NCBI RefSeq assembly: GCF_001682385.1
Contig: NZ_CP016210.1
Location: 930,001 to 994,000, forward strand
Source of the DNA: Azoarcus olearius
Lineage (GTDB): Bacteria; Pseudomonadota; Gammaproteobacteria; Burkholderiales; Rhodocyclaceae
DNA: 64,000 nt
Direction: 5' to 3'
A model generated the notes under the pieces. It was given only the letters and a program-made list of their open reading frames with translations, was not told the origin of the DNA and did no database searches. Position 1 is the stretch's first letter. Each line of letters opens with the position of its first letter. The translations under genes and the position numbers were made by a program. This document shows, piece after piece, positions 1 through 64,000 of the stretch.

Positions 1-913
1 CCGCGGTGCGCTCGGCCACCGCGATGGTCATGATCGTGACGATGCCGACGCCGCCCACCAGCAGCGAGATGCCGCCGAGCGCGCCGACCGCCGCGGTGAG
101 GATGCCGAGGATGTTCGACAGCGTCGCCAGCATGTCTTCCTGCGTGGTCAGGGTGAAGTCCTCGCGCCCGTGGCGGGCGCGCATCACCTTGCGCACCTCG
201 GCCGCGGCGCGCGCGGCCGACACGCCTTCGTTGTAGGTGACGTTGATTTCCATCAGGCCGTCGCGGTTGTACAGCGCCAGCGCGCGCGCCGCGGGGATGT
301 AGGCCGCGTCGTCCAGGTCGATGCCGAGGAACTGGCCCTTGCTCTCCATCACGCCGATCACCCGGTAGCGTTCGCCGCCGATCTGCAGCCGCTCGCCAAG
401 CGCGTTGGCGTTGCCGAAGAGTTCGCGCTTGAGCGTCGCGCCCAGCACGACGAAGGCGCGGGCGTGCGCGGCATCGTCCGGCGGCAGGAAGCGCCCGCTC
501 TTGACCCGCATCGAGAACACCTGCTGCATCTGCGCCCCGGCGCCCATGATGAAGGTGCGCCGCACGCGGCCGTTGGCGCGCACTTCGGAATTGCCCGACA
601 CCGTGGGCGTGATGCCGGTGACGTAGGGGGCGCGCGCCAGCGCCGCGGCGTCGTCGAGCGTGAGCTCGCGCGTGGTGGAGGGCAGGCCGGGCGGGCCGCC
701 GCGGGCGCCGGTCTTGCCGGGCGTGACCTTGATGATGTTGGTGCCGAACTGGGTGAATTCCTGCAGCACGAAGCGGTGCAGCCCTTCGCCGATCGAAGTC
801 AGCAGGATCACCGCGGCGATGCCGACGCCGATGCCGAGCAGGGTCAGGACGCTGCGCAGGCGGTGCGCGGTGAGCGAGCGCAGGGCCAGTTGCAGGAAGT
901 CGCGCCACAGCAT
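1..913 (-). CDS. MacB/FtsX-type ABC transporter permease (3' end cut by window edge)
   Basis: The inner-membrane permease subunit of a MacB-like ABC exporter; the stop lies outside the window and 304 codons are visible. The N-terminus starts MLWRDFLQLALRSL, followed by a first membrane helix and a periplasmic region with the FGTNIIKVTPG stretch typical of MacB_PCD domains. The ATG at 911-913 lies 9 nt after the stop of the upstream permease, so the gene is the last visible member of the four-gene minus-strand operon. Two permeases encoded separately from the ATPase argue for a heterodimeric membrane part, unlike MacB, where ATPase and permease are fused. The substrate cannot be told. Confidence 0.88.
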   Translation of the reverse strand, partial: MLWRDFLQLALRSLTAHRLRSVLTLLGIGVGIAAVILLTSIGEGLHRFVLQEFTQFGTNIIKVTPGKTGARGGPPGLPSTTRELTLDDAAALARAPYVTGITPTVSGNSEVRANGRVRRTFIMGAGAQMQQVFSMRVKSGRFLPPDDAAHARAFVVLGATLKRELFGNANALGERLQIGGERYRVIGVMESKGQFLGIDLDDAAYIPAARALALYNRDGLMEINVTYNEGVSAARAAAEVRKVMRARHGREDFTLTTQEDMLATLSNILGILTAAVGALGGISLLVGGVGIVTIMTIAVAERTA

Positions 914-922
914 GATCGTCGC

Positions 923-2131
923 CTAGCGCTTGGCCAGCGCCTGCACCGGATCGAGCCGGGCGGCGCGGCGTGCCGGCAGCACGCCGAACAGCAGGCCGGT
1001 GCCGAGCGCGGTGCCCAGTCCGGCCACCACCGCCCAGTCCGGCGGCCAGGCCGGCAGCACCGGCCAGGTCAGGCGGATGGCCCAGGCGCCGAGCTGGCCG
1101 AGCCCGTAGCCCACCAGCGCGCCGGCCAGCGACAGCAGCGCGGCCTCGGTGAGGAAGGCCAGGCGGATCGTGCGCGCGCTCGCGCCCAGCGCCTTCAGCA
1201 GGCCGATTTCCCCGGTGCGCTGGGTGACGGCCACGAGCATCACGTTCATCACCAGGATGCCGGCCACCGCGAGGCTGATTGCGGCGATGCCGGCCACGGC
1301 CATGGTCAGCGCGCCGAGGATGCGGTCGAAGGTGCCGAGCACCGCGTCCTGCGTGATCAGCGTGACGTCGAGTTCGCCGTCGTGGCGCGCGCGCAGGATG
1401 TCTTCCATCTGCTTTTGCGCCGGCCCCAGGGCCTCGCGGCTGCGCGCTTCCACCATGATGCGGAACAGCGTGTTGGTATTGAACATTGCCAGGGCGGTGG
1501 CCACCGGCACCATCACCAGCTCGTCGGTGTTCAGCCCCAGCCCCTGCGCGCCGCGTGCCATTACGCCGATGATGCGCAGCCGGGTGTCGCCCACCCGCAC
1601 CATGCGGCCCACCGCGGGTTCGTTGCCGAACAGCTCCTCGCGCAGCTTGTCGCCGATCACCGCCACCGCGCCCGCGCGGTTGAGGTCTTCGCGCGGCAGG
1701 AAGCGGCCTTGCGACAGGCTGTAGTGGCGGATGTCGAGGTAGTCGGCGCTGGTGCCCAGCACCATCACCTCGCGCAGCTTGCCGCCGACCGCGATCTCGG
1801 AATTGCCGACCGACAGCGGCGCCATCCGTGCCGCGAGCGGGGCGCGCAGCAGCGCGCTGGCGTCGGCCACGGTGAGGTCGCGCGGCGTGCTGGTGACGAA
1901 GCTGCCGGCGTTGACGCCGCCGGTTTCATTGCGCCCCGGCAGCACGATGATGAGGTTGGCGCCGAGCGAGGCGAACTCGCCGACGACGTAGCGGCGCGCG
2001 CCGTCGCCGAGTGCGGTGAGCACCACCACCGCCGCCACGCCGATCGCCATCGCCAGCACCATCAGCGCGGTGCGCAGCGGATAGCCGAACGCGGCGCCGG
2101 CGGCAAAGCGCAGCGTGTCGCGCGGGCTCAT
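923..2131 (-). CDS. MacB/FtsX-type ABC transporter permease
   Basis: A 402-residue inner-membrane permease with the MacB topology: one N-terminal helix (about residues 15-40), a periplasmic MacB_PCD domain (about 45-260) and three C-terminal helices (about 275-390) forming the FtsX domain, with TGEIGLLKALGASARTI as the family's cytoplasmic signature. The ATG overlaps the stop of the ATPase gene by 4 nt, so translation is probably coupled. It is paralogous to the next permease in the operon. With the adaptor and ATPase it should form a tripartite exporter (macrolide, lipopeptide or siderophore class); the substrate is unknown. Confidence 0.92.
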   Translation of the reverse strand: MSPRDTLRFAAGAAFGYPLRTALMVLAMAIGVAAVVVLTALGDGARRYVVGEFASLGANLIIVLPGRNETGGVNAGSFVTSTPRDLTVADASALLRAPLAARMAPLSVGNSEIAVGGKLREVMVLGTSADYLDIRHYSLSQGRFLPREDLNRAGAVAVIGDKLREELFGNEPAVGRMVRVGDTRLRIIGVMARGAQGLGLNTDELVMVPVATALAMFNTNTLFRIMVEARSREALGPAQKQMEDILRARHDGELDVTLITQDAVLGTFDRILGALTMAVAGIAAISLAVAGILVMNVMLVAVTQRTGEIGLLKALGASARTIRLAFLTEAALLSLAGALVGYGLGQLGAWAIRLTWPVLPAWPPDWAVVAGLGTALGTGLLFGVLPARRAARLDPVQALAKR

Positions 2132-2835
2132 GGCGTGCCCGTGGGCGCCGGCGTGCCGTCGCGCAGGTCCTGGCGCAGCATGCCGTCCTCCATCATCAGG
2201 CGGCGGCGGGCGCGGTTGCCCATCGCCGGGTCGTGGGTGACGACGATCAGCGTGGTGCCGGCGGCGTTGAGCGCTTCCAGCAGTTCGGTGACTTCCTGTC
2301 CGGTGTGGCGGTCGAGGTTGCCGGTGGGCTCGTCGGCGAGCAGCATCGCCGGTTGCATGATGGTGGCGCGCGCGATCGCGACGCGCTGGCGCTGGCCGCC
2401 GGACAGTTCGTCGGGGCGGTGGTCGGCGCGCGTCTCCAGGCCGAAATCCTTCAGCGCGCGGCCCACCCGCGCCTGGCGTTCGGCCGGCGCCAGCCCGGCA
2501 AGCATCAGCGGCAGCGCGATGTTCTCGGCGGCGGTCAGGCGCGGCACCAGGTGGAAGCTCTGGAACACGAAGCCGATCCGGTTGCGCCGGACCTGGGCCT
2601 GCTCGTCGGCCGACAGCGTGGTGACGTCGCGACCTTCCAGCCGGTAGTGGCCGGCGTCGGGGCGGTCGAGCAGCCCGAGCAGGTTGAGCAGGGTTGATTT
2701 GCCGGAACCCGAAGGCCCCATCACCGCCACGTACTCGCCGGCCTCGATCTTGAGCGAGACGTCGCGCAGCGCATGGACCTGGCTGTCACCCAGCGTGAAG
2801 ACGCGCTCGATGCCGCTCAGTTCGATCTGGGCCAT
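2128..2835 (-). CDS. ABC transporter ATP-binding protein (MacB/LolD class)
   Basis: A 235-residue ATPase that powers the two neighbouring permeases. Walker A (GPSGSGKST) is at residues 40-48, the signature LSGGQ at 144-148, and Walker B (LLADEP) at about 165-170, followed by the H-loop THD. The frame is open further upstream to 2928, but that part is rich in Pro and Ala and unrelated to the family; the chosen start gives the usual MAQIELSGIERVF beginning and a normal length. It lies 13 nt after the adaptor gene and overlaps the first permease by 4 nt. LolD is closely related, but the adaptor upstream favours a MacAB-type exporter. Confidence 0.93.
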   Translation of the reverse strand: MAQIELSGIERVFTLGDSQVHALRDVSLKIEAGEYVAVMGPSGSGKSTLLNLLGLLDRPDAGHYRLEGRDVTTLSADEQAQVRRNRIGFVFQSFHLVPRLTAAENIALPLMLAGLAPAERQARVGRALKDFGLETRADHRPDELSGGQRQRVAIARATIMQPAMLLADEPTGNLDRHTGQEVTELLEALNAAGTTLIVVTHDPAMGNRARRRLMMEDGMLRQDLRDGTPAPTGTP

Positions 2836-2848
2836 CGGCGGCTGCGCC

Positions 2849-3997
2849 TCAGTTCGCGCCGGCTTCGGCGGTGGCGCGCGCGCCGGGTACGACGCCGGCA
2901 CGTTCGAGCGAGGTGACCACGCGGTCACCCGCGGCGAGGCCCTCCAGCACCTCGGTCTGTTCCCAGTTGGCGAGGCCGGGGCGGATGCTGCGCTCGGCGA
3001 TCAGGCCGTCCGCGCCGAGCACCAGCACGCGGTTGCCTTCGCGGATGGCGGCGGACGGCACGCGCAGCACGTCGTCGCGCGTTTCGAGCACGATCTCGAC
3101 ATCCACGCTGTAGCCCACCAGCAGGCCGCGTGCTTCTTCCGGGTTGGCGAAGTCGATATCCACCTCCACCGTGCGCGCCTGTTTTTCCACTGCGGTGATG
3201 TAGGGCGCCACCCGCTTCACGCGGCCGGCGAAGGTCTTGCCCGGCAGCGCCTCGAAGCTGATGCGGGCGGGTTGGCCGGGGTGGATCTTGGGGGCGTCGA
3301 CCTCGTCCATCGGCGCCTTCACGTACAGGCAGGAGTCGTCGATCAGGTCGATCGCGGGCGGTGTCGGCACGCCGGGGGGCGAGGGGGTGGAGATCTCGCC
3401 GAGTTCGCCGGTGATCTTGGCGACGGTGCCGGCGAAGGGCGCGACGATGACAACGCGGTTGAGGTCGATGCCGGCGGCTTCGAGCTGGCGTTCCGCGGTC
3501 TTCACGTCCGCCTGCGCGCTGGCGCAGCCGGCGGCGCGGGCGGCGGCCTCGGTGCGCGCCTTTTCCTCGACGCTGGCGGAAACGAAGCCACGCTTGACCA
3601 GTGCCGCCTGGCGTTCCGCCTCGCTGCGCGCGTTGGCCGCCACCGTGCAGGCCTCGGTGCTGCGCTGGCGGGCGGTGGCGAGCTGGGCTTCGGCCACGGC
3701 GGCGCGCGAGCGCAGGTCGCCCTGCCACAGCCGCATCAGCACCTGCCCGGCCTGCACCCGGTCGCCTTCCTTGACGCCGAGGTAGTCGATGCGGCCGCCG
3801 GTGATGGTGGCGAGCTTGGTGCGCTGGCAGGCCTCGACCTCGCCGGCGCGGGTGTTGGCTACGCTCGCCTCGACGCGGCCGCGGGCCACTTCATGGACGA
3901 CGACCACGATCGGCTTGGGGCGGGTGAACCACCAGCCGGCGGCGCCGAGCAGCGCGATGACGATGACAACGGGAATCAGGCGGCGGGAGAGGGCCAT
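2849..3997 (-). CDS. Periplasmic adaptor (HlyD/MacA-type membrane fusion protein)
   Basis: A 382-residue adaptor with one N-terminal membrane anchor (residues about 8-26), a lipoyl half-motif near residue 70, a long alpha-helical hairpin (about 95-185) and a second lipoyl/beta-barrel part (about 190-300). It would bridge the ABC permeases and an outer-membrane channel. It is the first gene of the minus-strand operon adaptor-ATPase-permease-permease. No outer-membrane factor lies next to it; the TolC-type channel at 23.7 kb is one candidate partner, which is inference only. No strong Shine-Dalgarno is seen; the palindromic repeats at 4027-4166 lie upstream. Confidence 0.9.
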   Translation of the reverse strand: MALSRRLIPVVIVIALLGAAGWWFTRPKPIVVVVHEVARGRVEASVANTRAGEVEACQRTKLATITGGRIDYLGVKEGDRVQAGQVLMRLWQGDLRSRAAVAEAQLATARQRSTEACTVAANARSEAERQAALVKRGFVSASVEEKARTEAAARAAGCASAQADVKTAERQLEAAGIDLNRVVIVAPFAGTVAKITGELGEISTPSPPGVPTPPAIDLIDDSCLYVKAPMDEVDAPKIHPGQPARISFEALPGKTFAGRVKRVAPYITAVEKQARTVEVDIDFANPEEARGLLVGYSVDVEIVLETRDDVLRVPSAAIREGNRVLVLGADGLIAERSIRPGLANWEQTEVLEGLAAGDRVVTSLERAGVVPGARATAEAGAN

Positions 3998-4026
3998 GAT
4001 CTGTCGGCAGGCGGGTGGTGGGTTGC

Positions 4027-4166
4027 GCCTTCCCCTTCAAGGGGGAGGCGTTGGGGTTGCGGCTAGGACGGTGTGGCGGCTGCGCACCGGCGAGGCCGGA
4101 GTGGGGGTGGCGTTTGTATGGGGCGAGCACCTCATCCCCGCCCCAAACCTCCCCTTGAAGGGGAGG
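4027..4166. repeat. Pair of CCTCCCCTT/AAGGGGAGG palindromes
   Basis: Two similar hairpin-forming palindromes lie in the 211-nt gap between glnS and the exporter operon. The unit at 4148-4166 is perfect (9-nt arms CCTCCCCTT and AAGGGGAGG, 1-nt centre). The unit at 4027-4049 has 11-nt arms with one mismatch around a single C. Both strands read as the same core, so they look like copies of a dispersed intergenic element and could also act as the transcript end of glnS, whose stop is at 4209. No U-tract follows. Confidence 0.55.
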
Positions 4167-4208
4167 GGGAATGGCCGCGGTGCTCGCTGCGATGAGCGCT
4201 TAAACGCT

Positions 4209-5942
4209 TCACTTTCCGCCCTTGGCCCACGAATCCTTCAGCGTCACCGTGCGGTTGAACACCGGCGCGCCGTCCACCGAGTCGCGGCGGTCGGCGACGA
4301 AGTAGCCGTGGCGTTCGAACTGGAAGCGTTCTTCCGGCTTGGCGGCGCGCAGCGCGGGTTCCAGCCAGGCGCGGATGACGCGCTTGGAGTCCGGGTTGAT
4401 GTCTTCGAGGAAGCTGCGCTCGTAGCCTTCGGGATCGCCCTCGCGGCGCTGGCCGGGGTGCGGATGGGCGAACAGGCGGTCGTAGAGGCGGATCTCGGCG
4501 GCGTAGCCGTGGGCGGCCGACACCCAGTGCAGGTTGCCCTTGACCTTGTAGTTGTCGGCGCCGGGCGTGCCGGACTTGGAGTCCGCCATGTATTCGGCGA
4601 GCACGGCGGTCACGTTGCCGTCGGCGTCCTTCTCGCAGCCGGTGCACTTCACCACGTAGCCGTAGCGCAGGCGCACGGTGTTGCCGGGGTAGAGGCGGTG
4701 GAAGCCCTTCACCGGCTCTTCCATGAAGTCCTCGCGCTCGATCCACAGCTCGCGGCCGAAGGGCATGTCGCGCTTGCCGAGTTCGGGCTTGAGCGGATGG
4801 TTGGGCGCGTGGCACTGCTCGCTGGCGCCTGCGGCGTAGTTGGTGATGACGAGCTTCAACGGGTCGAGCACCGCGACGCGGCGTTCAGCGGCCTCGTTGA
4901 GGTGCTCGCGCATGCATTCTTCCAGCGTGCTCATGTCGATCCAGGAGTCCGACTTGGTCACGCCGATGCGTTCGGCGAACAGCCGGAAGCCTTCGGCGGT
5001 GAAGCCGCGGCGGCGCGCGCCGACCAGCGTGGGCAGGCGCGGGTCGTCCCAGCCGTCCACATGGCCTTCGTCCACCAGCTGGATCAGCTTGCGCTTGGAG
5101 AGCACCACGTAGGTGAGGTTGAGGCGGGCGAACTCGATCTGCTGCGGCAGCGGGCGCGGGAAGTGGCCGGCGGAAGCGAGCGCGTCGAGCAGCCAGTCGT
5201 AGAACGGGCGCTGGTCCTCGAATTCGAGCGTGCAGATCGAATGGGTGATGTTCTCGATCGCGTCCTCGATCGGGTGCGCGAAGGTGTACATCGGGTAGAT
5301 GCACCAGTTGTCGCCGGTGCGGTGGTGGGTGGCACGGCGGATGCGGTAGATCGCCGGATCGCGCAGGTTGATGTTGGGGCTCGCCATGTCGATCCTGGCG
5401 CGCAGGACGTGCGTGCCTTCGGCGAACTCGCCGGCGCGCATGCGGCGGAACAGGTCGAGGTTCTCGTCGACGCTGCGGGTGCGGAACGGGCTGTCCTTGC
5501 CCGGCTCGGTCAGCGTGCCGCGCAGCGCGCGCATTTCCTCGGCCGACAGCGAATCGACATAGGCTTTGCCGGCCTTGATCAGCGATTCGGCGCAGGCGTA
5601 CATGATGTCGAAGTAGTCGGAGGCGAAGTAGAGGTGCTCACGCCAGTCGAAGCCGAGCCACTGCACCGCCTCGATGATGGAATCGACGTATTCCTGCTCT
5701 TCCTTCTCCGGGTTGGTGTCGTCGAAGCGCAGGTGGCAGGCGCCGCCATAGCTTTCCGCCAGGCCGAAGTTCAGGCAGATCGACTTGGCGTGGCCGTAGT
5801 GCAGGTAGCCGTTGGGTTCGGGCGGGAAGCGCGTCTCGACGCGGCCGCTCCACTTGCCGCTGCGGTTGTCTTCGTCGATCTGGTTGCGGATGAAGTTGCT
5901 GGGAGCGGCGGGCGCGCCGTCCTTGTTGTCGTTCGGATTCAT
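4209..5942 (-). CDS. glnS: Glutaminyl-tRNA synthetase
   Basis: Charges tRNA-Gln with glutamine in the cytoplasm. The 577 residues match the bacterial GlnS length. The class I HIGH motif appears as PPEPNGYLHYGHAKS near residue 42, and the KMSKS loop as VLSKRKL near residue 280, the form usual in GlnRS. The C-terminal anticodon-binding beta barrels are present (DFMEEPVKGFHRLYPG region). It is a single gene on the minus strand, divergent from crcB. The Asp/Asn-rich N-terminal extension before the catalytic core is short and ordinary. Confidence 0.98.
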   Translation of the reverse strand: MNPNDNKDGAPAAPSNFIRNQIDEDNRSGKWSGRVETRFPPEPNGYLHYGHAKSICLNFGLAESYGGACHLRFDDTNPEKEEQEYVDSIIEAVQWLGFDWREHLYFASDYFDIMYACAESLIKAGKAYVDSLSAEEMRALRGTLTEPGKDSPFRTRSVDENLDLFRRMRAGEFAEGTHVLRARIDMASPNINLRDPAIYRIRRATHHRTGDNWCIYPMYTFAHPIEDAIENITHSICTLEFEDQRPFYDWLLDALASAGHFPRPLPQQIEFARLNLTYVVLSKRKLIQLVDEGHVDGWDDPRLPTLVGARRRGFTAEGFRLFAERIGVTKSDSWIDMSTLEECMREHLNEAAERRVAVLDPLKLVITNYAAGASEQCHAPNHPLKPELGKRDMPFGRELWIEREDFMEEPVKGFHRLYPGNTVRLRYGYVVKCTGCEKDADGNVTAVLAEYMADSKSGTPGADNYKVKGNLHWVSAAHGYAAEIRLYDRLFAHPHPGQRREGDPEGYERSFLEDINPDSKRVIRAWLEPALRAAKPEERFQFERHGYFVADRRDSVDGAPVFNRTVTLKDSWAKGGK

Positions 5943-6106
5943 CGGTCGGATAGTCCCGGCGGCGCGGGGCGCCGCGTTGCATGCGGATTGCGAATGCGCG
6001 CAATTGTAGCCGATGGGCAGAGCGGCCCGTCCGGCCGGCGTTTTGTGTCGCCCGGTTACAGCGCTCGGCTACACTGCGCGCGCGCATTTTTCATTCCGGA
6101 GACGTC

Positions 6107-6490
6107 ATGCAGGCATCGGCTTTTCTTGCGGTCGGCGGCGGGGCCGCGTGTGGGGCGTGGCTGCGCTGGGGGCTGGGGGTCTGGCTCAATCCGCTGTTCG
6201 CGGCAATGCCGCTCGGCACGCTGGCGGCAAATCTTCTGGGCGGTTTCCTGATGGGGCTGGCGCTGGCCGCGATCCAGGCCTGGCCCACGCTGTCGCCGGC
6301 GCTGAAGCTGATGCTGACCACCGGCCTGCTCGGCGGGCTGACGACCTTCTCGACCTATTCGGCGGAGTCTTTCCATTTCCTGCAGCGCGGCGCCTGGGGC
6401 GGGTTTGCGCTGCACCTGCTGGCGCATGTGGCCGGCTCGGTGGTGATGACCTGGGCGGGCTACACGGTGTTCAACGCGGTGCGCGGCTGA
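6107..6490 (+). CDS. crcB: Fluoride ion channel CrcB/Fluc
   Basis: A 127-residue, four-helix inner-membrane fluoride exporter that acts as a dual-topology dimer. The family motifs GTLAANLLGGFLMG (about residues 37-50) and GGLTTFSTYS (about 75-84, the Na+ and fluoride-lining segment) are intact. The ATG at 6107 is preceded by GGAGAC; open sequence further upstream is not family-like. I looked for a fluoride riboswitch in the 164 nt before it and saw none. A weak -10-like TACACT is at 6070-6075. Confidence 0.95.
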   Translation: MQASAFLAVGGGAACGAWLRWGLGVWLNPLFAAMPLGTLAANLLGGFLMGLALAAIQAWPTLSPALKLMLTTGLLGGLTTFSTYSAESFHFLQRGAWGGFALHLLAHVAGSVVMTWAGYTVFNAVRG

Positions 6491-6609
6491 CACGCTGCGA
6501 CCTACATCCTTTGTTGCATTCGCGCGCGAACCGCAAGGCGCCACGGCGCCAGAATCAACGGGCCGACCGAGAGTCGAAATATCACCACCGAACAAGAACG
6601 GAGGCTCGC

Positions 6610-7284
6610 ATGAAACGCATCGTCATCTCCCTCAGCTGCTTGTCCCTCGTTGCCGCCGGCCTGGGCGGCTGCGCCGGCATGAGCGATACGCAGCGGCATA
6701 CCGGCACCGGCGCCGCGATCGGCGCGGCCGCGGGCGCGGTGCTCGGCGCCGCCACCTCGGGCAAGGGCAACCGCGGTGAGGCCACCGCGATCGGCGCGGC
6801 GGCCGGGGCCGCGATCGGCGCCGGCGGCGGCTACCTGTGGTCGCAGCGCATGCAGGCGCAGAAGGCCGAAATGGAGCGTGCCACCGCCGGCACCGGCGTC
6901 AGCGTGTCGCAGACGGCGGACAACCGGCTCAAGCTCGACATCCCGAGCGACGTGTCCTTCGATACCGGGCGCTACGACATCAAGCCCGAGATGCGCCCGG
7001 TGCTCGACCGCTTCGCCAACACGCTCAACCAGCATACGGTCACCACCGTCAGCATCATCGGCCACACCGACAGCACCGGCAGCGATGCGGTGAACAACCC
7101 GCTGTCGGTGAATCGCGCTGCTGCTACCCGCGACTATCTGGTCGCGCGCGGCGTGGCGGGCAGCCGTATCGCCATCGACGGCCGCGGCGCGCGCGAGCCG
7201 ATCGCCGACAACGGCACTGTGGCGGGGCGGGCGCAGAACCGGCGGGTGGAAATCTTCGTCGCCGAACCCGCTGCGGCGCGCTGA
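6610..7284 (+). CDS. OmpA-family lipoprotein with glycine-zipper domain
   Basis: A 224-residue outer-membrane lipoprotein predicted to bind peptidoglycan. It has a lipoprotein signal peptide ending in LGGC (Cys about residue 21), then a glycine-zipper segment (about 33-80, repeated GAAIGAAAGAVLGA-type helices) and a C-terminal OmpA domain (about 105-222). The OmpA domain carries the diaminopimelate-contact elements GHTDSTGS and NRRVEI. The chosen ATG has GGAGG a few bases upstream. YiaD/Pal-like proteins share this design. It is followed by a clear terminator. Confidence 0.92.
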   Translation: MKRIVISLSCLSLVAAGLGGCAGMSDTQRHTGTGAAIGAAAGAVLGAATSGKGNRGEATAIGAAAGAAIGAGGGYLWSQRMQAQKAEMERATAGTGVSVSQTADNRLKLDIPSDVSFDTGRYDIKPEMRPVLDRFANTLNQHTVTTVSIIGHTDSTGSDAVNNPLSVNRAAATRDYLVARGVAGSRIAIDGRGAREPIADNGTVAGRAQNRRVEIFVAEPAAAR

Positions 7285-7309
7285 CTGTTCCAGCGGCTGC
7301 AGCGACGAC

Positions 7310-7340
7310 ACGGCCCGGCCCAGCCGGGCCGTTTGCGTTT
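7310..7340 (+). terminator. Rho-independent terminator of the OmpA lipoprotein gene
   Basis: A perfect 10-bp stem ACGGCCCGGC / GCCGGGCCGT with a 3-nt loop (7310-7332) is followed by TTGCGTTT. It sits 25 nt after the lipoprotein stop and just before the convergent helicase gene's stop, so it may work in both directions. Confidence 0.8.
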
Positions 7341-10300
7341 ACCCGGGCGGCAGCGGCGCCAGCAGCGCGGCAATGTCGGCCTCGCCGAACTTCGCCAGCG
7401 CGTTCGCGTCTTCCGACAGCACGCTGGCCGCCAGCGCGGCTTTCTTGTCCTGCAGTGACAGGATGCGTTCCTCGATGCTGCCGGCGCAGATCAACTTGAA
7501 CACGAACACCGGCTTGTCCTGGCCGATGCGGTGGGCGCGGTCGGTGGCCTGATTTTCGGCGGCCGGGTTCCACCACGGGTCGTAGTGGATCACGGTGTCG
7601 GCGGTGGTCAGGTTGAGGCCGACGCCGCCGGCCTTGAGGCTGATCAGGAATACCGGCGCGCGGCCCTTCTGGAAGTCCTCCACCGGAATGCGGCGGTCGC
7701 GGGTGTCGCCGGTCAGCGCCACCCAGCCGATCTTGGCCTTGTCGAGTTCGGCGGCGATCAGCGCCAGCATCTGGGTGAATTGCGAGAACACCAGGATGCG
7801 CCGGCCCTCGTCGATCAGCTCCGGCAGCATGCTCATCAGCAGGTCGAGCTTGGCGCGTTCCTTGACCTTGGCGGCAGCCGCGGTGGTCTTCAGCAGGCGG
7901 GGATCGCAGCACACCTGGCGCAGCTTGAGCAGCGCATCGAGGATGACGATCTGGCTGCGGGCGTAGCCCTTGGCGGCGATTTCGTCGCGGATCTTGCTGT
8001 CCATCGCCGCGCGCACGGTTTCGTAGAGGTCGCGCTGGCCGCCTTCGAGCGCCACGCTGCGCACGATGATGGTCTTGGGCGGCAGTTCGGTGGCCACGTC
8101 CTCCTTGCGCCGGCGCAGGATGAAGGGCCGCAGGCGCGCGGCGAGCAGGTCGCGGCGCACCGTGTCGCCGTGCTTTTCGATCGGTGTGCGCCAGGTCTTG
8201 GTGAAGTGCTTGGCGTCACCGAGGAAACCGGGCAGCAGGAAGTCGAACTGCGCCCACAGTTCGCCGAGGTGGTTTTCCAGCGGCGTGCCGGTGAGGCCGA
8301 GGCGGTGGCGCGCTTTCAGCTGGCGGATCACCTGCGCGCCCTTGCTGGCGACGTTCTTCACCGTCTGCGCTTCGTCGAGGATCAGGATGCTCCACTCGCG
8401 CGCCTGCAGTTCTTCTTCGTCGCGCCACAGCAAGGGGTAGGTGGTGATTGCGACATCCACGCGCGGTTTGCGCTTGCCGGGCTCGAGCTGCTCGAACAGG
8501 CCGTGGCGATCGGCGCCGTGCAGCTTCAGCACGCGCAGTTCGGGCGCGAAGCGTTCGGCTTCGGCCTGCCAGTTGAACACCAGCGAGGTCGGCAGCACGA
8601 CCAGCGCAGGGCGGTCGAGCTTGCCGGCGTGCTTCAGAGCCAGCAGGTGGGCGAGCGTCTGCGCGGTCTTGCCCAGCCCCATGTCGTCGGCCAGGATGCC
8701 GGCGAGGTTGTTGCGCACCAGGTGCTGCAGCCACGCCAGGCCTTCGAGCTGGTAGGGCCGCAGTTCGGCCTTGAAGCCCTTCGGCTGGGGCACGGCTTCG
8801 ATGCCGGTGGCGTCGCGCAGGCGGCGCGCGTAGGCCGCGAGCGTGTCCGCGCCGCGGCCCGGCAGCTGCAGCGCGGCAAGGCGGCCGGCGTCCAGCGGCG
8901 AGACCCGCATGTGCTCGCCGGTGGCGTTGTCGAACAGGTCGACCAGCGCCCGCACCAGCGACTTCAGGCGGCCGGCGGGCAGGCGCAGGCGGCCGAGAAT
9001 GTCGTGGTGCAGGATGATCGGCTCGCTGTCGGCGATGCGCTCCAGGCCGCCCGACAGCCAGCGCGGGTCCTGCGCGAACAGTTCGGCCAGCAGTGGCGCC
9101 AGCGACACGCGCCGGCCTTCCACCTCGATGCCCGGCGAGATATCGAGCCAGCCGCCCTGTTCATCTACGTCGAGCAGCAGTTCGTCGATGTCGAGCGCGT
9201 GGTGGCGGAAGTCCTCCGGCATGTCCACCACCCAGCCTTCGCGCCGCAGCGCGGGGATGTCCTCGGCGGTGAAATGCACCCAGTCGGCCTCGCTCGCCAG
9301 GCCCAGCATGTGCGGCGGGGTGGCGCCGTGGCCGGTGTGCACCGCGTGCGCCGGCACCTTGCCGAAGCCGCTCTGGGTCAGGCGCCGCGCGGCGGCGGCC
9401 TCGGCGGCGCGATCACGCGTCAGGCGTGCGCTGCGGCCGTCGTCGAGCACGTGGAACAGTGCGGTGTCCGCGGCCTCGACCGTCAGCGGGCCGTAGCGGA
9501 ACGCGAGCGTGGCGTAGTCGAAGCGGTTGACGCTGTAGCCGGGGTAGTCGCGGTAATCGACGCCGATCACCGGCAGCGTCGCGATGCGCAGCACCGGCAG
9601 CGGCGCGCCGTCGAGGCGCAGCGGCGGCTCGCCGGTGGCGAGCGGGGCGGGCAACTGTGGGGCGACGTCATGCAGGGTGTCGGCGACCAGCTCCGCCTCG
9701 GTGGGCGTCAGCGGCGGCAGCGCCAGCAGGCGAACCACCTGCTCGGCCGGCAGTTCCAGTGTCACCGGGCCGGCGACGCCCGTCGCGCGTTCCACGTACC
9801 ACGGCGGCGACAGCGGCAGCACACGGTCCGCCGGGGGCGTCAGGCGCAGGCCGGGGGCGCGCAGTCCTTCGCGCGTGGTGCGCCATTCCGGCACCCCGGG
9901 TCGCGGCTCGCCCACCTGCAGCGGCGGCGATTCGAGCGTATCCAGGTGCGCGCGCCCGCTCGCCACCAGCCTTTCCATCAGCGCCGCGGCGTTGCGGCCG
10001 GCGAGCGGCAGCGCGTAGGGCAGGTAGCGGGTGCGCGGGCGCTGCGACCACAGCAGGCCGAGGATGTCGAGGTCGACCTCGTCCACGAAGGCCGGCGGCG
10101 CCTCGAAGGCGCGTTCGAAGTTGCTCCAGCCCTCGGCGCTGCGGATCTGCCCCTGGCGGTCGAGCCGCACCTTGTGACAGCTCACGACATAGTCCTGCAC
10201 GTCGGCCTGGTCGTGGATCAGGTAGCGCAGCGCATGCACCGAGGGTGCCGCCCGGCGCGGCTCGCCCGCCGCGGTAGGGGCCTGGCCGGCCGCGCTGCGG

Positions 10301-10635
10301 AAGGCGTCGATCCACGCGAGGACCTGGTCGCGCGGGCGTTCGGGCCCGTCGCGCCGGGCCAGCCACGACAACAGCGTGGCGGCGACGTGCTTGCAGCTGT
10401 CGCCGAGCGGACAGCTGCAGTGCGACAGCAGGAAGGTGCCGCGCCAGGGGTCGCTGCGCACCTGCGCGCTGACCTGGTACGGGGTGGTCCGGCTGCCACG
10501 CACGCGCGCGTGGAGGATGTCGCCCTTGCGTTCCAGCTGGGTGACCGCGGCGAGGTAGGCACGTCCCTTGTCCACCTCGTGCTGGCCCAGCCAGGCGATG
10601 ACATCGGCTTCGGTGTAGCTGTCGGGTGACTTCAT
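7339..10635 (-). CDS. SWIM zinc-finger SNF2-family helicase/ATPase
   Basis: A 1098-residue Swi2/Snf2 ATPase. The N-terminus carries a SWIM zinc finger: Cys73-x-Cys75, Cys81-x-His83 (CSCPLGDSCKH). A long middle region of unknown role (about 100-610) leads to the helicase core: Walker A in ADDMGLGKTAQT near residue 650, Walker B as DEAQ near 752, and the C-terminal RecA lobe with VFSQFTQML near 948 and HRIGQ near the end. Such proteins are thought to be nucleic-acid translocases; bacterial RapA-like or DNA-repair roles are possible. It stands alone between terminators, so context gives no function. Confidence 0.93.
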   Translation of the reverse strand: MKSPDSYTEADVIAWLGQHEVDKGRAYLAAVTQLERKGDILHARVRGSRTTPYQVSAQVRSDPWRGTFLLSHCSCPLGDSCKHVAATLLSWLARRDGPERPRDQVLAWIDAFRSAAGQAPTAAGEPRRAAPSVHALRYLIHDQADVQDYVVSCHKVRLDRQGQIRSAEGWSNFERAFEAPPAFVDEVDLDILGLLWSQRPRTRYLPYALPLAGRNAAALMERLVASGRAHLDTLESPPLQVGEPRPGVPEWRTTREGLRAPGLRLTPPADRVLPLSPPWYVERATGVAGPVTLELPAEQVVRLLALPPLTPTEAELVADTLHDVAPQLPAPLATGEPPLRLDGAPLPVLRIATLPVIGVDYRDYPGYSVNRFDYATLAFRYGPLTVEAADTALFHVLDDGRSARLTRDRAAEAAAARRLTQSGFGKVPAHAVHTGHGATPPHMLGLASEADWVHFTAEDIPALRREGWVVDMPEDFRHHALDIDELLLDVDEQGGWLDISPGIEVEGRRVSLAPLLAELFAQDPRWLSGGLERIADSEPIILHHDILGRLRLPAGRLKSLVRALVDLFDNATGEHMRVSPLDAGRLAALQLPGRGADTLAAYARRLRDATGIEAVPQPKGFKAELRPYQLEGLAWLQHLVRNNLAGILADDMGLGKTAQTLAHLLALKHAGKLDRPALVVLPTSLVFNWQAEAERFAPELRVLKLHGADRHGLFEQLEPGKRKPRVDVAITTYPLLWRDEEELQAREWSILILDEAQTVKNVASKGAQVIRQLKARHRLGLTGTPLENHLGELWAQFDFLLPGFLGDAKHFTKTWRTPIEKHGDTVRRDLLAARLRPFILRRRKEDVATELPPKTIIVRSVALEGGQRDLYETVRAAMDSKIRDEIAAKGYARSQIVILDALLKLRQVCCDPRLLKTTAAAAKVKERAKLDLLMSMLPELIDEGRRILVFSQFTQMLALIAAELDKAKIGWVALTGDTRDRRIPVEDFQKGRAPVFLISLKAGGVGLNLTTADTVIHYDPWWNPAAENQATDRAHRIGQDKPVFVFKLICAGSIEERILSLQDKKAALAASVLSEDANALAKFGEADIAALLAPLPPG

Positions 10636-10760
10636 GCGCTTGGAATGAAAAACGGGGGCGCCCGCGGGGAGGGGACGACGGGCGCGAAAGAATGTCAGCC
10701 CGGCAGTTTAGCCCGATCGCGCCGCTGCCGTTGCATTTCGGCGCCCAAAAAGCGGCGCCG

Positions 10761-10795
10761 TAAAAGCAACGGGCCGCGTACGCGGCCCGTTTGCA
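10761..10795 (-). terminator. Terminator of thiC (22-nt perfect palindrome)
   Basis: Positions 10769-10790 form a perfect palindrome, ACGGGCCGCGT joined to its reverse complement. On the minus strand it is followed by TGCTTTTA, and it lies 27 nt after the thiC stop. A short T-run also follows on the plus strand, but no plus-strand gene ends here. Confidence 0.78.
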
Positions 10796-10816
10796 GAACA
10801 ACCCGGACGGGGCTGC

Positions 10817-13677
<2,861 letters not shown>

Positions 13678-13683
13678 GAACGC

Positions 13684-13767
13684 GTTTCCCTACGCCGGCA
13701 CGATCCGGATCAGGTGTTGAGGGACTCTCTCAGCCCGCCGCAACCTTGCGCGGGCACCCCTAACGGC
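13684..13767 (-). promoter_or_regulatory. TPP riboswitch (THI element) upstream of thiD
   Basis: Read on the minus strand, the segment has the conserved blocks in order: AGGGGTGCCCG, GGGCTGAGAGAG, ACCTGATCCGGATCGTGCC and GGCGTAGGGAA. These are the paired P1/P2/P3 and pyrophosphate-binding P4/P5 parts of the thiamine-pyrophosphate aptamer. It ends a few bases before the thiD ATG. The proximity suggests control of translation initiation rather than a separate terminator, which I do not see. Confidence 0.95.
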
Positions 13768-13776
13768 AAGCCCGCG

Positions 13777-13805
13777 ACGATACTGGATGCCTCATCCACT
13801 GACAA
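13777..13805 (-). promoter_or_regulatory. Sigma70 promoter of thiD-thiC
   Basis: On the minus strand -35 TTGTCA (13805-13800) and -10 TATCGT (13782-13777) are separated by exactly 17 nt. The predicted start near 13770 falls just before the riboswitch, as expected for a full-length aptamer leader. Confidence 0.7.
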
Positions 13806-13930
13806 GCGACACGCCGCGCTTCTGTGCGCGGCCGTGACCGGGTGCGCGCGGGCGAGAAGGTCTGCCTGGTTACGCTCAAGATATTCCTGTGCTTGCCGAA
13901 ACAGGAGCTGTAAGCCTCCCGGATCGCACC

Positions 13931-15538
13931 ATGAAGCTCCGTCACCTCGCCGCGCTGCTGATCTTGCCCCTGTCACCCGGGTGGGTGCCGCACGCCCATG
14001 CGGACGAGTGGCAACTGGTGCTGAGCGACCGCGAGCGCCGGGTGGAGATCGACCGCGCCAGCATCTTCGATTCCGATCGCGGCACCAAGGTCTCGTGGGG
14101 GCGGGTGGTGCTGGCGCCCGAGGAGGCACGCAAGGCGGGCTACGGCACCGTGCGCGCGCTCAATCGCTACGACTGCATGAACCGCAGCTTTTTCACGATC
14201 AAGCGGGTATACCTCGACACCGCCGGCCGGGTCGTCCGCGAAGAGGCGGTGACCGACACCAGCCCGGTGATGGTCACCCGCAATTCGGTGGACGAGCGGA
14301 TGTGGCGCGAGGTGTGCCGCCCGCCCACCGTCAGCGATCTGCAGAAGGTTGCCGCCGCGGCGGGCCGATCGGCTGCAGAAACCCGCCCGGTGCCGACGCC
14401 CGCCGCCAAGCCCGCGGCTGCCGAGCTGAAGCCGGCGCCGAGCGCACGCACCGAGACCAAGGGCGCCGCGCCGACTCCGCCCGTTCCCCCTAAAACAGAA
14501 CCGGCCGCTACGCCCGCTGCCGGGCCCGCGCCTGCCGTGGTGGCCCGCGCAGGTGCCGCCGAAACCCGCGATCCCCCCCGCAGCGAGGGGCTGCGCCCGG
14601 CCGACTTCCAAGCGCCCCAGGCCGCGGCCGCTGCCCGGCCCGCGACTCCTGCAGCGACGCCGGTTTCCACCGCGGCCGCGGCGCCGGCCACCCCGGCCAC
14701 CCCGACCACCCCGGTGTTGCCCGGCACGCCGGGTGCTCCGCCTGTTGCTGCCGCGCCGGCGGCGCCGGCCGTCCCCACCCCGGTGCAGTCCGCCGCGCGC
14801 GCGCCGGCCCCGCGCGCGGCGCCTGCGCCGGTAGAGGCGGCACCGCGCCCCGCCGCCCTGGAGCAGAGGTGGAGCTACGACGGCGAGACCGGCCCCGAGC
14901 ATTGGGCCCGGCTGCGGCCCGACTGGCGGGTGTGCGGCGACGGCAAACGCCAGTCGCCGATCGACCTGCGCGAAGGTGTGGGGGTGGACCTCGAGCCGGT
15001 CCGCTTCGACTACCGCAGCACGCGCTTCCGCATCGCCGACACGGGCACCACGCTGCAGGTCAACGTGGGTGAGGGTATGGGCATGGAAGTGCGCGGCCGG
15101 CGCTACGAGCTGACCCATTTCACGCTGCATCGTCCTTCCGAGGAGCGCGTGGGCGGGCGCGCGGCCGACATGACGGTCCACTTCCACCATCGCGATGCCG
15201 AGGGCCGGCTGGCCATGGTGTCGGTGATGCTGGAGCGCGGCGCCGAAGCCAACCCCCTGCTGCAGGCCTTGTGGAACAACCTGCCGCTGGAGAAGGGGAC
15301 TGCCTACATGCCGGCGTCGTCGATCGACCTCGGCGCGCTGCTGCCGGCCAGTCCCGGCCACTTCCTCTACATGGGCTCGCTCACCACGCCGCCCTGCACC
15401 GAGGGCGTGCTGTGGGTGGTGATGAAGACGCCGGTCACGATCTCGGACGAACAGCTCGGCATCTTCGCCCGCCTGTATCCGCGCAACGCGCGACCCATCC
15501 AGCCCGCCAACGGCCGCCTGATCCTCGAATCGCGCTGA
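13931..15538 (+). CDS. Secreted alpha-carbonic-anhydrase-like fusion protein, probably lacking a zinc ligand
   Basis: A 535-residue exported protein. It has a signal peptide (1-24, ending AHA-D), an N-terminal domain (about 25-135) resembling the surface-adhesin-E type, an Ala/Pro-rich linker of about 165 residues (146-311), and a C-terminal alpha-carbonic-anhydrase fold (312-535) with QSPIDL, RPSEE, GSLTTPPCTEGV and PL-W-NLP landmarks. In active enzymes the strand reads QFHFH with two zinc His; here it reads HFTLH, so the His94 equivalent is Thr398 while His400 (His96) and His417 (His119) remain. The Glu117 position is Thr415. Catalysis is therefore doubtful. The ATG at 13931 is chosen because it begins the signal peptide. 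Confidence 0.85.
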   Translation: MKLRHLAALLILPLSPGWVPHAHADEWQLVLSDRERRVEIDRASIFDSDRGTKVSWGRVVLAPEEARKAGYGTVRALNRYDCMNRSFFTIKRVYLDTAGRVVREEAVTDTSPVMVTRNSVDERMWREVCRPPTVSDLQKVAAAAGRSAAETRPVPTPAAKPAAAELKPAPSARTETKGAAPTPPVPPKTEPAATPAAGPAPAVVARAGAAETRDPPRSEGLRPADFQAPQAAAAARPATPAATPVSTAAAAPATPATPTTPVLPGTPGAPPVAAAPAAPAVPTPVQSAARAPAPRAAPAPVEAAPRPAALEQRWSYDGETGPEHWARLRPDWRVCGDGKRQSPIDLREGVGVDLEPVRFDYRSTRFRIADTGTTLQVNVGEGMGMEVRGRRYELTHFTLHRPSEERVGGRAADMTVHFHHRDAEGRLAMVSVMLERGAEANPLLQALWNNLPLEKGTAYMPASSIDLGALLPASPGHFLYMGSLTTPPCTEGVLWVVMKTPVTISDEQLGIFARLYPRNARPIQPANGRLILESR

Positions 15539-15550
15539 CGCGCGCCGTGC

Positions 15551-16954
15551 TCACAGTGCCGCGAGCGTGTCGCCGAGAAAGCGTTCGAGCACTTTCTCTG
15601 CCGAGAACGCGACGTTGAAGCGCAGCCACGGGCTGGCCTGCATCTGCGGGCGGAAGGCCTTGCCCGGCGCCAGCATGATGTTCTGCAGCGCGGCGCGGGA
15701 GGCGAGCGCCGCGCTGTCGTCGAGCTCGGGCACGCGCGCCCACACGAATACGCCGCCGCGCGGCTCCACGAAGGTTTCGAGTCCGCAGCGTTCCAGCAAG
15801 CGCAGCGTGGTTTCGGTCGCCTGCGCCAGTCGGCTCTGCATGCGTTCCAGGTACTTGCGGTAGTGGCCGTCGGTCAGCATCTGATACACCAGCTGCTCGC
15901 TGAATTCCGATGAGCACAGCGTGGTCAGCAGCTTCACGTCGGTCATTTCGGCCACCAGGTCCGGCCGCGCCGCGAGGAAGCCGACCCGCAGGCTGCCGGA
16001 CAGGGTTTTCGAGAAGCTGCCGACGAAAATCACCCGTTCGAGCTGGTCCAGCGTGGCCAGCCGCGCGCTGTTGTGCGGATGGAAGTCGGCGTAGGTGTCG
16101 TCCTCGATGATCAGGAAGTCGTGCTTTTCGGCCAGTTGCAGGATGCGGAAAGCGACCGCCGGTGACAGGTCCGAGCCGGTGGGGTTGTGCAGCACCGAGT
16201 GGGTGAAGAACACGCGTGGCTGGTGATGTTCGAGCAGCGCTTCCAGCGCCTCGACGTCGGGGCCGTCCGCCAGCCGCGGCACGCCCACCAGCTTGGCGCC
16301 CTGCAGCCGCAGGTTGCCGAAGAAGTTGTAGTAGCCGGGGTCGTCCACCAGCACGGTGTCGCCGGGCTTGATCAGATGGCGGGCGACGATGTCGAGCGCG
16401 CTGGTGGCGCCCTCGGTGAGCACGATCTGCCCCGGCGCGGCGCCGATGCCGAATTCCGCCAGCCGCACCTGCAGTTGCTGGCGCAGCGGCAGATAGCCTT
16501 GGGGCGTGCCGTAACCGGTCAGGCGCGCGTCCGCCCGGCGCGACAGTGTGCGCAGGTGGCGGCGCAGGCCGTCCTGGTCCAGCCAGTCGTCGGGCAGCCA
16601 GCCTGCGCTGGCCTTGATCAGGCCCGGGCGGTCGTCGAGGACCTGGCGCATCAGCCATGCGACATCGACCGCGCGGTCCGTTTCCGCCTGGGGGCGGCCG
16701 TCGCCCCCCTCGTGGCGCGGCGCGACGAAGAAGCCCGAACCACGGCGCGAGCGCAGGTAGCCGAGCGCGACCAGGCGGTCGTACGCCTCGACGACGGTGA
16801 ACCGGCTTACCCGCTGGGTTTCCGCGAACTTGCGGATCGGCGGCAGGCGCATTCCGGGCCGCAGGATGCGGTCGTCGATCTGGCTGCGCACCGCCCCCAC
16901 GATCTGTTCCACCAGCGGGGTGGGGTGGGTGCTGTCGAGGCTCACCATCAGCAT
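15551..16954 (-). CDS. MocR-type transcriptional regulator (GntR HTH fused to aminotransferase)
   Basis: A 467-residue PLP-binding regulator: an N-terminal GntR winged helix (about residues 12-80, LPPIRKFAETQRVSRFTVVEAYDRL) and a class I aminotransferase-like domain (about 110-460). The PLP-lysine motif VGSFSKTLSGSLR is intact. An upstream open stretch to 17059 is not family-like; the ATG at 16954 has AAGGAG 6 nt before it. Family members such as PdxR, TauR and GabR usually control a divergent neighbour through direct repeats. Here the divergent gene encodes a small lipoprotein and four AGTGTC repeats lie between them. The effector is unknown. Confidence 0.93.
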   Translation of the reverse strand: MLMVSLDSTHPTPLVEQIVGAVRSQIDDRILRPGMRLPPIRKFAETQRVSRFTVVEAYDRLVALGYLRSRRGSGFFVAPRHEGGDGRPQAETDRAVDVAWLMRQVLDDRPGLIKASAGWLPDDWLDQDGLRRHLRTLSRRADARLTGYGTPQGYLPLRQQLQVRLAEFGIGAAPGQIVLTEGATSALDIVARHLIKPGDTVLVDDPGYYNFFGNLRLQGAKLVGVPRLADGPDVEALEALLEHHQPRVFFTHSVLHNPTGSDLSPAVAFRILQLAEKHDFLIIEDDTYADFHPHNSARLATLDQLERVIFVGSFSKTLSGSLRVGFLAARPDLVAEMTDVKLLTTLCSSEFSEQLVYQMLTDGHYRKYLERMQSRLAQATETTLRLLERCGLETFVEPRGGVFVWARVPELDDSAALASRAALQNIMLAPGKAFRPQMQASPWLRFNVAFSAEKVLERFLGDTLAAL

Positions 16955-17044
16955 CGGGTTCTCCTTGGGCAAGCGGACGGGCCGGCCGCACGACCGGCGG
17001 CGTACTGCCCGCGCCACCGGTACGGGTTGCGGCGCGGCGGCGCG

Positions 17045-17103
17045 AGTGTCCATTTTCATTCTCGAAGTGTCCGGTAGTGTCTGGTTCTCGATCAGGCAGT
17101 GTC
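17045..17103. promoter_or_regulatory. Four AGTGTC direct repeats, probable MocR-type operator
   Basis: AGTGTC occurs at 17045, 17066, 17076 and 17098, all in the same orientation. The spacings of 21, 10 and 22 nt are all close to whole helical turns, so every copy faces the same side of DNA. The cluster fills the gap between the divergent MocR-type gene and the lipoprotein gene. Confidence 0.5.
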
Positions 17104-17115
17104 AAGGACACGGAC

Positions 17116-17571
17116 ATGCGCGAAAACGGAGAGCGGCATCCCCCGCCTGAGGCGCGGCGGTGGACCGGGGTGGCGGTGCTTGCGCTGGCGGTGTTGATGC
17201 TGGCTGCCTGCCAGCGGCCGTCGGCGCCGGTCGAGCTGGAGTGGCGCGAGCGCCAGCAGGTGTTCCGTCTGCTGGCCGAGCCGCCGCGGCTGGAGGCCTA
17301 CGGACTGCGCGGCGGAGTGATCCCGCTCGGTAGCGTGCGCTTGCCGGCGGGGGCCTGTCCGCGCGCCATGGCGCTGGACGCGGAGGCCGGGCGCGTGCAG
17401 GTGTGGTACGCGGACGGCGGCGTGGAGATCGATGCGCGTGCGCTTCGCATCGTCGGCACGCTAGCCGGCGATGGCGTGGCTTCGGCTGGCAACCGGCGCG
17501 AGGGCGCCGCGGTTCTTGCCCGGATGGAGCCGGAGGGATGCATCCCGGGCGCGACCTGGGCGCATCGGTAG
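17116..17571 (+). CDS. Small lipoprotein of unknown function
   Basis: A 151-residue predicted lipoprotein. A lipoprotein signal ends in LMLAAC (Cys at about residue 33), followed by a compact domain with no family I recognise. The ATG at 17116 is chosen over upstream in-frame starts because AAGGAC precedes it. It is divergent from the MocR-type regulator and 82 nt before tetR, so it may be a MocR target. Its envelope location is inferred from the lipobox; its role is not known. Confidence 0.75.
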   Translation: MRENGERHPPPEARRWTGVAVLALAVLMLAACQRPSAPVELEWRERQQVFRLLAEPPRLEAYGLRGGVIPLGSVRLPAGACPRAMALDAEAGRVQVWYADGGVEIDARALRIVGTLAGDGVASAGNRREGAAVLARMEPEGCIPGATWAHR

Positions 17572-17583
17572 CAAAAAAACTGC

Positions 17584-17627
17584 TTGAAATCGCCCCGTCT
17601 TCCTTCTTTAATGACTGACTGGTTAGT
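17584..17627 (+). promoter_or_regulatory. tetR-RND operon promoter with overlapping dyad operator
   Basis: TTGAAA (17584-17589) and TTTAAT (17607-17612) are spaced by 17 nt, a good sigma70 match. The imperfect dyad TGACTGACTGGTTAGT (17612-17627) begins at the last base of the -10 and covers the expected start site. That placement fits autorepression by the TetR protein encoded 27 nt downstream. Confidence 0.6.
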
Positions 17628-17653
17628 AATTAAGTCGAAATGGATAGGTCGGC

Positions 17654-18331
17654 ATGAAGGTAAAGGACGGGCAGGTGGGGAGCGGCGGCGCGCAGCGGCC
17701 GCGGGTGCGTCGCAAGGAGGCCCGGCCGCAGGAATTGCTTGCCGCCGCCCTGGCGCTGTTTGTCGAGAAGGGGTACGCCGCCACGCGTCTGGAGGAGGTC
17801 GCCGCGCGCGCGGGGGTGTCCAAGGGCACGCTCTATCTGTACTTCGACAGCAAGGAAGCGCTGTTCAAGGCAGTCATCCGTGAAGGCGTGGTGCCCGCGA
17901 TCGACGCGGGCGAAGCGATGCTGGAAACCTTCGCCGACGACCCGGTTGCGCTGCTGCGCGCCTTCCTGCATGCGTGGTGGGAGCGTATCGGCAGCACCGA
18001 GCTGGGCGGCCTGCCCAAGCTCATGATGTCCGAGGCGGGCAATTTCCCCGACGTGGCGGCCTACTACAACGAAGCGGTCATCCAGCGCGGGCTCGGGCTG
18101 CTGCGCACCGCGGTCAGGCGCGGCATCGATGCCGGCGTGTTCCGCGCGGTCGATCTCGATCTGGTCGGCACGCTGCTGATCGCGCCGCTGGTGCACCTGT
18201 CGATGTGGCGCCATTCCTTCGCCACCTGCTGCGCCACCCCCATCGAACCGCGCGCCTATGTCGATGCGCATATCGACCTGGTCCTCCACGGGCTGCGCAA
18301 CGACCCCGTGCCCGCCGGAGTTGCCCGATGA
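17654..18331 (+). CDS. TetR/AcrR-family repressor
   Basis: A 225-residue repressor. The N-terminal TetR HTH (about residues 27-73) reads LFVEKGYAATRLEEVAARAGVSKGTLYLYF; the C-terminal ligand domain is of the AefR/YfiR-like type (TetR_C). It is the first gene of an operon with an RND adaptor and pump: its TGA overlaps the adaptor ATG by 4 nt. By analogy with AcrR and MexL it should repress this pump; the inducer is unknown. Confidence 0.93.
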   Translation: MKVKDGQVGSGGAQRPRVRRKEARPQELLAAALALFVEKGYAATRLEEVAARAGVSKGTLYLYFDSKEALFKAVIREGVVPAIDAGEAMLETFADDPVALLRAFLHAWWERIGSTELGGLPKLMMSEAGNFPDVAAYYNEAVIQRGLGLLRTAVRRGIDAGVFRAVDLDLVGTLLIAPLVHLSMWRHSFATCCATPIEPRAYVDAHIDLVLHGLRNDPVPAGVAR

Positions 18332-19419
18332 ACCCGCGCTCCGTTCTGGCGCCGATCGCCGCGTTGCTGCTGCTGGTGGCCTGCTCCGAGGCGCCGCCCC
18401 CGCCGGCCGCGCCGCGTGTGGTGCTGGTGCAGCGGCTTGCGGAGCCCGGCGCGGTCGAATCCGCCGAGCTATACACGGGGGAAATCCGGGCGCGCTACGA
18501 AAGTCCGCTTGCGTTCCGCATCGGCGGCAAGCTGGTGGAGCGTAAGGTCGAGGTGGGCAGCGAGGTACGGCGCGGTCAGGTGCTGGCGCGGCTGGATCCG
18601 CGCGACGCGGAGCTGGGGGCTGCCGCAGCGGCGGCCCAGGTGGCGGCGGCGCGGGCCGATGCCGCGCTGGCAGTGGCGGAATACGAGCGGGCGGTGGGGC
18701 TGCGCGCGCAGAACTTCATCAGCGGCTCTGCCCTGGACGCGCGCCGCAGCGCGCGCGAAGCGGCCGAAGCGAAGCTGCGCCAGGCGGAGGCGCAGGCGGC
18801 CGCGGCGCGGAACCAGAGCGGCTACACCGCCTTGGTTGCAGACAGCGACGGCGTCGTCACCGCGCTGGAAGCAGAGGTGGGACAGGTGCTGGCCGAGGGG
18901 CAAGCGGTGATGACGCTGGCGCGGCCGGGCAACCGCGAGCTGCTGGTCCATGTGCCGGAGGGGCGGATGCGCGAGCTGGTGCCGGGGCGGGAGGCCGAAG
19001 TCCGGCTGTGGAGCGCGCCCTTGCAGACTTACCGCGGCCGTGTCCGCGAAGTCGCGCCGATGGCGGACGCCGCAACCCGCACTTACGCACTGCGGATTGC
19101 GCTGCCTGATGCCGGGTTGCCGCTGGGTGCTACCGCCAGCGCCACTTTCCATACCGACGCTGCTGATTCACGCGTGCTGCCGGCGGCGGCAGTCACGCGC
19201 GCGGGCGAAGGCGCGGTGGTGTGGGTGGTGGACAACGAGGAGCGGGTACGGCCGGTGGCCGTGGAGGTGCTGGCCTACGACGAACGCGGTGCCACTTTGC
19301 GCGGTGGTCCGCCGGCCGGTACGCGCGTGGTGATTGCGGGCGTGCACAAGCTGGTTGAAGGCGAGGCGGTGCGGGCGGTGGAATCCGGTGCTCCGGTCGC
19401 GCTGGATGCGCAGCGATGA
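18328..19419 (+). CDS. RND efflux periplasmic adaptor lipoprotein
   Basis: A 363-residue membrane-fusion protein anchored as a lipoprotein (lipobox LVAC, Cys about residue 18). The lipoyl domain includes FRIGGKLVERKVEVGSEVRRGQVLARLDP (about 55-90), followed by a short alpha hairpin (about 90-160) and beta-barrel and membrane-proximal domains (about 180-350). It overlaps tetR and the RND pump by 4 nt each, so the three are co-translated. It links the pump to an outer-membrane channel. Confidence 0.93.
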   Translation: MNPRSVLAPIAALLLLVACSEAPPPPAAPRVVLVQRLAEPGAVESAELYTGEIRARYESPLAFRIGGKLVERKVEVGSEVRRGQVLARLDPRDAELGAAAAAAQVAAARADAALAVAEYERAVGLRAQNFISGSALDARRSAREAAEAKLRQAEAQAAAARNQSGYTALVADSDGVVTALEAEVGQVLAEGQAVMTLARPGNRELLVHVPEGRMRELVPGREAEVRLWSAPLQTYRGRVREVAPMADAATRTYALRIALPDAGLPLGATASATFHTDAADSRVLPAAAVTRAGEGAVVWVVDNEERVRPVAVEVLAYDERGATLRGGPPAGTRVVIAGVHKLVEGEAVRAVESGAPVALDAQR

Positions 19420-22400
19420 GCCGGCGCCGCGGCTTCAATATCTCCGCGTGGGGGCTGGCCCATCCCGCGCTGGTGCTCTACTGCCTGATCGCACTGAGCC
19501 TGATCGGCATCCTGGCGTATTCGCGCCTGGGGCAATCGGAGGACCCGCCCTTCACCTTCAAGATCATGGTGGTGCGCACCGAATGGCCCGGCGCGAGCGC
19601 GCGCGAGGTCGAGCAGCAGGTGACCGACAAGATCGAGAAGAAACTGCAGGAGATCGCCCAGCTCGATTTCGTGCGCAGCTTTTCCAAGCCGGGCGAATCC
19701 ATGGTGCTCGTGCTTGCCAAGGATTCGACCGCGGCGCGCGAGGTTGAGGGGATCTGGTATCAGGTCCGCAAGAAAGTCGGCGACATCCGCGACTACCTTC
19801 CGGCCGGCGTGAAGGGGCCCTACTTCAACGACGAGTTCGGCGACACCTACGGCAACATCTTTGCGCTGGTGGGAGACGGCATCTCGCATGCCGAGCTGAA
19901 GCGCCACGCGGAGGCTGTCCGCGGCGAGCTGCTGCGCGTCCCGGATGTCGGCAAGGTGAGCTTCTTCGGCGAGCAGGCGCAGCGGGTGTACATCGAGCTG
20001 TCCAACACCAAGCTGGCCACCTTCGGATTGGGGCTGGCCGACATCGCCGCCGCCTTGTCGGCACAGAACGCGAAGGCCGGATCCGGCTTCTTCGAAACCG
20101 CCGACGAACGCATCTGGCTGCGCCCCTCAGGCCAGTTCGACGACCTGCAGGCGATTGCCGACACGCTGATCCGTGCCCAGGGACGCGTGTTCCGTCTCGG
20201 CGACGTGGCGGAGATCCGGCGCGGCTACGTCGATCCGCCCAGCGAGCGCATGCGCTTTAACGGCGCGGATGCGTTCGGTATCGGCGTGGCGATGCGCGCG
20301 GGCGGGGACATCGTCGCGCTGGGGCGCCACCTCGACGAGGCGGCGGCGCGGATCGAGGCCCAGTTGCCGGTGGGCATCCGCTTCGAGCGCGTTACCGACC
20401 AGCCGCGGGCGGTGCGCAATTCCGTGGGCGAGTTCGTCCAGGTGCTGACCGAGGCGGTCATCATCGTGATGGCGGTCAGCCTGCTGTCGCTCGGTTTTCG
20501 CACCGGCGTCGTGGTGCTGATCATCATCCCGGTGGTGCTGGCGATCACCTTCCTGTTCATGCATCTGTTCGGCATCGGCCTGCACAAGATCTCGCTCGGC
20601 GCGCTGATCATCGCGCTCGGCCTGCTGGTGGACGACGCGATCATCGCGGTGGAGATGATGGCAACCAAGATGGAACAGGGCTGGGAGCGGGCGAAGGCGG
20701 CCAGCTTTGCCTACACGAGCACGGCGATGCCGATGCTGTCGGGCACGCTGGTGACCGCTGCCGGCTTCCTGCCGATCGCAACCGCGGCGTCGTCCACCGG
20801 CGAGTACACGAGGTCCATCTTCCAGGTAACGGTGACTGCGCTGCTGGTGTCGTGGGTGGCGGCGGTGCTGTTCGTCCCTTACCTCGGCTATCACCTGTTG
20901 CCGGACTTCCGCGCCCGGAACGGCCGGCCGTCACGGCTCGCAGGCTGGATCGGACGCGTTTCGCCCGGGCTGGCAGCCCGTCTGCAGGCGCGCGCGTCGC
21001 ACGGCCACGCCCAGCACGACGAGTACGCCATCTACCACACCCCCTTCTACACCCGGCTGCGCACGCTGGTGGGCTGGTGCGTCGCGCACCGCTGGCTGGT
21101 CATCGCGCTGACGCTGGCGAGCTTCGTGCTGTCGCTCGTCGTCTTCGTGCGCTTCGTGCCGCAGCAGTTCTTCCCCGATTCGACCCGGCCGGAGCTGCTG
21201 GTCGACCTGCGACTGGCCGAAGGCGCCTCCCACGAGGCCACCGAGCGCGCGGTGCATCGGCTCGAAGGCTGGCTCCAGCAGCAGGAGGGGGTCGAGAACT
21301 TCGTGGCGTGGCTGGGGGCGGGCAGTCCGCGGTTCTATCTGCCGCTCGACCAGCAGCTTGCGCAGACCAACTTTGCCCAGCTTGTCGTGCTGACGAAGGG
21401 CATCGCAGAACGGGAGGCGGTGCGCAGCCGGCTCATCCGCCTGTTCGAGGATGAGGCCTGGCCCTTGCGGGCCACGATCAACCGGCTGGAGAACGGCCCG
21501 CCGGTGGGTTTCCCGGTGCAGTACCGGGTCAGCGGCCAGGATATCGACACATTGCGGACGATTGCCCATCGGGTGGCCGAGGCGATGCGGACCGACCGGA
21601 ACCTTTCCAATGTCCACCTCGACTGGGAGGAGCCGGCGAAATCGATCCGCCTGAAGGTGGACCAGGACAAGGCGCGCCTGCTCGGGGTGTCGAGCCGCGA
21701 TCTGGCCGGCCTGCTGGCCACCTCCTTGCAAGGCACAACGGTGAGCGAGTTCCGGGAGGGCACCGAGACGATACAGATGGTGCTGCGCGGCGCGGGCGCG
21801 GAGCGCGCGCACCTCGGGCTGCTGTCCGATCTCGCGGTGCCGGTGTCGGGCGGGCGCAGCGTTCCGCTCGCGCAGCTGGCGACGCTCGAATACGGTTTCG
21901 AGGAGGGCGTGATCTGGCGGCGCAACCGGATTCCCACCGTGACGGTCCGCGCCAGTCTGTACGGCGGTACACAGCCCGCGGTCGTCGTGCAGCAGCTGGG
22001 CCCGCAGATCGAGGCGATCCGCGCCGCGTTGCCACTCGGGTATCGGGTAGAGGTCGGCGGCGCGGTGGAGGAAAGCAGCAAGGGCGGTGGCTCGGTGGCC
22101 GCCGGCGTCCCGCTGTTCATCGGGGTGGTGCTTACCGTGCTGATGCTGCAGTTGCAGAGCTTCTCCCGCACGCTGCTGGTGGTGCTGACGGCGCCGCTCG
22201 GCATGATCGGGGTGACGGTGTTCCTGCTCGCGTTCAACAAACCCTTCGGCTTCGTCGCCATGCTGGGGACGATCGCGCTGTCGGGGATGATCATGCGCAA
22301 CTCGGTGATCCTCGTCGACCAGATCCGTCAGGACGTCGACGCCGGCCGCACGGCATGGGACGCCGTCGTTGAGGCGACGGTGCGGCGTTTCCGTCCCATC

Positions 22401-22634
22401 GTGCTGACGGCCGCGGCGGCGATCCTGGCGATGATACCGCTGTCGCGCTCGGCCTTCTTCGGGCCGATGGCCGTCGCCATCATGGGCGGACTGACTGTTG
22501 CCACGGTGCTGACGATGCTCTTTCTGCCGGCCCTTTATGCAGCCTGGTATCGCATCCGCCGCGCTCCCGCGCCGCTGCCGCCGGCGCCACCCTCGGGGGC
22601 GAACATGGAGGCCGTTCAAGGCGCTAGAATGTGA
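19416..22634 (+). CDS. RND efflux transporter (HAE-1/AcrB superfamily)
   Basis: A 1072-residue proton-driven inner-membrane pump, normal in length. It has the first helix (about 16-35), two large periplasmic loops, and helix groups at about 345-510 and 870-1045. The proton-relay Asp pair lies in GLLVDDAIIAVE in TM4 (about residues 405-416). C-terminal GMIMRNSVILVDQIR and FFGPMAVAIMGGL are also family motifs. The sequence is closer to the VexF/TriC-like branch than to AcrB itself, which is inference from pattern only. Substrate range is unknown. Confidence 0.95.
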   Translation: MSRRRGFNISAWGLAHPALVLYCLIALSLIGILAYSRLGQSEDPPFTFKIMVVRTEWPGASAREVEQQVTDKIEKKLQEIAQLDFVRSFSKPGESMVLVLAKDSTAAREVEGIWYQVRKKVGDIRDYLPAGVKGPYFNDEFGDTYGNIFALVGDGISHAELKRHAEAVRGELLRVPDVGKVSFFGEQAQRVYIELSNTKLATFGLGLADIAAALSAQNAKAGSGFFETADERIWLRPSGQFDDLQAIADTLIRAQGRVFRLGDVAEIRRGYVDPPSERMRFNGADAFGIGVAMRAGGDIVALGRHLDEAAARIEAQLPVGIRFERVTDQPRAVRNSVGEFVQVLTEAVIIVMAVSLLSLGFRTGVVVLIIIPVVLAITFLFMHLFGIGLHKISLGALIIALGLLVDDAIIAVEMMATKMEQGWERAKAASFAYTSTAMPMLSGTLVTAAGFLPIATAASSTGEYTRSIFQVTVTALLVSWVAAVLFVPYLGYHLLPDFRARNGRPSRLAGWIGRVSPGLAARLQARASHGHAQHDEYAIYHTPFYTRLRTLVGWCVAHRWLVIALTLASFVLSLVVFVRFVPQQFFPDSTRPELLVDLRLAEGASHEATERAVHRLEGWLQQQEGVENFVAWLGAGSPRFYLPLDQQLAQTNFAQLVVLTKGIAEREAVRSRLIRLFEDEAWPLRATINRLENGPPVGFPVQYRVSGQDIDTLRTIAHRVAEAMRTDRNLSNVHLDWEEPAKSIRLKVDQDKARLLGVSSRDLAGLLATSLQGTTVSEFREGTETIQMVLRGAGAERAHLGLLSDLAVPVSGGRSVPLAQLATLEYGFEEGVIWRRNRIPTVTVRASLYGGTQPAVVVQQLGPQIEAIRAALPLGYRVEVGGAVEESSKGGGSVAAGVPLFIGVVLTVLMLQLQSFSRTLLVVLTAPLGMIGVTVFLLAFNKPFGFVAMLGTIALSGMIMRNSVILVDQIRQDVDAGRTAWDAVVEATVRRFRPIVLTAAAAILAMIPLSRSAFFGPMAVAIMGGLTVATVLTMLFLPALYAAWYRIRRAPAPLPPAPPSGANMEAVQGARM

Positions 22635-22659
22635 AGGTTTTTCATTCGATTACGCTAGT

Positions 22660-22692
22660 ATTAGATTATTCTAATTTAGCGCATGCTAATAT
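22660..22692 (+). promoter_or_regulatory. Extended -10 promoter with overlapping AT-rich dyad before the pcm operon
   Basis: The dyad ATTAGATTATTCTAAT (22660-22675; 6-nt arms) lies where the -35 element would be relative to the extended -10 TGC-TAATAT (hexamer 22687-22692). The whole gap 22635-22709 is strikingly AT-rich against its surroundings. A regulator binding here would block or replace -35 recognition. Confidence 0.5.
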
Positions 22693-22709
22693 TTAGGTGG
22701 GAGTCCTAG

Positions 22710-23363
22710 ATGAACTTCGAGAAAGCGCGCTTCAACATGGTTGAGCAACAGATCCGCCCCTGGGATGTGCTGGATCCGGCAGTGCTCGACCTCCTGATGA
22801 CGGTCAAGCGCGAGGAATACGTGCCGGCCGCCGCCCGCGCGCTCGCGTTCGCCGACGTGGAAATTCCGCTCGGCCAGGGCCAGGTCATGCTGAAGCCGGT
22901 CATCGAAGGCAAGATCCTGCAGTCGCTGCAACTGCACCGCTCCGACTCCGTGCTCGAAGTGGGCGCCGGCAGCGGTTACTTCGCCGCGTTGCTTGCCGCC
23001 CGCGTCGAATGGGTGCGCACGGTCGACATCGAGCCCGAACTGGTCCGGTTTGCCCACGCCAACCTGGCGCGCAACGGGGTCGAGAACGTCATCGTCGAAG
23101 AGGGCGATGCCGCCCAGGGCTGGGCGAGCCGCGCGCCCTACGACGTGATCGTGGTGTCGGGCGGGCTGCCGGTCGTGCCCCAGGCACTGCTTGAACAACT
23201 GAAGGTGGGTGGCCGCCTGTTCGCCTTCGTGGGCGAAGCGCCGGTGATGAAGGCGCGCCTGATCACCTGCGAGGCCGAGGGCCGCTTCCTGACCGAAGAC
23301 ATTTTCGAAACCCTGGTGCCGATGCTGAAGAACGCACCGCGCCAGGACAGCTTCCGCTTCTGA
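22710..23363 (+). CDS. Protein-L-isoaspartate O-methyltransferase family protein
   Basis: A 217-residue SAM-dependent methyltransferase of the PCM family. It begins MNFEKARFNMVEQQIRPWDV, has SAM motif I as VLEVGAGSGYFAALLA (about residues 81-96), and ends with the strand-rich region GGRLFAFVGEAP. True PCM repairs isoaspartyl residues; this betaproteobacterial subgroup is usually found next to rhodanese and TolC genes, as here, and its actual substrate is uncertain. GGGAG lies before the ATG. Likely first gene of an operon with the next two. Confidence 0.88.
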   Translation: MNFEKARFNMVEQQIRPWDVLDPAVLDLLMTVKREEYVPAAARALAFADVEIPLGQGQVMLKPVIEGKILQSLQLHRSDSVLEVGAGSGYFAALLAARVEWVRTVDIEPELVRFAHANLARNGVENVIVEEGDAAQGWASRAPYDVIVVSGGLPVVPQALLEQLKVGGRLFAFVGEAPVMKARLITCEAEGRFLTEDIFETLVPMLKNAPRQDSFRF

Positions 23364-23371
23364 GGTTTTCC

Positions 23372-23695
23372 ATGCACGAGATCACCCCCGTCCAGCTCGC
23401 CGAGTGGCTTGCCGATCCCGCCAAGATCAAACCCCTGCTGCTGGACGTGCGCGAGCCCTGGGAATACGAGTTGTGCCACATCGACGGTTCGGTGCCGATG
23501 CCCATGGGCACCGTGGCCGGGCGCATCGGCGAACTCGACCCCGAGCAGGTCATGGTGGTGGTCTGCCACCATGGCGGGCGCAGCGCCCAGGTGGGGATGT
23601 TCCTCAAGCGCCAGGGGTTCAAGCGGGTGATCAATCTTGCCGGCGGCGTGGCCGAGTGGGCGGCGAAGGTCGATCCTTCGATGCCTCATTACTGA
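23372..23695 (+). CDS. Rhodanese-like sulfurtransferase
   Basis: A single-domain 107-residue rhodanese. The active-site loop CHHGGRS carries the catalytic Cys65 that would hold persulfide sulfur. The N-terminal LLLDVREPWEYELCHIDGS block is the usual CDC25/rhodanese motif A. It lies 8 nt after the methyltransferase gene and 18 nt before the tolC-type gene. The physiological sulfur donor and acceptor are not indicated. Confidence 0.93.
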   Translation: MHEITPVQLAEWLADPAKIKPLLLDVREPWEYELCHIDGSVPMPMGTVAGRIGELDPEQVMVVVCHHGGRSAQVGMFLKRQGFKRVINLAGGVAEWAAKVDPSMPHY

Positions 23696-23713
23696 GCTGC
23701 GCGGGAGGCCGGG

Positions 23714-25030
23714 ATGAAGCGATCGCTTGCTGCGAAGCTGTTCGCGGCGGGGCTGGCTGCGGCCTTCGGCGCACCAGCGGCCGCGGCGGACCTGCTGCAG
23801 ACCTACCGCGACGCGCTTGCCAACGACGCGCGCTACGCCGCCGCCCGGGCGGAGCGCGACGCCGGCATGGAGCGGGTGGTGCAGGCGCGCGCCGGGTTGC
23901 TGCCCAACCTCACGGCCTCGGCGTCCACCGCCTATAACGACGGCGAGGCGCGCACCTCCGCGGTGTCCGTGGATCGGCGCTACAACAGCAACGGCTACGC
24001 GGTGCAGCTGACCCAGCCGCTGTTCCGCTGGCAGAACTGGGTGCAGTACAAGCAGGGCGAACTGCAGACGGCGCTGGCCGAAACCCAGTTCGGCCAGGCG
24101 CGGCAGGATCTGATCCTGCGCGTTGCGGAAGCCTACTTCAACGTACTCAATGCGCAGGACGCGCTCGATGCCGTCGTGCAACTGCGCACCGCCGCCGCCG
24201 AGCAACTCGAACTCGCGCGTCGCAGCTTCGAGGTCGGAACGGTCACCATTACCGACGTGCATGAGGCGCAGTCGCGCTACGACCTCGCCTCCGCGCAGGA
24301 GATCGCCGCGCGCAACGATCTCGATGTCCAGCGTCAGACGCTGGCGCAGATCATCGGCCGCGAACCGGATCCGCTGGCGCCGCTGCGCGCCGGCGTCGAA
24401 CTGCAGCGCCCGCAACCAGACAGCATCGCAGACTGGGTGGGAGCGGCGGAGCAGGGCAGCTTCGGCGTCCAGGGGCAGCAGCTCAACCGCGAGATCGCTG
24501 CGCGCGAAGTCGAGCGCGCGCGCGCCGGCCATCTGCCGACGCTGGATCTGGTCGCCTCGCGCGGGCTGAATCAGCGCCCGTCGATCACCACCGAACGCAG
24601 CGAAGCCAGCTCCATCGGGCTGCAACTCAATGTGCCCTTGTACCAAGGCGGCGCGGTGTCCTCGCGCGAGCGCGAAACCGCCGCGCTCAAGCTCAAGGCC
24701 GACGCGGATCTGGAGGACGCGCGCCGCGGCGCCGCACTGGTCGCCCGCCAGTCCTATCTCGGCGTCACCAGTGGTCTAGCCCAGATTCGTGCGCTCGAGG
24801 CGGCGCGGATATCCTCGGCCTCGGCGCTCGAAGCGAACCGCCTGGGTTACGAGGTGGGGGTGCGGATCAATATCGACGTGCTCAACGCCCAGACCCAACT
24901 GGCCGACACCCAGCAGCGTCTCGCGCGTGCACGCTATGACACGCTGCTGGCGCAACTGCGGCTGAAGGCGGCGGCCGGGACGCTGGGCGACGAGGACGTC
25001 CAGGCGATCAACGCGCTGCTCGCGCCTTAA
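23714..25030 (+). CDS. TolC-family outer-membrane channel
   Basis: A 438-residue TolC-type outer-membrane factor with a cleavable signal peptide (1-25, ending AAA-AD). Two tandem repeat halves follow, each with long coiled helices (about 50-215 and 250-430), including the landmarks LFRWQNWVQYKQ and VGVRINIDVLNAQTQL of the TolC type I secretion class. It could serve both the RND pump 1.1 kb upstream and other exporters. Its stop overlaps the convergent waaA stop. Confidence 0.93.
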   Translation: MKRSLAAKLFAAGLAAAFGAPAAAADLLQTYRDALANDARYAAARAERDAGMERVVQARAGLLPNLTASASTAYNDGEARTSAVSVDRRYNSNGYAVQLTQPLFRWQNWVQYKQGELQTALAETQFGQARQDLILRVAEAYFNVLNAQDALDAVVQLRTAAAEQLELARRSFEVGTVTITDVHEAQSRYDLASAQEIAARNDLDVQRQTLAQIIGREPDPLAPLRAGVELQRPQPDSIADWVGAAEQGSFGVQGQQLNREIAAREVERARAGHLPTLDLVASRGLNQRPSITTERSEASSIGLQLNVPLYQGGAVSSRERETAALKLKADADLEDARRGAALVARQSYLGVTSGLAQIRALEAARISSASALEANRLGYEVGVRINIDVLNAQTQLADTQQRLARARYDTLLAQLRLKAAAGTLGDEDVQAINALLAP

Positions 25031-26343
25031 GGGCGCGCAGCGTCCGCTTGCTGCAGCAGGTCGAGCGTGCGTGCGGTGGCGCCGCGGTGCGCCGCCGCGA
25101 AGCCGCGTCCGGCGTCCGCCAGGGCTGCGCGTCGCGGTCGGTCGGCCAGCAGTTCCAGCGCCCGTGCCATGCCGGCCGCCGCGTCAGGCTCGCGCAGCGC
25201 GGCGCCGGCGGTCACCGCAGCATCCGCAACCCATTCGAAGTTGAACGTGTGCGGCCCGAGCACCACGGGCGTACCGACCGCGCAGGCTTCGATCGGATTC
25301 TGCCCGCCGAAGGGTAGCCAGCTGCCGCCGATCAAGGCGACATCCGCAGCGGCGTAATACGCGAACATCTCACCCATCGAATCGCCCAGCCAGACCCGCG
25401 TGGTGCGCGCCACTACCTGCCCGTCGGAGCGCCGCTGCAGCGCGAGGCCGCGTTCGGAAGCCAGCGCGGCGACCTCGTCGAAGCGCTGCGGATGACGCGG
25501 CACGAGCAACAGCAATGCTTCCGGCGACGCCATGCGCGCAAACGCGTCGAGCAGCGCCGCTTCTTCCCCTTCGCGGGTGCTGGCCGCCATCACCACCGGG
25601 CGCTCGCCGCAGCGCGCCCGGAACGCCGCGCCGAGCGCGAGCGCTGCGGCCGGGGCCTCGATGTCGAACTTGATGTTGCCGGTGACCGACACGCCGGTCG
25701 CCCCCAGCGCCTGCAGTCGTTCCGCGTCGGCGGCGGTCTGCGCCCCGGTGGCGGCCAGCGCACCGAGCGTCATCCGCGACAGCAGCGGGAAACGGGCGTA
25801 GCGGCCGGCGGAGCGGGCCGAGAGCCGCGCGTTCGCCAGCACGACCGGAACGCCGGACCGGGCGGCGGTGGCGAGCAGGTTGGGCCACAGCTCGGTTTCC
25901 ATGATGACCCCGAAGCGGGGGCGGAAGTGGCACAGGAAGCGCGCCGCCAGCCACGCGAGGTCGTAGGGCAGGTAGACCGACCGCACCCGCGGCTCCGCGT
26001 CGAACAGTTGCTGCGCGGTGGCCCGTCCGGTGGGTGTCATGTGCGTGAGCAGCACGTCGTGCTGCGGCCAGCGCGCAAGGAGGGCGCGCACCAGGGGCTC
26101 GGCGGCGCGGGTTTCACCCACCGACACCGCGTGCACCCAGATCAGCGGCGCCGCCGGCGGCGCGGCGTAGCGGCCGAACCGTTCGCCGAGATGATGCAGA
26201 TAGGCCGGCTGCTTGCGGGCGCGCCACGCGAGACGCGCGACGACGAGGGGCAGGGCAAGGGCCCACAGCAAGGAATAGGCGAGGGACGCGAGGCGTGCCT
26301 GGAGGGCGCGCGGCGAGCGCTGGGGAGAGGGGCGGGTAGGCAT
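25027..26343 (-). CDS. waaA: 3-deoxy-D-manno-octulosonic acid transferase (Kdo transferase)
   Basis: Adds Kdo to lipid IVA at the cytoplasmic face of the inner membrane. The 438 residues include one N-terminal membrane anchor (about 16-42), the GT30 donor motif VHAVSVGETRAAEPLV (about 72-87), METELWPNL (about 150), and the C-terminal nucleotide-binding loop GGSWLPFGGQNPIEAC. The N-terminal Pro/Arg tail is slightly longer than usual. It is convergent with the TolC gene, sharing stop-codon bases. Confidence 0.95.
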   Translation of the reverse strand: MPTRPSPQRSPRALQARLASLAYSLLWALALPLVVARLAWRARKQPAYLHHLGERFGRYAAPPAAPLIWVHAVSVGETRAAEPLVRALLARWPQHDVLLTHMTPTGRATAQQLFDAEPRVRSVYLPYDLAWLAARFLCHFRPRFGVIMETELWPNLLATAARSGVPVVLANARLSARSAGRYARFPLLSRMTLGALAATGAQTAADAERLQALGATGVSVTGNIKFDIEAPAAALALGAAFRARCGERPVVMAASTREGEEAALLDAFARMASPEALLLLVPRHPQRFDEVAALASERGLALQRRSDGQVVARTTRVWLGDSMGEMFAYYAAADVALIGGSWLPFGGQNPIEACAVGTPVVLGPHTFNFEWVADAAVTAGAALREPDAAAGMARALELLADRPRRAALADAGRGFAAAHRGATARTLDLLQQADAARP

Positions 26344-26367
26344 TCACAACCGGACACGATTCGGCTC

Positions 26368-26383
26368 GCGGAGTATAGCCCGC
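26368..26383 (-). promoter_or_regulatory. Probable -10 of waaA within a GC inverted repeat
   Basis: On the minus strand TATACT (26377-26372) lies 29 nt before the waaA start codon. It is bracketed by GCGG and CCGC arms. No good -35 is visible. Confidence 0.4.
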
Positions 26384-26401
26384 AGTCGTGCTTCTTCATG
26401 G

Positions 26402-26427
26402 TTGACAGTCGTTTGCCATGCGATAAT
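26402..26427 (+). promoter_or_regulatory. Probable promoter of the epimerase gene
   Basis: TTGACA is at 26402-26407 and GATAAT at 26422-26427, preceded by TGC (an extended -10). The 14-nt spacer is short, so the extended -10 may carry recognition. It lies 30 nt before the epimerase ATG. Confidence 0.4.
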
Positions 26428-26456
26428 CGGCGCGACCCATTCTTGCGGCTTATCCC

Positions 26457-27464
26457 ATGAAGATACTCGTCACCGGCGCCGCCGGCTTCATCGGCATGCA
26501 CACCTCCGAACGTCTGCTCGCCCGCGGGGACGAAGTCGTCGGACTGGACAACCTCAACGACTACTACGATCCGCGCCTGAAGGAAGACCGTCTGGCGCGG
26601 CTGACGCCCAACGACGGTTTCCGTTTCGTCAGGATGGACGTTGCCGACCGTGCCGGCATGGAGGCGCTGTTCGCGGCCGAGAAGTTCGACCGCGTCATCC
26701 ATCTCGCCGCGCAGGCAGGGGTGCGCTATTCGCTGCAGAACCCGCACGCCTACATCGACAGCAACCTGGTGGGCTTCACCAACATCCTCGAAGGCTGCCG
26801 CCACAGCAAGGTCCAGCACCTGGTGTATGCCAGCAGCTCCAGCGTCTATGGCGGCAACACGCGCATGCCGTTCTCCGAGCACGACAGCGTGGATCACCCG
26901 GTCAGCCTGTACGCCGCCACCAAGAAGGCGAACGAGCTGATGGCCCACACCTACAGCCATCTGTATGGCCTGCCGACCACCGGGCTGCGCTTCTTCACGG
27001 TGTACGGCCCCTGGGGCCGGCCCGACATGGCGCTGTTCCTGTTCACCAAGGCCATCCTCGAAGGGCGCGCGATCGACGTGTTCAACCACGGCCGCATGAA
27101 GCGCGACTTCACCTACATCGACGACATCGTCGAAGGTGTGCTGCGCACGCTGGACCGCGTCGCCGAGCCCGATCCGGCCTTCGATTCCGATCATCCGGAC
27201 CCCGGCCGTGGCAAGGCGCCCTATCGTGTGTTCAACATCGGCAACAACAACCCGGTCGAGCTGATGGCCTTCATCGAGGCTATCGAGGGTGCGCTCGGGC
27301 GGACCGCCGAGAAGAACTTCCTGCCGCTGCAGGATGGTGACGTGCCGGCCACCTACGCCAATACCGACGAGCTCAACGCGTGGACCGGGTTTGCGCCGGC
27401 AACCAGTGTCAGCGACGGCGTCGGCCGCTTCGTGGCCTGGTACCGCGCTTACTACGGCCTCTAA
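26457..27464 (+). CDS. NAD-dependent epimerase, UDP-glucuronate 4-epimerase type
   Basis: A 335-residue short-chain dehydrogenase-fold enzyme that probably interconverts UDP-glucuronate and UDP-galacturonate for surface polysaccharide. It has the NAD motif [10 protein letters not shown] (residues 7-16), the [10 protein letters not shown] strand, the catalytic YAATK (about 150) and the [13 protein letters not shown] segment typical of the Cap5I/LspL group. A few sister enzymes act on other UDP-sugars, so the substrate is inferred. It is followed 21 nt later by apaH. Confidence 0.88.
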
Positions 27465-27485
27465 GTCCGCGCTGAACGCCCGGCG

Positions 27486-28283
27486 ATGGCGACCTACGCG
27501 ATCGGCGACATCCAGGGCTGTTACGAGCCGCTGCAGCGGCTGCTCGATCTGATCCGCTTCGACCCCGCGCACGATCGCCTTTGGGTGGTGGGCGATCTGG
27601 TCAACCGCGGCCCGGAGTCCCTGATGGTGCTGCGCTACCTGCATGAACTGGGCAGCGCAGCCACCGTGGTGCTCGGCAACCACGACCTCTATCTGCTGAT
27701 GGTGGCCGCCGGGGTCGAGCGGCGCGACAAGGACGACACGCTGTACCAGGTGCTGGAAGCGCCGGACCGCGACGTGCTGCTCGATTGGCTCGCGCGCCAG
27801 CCGCTGCTGCACGTGGAGGGCGACCACGCGATGGTGCATGCCGGCCTGCTGCCGGTATGGACCATCACACGCGCGCAGGAACTCGCAGCCGAGGTTTCGG
27901 CTGCGCTCACCGGTCCCGACGCGCGCCATTTTCTGCTCCACCTGGCCGGAAACCGGCCCGACCGCTGGGCCGACAATCTGAAAGGCTGGGATCGCTTGCG
28001 GGTGATCATCAATGCGATGACGCGGATGCGCTTCTGCACGCCCCACGGCCACCTCGCACTGCGCGCCAAGGGCCCACCCGACGAGGCCCCTGCCGGCACG
28101 CTGCCCTGGTTTCGCGCCCCCGACCGCTTCCACCGCACCCACACCATCGTCTGCGGGCACTGGTCGGCGCTGGGCTATTACCGGGGCGACGGCATCATCG
28201 CGCTGGATTCCGGTTGCGTCTGGGGCGGCAAGCTGACCGCCTTCCGGCTGGAAGACGGCGAGGTGTTCCAGGTGCAGGGCTGA
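27486..28283 (+). CDS. apaH: Symmetrical bis(5'-nucleosyl)-tetraphosphatase
   Basis: Hydrolyses Ap4A to two ADP and also acts on RNA caps in some bacteria. The 265-residue calcineurin-like phosphatase has the metal-binding blocks GDIQGCY (residues 7-13), VVGDLVNRGPES (about 38) and LGNHDLYL (about 64), plus C-terminal CGHWSALG and ALDSGCVWGGKLTAF. It is probably co-transcribed with the epimerase gene and convergent with the acyltransferase gene 9 nt away. Confidence 0.96.
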   Translation: MATYAIGDIQGCYEPLQRLLDLIRFDPAHDRLWVVGDLVNRGPESLMVLRYLHELGSAATVVLGNHDLYLLMVAAGVERRDKDDTLYQVLEAPDRDVLLDWLARQPLLHVEGDHAMVHAGLLPVWTITRAQELAAEVSAALTGPDARHFLLHLAGNRPDRWADNLKGWDRLRVIINAMTRMRFCTPHGHLALRAKGPPDEAPAGTLPWFRAPDRFHRTHTIVCGHWSALGYYRGDGIIALDSGCVWGGKLTAFRLEDGEVFQVQG

Positions 28284-28292
28284 GCCGCGCCG

Positions 28293-29084
28293 TCAGCGTA
28301 CCTGTACCGCTTCCTCTGCCGCGGCGGGGGGCGCCGGCATTGCCGCGGCGCCTGTCTTGCGTTCCATCGCTGTGCCGGCTTCCGTCAGCCCGCACAGCGT
28401 AACGATCGCCGCGCGCGCGTCCCGGCACACCGTCTTGCGGTCCGCGCCGGCGGTGTCGATCGCCGGGCCCACCCGGATGCGGACCTGCAGCCGGCGGTGC
28501 GACACGATGTTGCCAAGGCAGGCGCCCAGGCTCAGCTCGCCGTCGTAAGCCGCCGCGGTGGTGCGCCTGCCGTCGGCGTCGTGATACGACACCGCCACCG
28601 GCTGCACCGGGTGGGCGGATTCCACCGCGGCCTGCAGCAGCGCGGCGTGGAAAGGCAGCACGCGGTTGCCGTCGCTGGTGGTGCCTTCGGGAAAGATCGC
28701 CACGTTCCGGCCCGCATCCAGCAGCGCCGCGATTTCGCCATTGATGATGCGCGCGTGGCCGCGGCTGCCGCGGCGCAGGAATACCGTTTCGCTGCGCGCC
28801 GCGAGCCAGCCGATCACCGGCCAGTCGCGCACTTCCGCCTTCGATACGAAGGCCGAGGGGGTCAGGCTGTTGATGGCGTAGATGTCCAGCCACGAGACGT
28901 GGTTGGCAACCAGCAGTGCGCCCGGCGCAACCGCGGCGCCCTCGATACGCACCTCCACGCCCACCGTGCGCAGCAGCCGGCGCGACCAGCGCTGGCGCAG
29001 GTTGCGCTGCCGCGCCGGGGCGCAGAACGGGTAGAGCAGCGCGATCGTCAGGACGCCCTGCAGGATGTGGAGGGCCAGCCGCAC
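28293..29084 (-). CDS. Lysophospholipid acyltransferase, OlsA/PlsC-like
   Basis: A PlsC-type acyltransferase. It has an N-terminal membrane helix (VRLALHILQGVLTIALLYPF), the catalytic HX4D motif NHVSWLD (about residues 77-83 from the GTG used here), and FPEGTTSDG (about 150). With OlsB immediately upstream it most likely O-acylates lyso-ornithine lipid, though phosphatidic-acid synthesis is not excluded. The start is uncertain: the frame is open to a GTG at 29276 inside olsB, there is no ATG, and the GTG at 29082-29084 has no clear Shine-Dalgarno. Initiation coupled to the olsB stop near 29159 is possible. Confidence 0.85.
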   Translation of the reverse strand: MRLALHILQGVLTIALLYPFCAPARQRNLRQRWSRRLLRTVGVEVRIEGAAVAPGALLVANHVSWLDIYAINSLTPSAFVSKAEVRDWPVIGWLAARSETVFLRRGSRGHARIINGEIAALLDAGRNVAIFPEGTTSDGNRVLPFHAALLQAAVESAHPVQPVAVSYHDADGRRTTAAAYDGELSLGACLGNIVSHRRLQVRIRVGPAIDTAGADRKTVCRDARAAIVTLCGLTEAGTAMERKTGAAAMPAPPAAAEEAVQVR

Positions 29085-29155
29085 ATAACGCCAGCCGCGC
29101 AGCGCCGTGGGGCTGGCGGCGCGACCAGTGGCGCGGCGGGGGTGGGTTTCGGTAT

Positions 29156-29914
29156 TCAGTCCTTGCGTCCCAGGAAGTGCTTGGCGTATTTGCCATCGAC
29201 CTTGCTCATCGGCATCAGGATGGGCAGGTCGGCGGTGTTGAAGTCGGGATCCCACGCGGGTTCGCCGCAGACCCACGCGCCGGCGCGCAGATAGCCCTTG
29301 ATCAGCGGGGGCGCTTCGGCGGGCAGGTCGGAGCGCAGCAGTTCGAGCGGCAGCGGGCAGCGCGGAAAGACGTGGTATTCCAGCGGCGCCAGGTGGGTTT
29401 CCTTGAGCCGATTATACAAGCTGGCCGCCGCGTGCCCGCCGTCGGCCATGCTCACCGAGGCGCAGCCGATCAGGTAGTCGTAGCCGTTTTCCTGCATGTA
29501 GCGCGCGAGTCCGGCCCACAGCAGGGCGATGACCGCGCCGCTGCGGTAGTCGGCGTCGATGCACGAGCGGCCGATCTCGACGATGCGGCTGCGCAGATGC
29601 TGCAGGCGGGTGATATCGAACTCGTTCTCCGAGTAATAGCCACCGACCTTGCGCGCCGCGGCGGGCGACAGAATGCGGTAAGTGCCGACGATGCGGCCGG
29701 CATCCTCGTCGCGCACGATCAGGTGTTCGCAAAAGGGATCGTAGATGTCGCGATCCACCCCCGGTGTGCGTGTGGCCAGGCGGGCGCCCATTTCTTCGGC
29801 GAACACCCGGTAACGCAGCTTCTGCGCTTCGAGGATCTCGGTCTCGCAACTGGCCAGGCCGACGTGGAGGTTGCGGCCGGGGCGGGTGGCGGGCTGCTGG
29901 CTTTTCTGGAGCAT
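29156..29914 (-). CDS. olsB: L-ornithine N-alpha-acyltransferase OlsB-type (GNAT)
   Basis: Transfers a 3-hydroxyacyl group from ACP to the alpha-amine of ornithine, the first step of phosphate-free ornithine lipids. The 252-residue acyl-homoserine-lactone-synthase-like GNAT fold shows EILEAQKLRYRVFAEEMGA (about 27-45), a conserved EIGRSCIDADYRSG (about 112) and YLIGCASV (about 145). GAGGA lies 8 nt before the ATG. The downstream PlsC-like gene would complete the pathway. A Pho-box-like array with a matching -10 lies directly upstream. Confidence 0.9.
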   Translation of the reverse strand: MLQKSQQPATRPGRNLHVGLASCETEILEAQKLRYRVFAEEMGARLATRTPGVDRDIYDPFCEHLIVRDEDAGRIVGTYRILSPAAARKVGGYYSENEFDITRLQHLRSRIVEIGRSCIDADYRSGAVIALLWAGLARYMQENGYDYLIGCASVSMADGGHAAASLYNRLKETHLAPLEYHVFPRCPLPLELLRSDLPAEAPPLIKGYLRAGAWVCGEPAWDPDFNTADLPILMPMSKVDGKYAKHFLGRKD

Positions 29915-29944
29915 GACGGTCCTCGTCCTGTGCGTGATGGATGC

Positions 29945-30000
29945 ATTCTCGAAAGCGGTCGTTGCGCCGCGGTGACGCGTCCGTTACGGCGCGATGACGG
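29945..30000 (-). promoter_or_regulatory. Pho-box-like array and -10 upstream of olsB
   Basis: Read on the minus strand, 7-mers CCGTCAT (30000-29994), CCGTAAC (29989-29983), GCGTCAC (29978-29972) and a weak GCGCAAC (29967-29961) repeat every 11 nt with 4-nt spacers, the architecture of PhoB sites (consensus CTGTCAT/C). Exactly 10 nt after the last unit is GAGAAT (29950-29945), a 4-of-6 -10. The expected start near 29938 leaves a leader with a good Shine-Dalgarno. Confidence 0.6.
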
Positions 30001-30019
30001 CCCGTCCGGGCGGTGGCCG

Positions 30020-30075
30020 GCTTCATCCAAGTGTCACGGGGCGGTCACGTCGCTGTCGCTCGCCGGGCCGACGAT
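30020..30075 (+). promoter_or_regulatory. Pho-box-like array upstream of the glycosyltransferase gene
   Basis: On the plus strand 7-mers GCTTCAT (30020-30026, weak), GTGTCAC (30031-30037), CGGTCAC (30042-30048) and CTGTCGC (30053-30059) repeat with exact 11-nt period and 4-nt spacers. Three units match the PhoB consensus at 6 of 7 positions. A hexamer 10 nt further on, GACGAT (30070-30075), is a poor -10, as is common for activated promoters. The predicted start falls at or next to the ATG at 30082. Confidence 0.6.
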
Positions 30076-30081
30076 GCCGCC

Positions 30082-31302
30082 ATGGACGCGCCGCTCAGCC
30101 TGCAGGATCTCGCCCGTGCAAGTCGCCAGTTGCGCATCGCGCTGGTGACCGAAACCTTTCCGCCGGAGATCAACGGCGTGGCGATGACGACGGGGCGCAT
30201 GGTCGATGGACTGTTGCGGCTGGGGCACCGCGTGCAACTGGTGCGTCCGCGCCAGGGGGCGGACGATCAGCCGGCACGCGGCGAAGGCTATGAGGAAGTG
30301 CTGGCGCGTGGTCTGCCGATTCCGCGTTACAACCATCTGAAGATGGGACTGCCGGCTCGCAGCACGCTGACGCGCATGTGGTCGCTCCGGCGGCCGGATG
30401 TGGTGCAGGTGGTTACCGAAGGGCCGCTCGGGTGGTCGGCGGTGGCGGCGGCGCGCAAGCTGCGGCTGCCGGTCATCACCGAGTTCCACACCAACTTCCA
30501 CAGCTACAGCCGCTACTACGGCATGGGGTGGCTGAAGCAGCCGGTGGAGGCCTATCTGCGGCGCTTTCACAACAAGGGTGACCTGTGTCTGGCGCCCACC
30601 GCGGAACTGGCCGCGCAACTCGCGGCGCGCGGGGTGCGCAAGGTGGACGTGGTGGCACGCGGTGTCGACACCGCCCTGTTCGCCCCGGCGCGGCGCAGCG
30701 AAGCCCTGCGTTCGAGCTGGGGCGCCCGTCCCGAAACCCTGGTGCTGACGGTGGTGGGGCGGCTGGCTGCGGAGAAGAATCTCGGGCTGGCCCTGCGCGC
30801 GTTCGACGCCCTGCGCCAGCGACGCGCCGACGTGCGGCTGGTATTGGTGGGCGACGGTCCGGCCCGCGCGGCGCTGGCCGCCGCCAGTCCGGAAACCGTA
30901 TTCGCCGGCATGCGGACCGGGGCCGACCTTGCCGCCCACTACGCGTCCGCGGACCTGTTCCTGTTCCCCAGCACCACCGAAACCTTCGGCAACGTCACTA
31001 CCGAGGCTTTGGCGAGCGGGCTGCCGGTGATCGGCTTCGACTACGCAGCGGCGGCCGAGCGCATCCGCGGCGGCGACAACGGCTGCCTCGCACCGCTTGG
31101 CGACGAGCAGGGCTTCGTCGAAGCCGTGCTGCGGGTCGGCACCGACGACGCCCTGCGCCTTGCGCTCGCCGCCCGTGCGCGCGACAGCGTGGCCGATGCC
31201 GACTGGGCTGCGGTTGCCCAGCGCCTGGCGGCGGTGATCGAACGCGTGGTCGATCGCCACGAGGCGCGCCTGATCGGCGCCGCGCACGTCGCCGCGGCCT
31301 GA
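30082..31302 (+). CDS. Glycosyltransferase family 4 protein
   Basis: A 406-residue GT-B glycosyltransferase. The N-terminal acceptor domain contains LRIALVTETFPPEINGVAMT (about residues 17-36) and the C-terminal donor domain LFLFPSTTETFGNVTTEALASG with the E-x7-E motif (about 300). It resembles alpha-mannosyl or glucosyl transferases acting on lipids (MgtA/Pim-like). Divergence from olsBA and the Pho-box-like array suggest a glycolipid product made under phosphate limitation, an inference. The ATG has no Shine-Dalgarno, so a leaderless message or a TTG start at 30130 is possible. Confidence 0.85.
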   Translation: MDAPLSLQDLARASRQLRIALVTETFPPEINGVAMTTGRMVDGLLRLGHRVQLVRPRQGADDQPARGEGYEEVLARGLPIPRYNHLKMGLPARSTLTRMWSLRRPDVVQVVTEGPLGWSAVAAARKLRLPVITEFHTNFHSYSRYYGMGWLKQPVEAYLRRFHNKGDLCLAPTAELAAQLAARGVRKVDVVARGVDTALFAPARRSEALRSSWGARPETLVLTVVGRLAAEKNLGLALRAFDALRQRRADVRLVLVGDGPARAALAAASPETVFAGMRTGADLAAHYASADLFLFPSTTETFGNVTTEALASGLPVIGFDYAAAAERIRGGDNGCLAPLGDEQGFVEAVLRVGTDDALRLALAARARDSVADADWAAVAQRLAAVIERVVDRHEARLIGAAHVAAA

Positions 31303-31325
31303 TCGCCTGCGGCGGCCGGTCCGCC

Positions 31326-31341
31326 CCGCCTATAATGGCGG
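31326..31341 (+). promoter_or_regulatory. -10 TATAAT in a CCGCC/GGCGG inverted repeat
   Basis: A perfect -10 (31331-31336) is flanked directly by CCGCC and GGCGG. It lies 29 nt before the PfkB-type kinase ATG. No convincing -35 is present. Confidence 0.5.
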
Positions 31342-31365
31342 CATTGCGTTCCGGCTAGGTTTCTT

Positions 31366-32301
31366 ATGTCCATCCTCGTATGCGGTTCGATGGCCTATGA
31401 CTCGATCATGGTCTTTCAGGACCGGTTCTCGAACCACATCCTCCCCGAGCAGATCCACATCCTCAACGTGTCCTTCTTCGTGCCCGAGCTGCGGCGCGAG
31501 TTCGGTGGCTGCGCGGGCAACATCGCCTACAACCTGAAGCTGCTCGGCAGCGAGCCGCTGATCATGGCCACCGTCGGCGACGATGCCGGGCCTTACCGCG
31601 AGCGCCTGCAGGCACTGGGCCTGCGTCAGGACTACGTGCGGGGCGTGCCGGGCACCTTTACCGCGCAAGCCTTCATCACCACCGACCTGGACGACAACCA
31701 GATCACCGCCTTTCACCCCGGGGCGATGATGCAGTCGCACCTCAACGATGCCGGGCAGGCGGAGGGCGTCAGGCTTGCGATCGTGTCGCCCGACGGCCGC
31801 GACGGCATGCTGCGCCATGCCGAAGGGCTGGCGGCGGCAGGTGTGCCCTTCATCTTCGACCCAGGTCAGGCGCTGCCCATCCTGTCCGGCGATGAACTGC
31901 TGCGCTGCCTGCAACTGGCTACCTACTGCACGGTCAATGATTACGAGGCGCGCCTGATGAGCGAGAAAACCGGCCGCTCGATCGAGCAGCTGGCCAATGA
32001 GGTCGATGGCCTGGTCGTGACCCTCGGCGCAGAGGGCTCCCGGGTCCACGCCGATGGCGCGGCGGTGATCATCCCCGCGGTGGAGGCCGATGCAGTGGTG
32101 GATCCGACCGGGTGTGGCGATGCCTACCGTGCCGGCTTGCTGCACGGCCTGTCGCAAGGGTGGGATTGGGTGCGCACCGGCCGCCTGGCGGCGGTGATGG
32201 GCGCGATCAAGATCGCTCACCGCGGCGGGCAGAACCATGCGCCCACGCGGGCGGACATTGCGGCGCGCTATCTCGCCGCTTTTGGAGAGGCACTATGGTG
32301 A
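31366..32301 (+). CDS. PfkB-family carbohydrate/nucleoside kinase
   Basis: A 311-residue ribokinase-fold kinase. PfkB signature 1 is around GGCAGNIAYNLKLLG (about residues 47-61) and signature 2 is DPTGCGDAYRAG (about 247-258), with the catalytic Asp. Betaproteobacterial members are often annotated as adenosine kinase or sugar kinase; the substrate cannot be told from the sequence. The following lipoprotein ATG lies inside its last codons, so translation is coupled. Confidence 0.9.
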   Translation: MSILVCGSMAYDSIMVFQDRFSNHILPEQIHILNVSFFVPELRREFGGCAGNIAYNLKLLGSEPLIMATVGDDAGPYRERLQALGLRQDYVRGVPGTFTAQAFITTDLDDNQITAFHPGAMMQSHLNDAGQAEGVRLAIVSPDGRDGMLRHAEGLAAAGVPFIFDPGQALPILSGDELLRCLQLATYCTVNDYEARLMSEKTGRSIEQLANEVDGLVVTLGAEGSRVHADGAAVIIPAVEADAVVDPTGCGDAYRAGLLHGLSQGWDWVRTGRLAAVMGAIKIAHRGGQNHAPTRADIAARYLAAFGEALW

Positions 32302-32768
32302 GTGTGAATCCGGTGGGGCGCCGGACCCTGGCGCTGATCCTGGTCGCAAGTCTGGGCCTGGGCGGCTGCGCGGCCGGCCTGGGCGGCGGCACCTACTCCC
32401 GCACCGAGGCACGACGCGCGATGGTGGTGCAGTTCGGCGTCATCGAATCGGTGCGCGGCGTGCAGCTGGAGGGCACCAAGAGCCCGGTGGGAACCGTCTC
32501 GGGCGCTGCGGTCGGCGGCATCGCCGGCAGCTCCGTGGGCGGCAACCGCGGTTCGGCAATCGGCGCGGTGCTGGGCGCCGTGGCGGGTGGCCTCGCCGGC
32601 TCCGCGATCGAAGAAGGCGTGACCCGCAAGCCGGGTGTCGAGGTCACCGTGCAGCTGGAAAACGGTCAATACCTGGCGGTCGTCCAGCAGGACGAAGGCG
32701 AGCAGTTCATGCCGGGCGAACGGGTCCGCATCCTGCGTGACGGCGGCACGACCCGCGTCACGCGCTGA
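32295..32768 (+). CDS. Glycine-zipper outer-membrane lipoprotein (SlyB-like)
   Basis: A 157-residue lipoprotein. The signal ends in LGLGGC (Cys about residue 25), followed by a SlyB/glycine-zipper_2 region (about 70-105, VGGIAGSSVGGNRGSAIG) and a small C-terminal beta domain ending in EQFMPGERVRIL. SlyB-type proteins stabilise the outer membrane under stress. It overlaps the upstream kinase stop by 7 nt and is convergent with dgkA, 1 nt apart. Confidence 0.9.
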   Translation: MVSVNPVGRRTLALILVASLGLGGCAAGLGGGTYSRTEARRAMVVQFGVIESVRGVQLEGTKSPVGTVSGAAVGGIAGSSVGGNRGSAIGAVLGAVAGGLAGSAIEEGVTRKPGVEVTVQLENGQYLAVVQQDEGEQFMPGERVRILRDGGTTRVTR

Positions 32769-32769
32769 G

Positions 32770-33162
32770 TCATCCGAACAGCACCAGACCCCACACCATC
32801 GCGAGATTGAGCAGCGCCACCAGCACGGCGGCGCTGCCGATGTCCTTTGCGCGCTTGGCGAGCTGGTGATGGTCGAGCGAGACGCGGTCCACCGTGGCCT
32901 CGATCGCCGAGTTGAGCAGCTCCACGATCAGCACCAGCAGCGTGCTGCCGACCAGCAGCGCCTTGCCCGCGCCGTCGGTGGGCGCGACGAAGGCGAGCGG
33001 GATCAGCACCGCGGCGAGCAGGCATTCCTGGCGAAAGGCGTCTTCGTGCCGGAGGGCGGCACGCAACCCGGCGAGCGAGTAGCGGAAGGCGTTCCAGATG
33101 CGGGGGAGGCCGGTCTTGCCCTTGAACGGGCTTTCCGCGTGTTTCGAGTTGGTCGGGTCCAT
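32770..33162 (-). CDS. dgkA: Diacylglycerol kinase (prokaryotic DgkA type)
   Basis: Recycles diacylglycerol to phosphatidate at the inner membrane. The 130 residues show three transmembrane helices and the family signature ELLNSAIEATVDRVSLDHH followed by AKRAKDIGSAAV (about 82-115) with the catalytic Glu. The N-terminal dozen residues, ending KGKTGLPRIWNAFRYSL, are typical. It lies alone 108 nt downstream of the DUF3426 gene. Confidence 0.96.
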   Translation of the reverse strand: MDPTNSKHAESPFKGKTGLPRIWNAFRYSLAGLRAALRHEDAFRQECLLAAVLIPLAFVAPTDGAGKALLVGSTLLVLIVELLNSAIEATVDRVSLDHHQLAKRAKDIGSAAVLVALLNLAMVWGLVLFG

Positions 33163-33270
33163 GGTTGTCGGCAGAGTTCTCGCGGGTGGCGCGAAGATGG
33201 GAGGGACGGCGCGCGGTGCTGACCGGGCGAGTATCTCCGTGCGGAGTTACCGGCCGGTGACCGCCCGCAC

Positions 33271-34560
33271 TCAGGGGTAGAACACGTACACCCTGTAACC
33301 GGTGGGGGCGATGTCGGGCGCTTCGAAGTTGAGCCGCACCGTTGCGTCGCTGCGTGCCTTGAACGATTCCGGCAGCGTGCTGCTGCCGTACCACTCCTCG
33401 GGCGCCAGCACCCGCCGCACCAGCGGAACGTCGGCGGGGTCGGTGAGCGTCAACTCGAGATGGGGCCAGGCCTGCGGGTAATCGGCACGGTTCTGGATGG
33501 TGGCGTGCAGGATGTAGCGGCCGGGGCGGCCGGGTTCGGACTGCAGGTCCGGGCTCTCGATGTTGATCAGCATCGCATCGCGCGGCAACGGCATGTCGCA
33601 TCCAAGCTGTGCGCACGCGGAAACGTAGAGCGGCCGCAGGCCCGGCAGCGTGCGGCTGATCTGGCCGCGGAACAGGTAGGCCGACTGGGCGACGAGCACG
33701 AGCGCGAGCAGGAGCACGGTCGCCGGAATCAGCCGGGATCCGGGGCCGGCGGCGGGCGGAGGCCCGTAGTGCGCGTCCAGGTGGTCGGAGTCCAGGCCTG
33801 AGGCGTCCTCGGTGGTTGGCAGGTCGGACGCCGGCGCGATCCACGCGGCCGGCTCGGCGTTGTCCCGTGCCGCCGGTTCGTCCTGAGGCTCGTGCTCGAA
33901 GGCGACAACCGGCTCGGGGCTCGGCATGTCCTCGACCAGGGGTTCGATGCGGTGGGCCGCGGGTCCGGAGGGCTCGGGCGCATCGCGACGGTTGCCTTCG
34001 AGCGGAAAGACGGGGTCGGGGATCGGATTGCCGGCGAGGCGGCTTCCGGCGGCGGCGACCATCGCGGAAAAGTCCACGCGCGGCGCACCGCCATGCTCGT
34101 CGTCGTGATGTTCAGGGGTAGGCGCTGGCTGCGGCGCATGGTCCGCATCCGGCGCGAACATCGGCTCGCGCACGTGGGGCGCGGCGGGGGGCTCGACCGT
34201 AAAGGGTTTTTCGTCAGCGTCTGCCTGCAATGGCGTTTCCGCGGTGTCGAAACCGTCCGGCAGGTCGAATTCGAGATCGCTGAACGCGGAAGTCGTCGCG
34301 GGGGGCGCGGCGCTGGGCGCCGGCTGAAGCGGTGCGGGCTGCGTTGGTGGCGTGAGCGGCGGCGTGAGCGGCGGCGATGGCGGCTCTGCGTAGCCCGGCT
34401 CGGAGGCAGCGCTTTCCTGGGCCTGCTGGCCTTCGAGCAGATGGTCGAGGGCGTTGAAGGGGTTGAAGCAGTGCCCGCAGCGCACCTCGCCGTGGCGCGC
34501 GCGAAGCTGCTCCGGGCGCAGCCGGAAGATCGTCTGGCAGGCCGGGCAGCGGGTCAGCAT
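33271..34560 (-). CDS. Zinc-ribbon, DUF3426 single-pass membrane protein
   Basis: A 429-residue protein of unknown function. The N-terminal MJ0042-type zinc ribbon is CPACQTIF (Cys5/Cys8) and CGHCFNPF (Cys28/Cys31). A long acidic Pro-rich linker (about 50-260) follows, then one transmembrane helix (about 272-292) and a C-terminal DUF3426 beta domain (about 310-429, LPRDAMLINIESPDLQSEPG). The family regularly follows prmA in betaproteobacteria, as here with 6 nt between, but no function has been established. Confidence 0.92.
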   Translation of the reverse strand: MLTRCPACQTIFRLRPEQLRARHGEVRCGHCFNPFNALDHLLEGQQAQESAASEPGYAEPPSPPLTPPLTPPTQPAPLQPAPSAAPPATTSAFSDLEFDLPDGFDTAETPLQADADEKPFTVEPPAAPHVREPMFAPDADHAPQPAPTPEHHDDEHGGAPRVDFSAMVAAAGSRLAGNPIPDPVFPLEGNRRDAPEPSGPAAHRIEPLVEDMPSPEPVVAFEHEPQDEPAARDNAEPAAWIAPASDLPTTEDASGLDSDHLDAHYGPPPAAGPGSRLIPATVLLLALVLVAQSAYLFRGQISRTLPGLRPLYVSACAQLGCDMPLPRDAMLINIESPDLQSEPGRPGRYILHATIQNRADYPQAWPHLELTLTDPADVPLVRRVLAPEEWYGSSTLPESFKARSDATVRLNFEAPDIAPTGYRVYVFYP

Positions 34561-34566
34561 CGCTGC

Positions 34567-35451
34567 CTACCGTTGCCCTTCGAGCCGCACCCAGCCCTCC
34601 AGCACGGCGCCTACCCGTAGCGAAAGATAAGGCGCCCAGGCGTCGATGACCTGCTGGGATTGGGTTTCGAGCACGCCGGATAGGGCGATACGGCCACCCG
34701 CAGCGACGCGCGCGGCGATCGCCGGCGCGAGCACGCACAGCGGGTTGGTGAGGATGTTGGCGACGACGACGGCGAAGGTGTCGCCCACCGGAACCGCGGA
34801 ATGCTGCAGCCGCAGCGTGACGCCGTTGCGGCTGGCGTTGTCCCGCGCGGCTTCGATCGCCTTGTCGTCGATGTCGATGCCCAGGACGTCGCCCGCGCCG
34901 AGGCGCGCCGCGGCGATGCCGAGAATGCCCGAGCCGCAGCCATAATCGAGCACGCTCGTGCCCGGCTGCACGGTGTCGCACAGCCACTCCAGGCACAGCC
35001 GGGTGGTCGGATGCGAGCCGGTGCCGAAGGCCATGCCGGGGTCGAGTTCGATGTTGATCGCGTTCGCGTCCGGCGCTTCGTGCCACGACGGCACAATCCA
35101 CAGCCGGTCGGTGATGCGGATCGGGTCGAACTGGCTTTGCGTCAGCTGCACCCAGTTCTGCTCGGCCACCTCTTCGGTGGTGAAGGGAGGCACCGCATCG
35201 AAACCCGCCGCGCCGGCAGCCTGCGCGAGCGCTGGGGCCAGCTCGGTTGCGGCGTCGAACAGCGCGATGACGCGGCTGTGGTCCCACAGGCTGGTGGGCA
35301 GGTGCCCGGGCTCGCCGAACTGCGGCTTCTCCGCCTCGGTGCCGGCATCGGCGTCCTCGATCGAGACCGACAGCGCGCCCGCGTCCATCAGCGCGTCCGA
35401 CAGCGCCTCCGCCTTTGCCGCCTCAGCCTGCAGGATGACCGAAATCCACAT
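34567..35451 (-). CDS. prmA: Ribosomal protein L11 methyltransferase
   Basis: Trimethylates ribosomal protein L11. The 294 residues include the N-terminal substrate-recruiting domain (about 1-60), the SAM motif VLDYGCGSGILGIAAARLGA (about 160-179), GIDIDDKAI, and the catalytic-loop ANILTNPL (about 228; the family usually has ANILxxPL). It lies 10 nt after accC, in the frequent accBC-prmA order. Confidence 0.96.
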   Translation of the reverse strand: MWISVILQAEAAKAEALSDALMDAGALSVSIEDADAGTEAEKPQFGEPGHLPTSLWDHSRVIALFDAATELAPALAQAAGAAGFDAVPPFTTEEVAEQNWVQLTQSQFDPIRITDRLWIVPSWHEAPDANAINIELDPGMAFGTGSHPTTRLCLEWLCDTVQPGTSVLDYGCGSGILGIAAARLGAGDVLGIDIDDKAIEAARDNASRNGVTLRLQHSAVPVGDTFAVVVANILTNPLCVLAPAIAARVAAGGRIALSGVLETQSQQVIDAWAPYLSLRVGAVLEGWVRLEGQR

Positions 35452-35461
35452 GGCGTGCCGC

Positions 35462-36823
35462 TCAGCCCTTCTTCACTTCGCTGCGCTCGGCGAGCTTGTG
35501 TTCCAGGTAGTGAATGCTGGTGCCGCCTTCGACGAAGCGGGCGTCCATCATCAGTTCCTGGTGCAGCGGGATGTTGGTCTTGATGCCGGCAACCGCCATT
35601 TCCGACAGCGCGATGCGCATGCGGCGGATCGCCTGCTCGCGGGTGTCGCCGTAGGCGATCAGCTTGCCGATCATCGAATCGTAGTGCGGCGGCACCATAT
35701 AGCCGTTGTACACATGCGAATCGACGCGGATGCCGGGACCGCCCGGGGTGTGCCAGTTGTCGATGCGGCCCGGCGACGGCGTGAACTTGAACGGGTCTTC
35801 GGCGTTGATCCGGCATTCGATCGCGTGACCGCGGAAGGGGATGTCGCGCTGCTGGAACGGCAGCTTTTCACCCGCGGCGACACGGATCTGCGTCTGCACG
35901 ATGTCGATGCCGGTGATCATCTCGGTGACCGGGTGTTCAACCTGCACCCGGGTGTTCATCTCGATGAAGTAGAACTCGCCGTTTTCGTACAGGAACTCGA
36001 AGGTGCCCGCGCCGCGGTAGCCGATCTTGCGGCAGGCTTCGGCGCAGCGTTCACCGATCTTGGCGATCAGCTTGCGGTCGATGCCCGGGGCCGGCGCTTC
36101 TTCGATCACCTTCTGGTGGCGGCGCTGCATGGAGCAGTCGCGTTCGCCGAGGTAGACCGCGTTGCCGTGCTGGTCCGCCAGCACCTGGATTTCCACGTGG
36201 CGCGGGTTCTCCAGGAACTTCTCCATGTAGACGGTCGGGTTGCCGAAGGCAGCGCCGGCTTCCGCACGGGTGGTGGTGACCGCGTTGAGCAGTGCCGCTT
36301 CGGTGTGCACCACGCGCATGCCGCGCCCGCCACCGCCGCCGGCAGCCTTGATGATCACCGGGTAGCCAATGGCGCGCGCGATCTTGACGATTTCCTTGGG
36401 CTCTTCCGGCAGCGCGCCGTCGGAACCGGGCACGCAGGGCACGCCGGCGGCCTTCATCGCATCCTTGGCGGAAACCTTGTCGCCCATCAGGCGGATGGTG
36501 TCGGGGCGCGGGCCGATGAAGACGAAGCCGGATTGCTCGACACGTTCGGCGAAGTCGGCGTTTTCCGACAGGAAGCCGTAGCCAGGGTGGATGGCTTCGG
36601 CGTCGGTGACCTCGGCGGCCGAGATGATCGCCGGCACGTTGAGGTAGCTCAGACCGGACGGTGCCGGGCCGATGCAGACCGATTCGTCGGCCAGCGTGAC
36701 GTACTTGGCTTCGGTGTCCGCCTCGGAATGCACCGCGACGGTCTTGATGCCGAGTTCGCGGCAGGCGCGCAGGACCCGCAGGGCGATTTCGCCGCGGTTG
36801 GCGATCAGGATCTTTTCAAACAT
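35462..36823 (-). CDS. accC: Biotin carboxylase subunit of acetyl-CoA carboxylase
   Basis: Carboxylates biotin on AccB with ATP and bicarbonate. The 453 residues include the N-terminal [17 protein letters not shown], the glycine-rich ATP-grasp loop [12 protein letters not shown] (about 158-169), [20 protein letters not shown] (about 230) and [14 protein letters not shown] (about 288) with the catalytic Arg. GGAG lies 7 nt before the ATG. It is separated from accB by 129 nt that contain a 42-codon open frame. Confidence 0.98.
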
Positions 36824-36944
36824 GAGTGGTCTCCGCGGCGAAGTTGCCGGTGCCGCGCGCGGTCGCGGGGCGGTGGGGATGCGCCGCTGCATCGCCGGCC
36901 GGCAGCGGGGCGCCGCGGCTGGCGATCAGAGTGTTGCCGGACAT
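36816..36944 (-). CDS. Possible 42-residue small ORF between accB and accC
   Basis: An ATG at 36942-36944, 8 nt after the accB stop, opens a 42-codon frame that ends in a TGA overlapping the accC start (ATGTTTGA). It would code for a Pro/Ala/Arg-rich peptide beginning [14 protein letters not shown]. It fills the gap exactly, but high GC makes chance open frames common and the Shine-Dalgarno (AGGCACC) is weak. If real, it could couple accB and accC translation. No homologue is recognised. Confidence 0.25.
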
Positions 36945-36952
36945 GGTGCCTG

Positions 36953-37405
36953 TCAGCCGATTACGAAGAGCGGCTGGCCGTATTCGACCGGCTGGCCGTT
37001 TTCAACCAGCACGGCCTTGATCGTGCCGCTCGCGTCGGCCTCGATCTCGTTCATCAGCTTCATTGCCTCGATGATGCACAGCGCGTCACCTTCGCTGACG
37101 GACTGGCCGAGTTCGGCAAAGGGCTTGGCGCCGGGGGCGGACGAGCGGTAGAAGGTGCCGACCATCGGCGACTTGACGATGTGACCGGCGGGCAGCGCAT
37201 CGGCGGCAGCCGGCGCTTCGACGGCCGGTGCGGCCACGGCGGCTTGAGGTGCCGCGGCTTGCGGCGGCGCGTAATAGGTGGCCTGCACAGGGGCGGACAG
37301 GTGCTTGGCGATGCGCACCTTCTCTTCGCCTTCGGTGACCTCCAGTTCGGAAATCCCCGATTCCTGGACGAGGTCGATCAGTTTCTTGAGTTTGCGCAGA
37401 TCCAT
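36953..37405 (-). CDS. accB: Biotin carboxyl carrier protein of acetyl-CoA carboxylase
   Basis: The 150-residue biotin carrier. The N-terminal [18 protein letters not shown] recognition region is followed by an Ala/Pro-rich linker (about 50-72) and the biotinyl domain (about 73-150). The biotinylation motif EAMKLMNEI holds the target Lys (about residue 116). Open sequence upstream to 37525 is not family-like. It lies 55 nt after aroQ. Confidence 0.98.
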
Positions 37406-37460
37406 GCTGTACTCCGGACATGACGGCGCCGCCCCGGGGGACGGCGGCCGCAATCGATGA

Positions 37461-37958
37461 TTAGAGGTGTCTTTCGCGCAGGCGCCCGAGCACGAACTCG
37501 GTCGCTGCCAGATAGCCGTACGCACCCAGCCCGCAGATCACGCCGGCGGCGCGATCGGAGAAGTACGAGTGATGGCGGAAAGGCTCGCGGGCGTGGATGT
37601 TGGAGAGGTGAACCTCCACGTAGGGGATGCTGACCGCGGCGAGCGCGTCGCGCAGCGCCACGCTGGTGTGCGTGTAGCCCGCGGGGTTGATGATGATGAA
37701 GTCGACGCCCTCGGCTGCCGCTGCCTGCACCCGGTCGATCAGTTGTCCTTCGTGGTTGCTCTGGAAGGATTCGACCACGACGCCATCGGCGCGCGCGCGC
37801 GCTTCCATCGCGGCATGGACGTCCGCGAGGGTGGTGCGACCGTAGATGTCCGGTTCGCGAGTGCCGAGCAGATTGAGATTGGGGCCGTGAAGCGCCAGGA
37901 TGCGGCCTTGCGGCGGCGGAGGCGTTTCCGTTTTTTGGCTGCGTTTTGAGCGCGTCAT
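37461..37958 (-). CDS. aroQ: Type II 3-dehydroquinate dehydratase
   Basis: Third step of the shikimate pathway. The 165 residues show [16 protein letters not shown] (about 25-40, with the catalytic Tyr), [12 protein letters not shown] (about 65), [17 protein letters not shown] (about 90) and [18 protein letters not shown] (about 115, catalytic His). The Lys/Ser/Pro-rich N-terminal tail of about 17 residues is extra. Its place before accBC is common in proteobacteria. Confidence 0.97.
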
Positions 37959-38019
37959 GCGGGCAAGTTTGCCGCAGATGGCCGCAAGTTGTCCAGCGCC
38001 GAAGTGTATCGGCCCCGGC

Positions 38020-38556
38020 TCAGGGGGCCAGCAGGGTGCGGATTTTGCCTTCGAGTTCGGCGCGGTTCAAGGTGCCGAGTTTGCTTGCGCGTACATTGCC
38101 GTCGCGGTCGATCAGCAGCGTGAAGGGAAGCGCTTGGCTGGTATTGCCGAACGCGGCGGTCAGTTCGAGCTGCGCGGGGCCGGCGATCAGCAGCGGATAC
38201 GGGACCTCGAATTCGTCGGCGAATGCCTGCACCTTGTCCGGGGTATCGACGCTGATGCCGACGAACTGGACCGGCTGGTCGGCGAATGTCCGGCTGGCCG
38301 CCGAGAAGTCCGGGATTTCCTTGCGGCACGGCGGGCACCAGGTGGCCCAGAAGTTCACGACCAGCACCTTGTCCTTCCACGCGGCCAGGCTCTGCGGCTG
38401 CCCTGCCGCGTCCGGGAGTTGAAGGGCGTAGAGCGCGGCGGCGGAGTGCCGGGTCGTGGGCGGCGTGGCCGGACGGCTTGCAAAATAGCCGGCAACCGCG
38501 GCGAGCACGGCAACCAGCGCGATGACCAGGGTGCGGGCGTGGGAGCGCATGCTCAT
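38020..38556 (-). CDS. TlpA/ResA-type periplasmic thiol-disulfide oxidoreductase
   Basis: A 178-residue thioredoxin-like protein held in the inner membrane by an N-terminal helix (about 8-26). The redox motif WCPPC (about residues 77-81) lies in a TlpA fold, with [18 protein letters not shown] as the signature. It probably reduces periplasmic cysteines, for example in cytochrome c maturation; no ccm genes are nearby. The ATG overlaps the stop of the upstream unknown gene by 4 nt. Starts further upstream give a non-family extension. Confidence 0.92.
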
Positions 38557-39155
38557 TCCGCCGCCGGTGAGCGGGGGGCGGCCAGCATCGCCTCGACCTG
38601 GGCGAGGCGTGCGCGGTCCTGGCGGCGGGCGTTGCGTTCGGCGCCGGCCGGAAAGATGGACAGCCGCACCGGCACGTCGTCCCAATCGAAGCTCAATACC
38701 GCTTCGGGCGCGCCCGGCGCGGGGCGGCGGGGTTCGCGGTGCTCGTAGGCGAAGTCGCGGTTGAGGAAGAAGATTTCGACCTCTTTGGCGCTTTCCGGGT
38801 AAAGCTCGATTTCCAGTTCCGAGTAACGTCCCGCGGTGCCGTCCAGCGCGCCGCCGGTGAGGTAGGGGCGGAAGTCTTCGAGCAGGTGCATCACCTCCAC
38901 CGCGGCGCGGCGCATTTCCAGCAAGCGCTCGGCTTGTTCCTCGTCCTGATACAGCGCCTGCCAGGCGCGCAGCTCGGCTTCGATTTCGGTGTTGTTCGGG
39001 AGCGCCTCGGAGTCGGTGGCGCCCAGTTGGCGCGCCGCCTTCCGCTTTGCGAAGCCGAAATCGCTGATGCCGTCCTCGGCCATCATGCGGGCTGCAAGCG
39101 CCGCGATCTCGCGACGCAGCGTGCCGGAGCGGGGGGGGAAGGTGCGTGAAGGCAT
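38553..39155 (-). CDS. Conserved protein of unknown function
   Basis: A 200-residue soluble protein with no recognised family. It is helical and charged in the N-terminal part (REIAALAARMMAEDGISDFG), with a central YLTGGALDGTAGRYSELEIE segment and a C-terminal basic end. The central stretch faintly recalls nucleotidyltransferase folds, but the acidic catalytic pair is not evident, so that is a guess. It overlaps tlpA by 4 nt and shares a symmetric TAGAAT palindrome with the divergent mpl gene. Confidence 0.8.
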   Translation of the reverse strand: MPSRTFPPRSGTLRREIAALAARMMAEDGISDFGFAKRKAARQLGATDSEALPNNTEIEAELRAWQALYQDEEQAERLLEMRRAAVEVMHLLEDFRPYLTGGALDGTAGRYSELEIELYPESAKEVEIFFLNRDFAYEHREPRRPAPGAPEAVLSFDWDDVPVRLSIFPAGAERNARRQDRARLAQVEAMLAAPRSPAAE

Positions 39156-39227
39156 GGTGGGAAACCCTGGGAACCAGTCGGACGCACGTGACGGGCCGGT
39201 CGCGGCGGAGGCGGCGGCGCCATCGGT

Positions 39228-39246
39228 TAGAATGCCGGCCATTCTA
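39228..39246. promoter_or_regulatory. Symmetric TAGAAT palindrome between mpl and the unknown gene
   Basis: TAGAATG (39228-39234), a CCGGC centre and CATTCTA (39240-39246) form perfect 7-nt arms. Each strand therefore carries a TAGAAT -10 facing outward, giving starts near 39240 (plus, mpl) and 39234 (minus). No -35 elements are recognisable on either side. Confidence 0.5.
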
Positions 39247-39297
39247 CACGGGCGGCCTCGCTCCACGAGCCGTCAGCGGCCGCCTCCCGGAGTTCCC

Positions 39298-40644
39298 ATG
39301 CACATCCACATTCTCGGTATCTGCGGCACCTTCATGGGCGGGGTGGCACTGCTCGCGCGCGCGGCCGGGCACACCGTTACCGGCTGCGACAGCAACGTCT
39401 ATCCGCCGATGAGCACCCAGCTCGAGGAGCAGGGCATCGCGCTCAGCGAGGGCTACGACCCCGCTCAGCTGGATCTTGCGCCCGACGTCTTCGTCATCGG
39501 CAACGCGATTTCCCGCGGCAATCCGCTGCTGGAGGCGATTCTCGACCGCGGTCTGCCCTATGTCTCCGGTCCGCAATGGCTGGCCGAGCACGTGCTGGCG
39601 GGGCGCTGGGTGCTTGCCGTCGCGGGGACTCACGGCAAGACGACCACGACCTCGCTGCTGGCCTGGATGCTGGAGGACGCAGGCTTGTCGCCGGGCTTTC
39701 TGGTCGGCGGCGTGCCGAAGAACTTCGGGGTGTCGGCGCGCCTGACCGATTCGCCCTTCTTCGTCATCGAGGCCGACGAGTACGACACCGCCTTCTGCGA
39801 CAAGCGTTCGAAGTTCGTTCATTACCGGCCGCGCACCGCCATCCTCAATAACCTGGAGTTCGACCACGCCGACATCTTCGCTGATCTGGCCGCGATCGAA
39901 ACGCAGTTTCATCACCTCGTTCGCACGCTGCCGCGGCAGGGGCGCATCGTCGCCAACGCACGCGAGGATGCCCTGAAGCGGGTCCTGGCACGCGGTTGCT
40001 GGTCCGAACTGGAATGGTTCAACGACGCGGCGCAGTGGTCGGCCGCCGCAGGTGCGCGCGATGCCGAGGCGGTGTTCCGGCTGGGGGATGATGAGCTGGG
40101 GCGGGTGGAGATGCCGCTTGCCGGCAGCCACAACCGCGAGAACGCGCTGGCGGCGATCGCGGCGGCGCGTCATGTGGGTGTGCCGCCGCAACAGGCGATC
40201 GCGAGCCTCGCCCGGTTCGAGGGCATCAAGCGGCGGCTGGAGCTGCGGGGTCGCGCGCGTGGGGTTGCGGTGTATGACGACTTCGCCCATCACCCCACCG
40301 CGATCGCGCTTACCGTTGAAGGCTTGCGCCGGCGCGAGCCGGAAGGCCGCATCCTCGCGGTGCTCGAGCCGCGCTCGAACACCATGAAGCTGGGTGTGAT
40401 GAAGGCTCAGTTGCCCGGGAGTCTCGCGCAGGCGGACGCGGTGTTCTGCTACGCCGGCGGGTTGGGCTGGGATGCGGCCGCCGCGCTGGCACCGCTGGGT
40501 GAGCGCGCCCAGGTGCATGAGGACCTCGGCGCGCTGGTGCAGGCGGTGGCCGCGACGGCGCGGCCGGGGGACCATGTGCTGGTCATGAGCAACGGCGGCT
40601 TCGGCGGCGTGCACCAGAAGCTGCTCGACGCGCTCGCCCGCTGA
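39298..40644 (+). CDS. mpl: Murein tripeptide ligase Mpl
   Basis: Reattaches recycled L-Ala-gamma-D-Glu-mDap to UDP-MurNAc. The 448 residues include the N-terminal MHIHILGICGTFMGGVALLA, the ATP loop [17 protein letters not shown] (about 107-123), IEADEYDTAFCDKRSKF (about 155) typical of Mpl rather than MurC, and the DDFAHHPTAI motif (about 325). It stands alone, far from the dcw cluster where its relative murC lies. A hairpin follows the stop. Confidence 0.96.
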   Translation: MHIHILGICGTFMGGVALLARAAGHTVTGCDSNVYPPMSTQLEEQGIALSEGYDPAQLDLAPDVFVIGNAISRGNPLLEAILDRGLPYVSGPQWLAEHVLAGRWVLAVAGTHGKTTTTSLLAWMLEDAGLSPGFLVGGVPKNFGVSARLTDSPFFVIEADEYDTAFCDKRSKFVHYRPRTAILNNLEFDHADIFADLAAIETQFHHLVRTLPRQGRIVANAREDALKRVLARGCWSELEWFNDAAQWSAAAGARDAEAVFRLGDDELGRVEMPLAGSHNRENALAAIAAARHVGVPPQQAIASLARFEGIKRRLELRGRARGVAVYDDFAHHPTAIALTVEGLRRREPEGRILAVLEPRSNTMKLGVMKAQLPGSLAQADAVFCYAGGLGWDAAAALAPLGERAQVHEDLGALVQAVAATARPGDHVLVMSNGGFGGVHQKLLDALAR

Positions 40645-40648
40645 AAGG

Positions 40649-40665
40649 GGCGGGCGCGTCCCGCC

Positions 40666-40672
<7 letters not shown>
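40649..40672. terminator. Bidirectional terminator between mpl and the BON lipoprotein gene
   Basis: Stem GGCGGG (40649-40654), loop CGCGT, and CCCGCC (40660-40665) are followed by TTAATT on the plus strand and by CCTTT on the minus strand. It lies directly between convergent stops. Confidence 0.55.
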
Positions 40673-42433
<1,761 letters not shown>

Positions 42434-42435
<2 letters not shown>

Positions 42436-43321
42436 GTCCGAATTTCCTTCCACGCCCACCGCGGTACTTTCAAGGACACCGTCATTGTATGTGGTGGCGA
42501 CGCCGCTCGGAAACCTGCAGGACATGAGCTTTCGCGCGCTTGGCGTGCTGCGCGCGGTGGATACGATCGCCGCCGAAGACACGCGCCACAGCCAGCGTCT
42601 GCTCGATGCCTACGGCATCCGCTCGAAGCTTCTTGCGCTCCACGAGCACAACGAGCAGGCGGCGGCCGGGCAATTGATCGAACGTCTGAGCCAGGGCGAG
42701 AACATCGCGCTGATCACCGATGCGGGGACGCCCGCGGTGTCGGACCCGGGGGCCCGGGCAGTGGCGCGGGTGCGGGCGGCCGGTTTTCCGGTGGTGCCGG
42801 TGCCGGGGCCTTGCGCCGCGGTGGCGGCGTTGTCGGTAGCGGGCTTTGGCGAGGATGGTTTTCGCTTCGTGGGCTTTCTGCCGCCCAAACAGGCGGCGCG
42901 GTGCGCCCGGCTTGCGCCCTTGCGCGACGAACGCGCCGCACTGGTGTTCTACGAGGCCCCGCACCGGGTCGAGGAATGCGTCGCGGACCTGGCGCGCGAG
43001 TTCGGGCCGGCGCGGCGGGTGCTCGTTGCGCGCGAACTGACCAAGCTGCACGAGGAGATCGCTTGTTTCTCCCTCGGCGAGGCTGCTGCCTGGTTCGCGG
43101 CGGACACCAACCGGGTGCGCGGTGAATTCGTGCTGGTGGTGGAAGGGGCGCCGGCCCGCGAGGGGCTTGATGCCGAAACCGAACGGGTGCTGACGTTGCT
43201 GCTGGCGGAGTTGCCGGTCAAGCGCGCGGCGCGCCTCGCGGCGGATATCACCGGCGCCGCGAAGAATGCCTTGTACGCCCGTGCGCTCGAGTTGAAAGGC
43301 GAGGCGGAGGGCGAGGGCTGA
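42434..43321 (+). CDS. rsmI: 16S rRNA 2'-O-ribose C1402 methyltransferase
   Basis: A 295-residue tetrapyrrole-methylase-fold enzyme that methylates C1402 of 16S rRNA. The landmarks are [20 protein letters not shown] (about 16-35), [12 protein letters not shown] (about 48), [13 protein letters not shown] (about 90) and the C-terminal HTH-like [15 protein letters not shown]. The ATG at 42434 overlaps the divergent yraN start; a TTG at 42485 with AAGGA 9 nt upstream is another possible start. The gene is diagonal to yraN, as in many proteobacteria. Confidence 0.95.
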
Positions 43322-43346
43322 GCGCGGCTGCCGCCCCGATCGCGCC

Positions 43347-43352
43347 TATAAT
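43347..43352 (+). promoter_or_regulatory. -10 TATAAT of pyrC
   Basis: A perfect -10 hexamer lies 24 nt before the pyrC ATG. No -35 is recognised, so its strength is uncertain. Confidence 0.5.
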
Positions 43353-43376
43353 TCCGCATCCCCCAGCGAGTCTCAC

Positions 43377-44411
43377 ATGCAATCGATAACCTTCACCCGC
43401 CCCGACGACTGGCATCTCCACGTGCGTGACGGCGCCGCCCTGGCCGCCGTCGTGCCGCACACCTCGGAGCGCTTCGGCCGCGCCCTGATCATGCCGAACC
43501 TGCGGCCGCCGGTCACCACGACCGCGCAGGCCCTGGCCTATCGCGACCGCATCCGCGCAGCGGTGCCGGCCGGGCTCGCGTTCGAGCCGCTGATGAGCCT
43601 GTACCTGACCGATAACACCGCGCCGGACGAAATCGAGCGCGCGCGGGCATCCGGCGCGGTCATCGCCGCCAAGCTCTATCCGGCCGGCGCCACCACCAAC
43701 TCCGACGCCGGCGTGACTGCGATCGACAAGATCTATCCGGTGCTCGAACGCATGGAGGCCTGCGGCCTGGTGCTGTGCGTGCATGGCGAAGTAACCGGGG
43801 GCGAGGTCGATGTGTTCGACCGCGAGCGCGTATTCATGGAGAAGACCCTGTCGCCGCTGGTGCGCCGCTTCCCGGCGCTCAAGGTCGTGTTCGAGCACAT
43901 CACCACCGCGGAGGCGGCGCAGTTCGTCCGGGCGGCCGGTGCCAATGTGGCCGCCACGGTCACCGCCCATCATCTGCTGCTGAACCGCAACGCCATCTTT
44001 GCCGGCGGCATTCGGCCCCACCACTACTGCCTGCCGGTGCTCAAGCGCGAAACCCACCGTGTCGCGCTGGTCGAGGCCGTCACCTCGGGCAACCCGCGTT
44101 TCTTCCTGGGTACCGACTCCGCGCCCCATGCGCGCAGCACAAAGGAAGCGGCGTGTGGTTGCGCCGGCTGCTACACCGCCCATGCCGGCATCGAGCTGTA
44201 CGCCGAAGTGTTCGACGCGGCCGGCGCGCTGGAGCGGCTGGAAGCCTTCGCGAGCCTCAACGGCCCGGCCTTCTACGGTCTCGCGCCGAATGCCGACAAG
44301 ATCACGCTGGTGCGCGAGTCGTGGTCGGTGCCGGGCGGGTTTCCCTATCTGGATGACGATCCGCTGGTGCCGCTGCGCGCGGGCGAATCGGTGGGCTGGA
44401 GGCTGGCGTGA
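43377..44411 (+). CDS. pyrC: Dihydroorotase
   Basis: Cyclises carbamoyl-aspartate in pyrimidine synthesis. The 344 residues are the class II (E. coli) length. The zinc and substrate ligands are in place: [10 protein letters not shown] (about 11-20), the carboxylated Lys in [17 protein letters not shown] (about 98-114), HGEV (about 135), EHITT (about 173) and [12 protein letters not shown] (about 243). The next lipoprotein gene overlaps by 4 nt. Confidence 0.98.
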
Positions 44412-44839
44412 TCACCCGGCTGCGGCGGGTCCTGTTGCTGGCCGCGCTGCCGCTGCTGGCCGCATGCGAGAACTCGGCAACCGCGTACTCGATCGAGGGT
44501 AGTCAGCATGCGCTGATCCTGGTGCGCGAACAGAGCTATTTCTGGGACAGCGAGATCAAGCAGGCCATCGTCGCGTCGCGACTGCCGCAGTGCCAGAAGC
44601 GCGTCGCGATCCATCCTGGCAGCAAGGTGTTGACGGAAGTCCTGGTGTACGAGGCCGGCGACCGGCTGTGGGCGCTGCAGCAAGGCAATCGCTGGTATCT
44701 GGCCAGTACCGAGCGCTGCCTGGTGCAGGACTGGGACAAGCCGGCCGATGCCCCGCTCGGTCCGCTGGTGGGCAGCTTCCGGCTGCGCGACGGCGCGCCG
44801 GCCTTCGTTCCGGCGCAGGAGGCCGCCCCGGTGCGGTGA
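44408..44839 (+). CDS. Small lipoprotein of unknown function
   Basis: A 143-residue predicted lipoprotein. The signal ends in LPLLAAC (Cys about residue 20), followed by a globular domain with two further Cys (QCQKR and ERCLVQ), possibly a disulfide. No family is recognised. Its ATG overlaps the pyrC stop (GTGATCA region), so it is co-translated with pyrC, though no functional link is obvious. Confidence 0.8.
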
Positions 44840-44860
44840 TTTGGAGCCGGGCTCGCGGTC

Positions 44861-44881
44861 GGCGCGGGTATAATCCGCGCC
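44861..44881 (+). promoter_or_regulatory. rnpB promoter -10 in a GGCGCGG/CCGCGCC inverted repeat
   Basis: TATAAT (44869-44874) sits inside GGCGCGG (44861-44867), gTATAAT, CCGCGCC (44875-44881), perfect 7-nt arms. The predicted start matches the first base of the RNase P RNA at about 44882. No clear -35 is present. Confidence 0.6.
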
Positions 44882-45324
44882 GGGAAGTTCGCCAGGCAGT
44901 CGCTGCGTGCCACGTGTGCGTGGAGGAAAGTCCGGGCCCCGCAGAGCAGGATGCCGGCTAACGGCCGGGCGCCGTGAGGCGACGGAAAGTGCAACAGAGA
45001 GCAGACCGCCGATGGCTCTTGTCGAGGAGTTCGCTCTTCGCGGAGCACAGGTAAGGGTGAAACGGTGCGGTGACGCGCGCAAGCGCGGCGCCGGTCGGAG
45101 CGCAAGCTTCGGCGGGTAAGAGCCCACCGCAGGACTGGCAACAGGACTGGCACGGTAAACCCCATCCGGGGCAAGGCCAAATAGGGGAGCATTGGCGTGG
45201 CTCGCGTCGCTCCCGGGTAGGCTGCTAGAGCGCCGCGGTAACGCGGCCCCCAGAGGAATGACTGCCCGGCGACTGCGGCTTGCCGCGGTCGTTCGACAGA
45301 ACCCGGCTTATCGGCGAACTTCCC
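44882..45324 (+). ncRNA. rnpB: RNase P RNA, bacterial class A
   Basis: The catalytic RNA that matures tRNA 5' ends. The 5' strand GGGAAGTTCGCC (44882-44893) pairs with the 3' GGCGAACTTCCC (45313-45324) as helix P1. Conserved core blocks are GAGGAAAGTCCGGGC (from about 44931), ACAGAGAGCAGACCGCC (about 44994), GGTAAGGGTGAAA and the 3' ACAGAACCCGGCTTATCGG. The length of about 443 nt is slightly above the E. coli form, from extra stems. Confidence 0.97.
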
Positions 45325-45360
45325 AATTCGCCTTTCGTGGCATGTCATAGGCGCTCGCGC

Positions 45361-45411
45361 CCCACTTCCGCGGGTTTTTCGACCCCGATTTCCCACTCCC
45401 TCCCACTTCGC
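45361..45411 (-). promoter_or_regulatory. Second cluster of MraZ-like boxes, opposite orientation
   Basis: CCCAC (GTGGG on the minus strand) occurs at 45361, 45392 and 45402, followed in each case by TTC or TCC. The spacings are 31 and 10 nt. MraZ sites are GTGGG-type repeats with a 10-nt period. The cluster lies about 160-210 nt upstream of the main boxes, reading the other way. Confidence 0.35.
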
Positions 45412-45523
45412 CTCCTTCTATGGCGGAAGTTCATCCCGCTTCGCATGAGCATGCGCTAGCGCCATTGATTTTTCAGGATTTATACATCGCCGCGCAGACT
45501 TGGTAAGTCATTGTGTAACAACG

Positions 45524-45558
45524 AAAAACCCGGCGGCTCAGGCTTGACCGGGTTTTTT
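45524..45558 (+). terminator. Rho-independent terminator between rnpB and mraZ
   Basis: AAAAACCCGG (45524-45533), a 14-nt loop and CCGGGTTTTTT (45548-45558) form a 10-bp stem with a T-tract. It lies 200 nt after rnpB and 13 nt before the MraZ boxes, so it either ends an rnpB read-through transcript or a small RNA. Confidence 0.8.
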
Positions 45559-45570
45559 GTTTCCCTTAGA

Positions 45571-45603
45571 GTGGGGGCGGGTGGAAAAAAGTGGGGCAAA
45601 GTG
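45571..45603 (+). promoter_or_regulatory. MraZ operator boxes upstream of mraZ
   Basis: GTGGG at 45571, GTGGA at 45581, GTGGG at 45591 and GTG at 45601 repeat with an exact 10-nt period, 39-71 nt before the mraZ ATG. This matches the direct-repeat boxes through which MraZ represses its own dcw operon. Confidence 0.8.
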
Positions 45604-45641
45604 TCATTTCCGATGCTTTGCGGCGGCGTTCAGGGGGAAGG

Positions 45642-46085
45642 ATGTTCCAGGGGGCGGTAGCGCTCAGTCTCGATGCGAAGGGTCGTCTTGCGATCCCGGC
45701 GCGGCATCGGGACGCCCTCACGCCCGACGGTGCGCCGCTGGTCATGACCGTCCATCCGCACCGCTGCCTGCTCGTCTATCCGCTCACCGCGTGGGAACCC
45801 ATCCGCGAAAAGATCACCAGCCTGCCGGGCATGGATCAGGCCACGCTCAGCTTCAAGCGCATGCTGGTCGGTTTTGCCCAGGAAGAAACGCTGGATGCCG
45901 CCGGGCGTGTGCTGGTCGCGCAATCGCTGCGCCAGTTCGCCGCGCTCGACAAGCAGGTCTGGCTGGTCGGGCAGGGCACGCACTTCGAACTCTGGTCGGA
46001 TGCCGGCTGGCAGAAGCAGCAGGAGGCGATGCTGGCGCTGGTCGACAACCCCTTGCCCGCCGGACTGGAGAACTTCGTCCTGTGA
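45642..46085 (+). CDS. mraZ: Transcriptional regulator MraZ
   Basis: The 147-residue first gene of the dcw cluster; a ring-forming repressor of the operon. It has two AbrB-like half-domains, [15 protein letters not shown] (about residues 9-23) and [16 protein letters not shown] (about 80-95). The ATG is preceded by AGGGGGAAGG. Open sequence further upstream crosses the operator and is not coding. The stop overlaps the rsmH GTG by 4 nt. Confidence 0.97.
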
Positions 46086-47020
46086 GCGCCCAACTGCAAC
46101 ACGTCAGCGTGCTGCTCACCGAGGCGGTGGATGCGCTGGCGATCAAGCCGGAAGGCATTTACGTGGACGGCACCTTCGGCCGCGGCGGCCACAGCCGCGC
46201 GGTGCTCGCCCGGCTGGGCGCGGGCGGCAGGCTCATCGCTTTCGATCGCGACCCCGCGGCGATCGCGGCGGGTCAGGCGATCGCCGATCCGCGCCTCGAA
46301 CTCGTCCATGCCCCTTTCAGCGAATTCGCGGTCGTGCTCGACCGTTTGGGCGTCAGCGCCGTCGACGGCGTGCTGCTCGACCTTGGCGTGTCGTCGCCGC
46401 AGCTCGACGATGCCAGCCGCGGCATGAGCTTTCGCTTCGACGCGCCGCTGGACATGCGCATGGACACAAGCCGCGGACGCACCGTCGCGGAATGGCTGGC
46501 GGAAGCCTCCGTCGCCGAGATCACGGAGGTCATCAGAGACTATGGGGAAGAACGGTTTGCTTATGCGATTGCAAAGGCGATTGCAGCTGCTCGGACAGGG
46601 GGGGCTATCGCAACCACTGGACAGCTTGCCGCGATCGTGGAAAAGGCGGTCCGTACACGCGAGCCGGGGCAGCACCCAGCGACGCGCAGCTTCCAGGCTC
46701 TACGGATTTTCATCAATCAGGAACTCGAAGAGCTGACGACCGTGCTGCCGGACTGCGTTGCGCGCCTGCGCGAGGGCGGCCGGCTGGTGGTGATCAGCTT
46801 TCATTCGCTCGAGGACCGCATCGTCAAGCGCTTCCTGCGCGACGAAGCGCGTCCGCCGCAGCTGCCGTCGCGGCTGCCGGTGCGCGCGGCCGACCTCCCG
46901 CCGCCCCGGCTGCAACTCGTCGGCAAGGCGCAGCGGCCGGGCGAGGCTGAAGTGGCGGCCAATCCGCGCGCGCGCAGCGCAGTGATGCGGGTGGCCGAGC
47001 GCTGCGGGGTGGCTGCATGA
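46082..47020 (+). CDS. rsmH: 16S rRNA m4C1402 methyltransferase
   Basis: A 312-residue SAM-dependent methyltransferase (MraW) acting on the same nucleotide as RsmI. Motifs include [26 protein letters not shown] (about 27-42), [20 protein letters not shown] (about 98-117) and [14 protein letters not shown] (about 238-251). The start is GTG, overlapping the mraZ stop; the frame is open upstream but antiparallel to family length. Confidence 0.97.
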
Positions 47021-47280
47021 TCCGCTTCGACGCAATGCTCGTCGCACTCGTGGTCGCCAGCGCGCTCGGCGTGGTGGCCGCGCAGCACCAGTCGCGCAAG
47101 CTCTACATCGAGCTGGAGCGCGAGATGGCGCGCGCCCACAGCCTCGACGTTGAGTGGGGGCAGCTGCAACTGGAGCAAAGCACCTGGGCAGCGCACGCGC
47201 GGGTCGAAAAGCTCGCCCGCGAACGGCTCGGCATGCGCCCGCCGGTGCCGGGGCAGATCGTGGTGCTGGAGGCACAGTGA
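47017..47280 (+). CDS. ftsL: Cell division protein FtsL
   Basis: An 87-residue bitopic protein of the FtsQLB complex. It has a short cytoplasmic start, one transmembrane helix (about 4-22, [17 protein letters not shown]) and a periplasmic coiled coil (about 28-75). Length and position between rsmH and ftsI are diagnostic. Both ends overlap neighbours by 4 nt. Confidence 0.93.
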
Positions 47281-49037
47281 AGAAGCAGCGCACCGTCACC
47301 TTCAACCACAATCCGCTGCTCAAGCGCGAGCTGCCGGCGTGGCGCGCGCGCTTCGTGCTCGTCATGCTGATGGGGTGCTCGCTGGCGCTGATCGGGCGCG
47401 CGCTCTACCTGCAAGGTGTAAACAACAGCTTCCTGCAGGCCAAGGGCGAAATGCGCTATGCCCGCGTGCTGGAAGTCCCCGCCACGCGCGGACGCATTTC
47501 CGATCGCAACGGCGACATGCTGGCGGTGAGCACGCCCGTGCGCTCGATCTGGGCGATCCCGGCCGACGCCCGCCTCGAACCCGCCGCCGCACGCCAGCTC
47601 GCCACGCTGCTCGAAATGGATGTGCGCGAGCTGAACGACAAGCTCGCCCCGGGCCGTGACTTCGTCTATCTCAAGCGCCAGCTGCCGCCCGAGGTCGCAG
47701 ACCGCATCGCCGCGCTCAAGCTGCCCGGCGTACACCAGCAGCAGGAATATCGCCGCTACTACCCCGGTGGCGACGTGACCGCGCACATGCTCGGCTTCAC
47801 CGGGGTCGAGGACCGCGGCCAGGAAGGCATCGAACTGGCCTACGAGAAGATGCTGGCCGGCATGCCCGGTTCGCGACGCGTGATCAAGGACCGCCGCGGC
47901 CGCATCGTGGAGGACGTGGAATCGATCCGGCCGCCGCGCGACGGCGACGATATCTCGCTCGCGATGGACGGCAAGATCCAGTACATCGCCTACAGCGCGT
48001 TGCGCGAGGCCATGCAGCTCAACAAGGCGAAGGCGGGGGCCGCCGTGGTGCTCGACGCGCGCACCGGGGAAGTCCTTGCGTTGGCGAACGCGCCTACCTA
48101 CAACCCGAACAACCGCAGCAACCTCACGGGCGCGCAGCTGCGCAACCGCGTGTTTACCGACAGCTTCGAGCCCGGCTCGGTCATGAAGCCGTTCATTGCC
48201 GGTCTGGCGCTCGAAACCGGCAAGGTGAAACCGACCACGGTGATCGACACCTCCGCCGGACGCATGACCATCGGCACCGCGACCATCTCGGATTCGCACC
48301 GCAGCGGCCCCTTGACCGTCGCCGAGGTGATCCAGAAGTCGTCCAACATCGGCACTGTCAAGATGGCGCTGCAGTTCACGCCGGCCGAGATGTGGCAGCT
48401 CTATCACCAGCTCGGCTTCGGTTCGCCGCTCAATCTCGGCTTTCCGGGCGAAACCGGCGGCCGTCTGCGCCCGGCCAAGACCTGGCGCCCGATCGAGCAG
48501 GCGACCATGTCCTATGGCCACGGCATCTCGGTCACCCTGATCCAGATGGCGCGCGCCTATCTGGTGTTCGCACGCGACGGCGAACTCGTACCGCTGTCGC
48601 TCACCAAGCTGGACGGGCCGCCCAGCGGCGGAACCCGCATCTTCTCGCCGCAGACGGTGCAGACGCTGCGCAACATGCTCGAAACCGTCACCCTGCCCGG
48701 CGGCACTGCCACCAAGGCACAGGTGCCCGGCTACCGCGTCGGGGGCAAGACCGGCACCGCGCTGAAGCTGGAAGGCGGGCACTACACCAAGCGCTACATC
48801 GCGTCCTTCGTCGGCATCGCGCCGATCTCCAATCCGCGCCTCGTCGTGGCAGTGATGATCGACGAGCCGAGCGCGGGCAACTACTACGCGGGTACGGTGG
48901 CCGCGCCGGTTTTCGCGCGCATCATGGAAGGCTCGCTGCGCACCCTCGGCGTGGCGCCGGATGCGCCGCTGACGCCGCTGCAGCTGGCCCGCAAGCCCAA
49001 CGAACCCGCGCCCGCGGCGGTCCGGGAGAGCATGTGA
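47277..49037 (+). CDS. ftsI: Septal peptidoglycan transpeptidase FtsI (PBP3)
   Basis: A 586-residue class B penicillin-binding protein. One N-terminal helix (about 22-43), a dimerisation domain, then the transpeptidase domain: active Ser301 in SVMK (301-304), the SSN motif in QKSSNIGTV (about 357) and KTGT in GGKTGTALKL (about 492). The start is GTG, overlapping the ftsL stop. It works with FtsW at the septum. Confidence 0.98.
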   Translation: MKKQRTVTFNHNPLLKRELPAWRARFVLVMLMGCSLALIGRALYLQGVNNSFLQAKGEMRYARVLEVPATRGRISDRNGDMLAVSTPVRSIWAIPADARLEPAAARQLATLLEMDVRELNDKLAPGRDFVYLKRQLPPEVADRIAALKLPGVHQQQEYRRYYPGGDVTAHMLGFTGVEDRGQEGIELAYEKMLAGMPGSRRVIKDRRGRIVEDVESIRPPRDGDDISLAMDGKIQYIAYSALREAMQLNKAKAGAAVVLDARTGEVLALANAPTYNPNNRSNLTGAQLRNRVFTDSFEPGSVMKPFIAGLALETGKVKPTTVIDTSAGRMTIGTATISDSHRSGPLTVAEVIQKSSNIGTVKMALQFTPAEMWQLYHQLGFGSPLNLGFPGETGGRLRPAKTWRPIEQATMSYGHGISVTLIQMARAYLVFARDGELVPLSLTKLDGPPSGGTRIFSPQTVQTLRNMLETVTLPGGTATKAQVPGYRVGGKTGTALKLEGGHYTKRYIASFVGIAPISNPRLVVAVMIDEPSAGNYYAGTVAAPVFARIMEGSLRTLGVAPDAPLTPLQLARKPNEPAPAAVRESM

Positions 49038-50539
49038 GCAACCCTGCCTTCGTGCTGCTCGATCAGCTCCGCGCCAGCGGCGTCCGGCCCGCCGGCATCA
49101 CGGCCGATTCGCGTCGTGTCGGGCCGGGGGCCGTGTTCGCGGCGTGGCCGGGGCATGTCACCGACGGCCGCCGTTACATCGCCTCCGCCATCGAGCGCGG
49201 CGCCGCTGCCGTGTTGTGGGAAGAGGGCGACGGCTTTCACCCGGGAGAACTTCCGGTTCCAGGGTTCGCGGTGCCCAGGCTGCGCGAACTCGCAGGTGCG
49301 CTTGCCCACGAGATCTATGACCGGCCCTCCGCGCGGCTGTGGATGGCCGGCGTGACCGGCACCAACGGCAAGACCACGGTCACGCAGTGGCTCGCGCGCG
49401 CGCTGGGCGAACTCGGCAGCCGCTGCGGCATCGTCGGTACCCTCGGAAGCGGGTTTCCGGACCAGCTCAGCGCCAGTCTCAATACCACGCCCGATGCGCT
49501 CGAACTGCATGCCACGCTCGCTCGCCTGCTGGGCGAAGGCGCAGCCGCCGCGGCCATGGAAGTGTCGTCCATCGGACTCGACCAAGGGCGGGTGAACGGC
49601 GTCGAGTTCGACGTGGCGGTGTTCACCAACCTTACCCGCGACCATCTCGATTACCACCGCACGATGGACGCCTATGCCGAAGCCAAGGCGCGTCTTTTCG
49701 CGCTGCCGGGCATCAGCCGCGCCGTCATCAATCTGGACGACGCCTTCGGCCTGACGCAGGCCCGCCGCCTCGTCGCCGCCGGGCAGGTCGATGTGATCGG
49801 CTACACCTGCGTCGCCTCCAACGCGGACGCGGTGCCGGGCGCCCGTGTGCTGGTGGCGGACCGGCTCCAGGCCTCGCCCTCGGGCCTGCAGTTCTCGCTG
49901 CACTGGGCGGGGCGCCAGTCCGACCTGCAGGTGCGCATGGTCGCCCCGTTCAATGTCTCCAATCTGCTCGCGGTGATCGGCGCGCTCGTCATGCGCGGGG
50001 TCGCGGTAGAGGAAGCGCTGGCCGTGGTCGGCCGCCTCAATCCGCCGGAAGGTCGCATGCAACTGGTGGGCGGGATTGGAGAGCCGCTGATCGTGATCGA
50101 CTACGCGCACACGCCGGATGCGCTCGCCAAGGTGCTGGAGGCGGTGCGCGGCACCGTGCGCAGCCGCGGCGGCCGCCTCGTGTGCGTGTTCGGCTGCGGC
50201 GGCGATCGCGATCCCGGCAAGCGCCCCCTGATGGGAGAAGTCGCCCGCCAACTGGCCGACCGCGTCGTGGTCACCAGCGACAACCCGCGCAGCGAAGACC
50301 CGCGCAAGATCATCGACGCCATTGCCGCCGGGGCGGGTGCGTCGGCCGACTGCGTCGTGGACCGCGCCGAAGCGATCCGCATCGCGGTGGGCGAGGCCGG
50401 GCCCGACGACGTCGTCGTGCTGGCCGGCAAGGGCCACGAACCATATCAGGAGATCCACGGTCAGCGTCTGCCGTTCTCCGACGTCGAGCAGGCGAAGGCG
50501 GCGCTGGCAGTGTGGAACGACAGGAGAACGACGGCATGA
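49034..50539 (+). CDS. murE: UDP-MurNAc-tripeptide synthetase MurE
   Basis: Adds meso-diaminopimelate to UDP-MurNAc-L-Ala-D-Glu. The 501 residues show the ATP loop [14 protein letters not shown] (about 107-120), the carbamylated-Lys region and DNPRSEDP (about 414), the motif that marks meso-Dap rather than Lys specificity. The start is GTG, overlapping the ftsI stop. Gram-negative mDap peptidoglycan follows. Confidence 0.97.
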   Translation: MSNPAFVLLDQLRASGVRPAGITADSRRVGPGAVFAAWPGHVTDGRRYIASAIERGAAAVLWEEGDGFHPGELPVPGFAVPRLRELAGALAHEIYDRPSARLWMAGVTGTNGKTTVTQWLARALGELGSRCGIVGTLGSGFPDQLSASLNTTPDALELHATLARLLGEGAAAAAMEVSSIGLDQGRVNGVEFDVAVFTNLTRDHLDYHRTMDAYAEAKARLFALPGISRAVINLDDAFGLTQARRLVAAGQVDVIGYTCVASNADAVPGARVLVADRLQASPSGLQFSLHWAGRQSDLQVRMVAPFNVSNLLAVIGALVMRGVAVEEALAVVGRLNPPEGRMQLVGGIGEPLIVIDYAHTPDALAKVLEAVRGTVRSRGGRLVCVFGCGGDRDPGKRPLMGEVARQLADRVVVTSDNPRSEDPRKIIDAIAAGAGASADCVVDRAEAIRIAVGEAGPDDVVVLAGKGHEPYQEIHGQRLPFSDVEQAKAALAVWNDRRTTA

Positions 50540-51948
50540 TGAGCCTGCTCGACGCCAGCCGCGCGCTGTCCGCACATCACGCGGTGGCGCAAGGCGCGGT
50601 GCGCTTTTCCAGTGTCGGCACCGACAGCCGCGGCATCATCCCCGGGCAGCTCTTCGTTGCCCTGCGTGGCGAGCGCTTCGACGGTCACGAATTCGTCGCC
50701 GCCGCGCTCAAGGCGGGCGCCGCCGCGGCCATGGTCGACGCGCGTGGCTTTACCGAATTCGGCGACGCCAGCCTGCCGCTGCTGGTGGTCGACGACACCC
50801 GGCTCGCGCTCGGCACCCTCGCCGCGACGTGGCGTGCCCGCTTTGCGATTCCGGTCATCGGCGTCACCGGCAGCAACGGCAAGACGACGGTCAAGGAAAT
50901 GTGCGCCGAGATCCTGCGCGCTCAGGCGCGGCGTGATGGCGCCGGCGACGAGGCGGTGCTCGCCACGCGCGGCAACCTCAACAACGACATCGGTCTGCCG
51001 CTGACGCTGCTCGAACTGCGCGACCACCACCGCGCGGCGGTCATCGAGATGGGCATGAACCATCCGGGCGAGATCGCCTACCTCACCGGGCTTGCACGGC
51101 CGACGGTGGCCATCGTCAACAACGCGCAGCGCGCGCACCTGCAGGGCCTGGGCACGCTGGGGGAAGTGGCGCAGGAGAAGGGCGCGATCTACCAGGGCCT
51201 GGGTGCCGCCGGCGTCGCGGTCGTCAACGCCGACGACCCGCACGCGGGCTATTGGCGCGACCTCAATGCCGGGCGCCCGATTGTGAGCTTTGGTATCGAC
51301 CAGCCGGCCGACGTTGCCGGGGAATGTACCCTGCACGGCCTTGGTTCCCAGCTCCACATCGCCGCGCCCCAGGGACGGGGCGAGGTTGAACTGCAGGTGC
51401 CGGGACTGCATAACGCAAGCAACGCGCTCGGCGCCGCCGCCGCCTGTCTTGCCGCGGGCGTGGTGTTCGAAGCCGCGCTCGAAGGCCTGGCGCTCTACGA
51501 AGGCACCCGCGGCCGCCTGCAGCGCAGGGCCGGGCCGCAGGGCGCGGTCATCCTCGATGATTCCTACAACGCCAACCCGGATTCGGTGCGCGCCGGCATC
51601 GACGTGCTCGCGAGCACGCCGGGTCACACCTTCCTGGTGCTGGGCGACATGGGCGAAGTGGGGCAGACCAGCGCCCAGGTGCACGACGAAATCGGGGGCT
51701 ACGCCAAGAGCAAGGGCATCGACGGCCTGTACGCGCTGGGCGAGGCGAGCGCGATCGCGGTGCGCAATTTCGGCGAAGGCGCGCATCACTTCGACAGCGT
51801 GGAGGCGCTGGTCGGGGCGCTCGCACCCCGGCTCGACGCCGACGCCGTGGTGCTGGTGAAGGGCTCACGCTTCATGAAGATGGAGCGGGTGGCGGACGCG
51901 CTTGCGGCACTGCACAATGGCGCCCCCCAAAAGGACACGAACTCGTAA
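50536..51948 (+). CDS. murF: UDP-MurNAc-pentapeptide synthetase MurF
   Basis: Adds D-Ala-D-Ala to complete the pentapeptide. The 470 residues include [26 protein letters not shown] (about 30-55, of which the first part is the substrate domain), the ATP loop [14 protein letters not shown] (about 111-124) and the [10 protein letters not shown] motif (about 340). The ATG overlaps murE by 4 nt; the next ATG (50539) is an equal alternative. Confidence 0.97.
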
Positions 51949-51949
51949 C

Positions 51950-53038
51950 ATGCTGCTCGAACTCGCCCTCTGGCTCGGCCAGGACATCCGCGGTTTCAAC
52001 GTCTTCGGCTACATCACGCTGCGGACGGTGCTGGCCGCGCTCACCGCGCTGGCGATCTCGCTCACCGCCGGGCCGGGCGTCATCCGCTGGCTGGCTGCCA
52101 AGAAAATCGGCCAGGCGGTGCGCGACGACGGCCCCAAGTCGCACCTCACCAAGGCCGGCACGCCGACCATGGGCGGCGCGCTGATCCTGATCGCCATCGG
52201 CATCACCATCCTGCTGTGGGGCGATCTGCGCAACGCCTACGTGTGGGTCACGCTGCTGGTCACGCTCGGCTTCGGCGCGGTGGGCTGGGTGGATGACTGG
52301 CGCAAGGTGGTGCACCGCGACCCGAAGGGCCTCGCGAGCCGCTGGAAGTATTTCTGGACCTCGGCGATCGCGCTCGGCGCTTCGATCTTCCTCGGTCTCA
52401 GCGCCACCACGCCGGCCGAAACCGAACTGATCGTGCCCTTCTTCAAGGCGGTGGCCTATCCGCTCGGCGTCTACGGCTTCATCGCGCTGACCTACTTCGT
52501 CATCAACGGTACCAGTCACGCGGTCAACCTCACCGACGGCCTCGACGGGCTGGCGATCATGCCGACGGTGATGGTCGCCGGCGCACTGGCGATCTTCGCC
52601 TACGTCGCCGGCCACGCCGGCTTCTCCAAGTACCTCGGCGTGCCCTACATCGCCGGTGCGGGCGAACTCGCGGTGTTCTGCGGCGCGATCTGCGGTGCCG
52701 GTCTCGGCTTCCTGTGGTTCAACGCCTATCCAGCCGAAGTCTTCATGGGCGACGTCGGCGCGCTCGCGCTCGGCGCCGCGCTCGGCACCATCGCGGTCGT
52801 GGTGCGGCAGGAAATCGTGCTCTTCATCATGGGCGGCCTGTTCGTCGCCGAAACCCTCTCGGTGATGGTGCAGGTGCTGTACTTCAAGGCATCCGGGGGC
52901 AAGCGCATCTTCCGCATGGCGCCGCTGCATCACCACTACGAACTAAGCGGCTGGAAGGAAACCCAGGTGGTGGTGCGCTTCTGGATCATCACCCTGATGC
53001 TGGTGCTGTTCGGCCTGTCGACGCTGAAACTGAGATGA
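51950..53038 (+). CDS. mraY: Phospho-MurNAc-pentapeptide translocase MraY
   Basis: Makes lipid I on the cytoplasmic face of the inner membrane. The 362-residue protein has ten predicted helices and the conserved loops [16 protein letters not shown] (about 63-78), [13 protein letters not shown] (about 192-204), [12 protein letters not shown] (about 265) and HHHYE (about 326). It starts 1 nt after the murF stop; the ATG at 51950 has AGGACAC upstream. Confidence 0.98.
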
Positions 53039-54453
53039 CGCAGCCGTCCTTCTCCTCCTCGCTTGCTGGCCGCCACGTGCTCGTGCTCGGGCTGGGCGAG
53101 TCCGGTCTGGCCATCGCCCGCTGGTGCGCGCGCTGCGGCGCGCGTCTGCGCGTGGCCGACAGCCGCACGACGCCGCCGGGGCTGGAGGCGCTGCGCGCTG
53201 CCGCGCCGCAGGCCGCAGTCATCACCGGCAGCTTCGGTGACGAAGTGCTGGAAGGAATCGACGTGGTCGCAGTCAGCCCGGGGCTGGACCCGCGCGTGGG
53301 CGTGATCGCGAGCGCGCGCCGCCGCTGCCTGCAGATCACCGGCGAGATGGCGCTGTTCGCCCAGGCCCTCACTGATCTCGGCGCGCGCGATGCGACCCGC
53401 ATCCTCGCGATCACCGGCACCAACGGCAAGACCACCACCACCGCGCTGACGGCCGCGCTCGCGCAGTCGGCCGGGCTGGATGCGGTGGCGGCGGGCAATA
53501 TCAGCCCGGCCGCGCTCGATGTGCTGATGGCGCGACTCGACGCCGGTCAGGCGCTGCCGCAATGCTGGGTGCTGGAGCTTTCCAGCTTCCAGATCGAGAC
53601 CGCGCAGGCGCTCGACGCCGATGCCGCGACGGTGCTCAACGTCACCGACGACCACCTCGACCGCTACGCCGATCTCGCCGATTACGCCGCCACCAAGGCG
53701 CGCATCTTCCAGGGGCGTGGAGCGCAGGTGCTCAACCGCGAAGACGCGCGCGTCGCCGCCATGGTGCTGTCCGGCCGCAAGGTCGTGCGCTTCGGCACCG
53801 ATGCACCGCAGAATCCGGCCGATTACGGCCTGGTCGAAGACGCCGGGCGCTGCTGGCTGGTGCGCGGCGGCGAACGGCTGCTCGCGCTCGACGAACTCGC
53901 GCTCGCCGGCCGCCACAACGCCGCCAACGTGCTGGCCGCGCTGGCGTTGTGCGAAACCGGCCTCGGCCTCGCGCCGGCGCAGTTGCTCTCCGGTCTGCGT
54001 GCCTTCCGCGGCCTGCCGCACCGGGTGGAACTGGTGGCCGAGCGCGCCGACGGCGTGCGCTACTACGACGACTCCAAGGGCACCAACGTCGGCGCCACCG
54101 TGGCTGCGCTCGACGGACTCGGCGGTCGCGTGGTGCTGATCGCCGGCGGCGATGGCAAGGGCCAGGACTTTTCGCCGCTCGCGCCGGTGCTCACGCGCCA
54201 TGCGCGCGCGGTGGTGTTGATCGGCCGCGACGCGAAGCTGATCGAAGCCGCCGTGGCCGGATGCGGCGTGCCGCTGGAACACGCCGCCGACCTCGACACC
54301 GCGGTGCTGCGCGCCAATGCGCTGGCGCGGCAGGGTGACGCAGTGATGCTGTCCCCCGCGTGCGCCAGCCTCGACATGTTCCGCAACTACGCCCACCGCG
54401 CCGAAGTGTTCATCGCCGCGGTGCGTCGCCTGCCCGAGGTCAGCCCGCGATGA
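53035..54453 (+). CDS. murD: UDP-MurNAc-L-Ala:D-Glu ligase MurD
   Basis: Adds D-glutamate. The 472 residues start with the Rossmann strand [18 protein letters not shown] (about 14-31), carry the ATP loop [16 protein letters not shown] (about 123-138), and end with the C-terminal [21 protein letters not shown] motif region. The ATG overlaps the mraY stop by 4 nt. Order after mraY is canonical. Confidence 0.97.
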
Positions 54454-55682
54454 AGCTCGGCGCCCTGTTCTCGGCCTGGTTCCCGTCGCGGCCGGCGCCT
54501 GTCGGCGGCGGCGAGACGGCGCGCGTGGTCAGCCGCCTTGCGCGGCCGGGCGCACCCGCGCGCGAACTCGATCTGCTGCTGATCTGGTCGGCGGTCGGCC
54601 TGCTGCTGCTCGGCCTGGTCATGGTGTATTCGGCCTCGATCGCGATCGCCGAGGGCAGTCGGTTCACCAACAACCAGTCGCACTACTTCCTGTTGCGCCA
54701 CGCGATCTTCCTCGCCATCGGGATCGGCTGCGGGCTGGCCGCGTTCCAGCTGCCGATGGCGAAGTGGCAGCGGCTTGCGCCAGCCCTGTTCGTGGGCGGG
54801 GTGGTGCTGCTGATCGTGGTGCTGATCCCTGGCATCGGCCGCGAGGTCAATGGCGCCCAGCGCTGGCTGTCGCTCGGTCCGGTCAACCTGCAGCCGTCCG
54901 AACTGATGAAGGTCTTCGTCGCCCTCTACGCGGCCGACTACACGGTACGCAAGCTCGACGCCATGGGCAGCTTCACCCGCGGCTTCCTGCCGATGATGAC
55001 GGTGATCCTGTTCGTCGGCTTCCTGCTGCTGCGCGAGCCCGACTTCGGCGCCTTCGTCGTGATCACCACCATCGCCTTCGGCGTGCTCTTCCTCGGCGGC
55101 GTGAATGTGCGCGTGTTTGCGCTGCTGGCGGTGGTCGCGGTGATCGGCTTCATCATCCTGATCTGGACCTCGCCCTACCGGCGCGAGCGCATCTTCGGCT
55201 TCATGGACCCGTGGCAGGACGCCTTCGGCAAGGGCTACCAGTTGTCGCACGCGCTGATCGCTTTCGGCCGCGGCGAATGGTTCGGCGTCGGCCTCGGCGG
55301 CAGCGTCGAAAAGCTGTTCTACCTGCCGGAAGCCCACACCGACTTCCTGCTCGCGGTGATCGCCGAGGAACTCGGCTTTGCCGGCGTGGTGATGGTGGTG
55401 GCGCTGTTCGCCATCCTCGTACAGCGCACCTTCGCGATCGGCCGCGAGGCGATCAAGCTCGAACGCTACTTCTCCGGCCTGGTCGCGCTGGGCATGGGTT
55501 TGTGGATGGGGGTGCAGTCCTTCATCAACATGGGCGTGAACATGGGCCTGCTGCCGACCAAGGGCCTGACCTTGCCGATGATGAGCTTCGGCGGTTCCGG
55601 CATCGTCGCCAACTGCGTGGCGCTGGCGATCCTGCTGCGGATCGACTGGGAAGTCCGTCAGTTGAAGCGGGGTGGCGCATGA
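54450..55682 (+). CDS. ftsW: Septal peptidoglycan polymerase FtsW
   Basis: A SEDS glycosyltransferase that polymerises lipid II with FtsI. The 410 residues include about ten helices and the SEDS motifs [20 protein letters not shown] (about 247-266), [19 protein letters not shown] (about 285-303) and [19 protein letters not shown] (about 366-384). The N-terminal 40 residues are a variable cytoplasmic extension. The ATG overlaps the murD stop. Confidence 0.97.
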
Positions 55683-56749
55683 AGACCCTGCTGGTGATGG
55701 CGGGCGGTACCGGCGGCCACATCTTCCCCGGCATCGCGGTGGCGGAAGCGCTGCGTGCGAAGGGCTGGCGCATCGTCTGGATGGGTAATCCGGACGGCAT
55801 GGAGGCGCGCATCGTCCCGAGCCGCGGCTACGACACCGCCTGGGTGCGCTTCGGCGCGCTGCGCGGCAAGGGGCTGGTGCGCAAGCTGCTGCTGCCGGTC
55901 AACTTGCTGGTCGGCTTCTGGCAGGCGCTCGGTCAGCTGCGCCGCATCAAGCCCGATGTCGTGCTCGGCATGGGCGGCTACATCACCTTCCCCGGCGGCA
56001 TGATGGCGGCGCTCCTCGGCCGGCCGTTGGTGCTGCACGAACAGAATTCGGTTGCCGGGCTCGCCAACCGCGTGCTCGCCGGCGTCGCCGACCGCGTGCT
56101 GTCGGGCTTTCCGTCGGTGCTGAAGAAGGCGGGCTGGGTGGGCAACCCGGTGCGCGAGGACATCGCCTCCGTGGCGGCGCCGGCCGCGCGCTTCGCCGGC
56201 CGCAGCGGCCCGCTCAACGTGCTGGTGGTGGGCGGCAGCCTCGGCGCCGCGGTGCTCAACGACACCGTGCCCAAGGCGCTCGCGCGCATTCCGCTGGAGT
56301 TCCGCCCGCAGGTGGTGCACCAGGCTGGTGAAAAGCAGATCGATGCGCTGCGTGCGGCCTATGCGGCGGCCGGCGTGGAAGGCGACCTGCGCCCCTTCAT
56401 CCAGGACATGGCCGCCGCTTACGCCGAGGCCGATCTGGTGATCTGCCGCGCCGGCGCGCTCACCGTGGCCGAACTTGCGGCGGTCGGCGTGGCCAGCCTG
56501 CTGGTGCCCTTCCCGCACGCGGTGGACGACCACCAGACTGGCAACGCGCGTTTCCTGGCCGAACACGGCGGCGCCTACCTGCTGCCGCAAAACGAACTCG
56601 ACGCCGAACGACTGGCCGGCATTCTCGCCAGTCTGGACCGTCCGCAACTGTTGCAGATGGCCGAGCACGCCCGCGCGCAGGCGAAGCCGCGCGCGACCGA
56701 GGCGGTCGCCCGTGCCTGCGAGGAACTGGCGGAGGGACGCAAGGCATGA
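55679..56749 (+). CDS. murG: Lipid II synthase MurG
   Basis: Adds GlcNAc to lipid I. The 356-residue GT-B enzyme shows the N-terminal glycine loop [19 protein letters not shown] (about 7-25), [11 protein letters not shown] (about 98-108), [12 protein letters not shown] (about 120) and the UDP-binding [16 protein letters not shown] (about 256-271). The ATG overlaps the ftsW stop by 4 nt. Confidence 0.98.
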
Positions 56750-58149
56750 AACATAAAGTCAAACGCATCCACTTTGTAGGTATCGGCGGCGCCGGCATGA
56801 GCGGCATCGCCGAGGTGCTGGTCAACCTCGGCTACAGCGTCAGCGGCTCGGATCTCGGCGACAGCGCCGCGACCCGCCGCCTGAAGGCGATGGGCGCGAA
56901 GGTCGTGCTCGGCCACGACGCCGCCAACGTCGAAGCGGCCGATGCGCTGGTGGTATCCACCGCGGTGAAGAACGACAACCCGGAGGTGATCGCGGCGCGT
57001 GCCCGTCACATCCCGATCGTGCCGCGCGCGCAGATGCTGGCCGAGTTGATGCGGCTGAAGAGCGGCATCGCCATCGCCGGCACCCACGGCAAGACGACCA
57101 CCACCTCGCTGGTGGCCAGCATCCTCGCCGAAGGGGCGATGGACCCGACCTTCGTGATCGGTGGCCGCCTCAATGCCGCCGGCGCCAATGCGCGCCTCGG
57201 CAAGGGCGATTTCCTGGTCGCCGAGGCGGACGAATCCGACGCCTCCTTCCTGATGCTGAGCCCGGTGATCTCGGTGGTGACCAACATCGACGCCGACCAC
57301 ATGGACACCTACGGCCACGATTTCGCCCGCCTCAAGCAGGCCTTCGTGGACTTCCTGCAGCGGCTGCCCTTCTACGGCGTCGCGGTGCTGTGCGAGGACG
57401 ATCCGCACGTGCGCTCGATCATGCCGCTGGTGTCCAAGCAGGTGGTGCGCTACGGCCTGTCCGAAACCGCCAACATCCGCGCCGAGAACATCCGCGCCGA
57501 AGGCGGCCGCATGATCTTCGACGTGTTGCGGGTCAATGGCAGCACCACCCGGCTGGCCGATGTCGTGCTCAACCTGCCGGGCCTGCACAACGTGCGCAAT
57601 GCGCTCGCGGCGATCGCGGTGGCGACCGAAGTGCAGGTGCCGGACGATGCGATCGTCAAGGCGCTGGCCGAGTTCAGCGGGGTCGGCCGTCGCTTCCAGC
57701 GCTACGGCGAAGTCGCCGCACCGTCCGGCGGCACGTTCACGTTGATCGACGACTACGGCCACCACCCGGTGGAGATGGAAGCGACGCTGGCCGCGGCGCG
57801 CGGCGCCTTCCCGGGCCGCCGCCTGGTGCTGGCCTTCCAGCCGCACCGCTACACCCGCACCCGCGACTGTTTCGAGGACTTCGTCAAGGTGCTGTCGACG
57901 GTGGATGCGCTGCTGCTGGCCGAGGTCTATGCCGCTGGCGAGGCGCCGATCGTCGCCGCCGACGGCCGCGCGCTGTCGCGAGCGCTGCGGGTGGCAGGCA
58001 AGGTGGAGCCGGTGTTCGTCGAGGACATCGGCGGCATGCCGCAGGCGGTGCTGGAGGCGGTGCGCGACGGCGATGTGGTGATCACGATGGGTGCGGGCAG
58101 CATCGGCGCGGTGCCGGGCAAGCTCGCCAGCAACGAGGAGCAGGCGTGA
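56746..58149 (+). CDS. murC: UDP-MurNAc:L-alanine ligase MurC
   Basis: Adds the first amino acid to UDP-MurNAc. The 467 residues start [22 protein letters not shown] (about 6-25), hold the ATP loop [16 protein letters not shown] (about 110-125), [10 protein letters not shown] (about 162) and [10 protein letters not shown] (about 335). It is distinguished from mpl by EADESDASF. It overlaps murG and ddlB by 4 nt. Confidence 0.98.
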
Positions 58150-59060
58150 AGCAGCGGTTTGGAAAAGTGGCGGTGCTGTTCGGCGGCTCTTCCGCCGAGC
58201 GCGATGTTTCGCTGATGTCGGGCGCGGCGGTGCTGGCCGCGCTGCAGGGTGCCGGGGTCGATGCGCACGCCTTCGACCCGGCCGAGCGCGACCTCCACAT
58301 CCTCAAGGAAGAGGGCTACGACCGCGTCTTCATCGCGCTGCACGGCCGCGGCGGCGAAGACGGTACGGTGCAGGGCGCGCTCGAACTGATGGGCATCCCC
58401 TACACCGGCAGCGGCGTGATGGCCTCGGCGCTGGCGATGGACAAATGGCGGACCAAGATGGTGTGGCTGTCCTGCGGGTTGCCGACGCCGCGCTACGCCA
58501 TCCTCGACGCCGACAGCGATTTCGACGCGATCGCGCGCGACCTCGGCCTGCCGATCTTCGTCAAGCCGGTGCATGAAGGCTCCAGCATGGGCGCGACCAA
58601 GGTGACCGAGGCCGGCCAGTTGCGCGCCGCGTGGGAACTGGCTGCGCGTTACGACAGCCTGGTGATCGCGGAGGAGTTCATCTCCGGCCAGGAGCTGACC
58701 GCGCCTTTCCTCGACGACCGCGCGCTGCCGCTGGTGCGCATCGTCGCCCCCGACGGCAACTACGACTACCAGCACAAGTACTTCACCGACGACACCCGCT
58801 ACGACTGCCCCTGCGGCCTGCCGCAGGCCGAAGAAGAGGCGCTGCAGGCGCTGATCCTCAAGAGCGCGCGCGTGCTTGGCTGCCGCGGCTGGGGCCGCGC
58901 CGACCTGATCCTGACCCCCGAAGGGCGGCCCTATTTGCTGGAGATGAATACTTCGCCCGGCATGACCGGCCATTCGCTGGTGCCGATGTCGGCACGTGTG
59001 GCGGGCATGTCGTTCGAAGCGCTGTGTCTGGCGATTCTCGCGGGAGCCCGTCTTGGCTGA
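58146..59060 (+). CDS. ddlB: D-alanine--D-alanine ligase
   Basis: Makes the D-Ala-D-Ala used by MurF. The 304-residue ATP-grasp enzyme has [19 protein letters not shown] (about 8-26), [23 protein letters not shown] within 62-85, and the metal site [17 protein letters not shown] (about 266-282). The start is GTG, overlapping the murC stop. The 3' end overlaps ftsQ by 8 nt. Confidence 0.97.
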
Positions 59061-59889
59061 GTTCCGCACGCGCGCCTCCGCCGCTGCTGCCCCGCGTGGG
59101 GCGGCGCGCGAGCGCGAGCGCGCGCGCGTGGAGCGCGGTCTGTGGCACCGGCCTGCGCTGCTGCACCTGATCTCCGACCTGTTGATGCTGTTCGCCGCGG
59201 TGGCGTTCGGCTGGGCGCTGGTGGCGTGGTTCGTGTCGCGGCCGCTGTTCCCGCTGCGCGAGGTGATCCTGCTGTCGCCGGCGGAGGAAGTGACCGAGGC
59301 CCAGCTGGAATACGTCGCCCGCACGGCGATCCGCGGCAACTTCTTCACCGTCGATCTGGAGGCGGTGCGCGAGGCGTTCGAGTCGGTGCCCTGGGTGCGC
59401 CGCGCCGAAGTGCGCCGCCGCTGGCCCGACGGTATCGAGCTGCGGCTGGTGGAGCAGCGCGCGGTGGCGTCCTGGAAGCCGGTGGAAGGCGGGGAGCCGC
59501 GGCTGGTCAATTCCGACGGCGAGCTGTTCGCCGCGACGACGACCGATCCGATGCCCGCGCTGGCGGGCCCGCAGGGCACCTCGCAGCGCCTGCTCGCGCG
59601 CTATCAGCAACTGGGGGCGATGCTGCAGCCGCTGAACCTGCATGTGGTGGGGGTCAGCCTGTCGGCGCGCGAGGCCTGGCAGCTGACGACGGACAACGGA
59701 ATGGTGATCCTGCTCGGACGCGAGTCGGAGCAGGGCGTGCTCGACCGGCGACTGAAGCGTTTCATCGCCGCGTGGCCGCAACTGCAGCAACACGTGGGAA
59801 CCACGGTGGCGGTGGCCGACCTCCGCTACCCGGGCGGATTCGCATTGACGCCGGCGGACGGCGTCATCGCAGGAAAAGGCAAGCAATGA
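59053..59889 (+). CDS. ftsQ: Cell division protein FtsQ
   Basis: A 278-residue bitopic divisome protein: a basic cytoplasmic tail (about 1-36), one transmembrane helix (about 40-62), a POTRA domain (about 68-140, ending in [24 protein letters not shown]-like strands) and the FtsQ beta domain (about 145-265). The best start is TTG at 59053 with GGGAG 7 nt upstream; no in-frame ATG suits. A rare start codon would help keep FtsQ low. Confidence 0.93.
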
Positions 59890-61115
59890 GCAAGGAATAC
59901 AAGGAACTGATCGTCGGGCTGGACATTGGCACCGCCAAGATCACCTGCATGGTGGCCGAGGTGCGGCCGGACGGCCGGCTCAATGTCGTCGGCCTCGGCA
60001 CCCAGCCGACCAGCGGGTTGAAGCGCGGCGTGGTGGTGAACATCGAGGCCACGGTGGACGCGATCTCGCGCGTGATCCAGGAGGTCGAGCTGATGGCCGA
60101 CTGCAAGATCCGCGATGTGTACACCGGCATCGCCGGCAGCCACATCAAGAGCTTCAACTCAAACGGCATGGTCGCGATCAAGGACAAGGAGGTCACGCCG
60201 CTCGACGTCGAGCGCGTGATCGAGGTCGCGCGCGCGATGCCGATCCCGGCCGAGCAGCAGATCCTGCACATCCTCACCCAGGAATTCATCATCGACGGCC
60301 AGGGCGGCGTGCGCGAACCCATCGGCATGAGCGGCGTCAAGCTGGAAGTGAAGGTGCACATCGTCACCGGCGCGGTGTCGGCGGCGCAGAACGTCATCAA
60401 GTGCGTGCGCCGCTGTGGCCTTGAGGTGATGGACCTGATCCTGCAGCCGCTGGCTTCCAGCTACGCGGTGCTGACCGAGGATGAGAAGGAGCTCGGCGTC
60501 TGTCTGGTGGACATCGGCGGTGGCACCACCGACATCGCCGTGTTCACCCAGGGCGCGATCCGCCATACCGCGGTGCTGCCGATCGCCGGCGACCAGATCA
60601 CCAACGACATCGCGATGGCGCTGCGTACCCCGACCGCCGAGGCGGAGGACATCAAGATCCACCAAGGCGTGGCAATGCACCAGATGGCCGACGCCGAGGA
60701 AATGATCGAAGTGCCGGGCGTGGGCGATCGTCCGCCGCGCAAGCTGTCGCGCCAGGCGCTGGCCGACGTCATCGAGCCGCGCGTGTCGGAGCTGTTCGAG
60801 CTGGTGCAGGCGGAGTTGCGCCGCAGCGGCTACGAGGAACTGCTGTCGTCCGGCATCGTGCTGACCGGCGGTTCGTCGGTGATGCGCGGCATGGCCGAGC
60901 TGGGCGAGGACGTGTTCCACATGCCGGTGCGCATCGGTTCGCCGCAGTACGACGGGGGCTTGGCCGACGTCGTCTGCCAGCCACGCTACGCCACCGCGAT
61001 GGGCCTGGTGATGGAAGGCGCGGCGCAGCGCCGGCGCGGCATCCAGGCGCGCGACACGCGTTCGGTGAAGCAGATCTTCGGGCGCATGAAGGCCTGGTTC
61101 GAAAAGAATTTCTGA
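59886..61115 (+). CDS. ftsA: Cell division protein FtsA
   Basis: An actin-like ATPase that tethers FtsZ to the membrane. The 409 residues include LIVGLDIGTAKITCMVAE (about 8-25), CLVDIGGGTTDIAVF (phosphate-2, about 205-219), and LTGGSSVMRGMAELG (about 326-340). The C-terminal amphipathic helix GRMKAWFEKNF is the membrane-targeting sequence. The ATG overlaps the ftsQ stop by 4 nt. Confidence 0.98.
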   Translation: MSKEYKELIVGLDIGTAKITCMVAEVRPDGRLNVVGLGTQPTSGLKRGVVVNIEATVDAISRVIQEVELMADCKIRDVYTGIAGSHIKSFNSNGMVAIKDKEVTPLDVERVIEVARAMPIPAEQQILHILTQEFIIDGQGGVREPIGMSGVKLEVKVHIVTGAVSAAQNVIKCVRRCGLEVMDLILQPLASSYAVLTEDEKELGVCLVDIGGGTTDIAVFTQGAIRHTAVLPIAGDQITNDIAMALRTPTAEAEDIKIHQGVAMHQMADAEEMIEVPGVGDRPPRKLSRQALADVIEPRVSELFELVQAELRRSGYEELLSSGIVLTGGSSVMRGMAELGEDVFHMPVRIGSPQYDGGLADVVCQPRYATAMGLVMEGAAQRRRGIQARDTRSVKQIFGRMKAWFEKNF

Positions 61116-61256
61116 CCGCAGACATAAATGCAGTCATTTTGAATGAGTACCTGTGTTCGGCCCGATATTTAGTAGTAGACTTTATGGTTAATACTAGATA
61201 CGGGTCGGTCGGGTGTCGGTTGAATAGCAGGGCCGTTTTCCATGGAGGCGAGGCAA
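61116..61256 (+). promoter_or_regulatory. AT-richer ftsA-ftsZ gap, probable ftsZ promoter region
   Basis: The only sizeable gap in the dcw run up to ftsZ is much richer in A and T than its surroundings. Candidate elements are TTGAAT (61139) and GATATT (61164, 19-nt spacer), plus a cluster of TAGTAG/TAATAC-like hexamers at 61172-61193. I cannot choose one start site. Confidence 0.45.
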
Positions 61257-62399
61257 ATGTTTGAAATCGTTGAGAAAGAACCGACCGGAACGATCATCAA
61301 GGTGATCGGCATCGGGGGCGCCGGTGGCAACGCCGTCGATCACATGATCCGCGAGGGAGTGCAGGGGGTGCAGTTCATCTCCGCCAATACCGATGCGCAG
61401 GCGCTGTCGCGCTGCCTGGCGTCGACCAAGATCCAGCTCGGCGTCACCGGTCTTGGCGCCGGTTCCAAGCCGGAAGCCGGCCGCGCCGCGGCGCAGGAGT
61501 CGCGCGAGCAGATCGCCGCCGCGCTCGAAGGTGCCCACATGTGCTTCATCACCGGCGGCATGGGTGGCGGCACCGGTACCGGCGCCGCGCCGGTCGTGGC
61601 GGAAATCGCCAAGGAAATGGGCATCCTGTGCGTTGCCGTGGTGACCAAGCCCTTCGATTTCGAGAACCGCATCCGCGTTGCCGAAAGCGGCGTCGAGGAA
61701 CTGACCCGCCACGTCGATTCGCTGATCGTGGTGCTCAACGACAAGCTGCTCGACGTGTTCGGTGACGATGCCGGCTTCGAGGAGTGCTTCCGCTCTGCCG
61801 ACAACGTGCTGCGCTCGGCCGTCGGCGGCATCGCCGAGATCATCAACGTGCCGGGTCTGGTCAACGTCGACTTCCAGGACGTGCGCACCGCGATGGCCGA
61901 AATGGGCCGTGCCATGATGGGGTCGGCCGAAGCCTCCGGCATGGACCGCGCCCGCATCGCCGCCGAGCAGGCCGCCGTGTCGCCGCTGCTGGAGGGCACC
62001 GAGCTGTCCGGCGCGCGCTGCGTGCTGATCAACATCACCGCCAGCAAGTCGCTGAAGATGTCGGAAGTGCGCGACGCGGTGAAGACGGTGCAGGCCTTCG
62101 CCGCGCCGGAAGCCTTCGTCAAGTACGGCACCGTGTTCGACGAGAGCATGGGCGACAACATCCGCATCACCGTGGTCGCTACCGGCCTGGGCACCCCGCG
62201 CGCCGCGCGCCAGCCGGTGATGCAGGTTGTGCAGGGCACCGGCACTTACGGCCCGATGGGCGGTGTCGATGCCAACCCCGCGATGCCGGAGGTGTTCCGC
62301 ACCGGCCGCGGCGGCGCCCGCACCACCGTGGATGCGATGGCGAGCAACGGCATGGGCAATTACGACATCCCCGCTTTCCTGCGCCGTCAGGCCGACTAA
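61257..62399 (+). CDS. ftsZ: Cell division tubulin homologue FtsZ
   Basis: The 380-residue GTPase of the division ring. The tubulin signature GGGTGTG is at residues 103-109, the T7 synergy loop reads NVDFQDVRTAM (about 205), and the C-terminal conserved peptide YDIPAFLRRQAD ends the protein. The variable linker is short. The start used has GGAGG 7 nt upstream; an ATG 15 nt earlier (61242) overlaps that Shine-Dalgarno and is less likely. Confidence 0.98.
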   Translation: MFEIVEKEPTGTIIKVIGIGGAGGNAVDHMIREGVQGVQFISANTDAQALSRCLASTKIQLGVTGLGAGSKPEAGRAAAQESREQIAAALEGAHMCFITGGMGGGTGTGAAPVVAEIAKEMGILCVAVVTKPFDFENRIRVAESGVEELTRHVDSLIVVLNDKLLDVFGDDAGFEECFRSADNVLRSAVGGIAEIINVPGLVNVDFQDVRTAMAEMGRAMMGSAEASGMDRARIAAEQAAVSPLLEGTELSGARCVLINITASKSLKMSEVRDAVKTVQAFAAPEAFVKYGTVFDESMGDNIRITVVATGLGTPRAARQPVMQVVQGTGTYGPMGGVDANPAMPEVFRTGRGGARTTVDAMASNGMGNYDIPAFLRRQAD

Positions 62400-62423
62400 G
62401 CACTGCGGCGTCCAGCCGCAGCC

Positions 62424-62481
62424 GACGGGCATCCCGTGCGTGCCGCCGCCTCCGGCGCGCGCGGGATGCCCGTCGCTTTTT
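62424..62481 (+). terminator. Rho-independent terminator after ftsZ
   Basis: A perfect 13-bp stem (GACGGGCATCCCG at 62424-62436 with CGGGATGCCCGTC at 62462-62474) encloses a GC-rich loop and is followed by GCTTTTTCC. A second small hairpin CTATCG/CGATAG follows at 62483-62497. It implies that lpxC has its own promoter in 62498-62564, though I see only weak -10 candidates such as TAAACT at 62533. Confidence 0.8.
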
Positions 62482-62564
62482 CCTATCGCCGCGATAGCGC
62501 CCCCGCTGCCGGAAGCCCTCCATGGCACGTGCTAAACTATTGGCGTGATGAAGGAAAACAACAA

Positions 62565-63488
62565 ATGATCCGGCAACGTACGCTCAAGTCCACGGTCAAG
62601 GCGACCGGGGTCGGCCTCCATGGCGGGCGCAAGGTCAACCTTGTGCTGCGGCCTGCTGCGCCGGATACCGGCATCGTCTTCCATCGCGTCGACCTCGATC
62701 CGCCGCTCGACCTGCCCGCCGATCCGTACGCCGTCTGCGACACCCGCATGTGCTCCGGGCTGGAGAAGGGCGGCCAGAAGGTCGGCACCGTCGAGCACCT
62801 GATGTCCGCGCTGGCCGGGCTGGGTATCGACAATCTGCATATCGACGTCGATGCGCCGGAAATTCCCATCCTCGACGGCAGCTCCGGCCCCTTCGTGTTC
62901 CTGCTGCAGTCCGCCGGCATCGAGGAGCAGAAGGCGCCCAAGCGCTTCCTGCGGGTCAAGAAGCCGGTGGAGTACCGCGAGGGCGACAAATGGGTGCGGC
63001 TGGAACCCTACGACGGTTTCCGGCTCGACTTCTCGATCGTCTTCAATCATCCGGCCATCGACAGCACCTCGACCGCGGTCAGCATCGACTTCGCCACCCA
63101 CTCCTATGTGCGCGATGTCGCGCGGGCGCGCACCTTCGGCTTCATGCAGGATGTCGAGTTCATGCGCGCCAACGGGCTGGCGCTGGGTGGCAGCCTGGAA
63201 AACGCGATCGTGATGGACGAGTACCGGGTGCTCAACGCCGACGGGCTTCGCTACGCGGACGAGTTCGTCAAGCACAAGGTGCTCGATGCGATCGGCGACC
63301 TCTATCTGTGCGGCCATCCGCTGCTGGCGCGTTATTCGGCTCACAAGTCCGGCCATGCCTTGAACAACCAGATCCTGCGTGTGCTGCTCGAAGACCGCAG
63401 CGCCTGGGAGATCGTCAGCTTCGAACGCGAGGCCGCGACGCCGCCGGCGGTGGCCCACCAGTTCGCGCCGGTGCTGGCGGCCGCGTGA
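62565..63488 (+). CDS. lpxC: UDP-3-O-acyl-N-acetylglucosamine deacetylase LpxC
   Basis: The committed step of lipid A synthesis. The 307-residue zinc hydrolase has the first ligand His78 in [12 protein letters not shown], and the [12 protein letters not shown] (HxxxD) pair near 229-240, with the catalytic His in [11 protein letters not shown] (about 250). The ATG has AAGGAAAAC upstream. The place after ftsZ is universal in proteobacteria. Confidence 0.98.
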
Positions 63489-63522
63489 GCGCTCCGCACC
63501 CATCAAAAACCGGACGGGCGCA

Positions 63523-63711
63523 ATGCTGATCATGCGGCTCGCCATCCTGCTCGTGGTGCTGGGCACCGGCGGCTCGCTGCTGCTGTGGCTCGCCACCGGC
63601 AAGCCGCGCTACAAGGCGTGGGCGTGGAAAAGCCTGCGCTTCGGGCTGGTCGTGGTGTTGGTGTTCTTCGCGCTGCTTCTGGTCGAACGGGTGCTCGCCC
63701 CCACCCTTTGA
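63523..63711 (+). CDS. Small two-helix inner-membrane protein
   Basis: A 62-residue hydrophobic protein with two predicted transmembrane helices (about 4-20 and 38-55) separated by a basic loop KPRYKAWAWKSL. No function is known; similar small proteins sit after lpxC in relatives. An ATG 9 nt later (63532) is an alternative. It is convergent with the DUF721 gene 4 nt away. Confidence 0.65.
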   Translation: MLIMRLAILLVVLGTGGSLLLWLATGKPRYKAWAWKSLRFGLVVVLVFFALLLVERVLAPTL

Positions 63712-63715
63712 CGCT

Positions 63716-64000
63716 TCAGCTGCTGCGTCGCGCCAGCCGTTCCAGCGATGCGCGCAGCGGCGAATCCGCCGGCAGCGTGGCGGCAAAGTCGGTGATGCTG
63801 CTGCGCGCCGTCTGCGAGATGTGGCGCTCCGGCGGCGGCCGGCGCCATTCCGCCTGCTGTGGCGTCGCCACCTTCACCTTGATCGACTGCAGCGGATAAC
63901 CGGCCTGGAGAAACTGGGCCTGCAGGCTGGGCAGCATCTGCTTGAGCCGGCTGGCGGCCGCCCCGCCCTGTGCGGCGATGACGAGCGCGTCGTCCTTGAT
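63716..64000 (-). CDS. DUF721/DciA-family protein (5' end cut by window edge)
   Basis: The visible 94 codons form the C-terminal part of a DciA/DUF721 protein, with the conserved DALVIAAQGGAAASRLKQM block at the window edge and a Pro/Arg-rich tail. DciA is the replicative helicase loader or operator in bacteria that lack DnaC, so the gene probably serves replication. The start and first half lie beyond 64000. Confidence 0.8.
   Translation of the reverse strand: MKDDALVIAAQGGAAASRLKQMLPSLQAQFLQAGYPLQSIKVKVATPQQAEWRRPPPERHISQTARSSITDFAATLPADSPLRASLERLARRSS

Follow-up and report, generated by a model that had tools for sequence, protein, structure and literature searches.

Facing PhoB-type promoter arrays between olsB and a probable glycolipid glycosyltransferase gene in Azoarcus olearius, with a conserved start codon at the predicted transcription start

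The genome of Azoarcus olearius is a single contig of 4,451,751 bases, and the window analysed here is the 64,000-nucleotide stretch from base 930001 to base 994000 (positions given below are those of the window unless a genomic coordinate is indicated). Within the window, olsB and a glycosyltransferase gene point away from each other across an intergenic gap of 167 bp (29915-30081). On the minus strand, olsB (29156..29914) is predicted to encode an ornithine N-acyltransferase of 252 aa and has a Shine-Dalgarno (SD)-like AGGA upstream of its ATG; its product matches Pfam Acetyltransf_5 (E 1.1e-37) and, as the best NCBIfam model, OlsB (E 8.7e-49), where its score of 166.6 bits stays below the cut-off of 350, and an olsB match at E <= 0.001 is present in 125 of the 150 family genomes. 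The gene that follows on the same strand (28293..29158), which overlaps or abuts the olsB stop codon, is a probable olsA encoding a lyso-ornithine-lipid O-acyltransferase. A previous sequence-only reading of this locus had called its product a PlsC-like acyltransferase; it does match Pfam Acyltransferase (E 1.3e-24), and OlsA models fit it best, although below their cut-offs (E 2.7e-46 for the top NCBIfam model, whose cut-off of 300 compares with a score of 157.9 bits). The start codon of olsA is uncertain, and its open frame runs from 29276. On the plus strand, the glycosyltransferase gene (30082..31302) encodes 406 aa of the GT4 family (GT-B fold), probably a glycolipid synthase of the Agt type. 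A pfkB-family kinase gene (31366..32301, plus strand; Pfam) lies downstream of it, and whether the two are co-transcribed is uncertain because a TATAAT in the gap between them could be the kinase gene's own -10. Further on, dgkA (32770..33162, minus strand; Pfam DAGK_prokar) encodes a diacylglycerol kinase, and in relatives dgkA is often directly upstream of the glycosyltransferase gene.

The gap contains two opposed sets of four 7-mers, each with an 11-nt period, and all eight units described by the sequence-only reading were recovered in place. The array of the olsB promoter (29961..30000, minus strand) consists of CCGTCAT (29994-30000), CCGTAAC (29983-29989), GCGTCAC (29972-29978) and GCGCAAC (29961-29967), and the -10 hexamer that had been proposed for it, GAGAAT (29945..29950, minus strand), likewise lies 10 nt past the last unit. 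Transcription of olsB is predicted to start near 29938, which would give a leader of about 24 nt. The array of the glycosyltransferase promoter (30020..30059, plus strand) consists of GCTTCAT (30020-30026), GTGTCAC (30031-30037), CGGTCAC (30042-30048) and CTGTCGC (30053-30059). Exactly 10 nt past this array is a -10 hexamer, GACGAT (30070..30075, plus strand), that had been missed before.

The comparison across relatives that the sequence-only reading had proposed came out in its favour. Upstream of olsB, an automatic test detected an array with its -10 in 29 of the 30 family loci and inspection by eye found 28 of the 30 to be canonical, the exceptions being L036 and L038. Upstream of the glycosyltransferase gene, an array with its -10 is present in 66 of 98 family regions, made up of 30 loci, 13 places in larger regions and 55 short stretches; the A. 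olearius glycosyltransferase gene itself is included, as is its second copy in the same genome (G000:C1:2049685-2050830, 49%), upstream of which (L152) no array was found. In relatives, the -10 hexamers of the glycosyltransferase promoters (CAGGAT, CAGCAT, GACACT, TAAGCT and similar) occupy the same position. At least nine of the 32 failing regions sit just after a dgkA-like gene, and the glycosyltransferase genes so placed may share a promoter further upstream. In named genomes, 75 of 80 glycosyltransferase upstream regions pass the array and -10 test, these being the best 80 of at least 584 matches and mostly from Rhodocyclales and other Betaproteobacteria. By a looser two-unit test, an array with its -10 was also found in 28 of 41 further genomes of the class, selected from 369 searched for having a match with an E value of 1e-75 or lower. 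The family, named and class sets overlap partly and are related by descent, and their counts are not independent. Overall, the features of a PhoB-type promoter, namely 7-mer repeats at an 11-nt period, a -10 at 10 nt and conservation in relatives, are present. The arrays are kept even where the two genes are unlinked: in G067, ~140 kb separate olsB from the glycosyltransferase gene, and an array precedes both (L016, L041). The sequence-only reading had proposed a single Pho-controlled remodelling unit; because the genes are often unlinked, the arrangement is better described as one putative regulon than as a fixed unit.

We then considered the position of the glycosyltransferase start codon. 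In A. olearius, GCCGCC separates GACGAT from the ATG at 30082..30084. By canonical numbering the -10 hexamer ends at -7, and an ATG 6 nt past it is therefore the predicted +1. The message may thus be leaderless, as the sequence-only reading had guessed, because translation would begin where transcription is predicted to begin, and the comparison of promoters now supports that guess better. The first 19 glycosyltransferase promoters inspected were picked from the 30 loci for their clear arrays, and 19 of 19 have an in-frame ATG 6-8 nt past the -10, although the region aligned by BLAST often starts only later in the gene. Across all array-bearing family promoters, with ATG alone taken as start codon, this spacing is found in 64 of 66 (25 at 6 nt, 21 at 7 nt and 18 at 8 nt), and all 64 ATGs are in frame, 59 as determined by the upstream script and five by translation (L155, L157, L197, L199 and L237). 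The two exceptions are L050, where the ATG is 56 nt away, and L203, which has no ATG at 6-8 nt. Among the 75 promoters of the named set, 67 have an ATG at 6-8 nt and four a GTG at 6 or 7 nt; in L283 and L306 the ATG is at 17 nt, a distance that drops to 6 nt when the array is shifted one unit downstream, and the outliers are L310 (ATG at 10 nt) and L251 (51 nt). In control promoters, an ATG 6-8 nt past the -10 occurs in 1/29 for olsB, 0/29 for pstS and 0/18 for phoB, the first in-frame ATG of these control genes being 21-40 nt from the -10 in 63 of 76. Nearly every array-bearing family promoter thus has the ATG at this distance, as do those of many other Betaproteobacteria. Given this spacing, the glycosyltransferase array ends 22-24 nt before the ATG; a promoter study of Sinorhizobium meliloti places the PhoB box 22-25 nt before the mapped start for 16 of the 33 genes with predicted boxes (PMC3616915).

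Of the alternatives to the reading as a whole, the one that survives best accepts the arrays as PhoB sites and gives the glycosyltransferase message an ordinary leader, either from another start upstream or through an internal start codon. Some relatives outside the family that have the same kind of promoter appear by eye to have SD-like leaders (L341, L342 and L349), and the distant ATGs of L050 and L251, together with the missing one of L203, would fit such an arrangement. The fixed position of the start in the family promoters weighs against it, all the more as the stretch that follows the start varies in length. Furthermore, in L155, L157, L167 and L199 the conserved core starts within two codons of the ATG, so that a later start would cut into the core, removing part of its first strand. 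SD pairing is also weak, with a mean of -2.5 kcal/mol for the 64 glycosyltransferase genes versus -5.8 kcal/mol for 24 of the 30 olsB genes, and pairing at -5 kcal/mol or below is reached by 9/64 of the former versus 17/24 of the latter. Finally, third-position bias begins at the predicted ATG: in codons 2-18, eight pairs of relatives, which share sequences among them, show 44 changes at third positions, compared to 21 at first and 15 at second positions. We consider an ordinary leader unlikely for these reasons, and the glycosyltransferase gene of the family looks like one with a conserved, leaderless, PhoB-driven message. Outside the family, a start codon 5-9 nt past the -10 was found in only 14 of 28 array-bearing upstream regions, which, with the SD-like leaders seen there, indicates that the leaderless state is a feature of a large clade and not of all agt-like genes.

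The identity of the glycosyltransferase bears on what the promoter pair would control. The protein matches Pfam Glyco_transf_4 and Glycos_transf_1, and its predicted structure (mean pLDDT 86.5, pTM 0.83) resembles MshA and BshA best, followed by PimB' and PimA. One could propose from this that the enzyme makes part of a surface polysaccharide or lipopolysaccharide instead of a membrane glycolipid, since the solved structures that it resembles most, MshA and BshA, belong to general GT4 enzymes and since none of the 25 NCBIfam models listed, out of 35 matched, scores above its cut-off. Yet the two best of these sub-threshold families are both lipid glycosyltransferases, the glucosaminyl (GlcN)-phosphatidylglycerol and monoglucosyl-diacylglycerol synthases, and the predicted Pho control of the gene and the identity of its neighbours likewise speak for membrane lipids. 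Within 2.5 kb of the glycosyltransferase gene, in the 80 named loci (the best 80 of at least 584), we found dgkA in 32, pfkB in 26, olsB and a plcP-like gene in 22 each, and olsA in 10. In 17 regions of relatives, partly picked for closely spaced genes, a PlcP-like phosphoesterase gene is present in nine and adjoins the glycosyltransferase gene in eight of those; six of the 17 also contain pstS (L153, L156, L157, L158, L160 and L165). In L154 the genes follow one another on a single strand in the order olsA-olsB-GT'-dgkA-GT-plcP, where GT' denotes a second glycosyltransferase gene. A. olearius has a PlcP-like gene of its own (G000:C1:2478517-2479245), 71% identical to one that adjoins a relative's glycosyltransferase gene, and upstream of it CGTTCAT, TTGTCAC, 10 nt and CAGGCT can be read by eye. 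The relative's protein, which served as the query, matches LpxH-type models, all below cut-off. A role in polysaccharide or lipopolysaccharide synthesis therefore strikes us as improbable, and the protein is probably the Agt glycolipid synthase of a PlcP-Agt pathway, to judge from family and neighbourhood. From the same neighbourhood and family matches, the closest known system is PlcP-Agt combined with OlsBA.

To assess the arrays as PhoB sites, the window was scanned with several models. With the E. coli consensus CTGTCAY x 4, used for the first scan, the plus array (22/28) is the top place on both strands of the 64 kb and the minus array (19/28) is tied second with one other place, overlapping registers set aside. 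An independent unit matrix was derived from 29 pstS and 29 phoB promoter loci of relatives by an expectation-maximisation search that was seeded with the consensus and defined a site as a pair of units followed, after 10 nt, by a -10 of the form NANNNT. The best site reaches at least 15 bits in 57 of these 58 promoters (L138 scores 3.6), with the same 10-nt distance that the sequence-only reading had likened to known PhoB promoters; a stricter automatic test is passed by 29/29 pstS and 18/29 phoB promoters. With the full 34-column matrix, the olsB array comes out on top by a small margin (0.66, next place 0.25), and the glycosyltransferase array is not among the top 15 places. This matrix is too bound to the spacer sequence of phoB, and the 114 units of the 57 promoters (L138 dropped) were therefore pooled into a 7-column matrix. 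In a four-unit scan of the window with the latter, the minus array (23.1 bits) and the plus array (22.2 bits) are the top two places, compared to 11.05 bits for the third and 13.7 bits for the best place in 100 order-2 Markov windows. The expectation that a PhoB matrix would single out both arrays thus holds for pooled units, far above background, but not for the full matrix. In both arrays the proximal unit scores low, at 0.1 and 2.2 bits. Two-unit scores are not significant, as the best pair is reached in 16 of 100 simulations, and because pairs alone fall within the simulated range the strength of the signal lies in the longer array. A simple pattern, GTMAY x 3 at an 11-nt period, has one exact occurrence in the 4.45-Mb genome, in the olsB array; with up to one mismatch it occurs at 11 places genome-wide, four of them in the gap (two overlapping registers per array), compared to one place for the reversed-pattern control. 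Another of the 11 is a unit array upstream of a gene that we take to be polyphosphate kinase (ppk), without a clear -10 at 10 nt. One pattern match (L176) sits in an apparent tRNA gene, and no gene clearly follows another four-unit array, at G000:C1:1894315.

A further model (R1) drew on the promoters of olsB and the glycosyltransferase gene, using 48 of 60 arrays; the two A. olearius arrays (L009 and L039) were left out, and L036, L038, L050, L056, L057, L060, L062, L064, L065 and L068 were also dropped. In the A. olearius genome R1 ranks the two gap arrays first and second (E 1.3e-11 and 3.4e-7), the next place having E 0.003, and neither pstS nor phoB is among its hits with E values of 10 or less. 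Read directly from the sequence, phoB and both pstS genes of A. olearius each have two units, 10 nt and a -10, and the pair of the main pstS fits the E. coli consensus poorly (9/14). It could be argued that the arrays serve an OmpR-family regulator other than PhoB whose direct repeats look alike, as the genome contains 15 places with Trans_reg_C family matches and the proximal units depart from consensus. Set against this, a unit matrix derived from pstS and phoB scores the arrays far above the rest of the window and the gene neighbours in relatives include pstS and plcP, and we regard a different regulator as very improbable. One PhoB of the genome scores above the TIGR02154 cut-off. Chance or compositional repeats in a GC-rich gap, an explanation to which the two-unit scores alone would lend themselves, are ruled out by the in-register conservation with a fixed -10 in tens of genomes and by simulation, both four-unit arrays scoring more than 8 bits above all 100 simulated windows.

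Several elements of this arrangement have precedents, and Pho control of olsB, and of Agt together with PlcP, is already known, as are leaderless messages, which make up a few per cent of Betaproteobacterial starts. In accessible parts of the published studies, a Pho box is reported upstream of olsB in 21 of 43 genomes of Burkholderia sensu lato, and in 43 of 43 with a second matrix (PMC7814305), and Pho control of olsB in Acinetobacter (PMC11828411). The A. olearius locus resembles the PhoB-controlled olsB genes of Sinorhizobium, Burkholderia s.l. and Acinetobacter in having a Pho box upstream of olsB, and differs from them in that its box comprises four units and faces a second four-unit array that belongs to a probable glycolipid glycosyltransferase gene. 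Similarly, the text seen of two further studies describes, in Pseudomonas aeruginosa, the Pho-box-controlled glycosyltransferases Agt1/Agt2 paired with the PlcP phosphoesterase (PMC8528852) and, in marine heterotrophs, lipid remodelling by PlcP-Agt (PMC4796936). A. olearius shares with these systems a GT4 glycosyltransferase gene with a Pho-box promoter, and its PlcP-like gene, with what reads as a two-unit box, is a candidate for the partner phosphoesterase. Here the agt-like gene adjoins olsB, the plcP-like gene is ~1.5 Mb away and the agt-like message looks leaderless. As regards leaderless messages, the sections consulted give 4.67% of primary starts as leaderless (5' UTR <5 nt) in Cupriavidus metallidurans (PMC7563307) and, in Burkholderia cenocepacia, 72 genes whose transcription begins right at the start codon, plus another 42 in which it begins within 10 nt; 24 tRNAs are included in this list (PMC4603805). 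So far as these sections go, both lists are from single genomes and enriched in regulators, whereas the present case concerns one metabolic gene in many genera. The Sinorhizobium meliloti promoter study describes the PhoB box as replacing the -35, and no leaderless Pho gene was seen in its accessible text, supplementary tables aside (PMC3616915); in PMC3160421 the term 'Pho box' occurs only within the reference list. Among the mostly open-access papers searched, in their main texts, none was found to describe a leaderless agt, any other Pho-regulated lipid gene with a leaderless message, or this divergent array. The new observation is the conserved glycosyltransferase ATG 6-8 nt past the -10 in array-bearing promoters, for which we found no earlier report.

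The arrays, the promoter spacing, the conservation, the gene neighbourhood and the position of the start codon were all computed, and from them we infer how the locus would work. When phosphate is low, phosphorylated PhoB would bind both four-unit arrays in tandem and, substituting for the missing -35 contacts, would recruit RNA polymerase to the -10 hexamers 10 nt from the arrays. Leftward induction would yield an olsB-olsA mRNA with a normal leader and hence ornithine lipids. Rightward induction would yield the mRNA of the GT4 glycosyltransferase, which, if the predicted +1 is exact, would begin with its AUG. The PlcP-like phosphoesterase would convert phospholipid to diacylglycerol, from which the glycosyltransferase would make a glycolipid, sparing phosphate. 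We put the probability of this reading as a whole, that is, a divergent PhoB-activated promoter pair with ornithine lipids from olsBA, a leaderless glycosyltransferase mRNA and a glycolipid made by PlcP and the glycosyltransferase, at roughly 0.82. Any purpose of leaderlessness is a more speculative matter. It is possible, though we suggest it only tentatively and would sooner bet against it, that the leaderless state has been selected: the agt-type synthase of Betaproteobacteria would have become locked to a PhoB promoter with its start codon as +1 because SD-free translation by intact 70S ribosomes works when starvation cuts ribosome capacity, while olsB, plcP, pstS and phoB keep their leaders.

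For Azoarcus-type Betaproteobacteria, the reading preferred here would place the synthesis of both ornithine lipids and glycolipid under a single divergent Pho switch. It also has a practical bearing on start-codon annotation, as the promoter marks the gene start in most array-bearing family members. Finally, a single regulator would, within one cell, control both leadered genes (olsB, pstS and phoB) and a leaderless one, and the question of whether starvation favours leaderless messages therefore becomes testable inside one regulon.

The unit nearest the promoter is off-consensus in the Pho-like arrays of both olsB and the glycosyltransferase, and its pattern differs by gene: in olsB arrays it is frequently xxGCAAY, and in glycosyltransferase arrays it is frequently TGTCGC or TGTCTT. 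Further Pho-like arrays were found in the A. olearius genome itself. One, with three units (G000:C1:1955418-1955444; L179), lies directly 5' of a polyphosphate kinase-like gene, and no clear -10 was found at the 10-nt distance from this array. Another, with four units (G000:C1:1894312-1894366; L071, L177), has TAGCCT as a possible -10 and is followed only by a short open frame.

The same genome contains a second copy of the glycosyltransferase (G000:C1:2049685-2050830; L152; 49% identity), upstream of which a Pho array is absent, and a second pstS-like gene (G000:C1:378715-379623; L093), preceded by CTGTAAC and CGGTAAC, then 10 nt and CAGCAT. Some relatives (at L153, L158 and places on contig 18 of the relative G022) carry olsB and pstS side by side in divergent orientation, possibly with another Pho control region common to both genes.

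In the window, dgkA (32770-33162) is located 1.5 kb away from the glycosyltransferase, on the opposite strand. In relatives, dgkA frequently adjoins the glycosyltransferase or stands directly 5' of it, and among the 80 best of 584 glycosyltransferase matches in named genomes, 32 loci have dgkA within 2.5 kb. The proximity of the two genes suggests that diacylglycerol recycling is connected with glycolipid synthesis.
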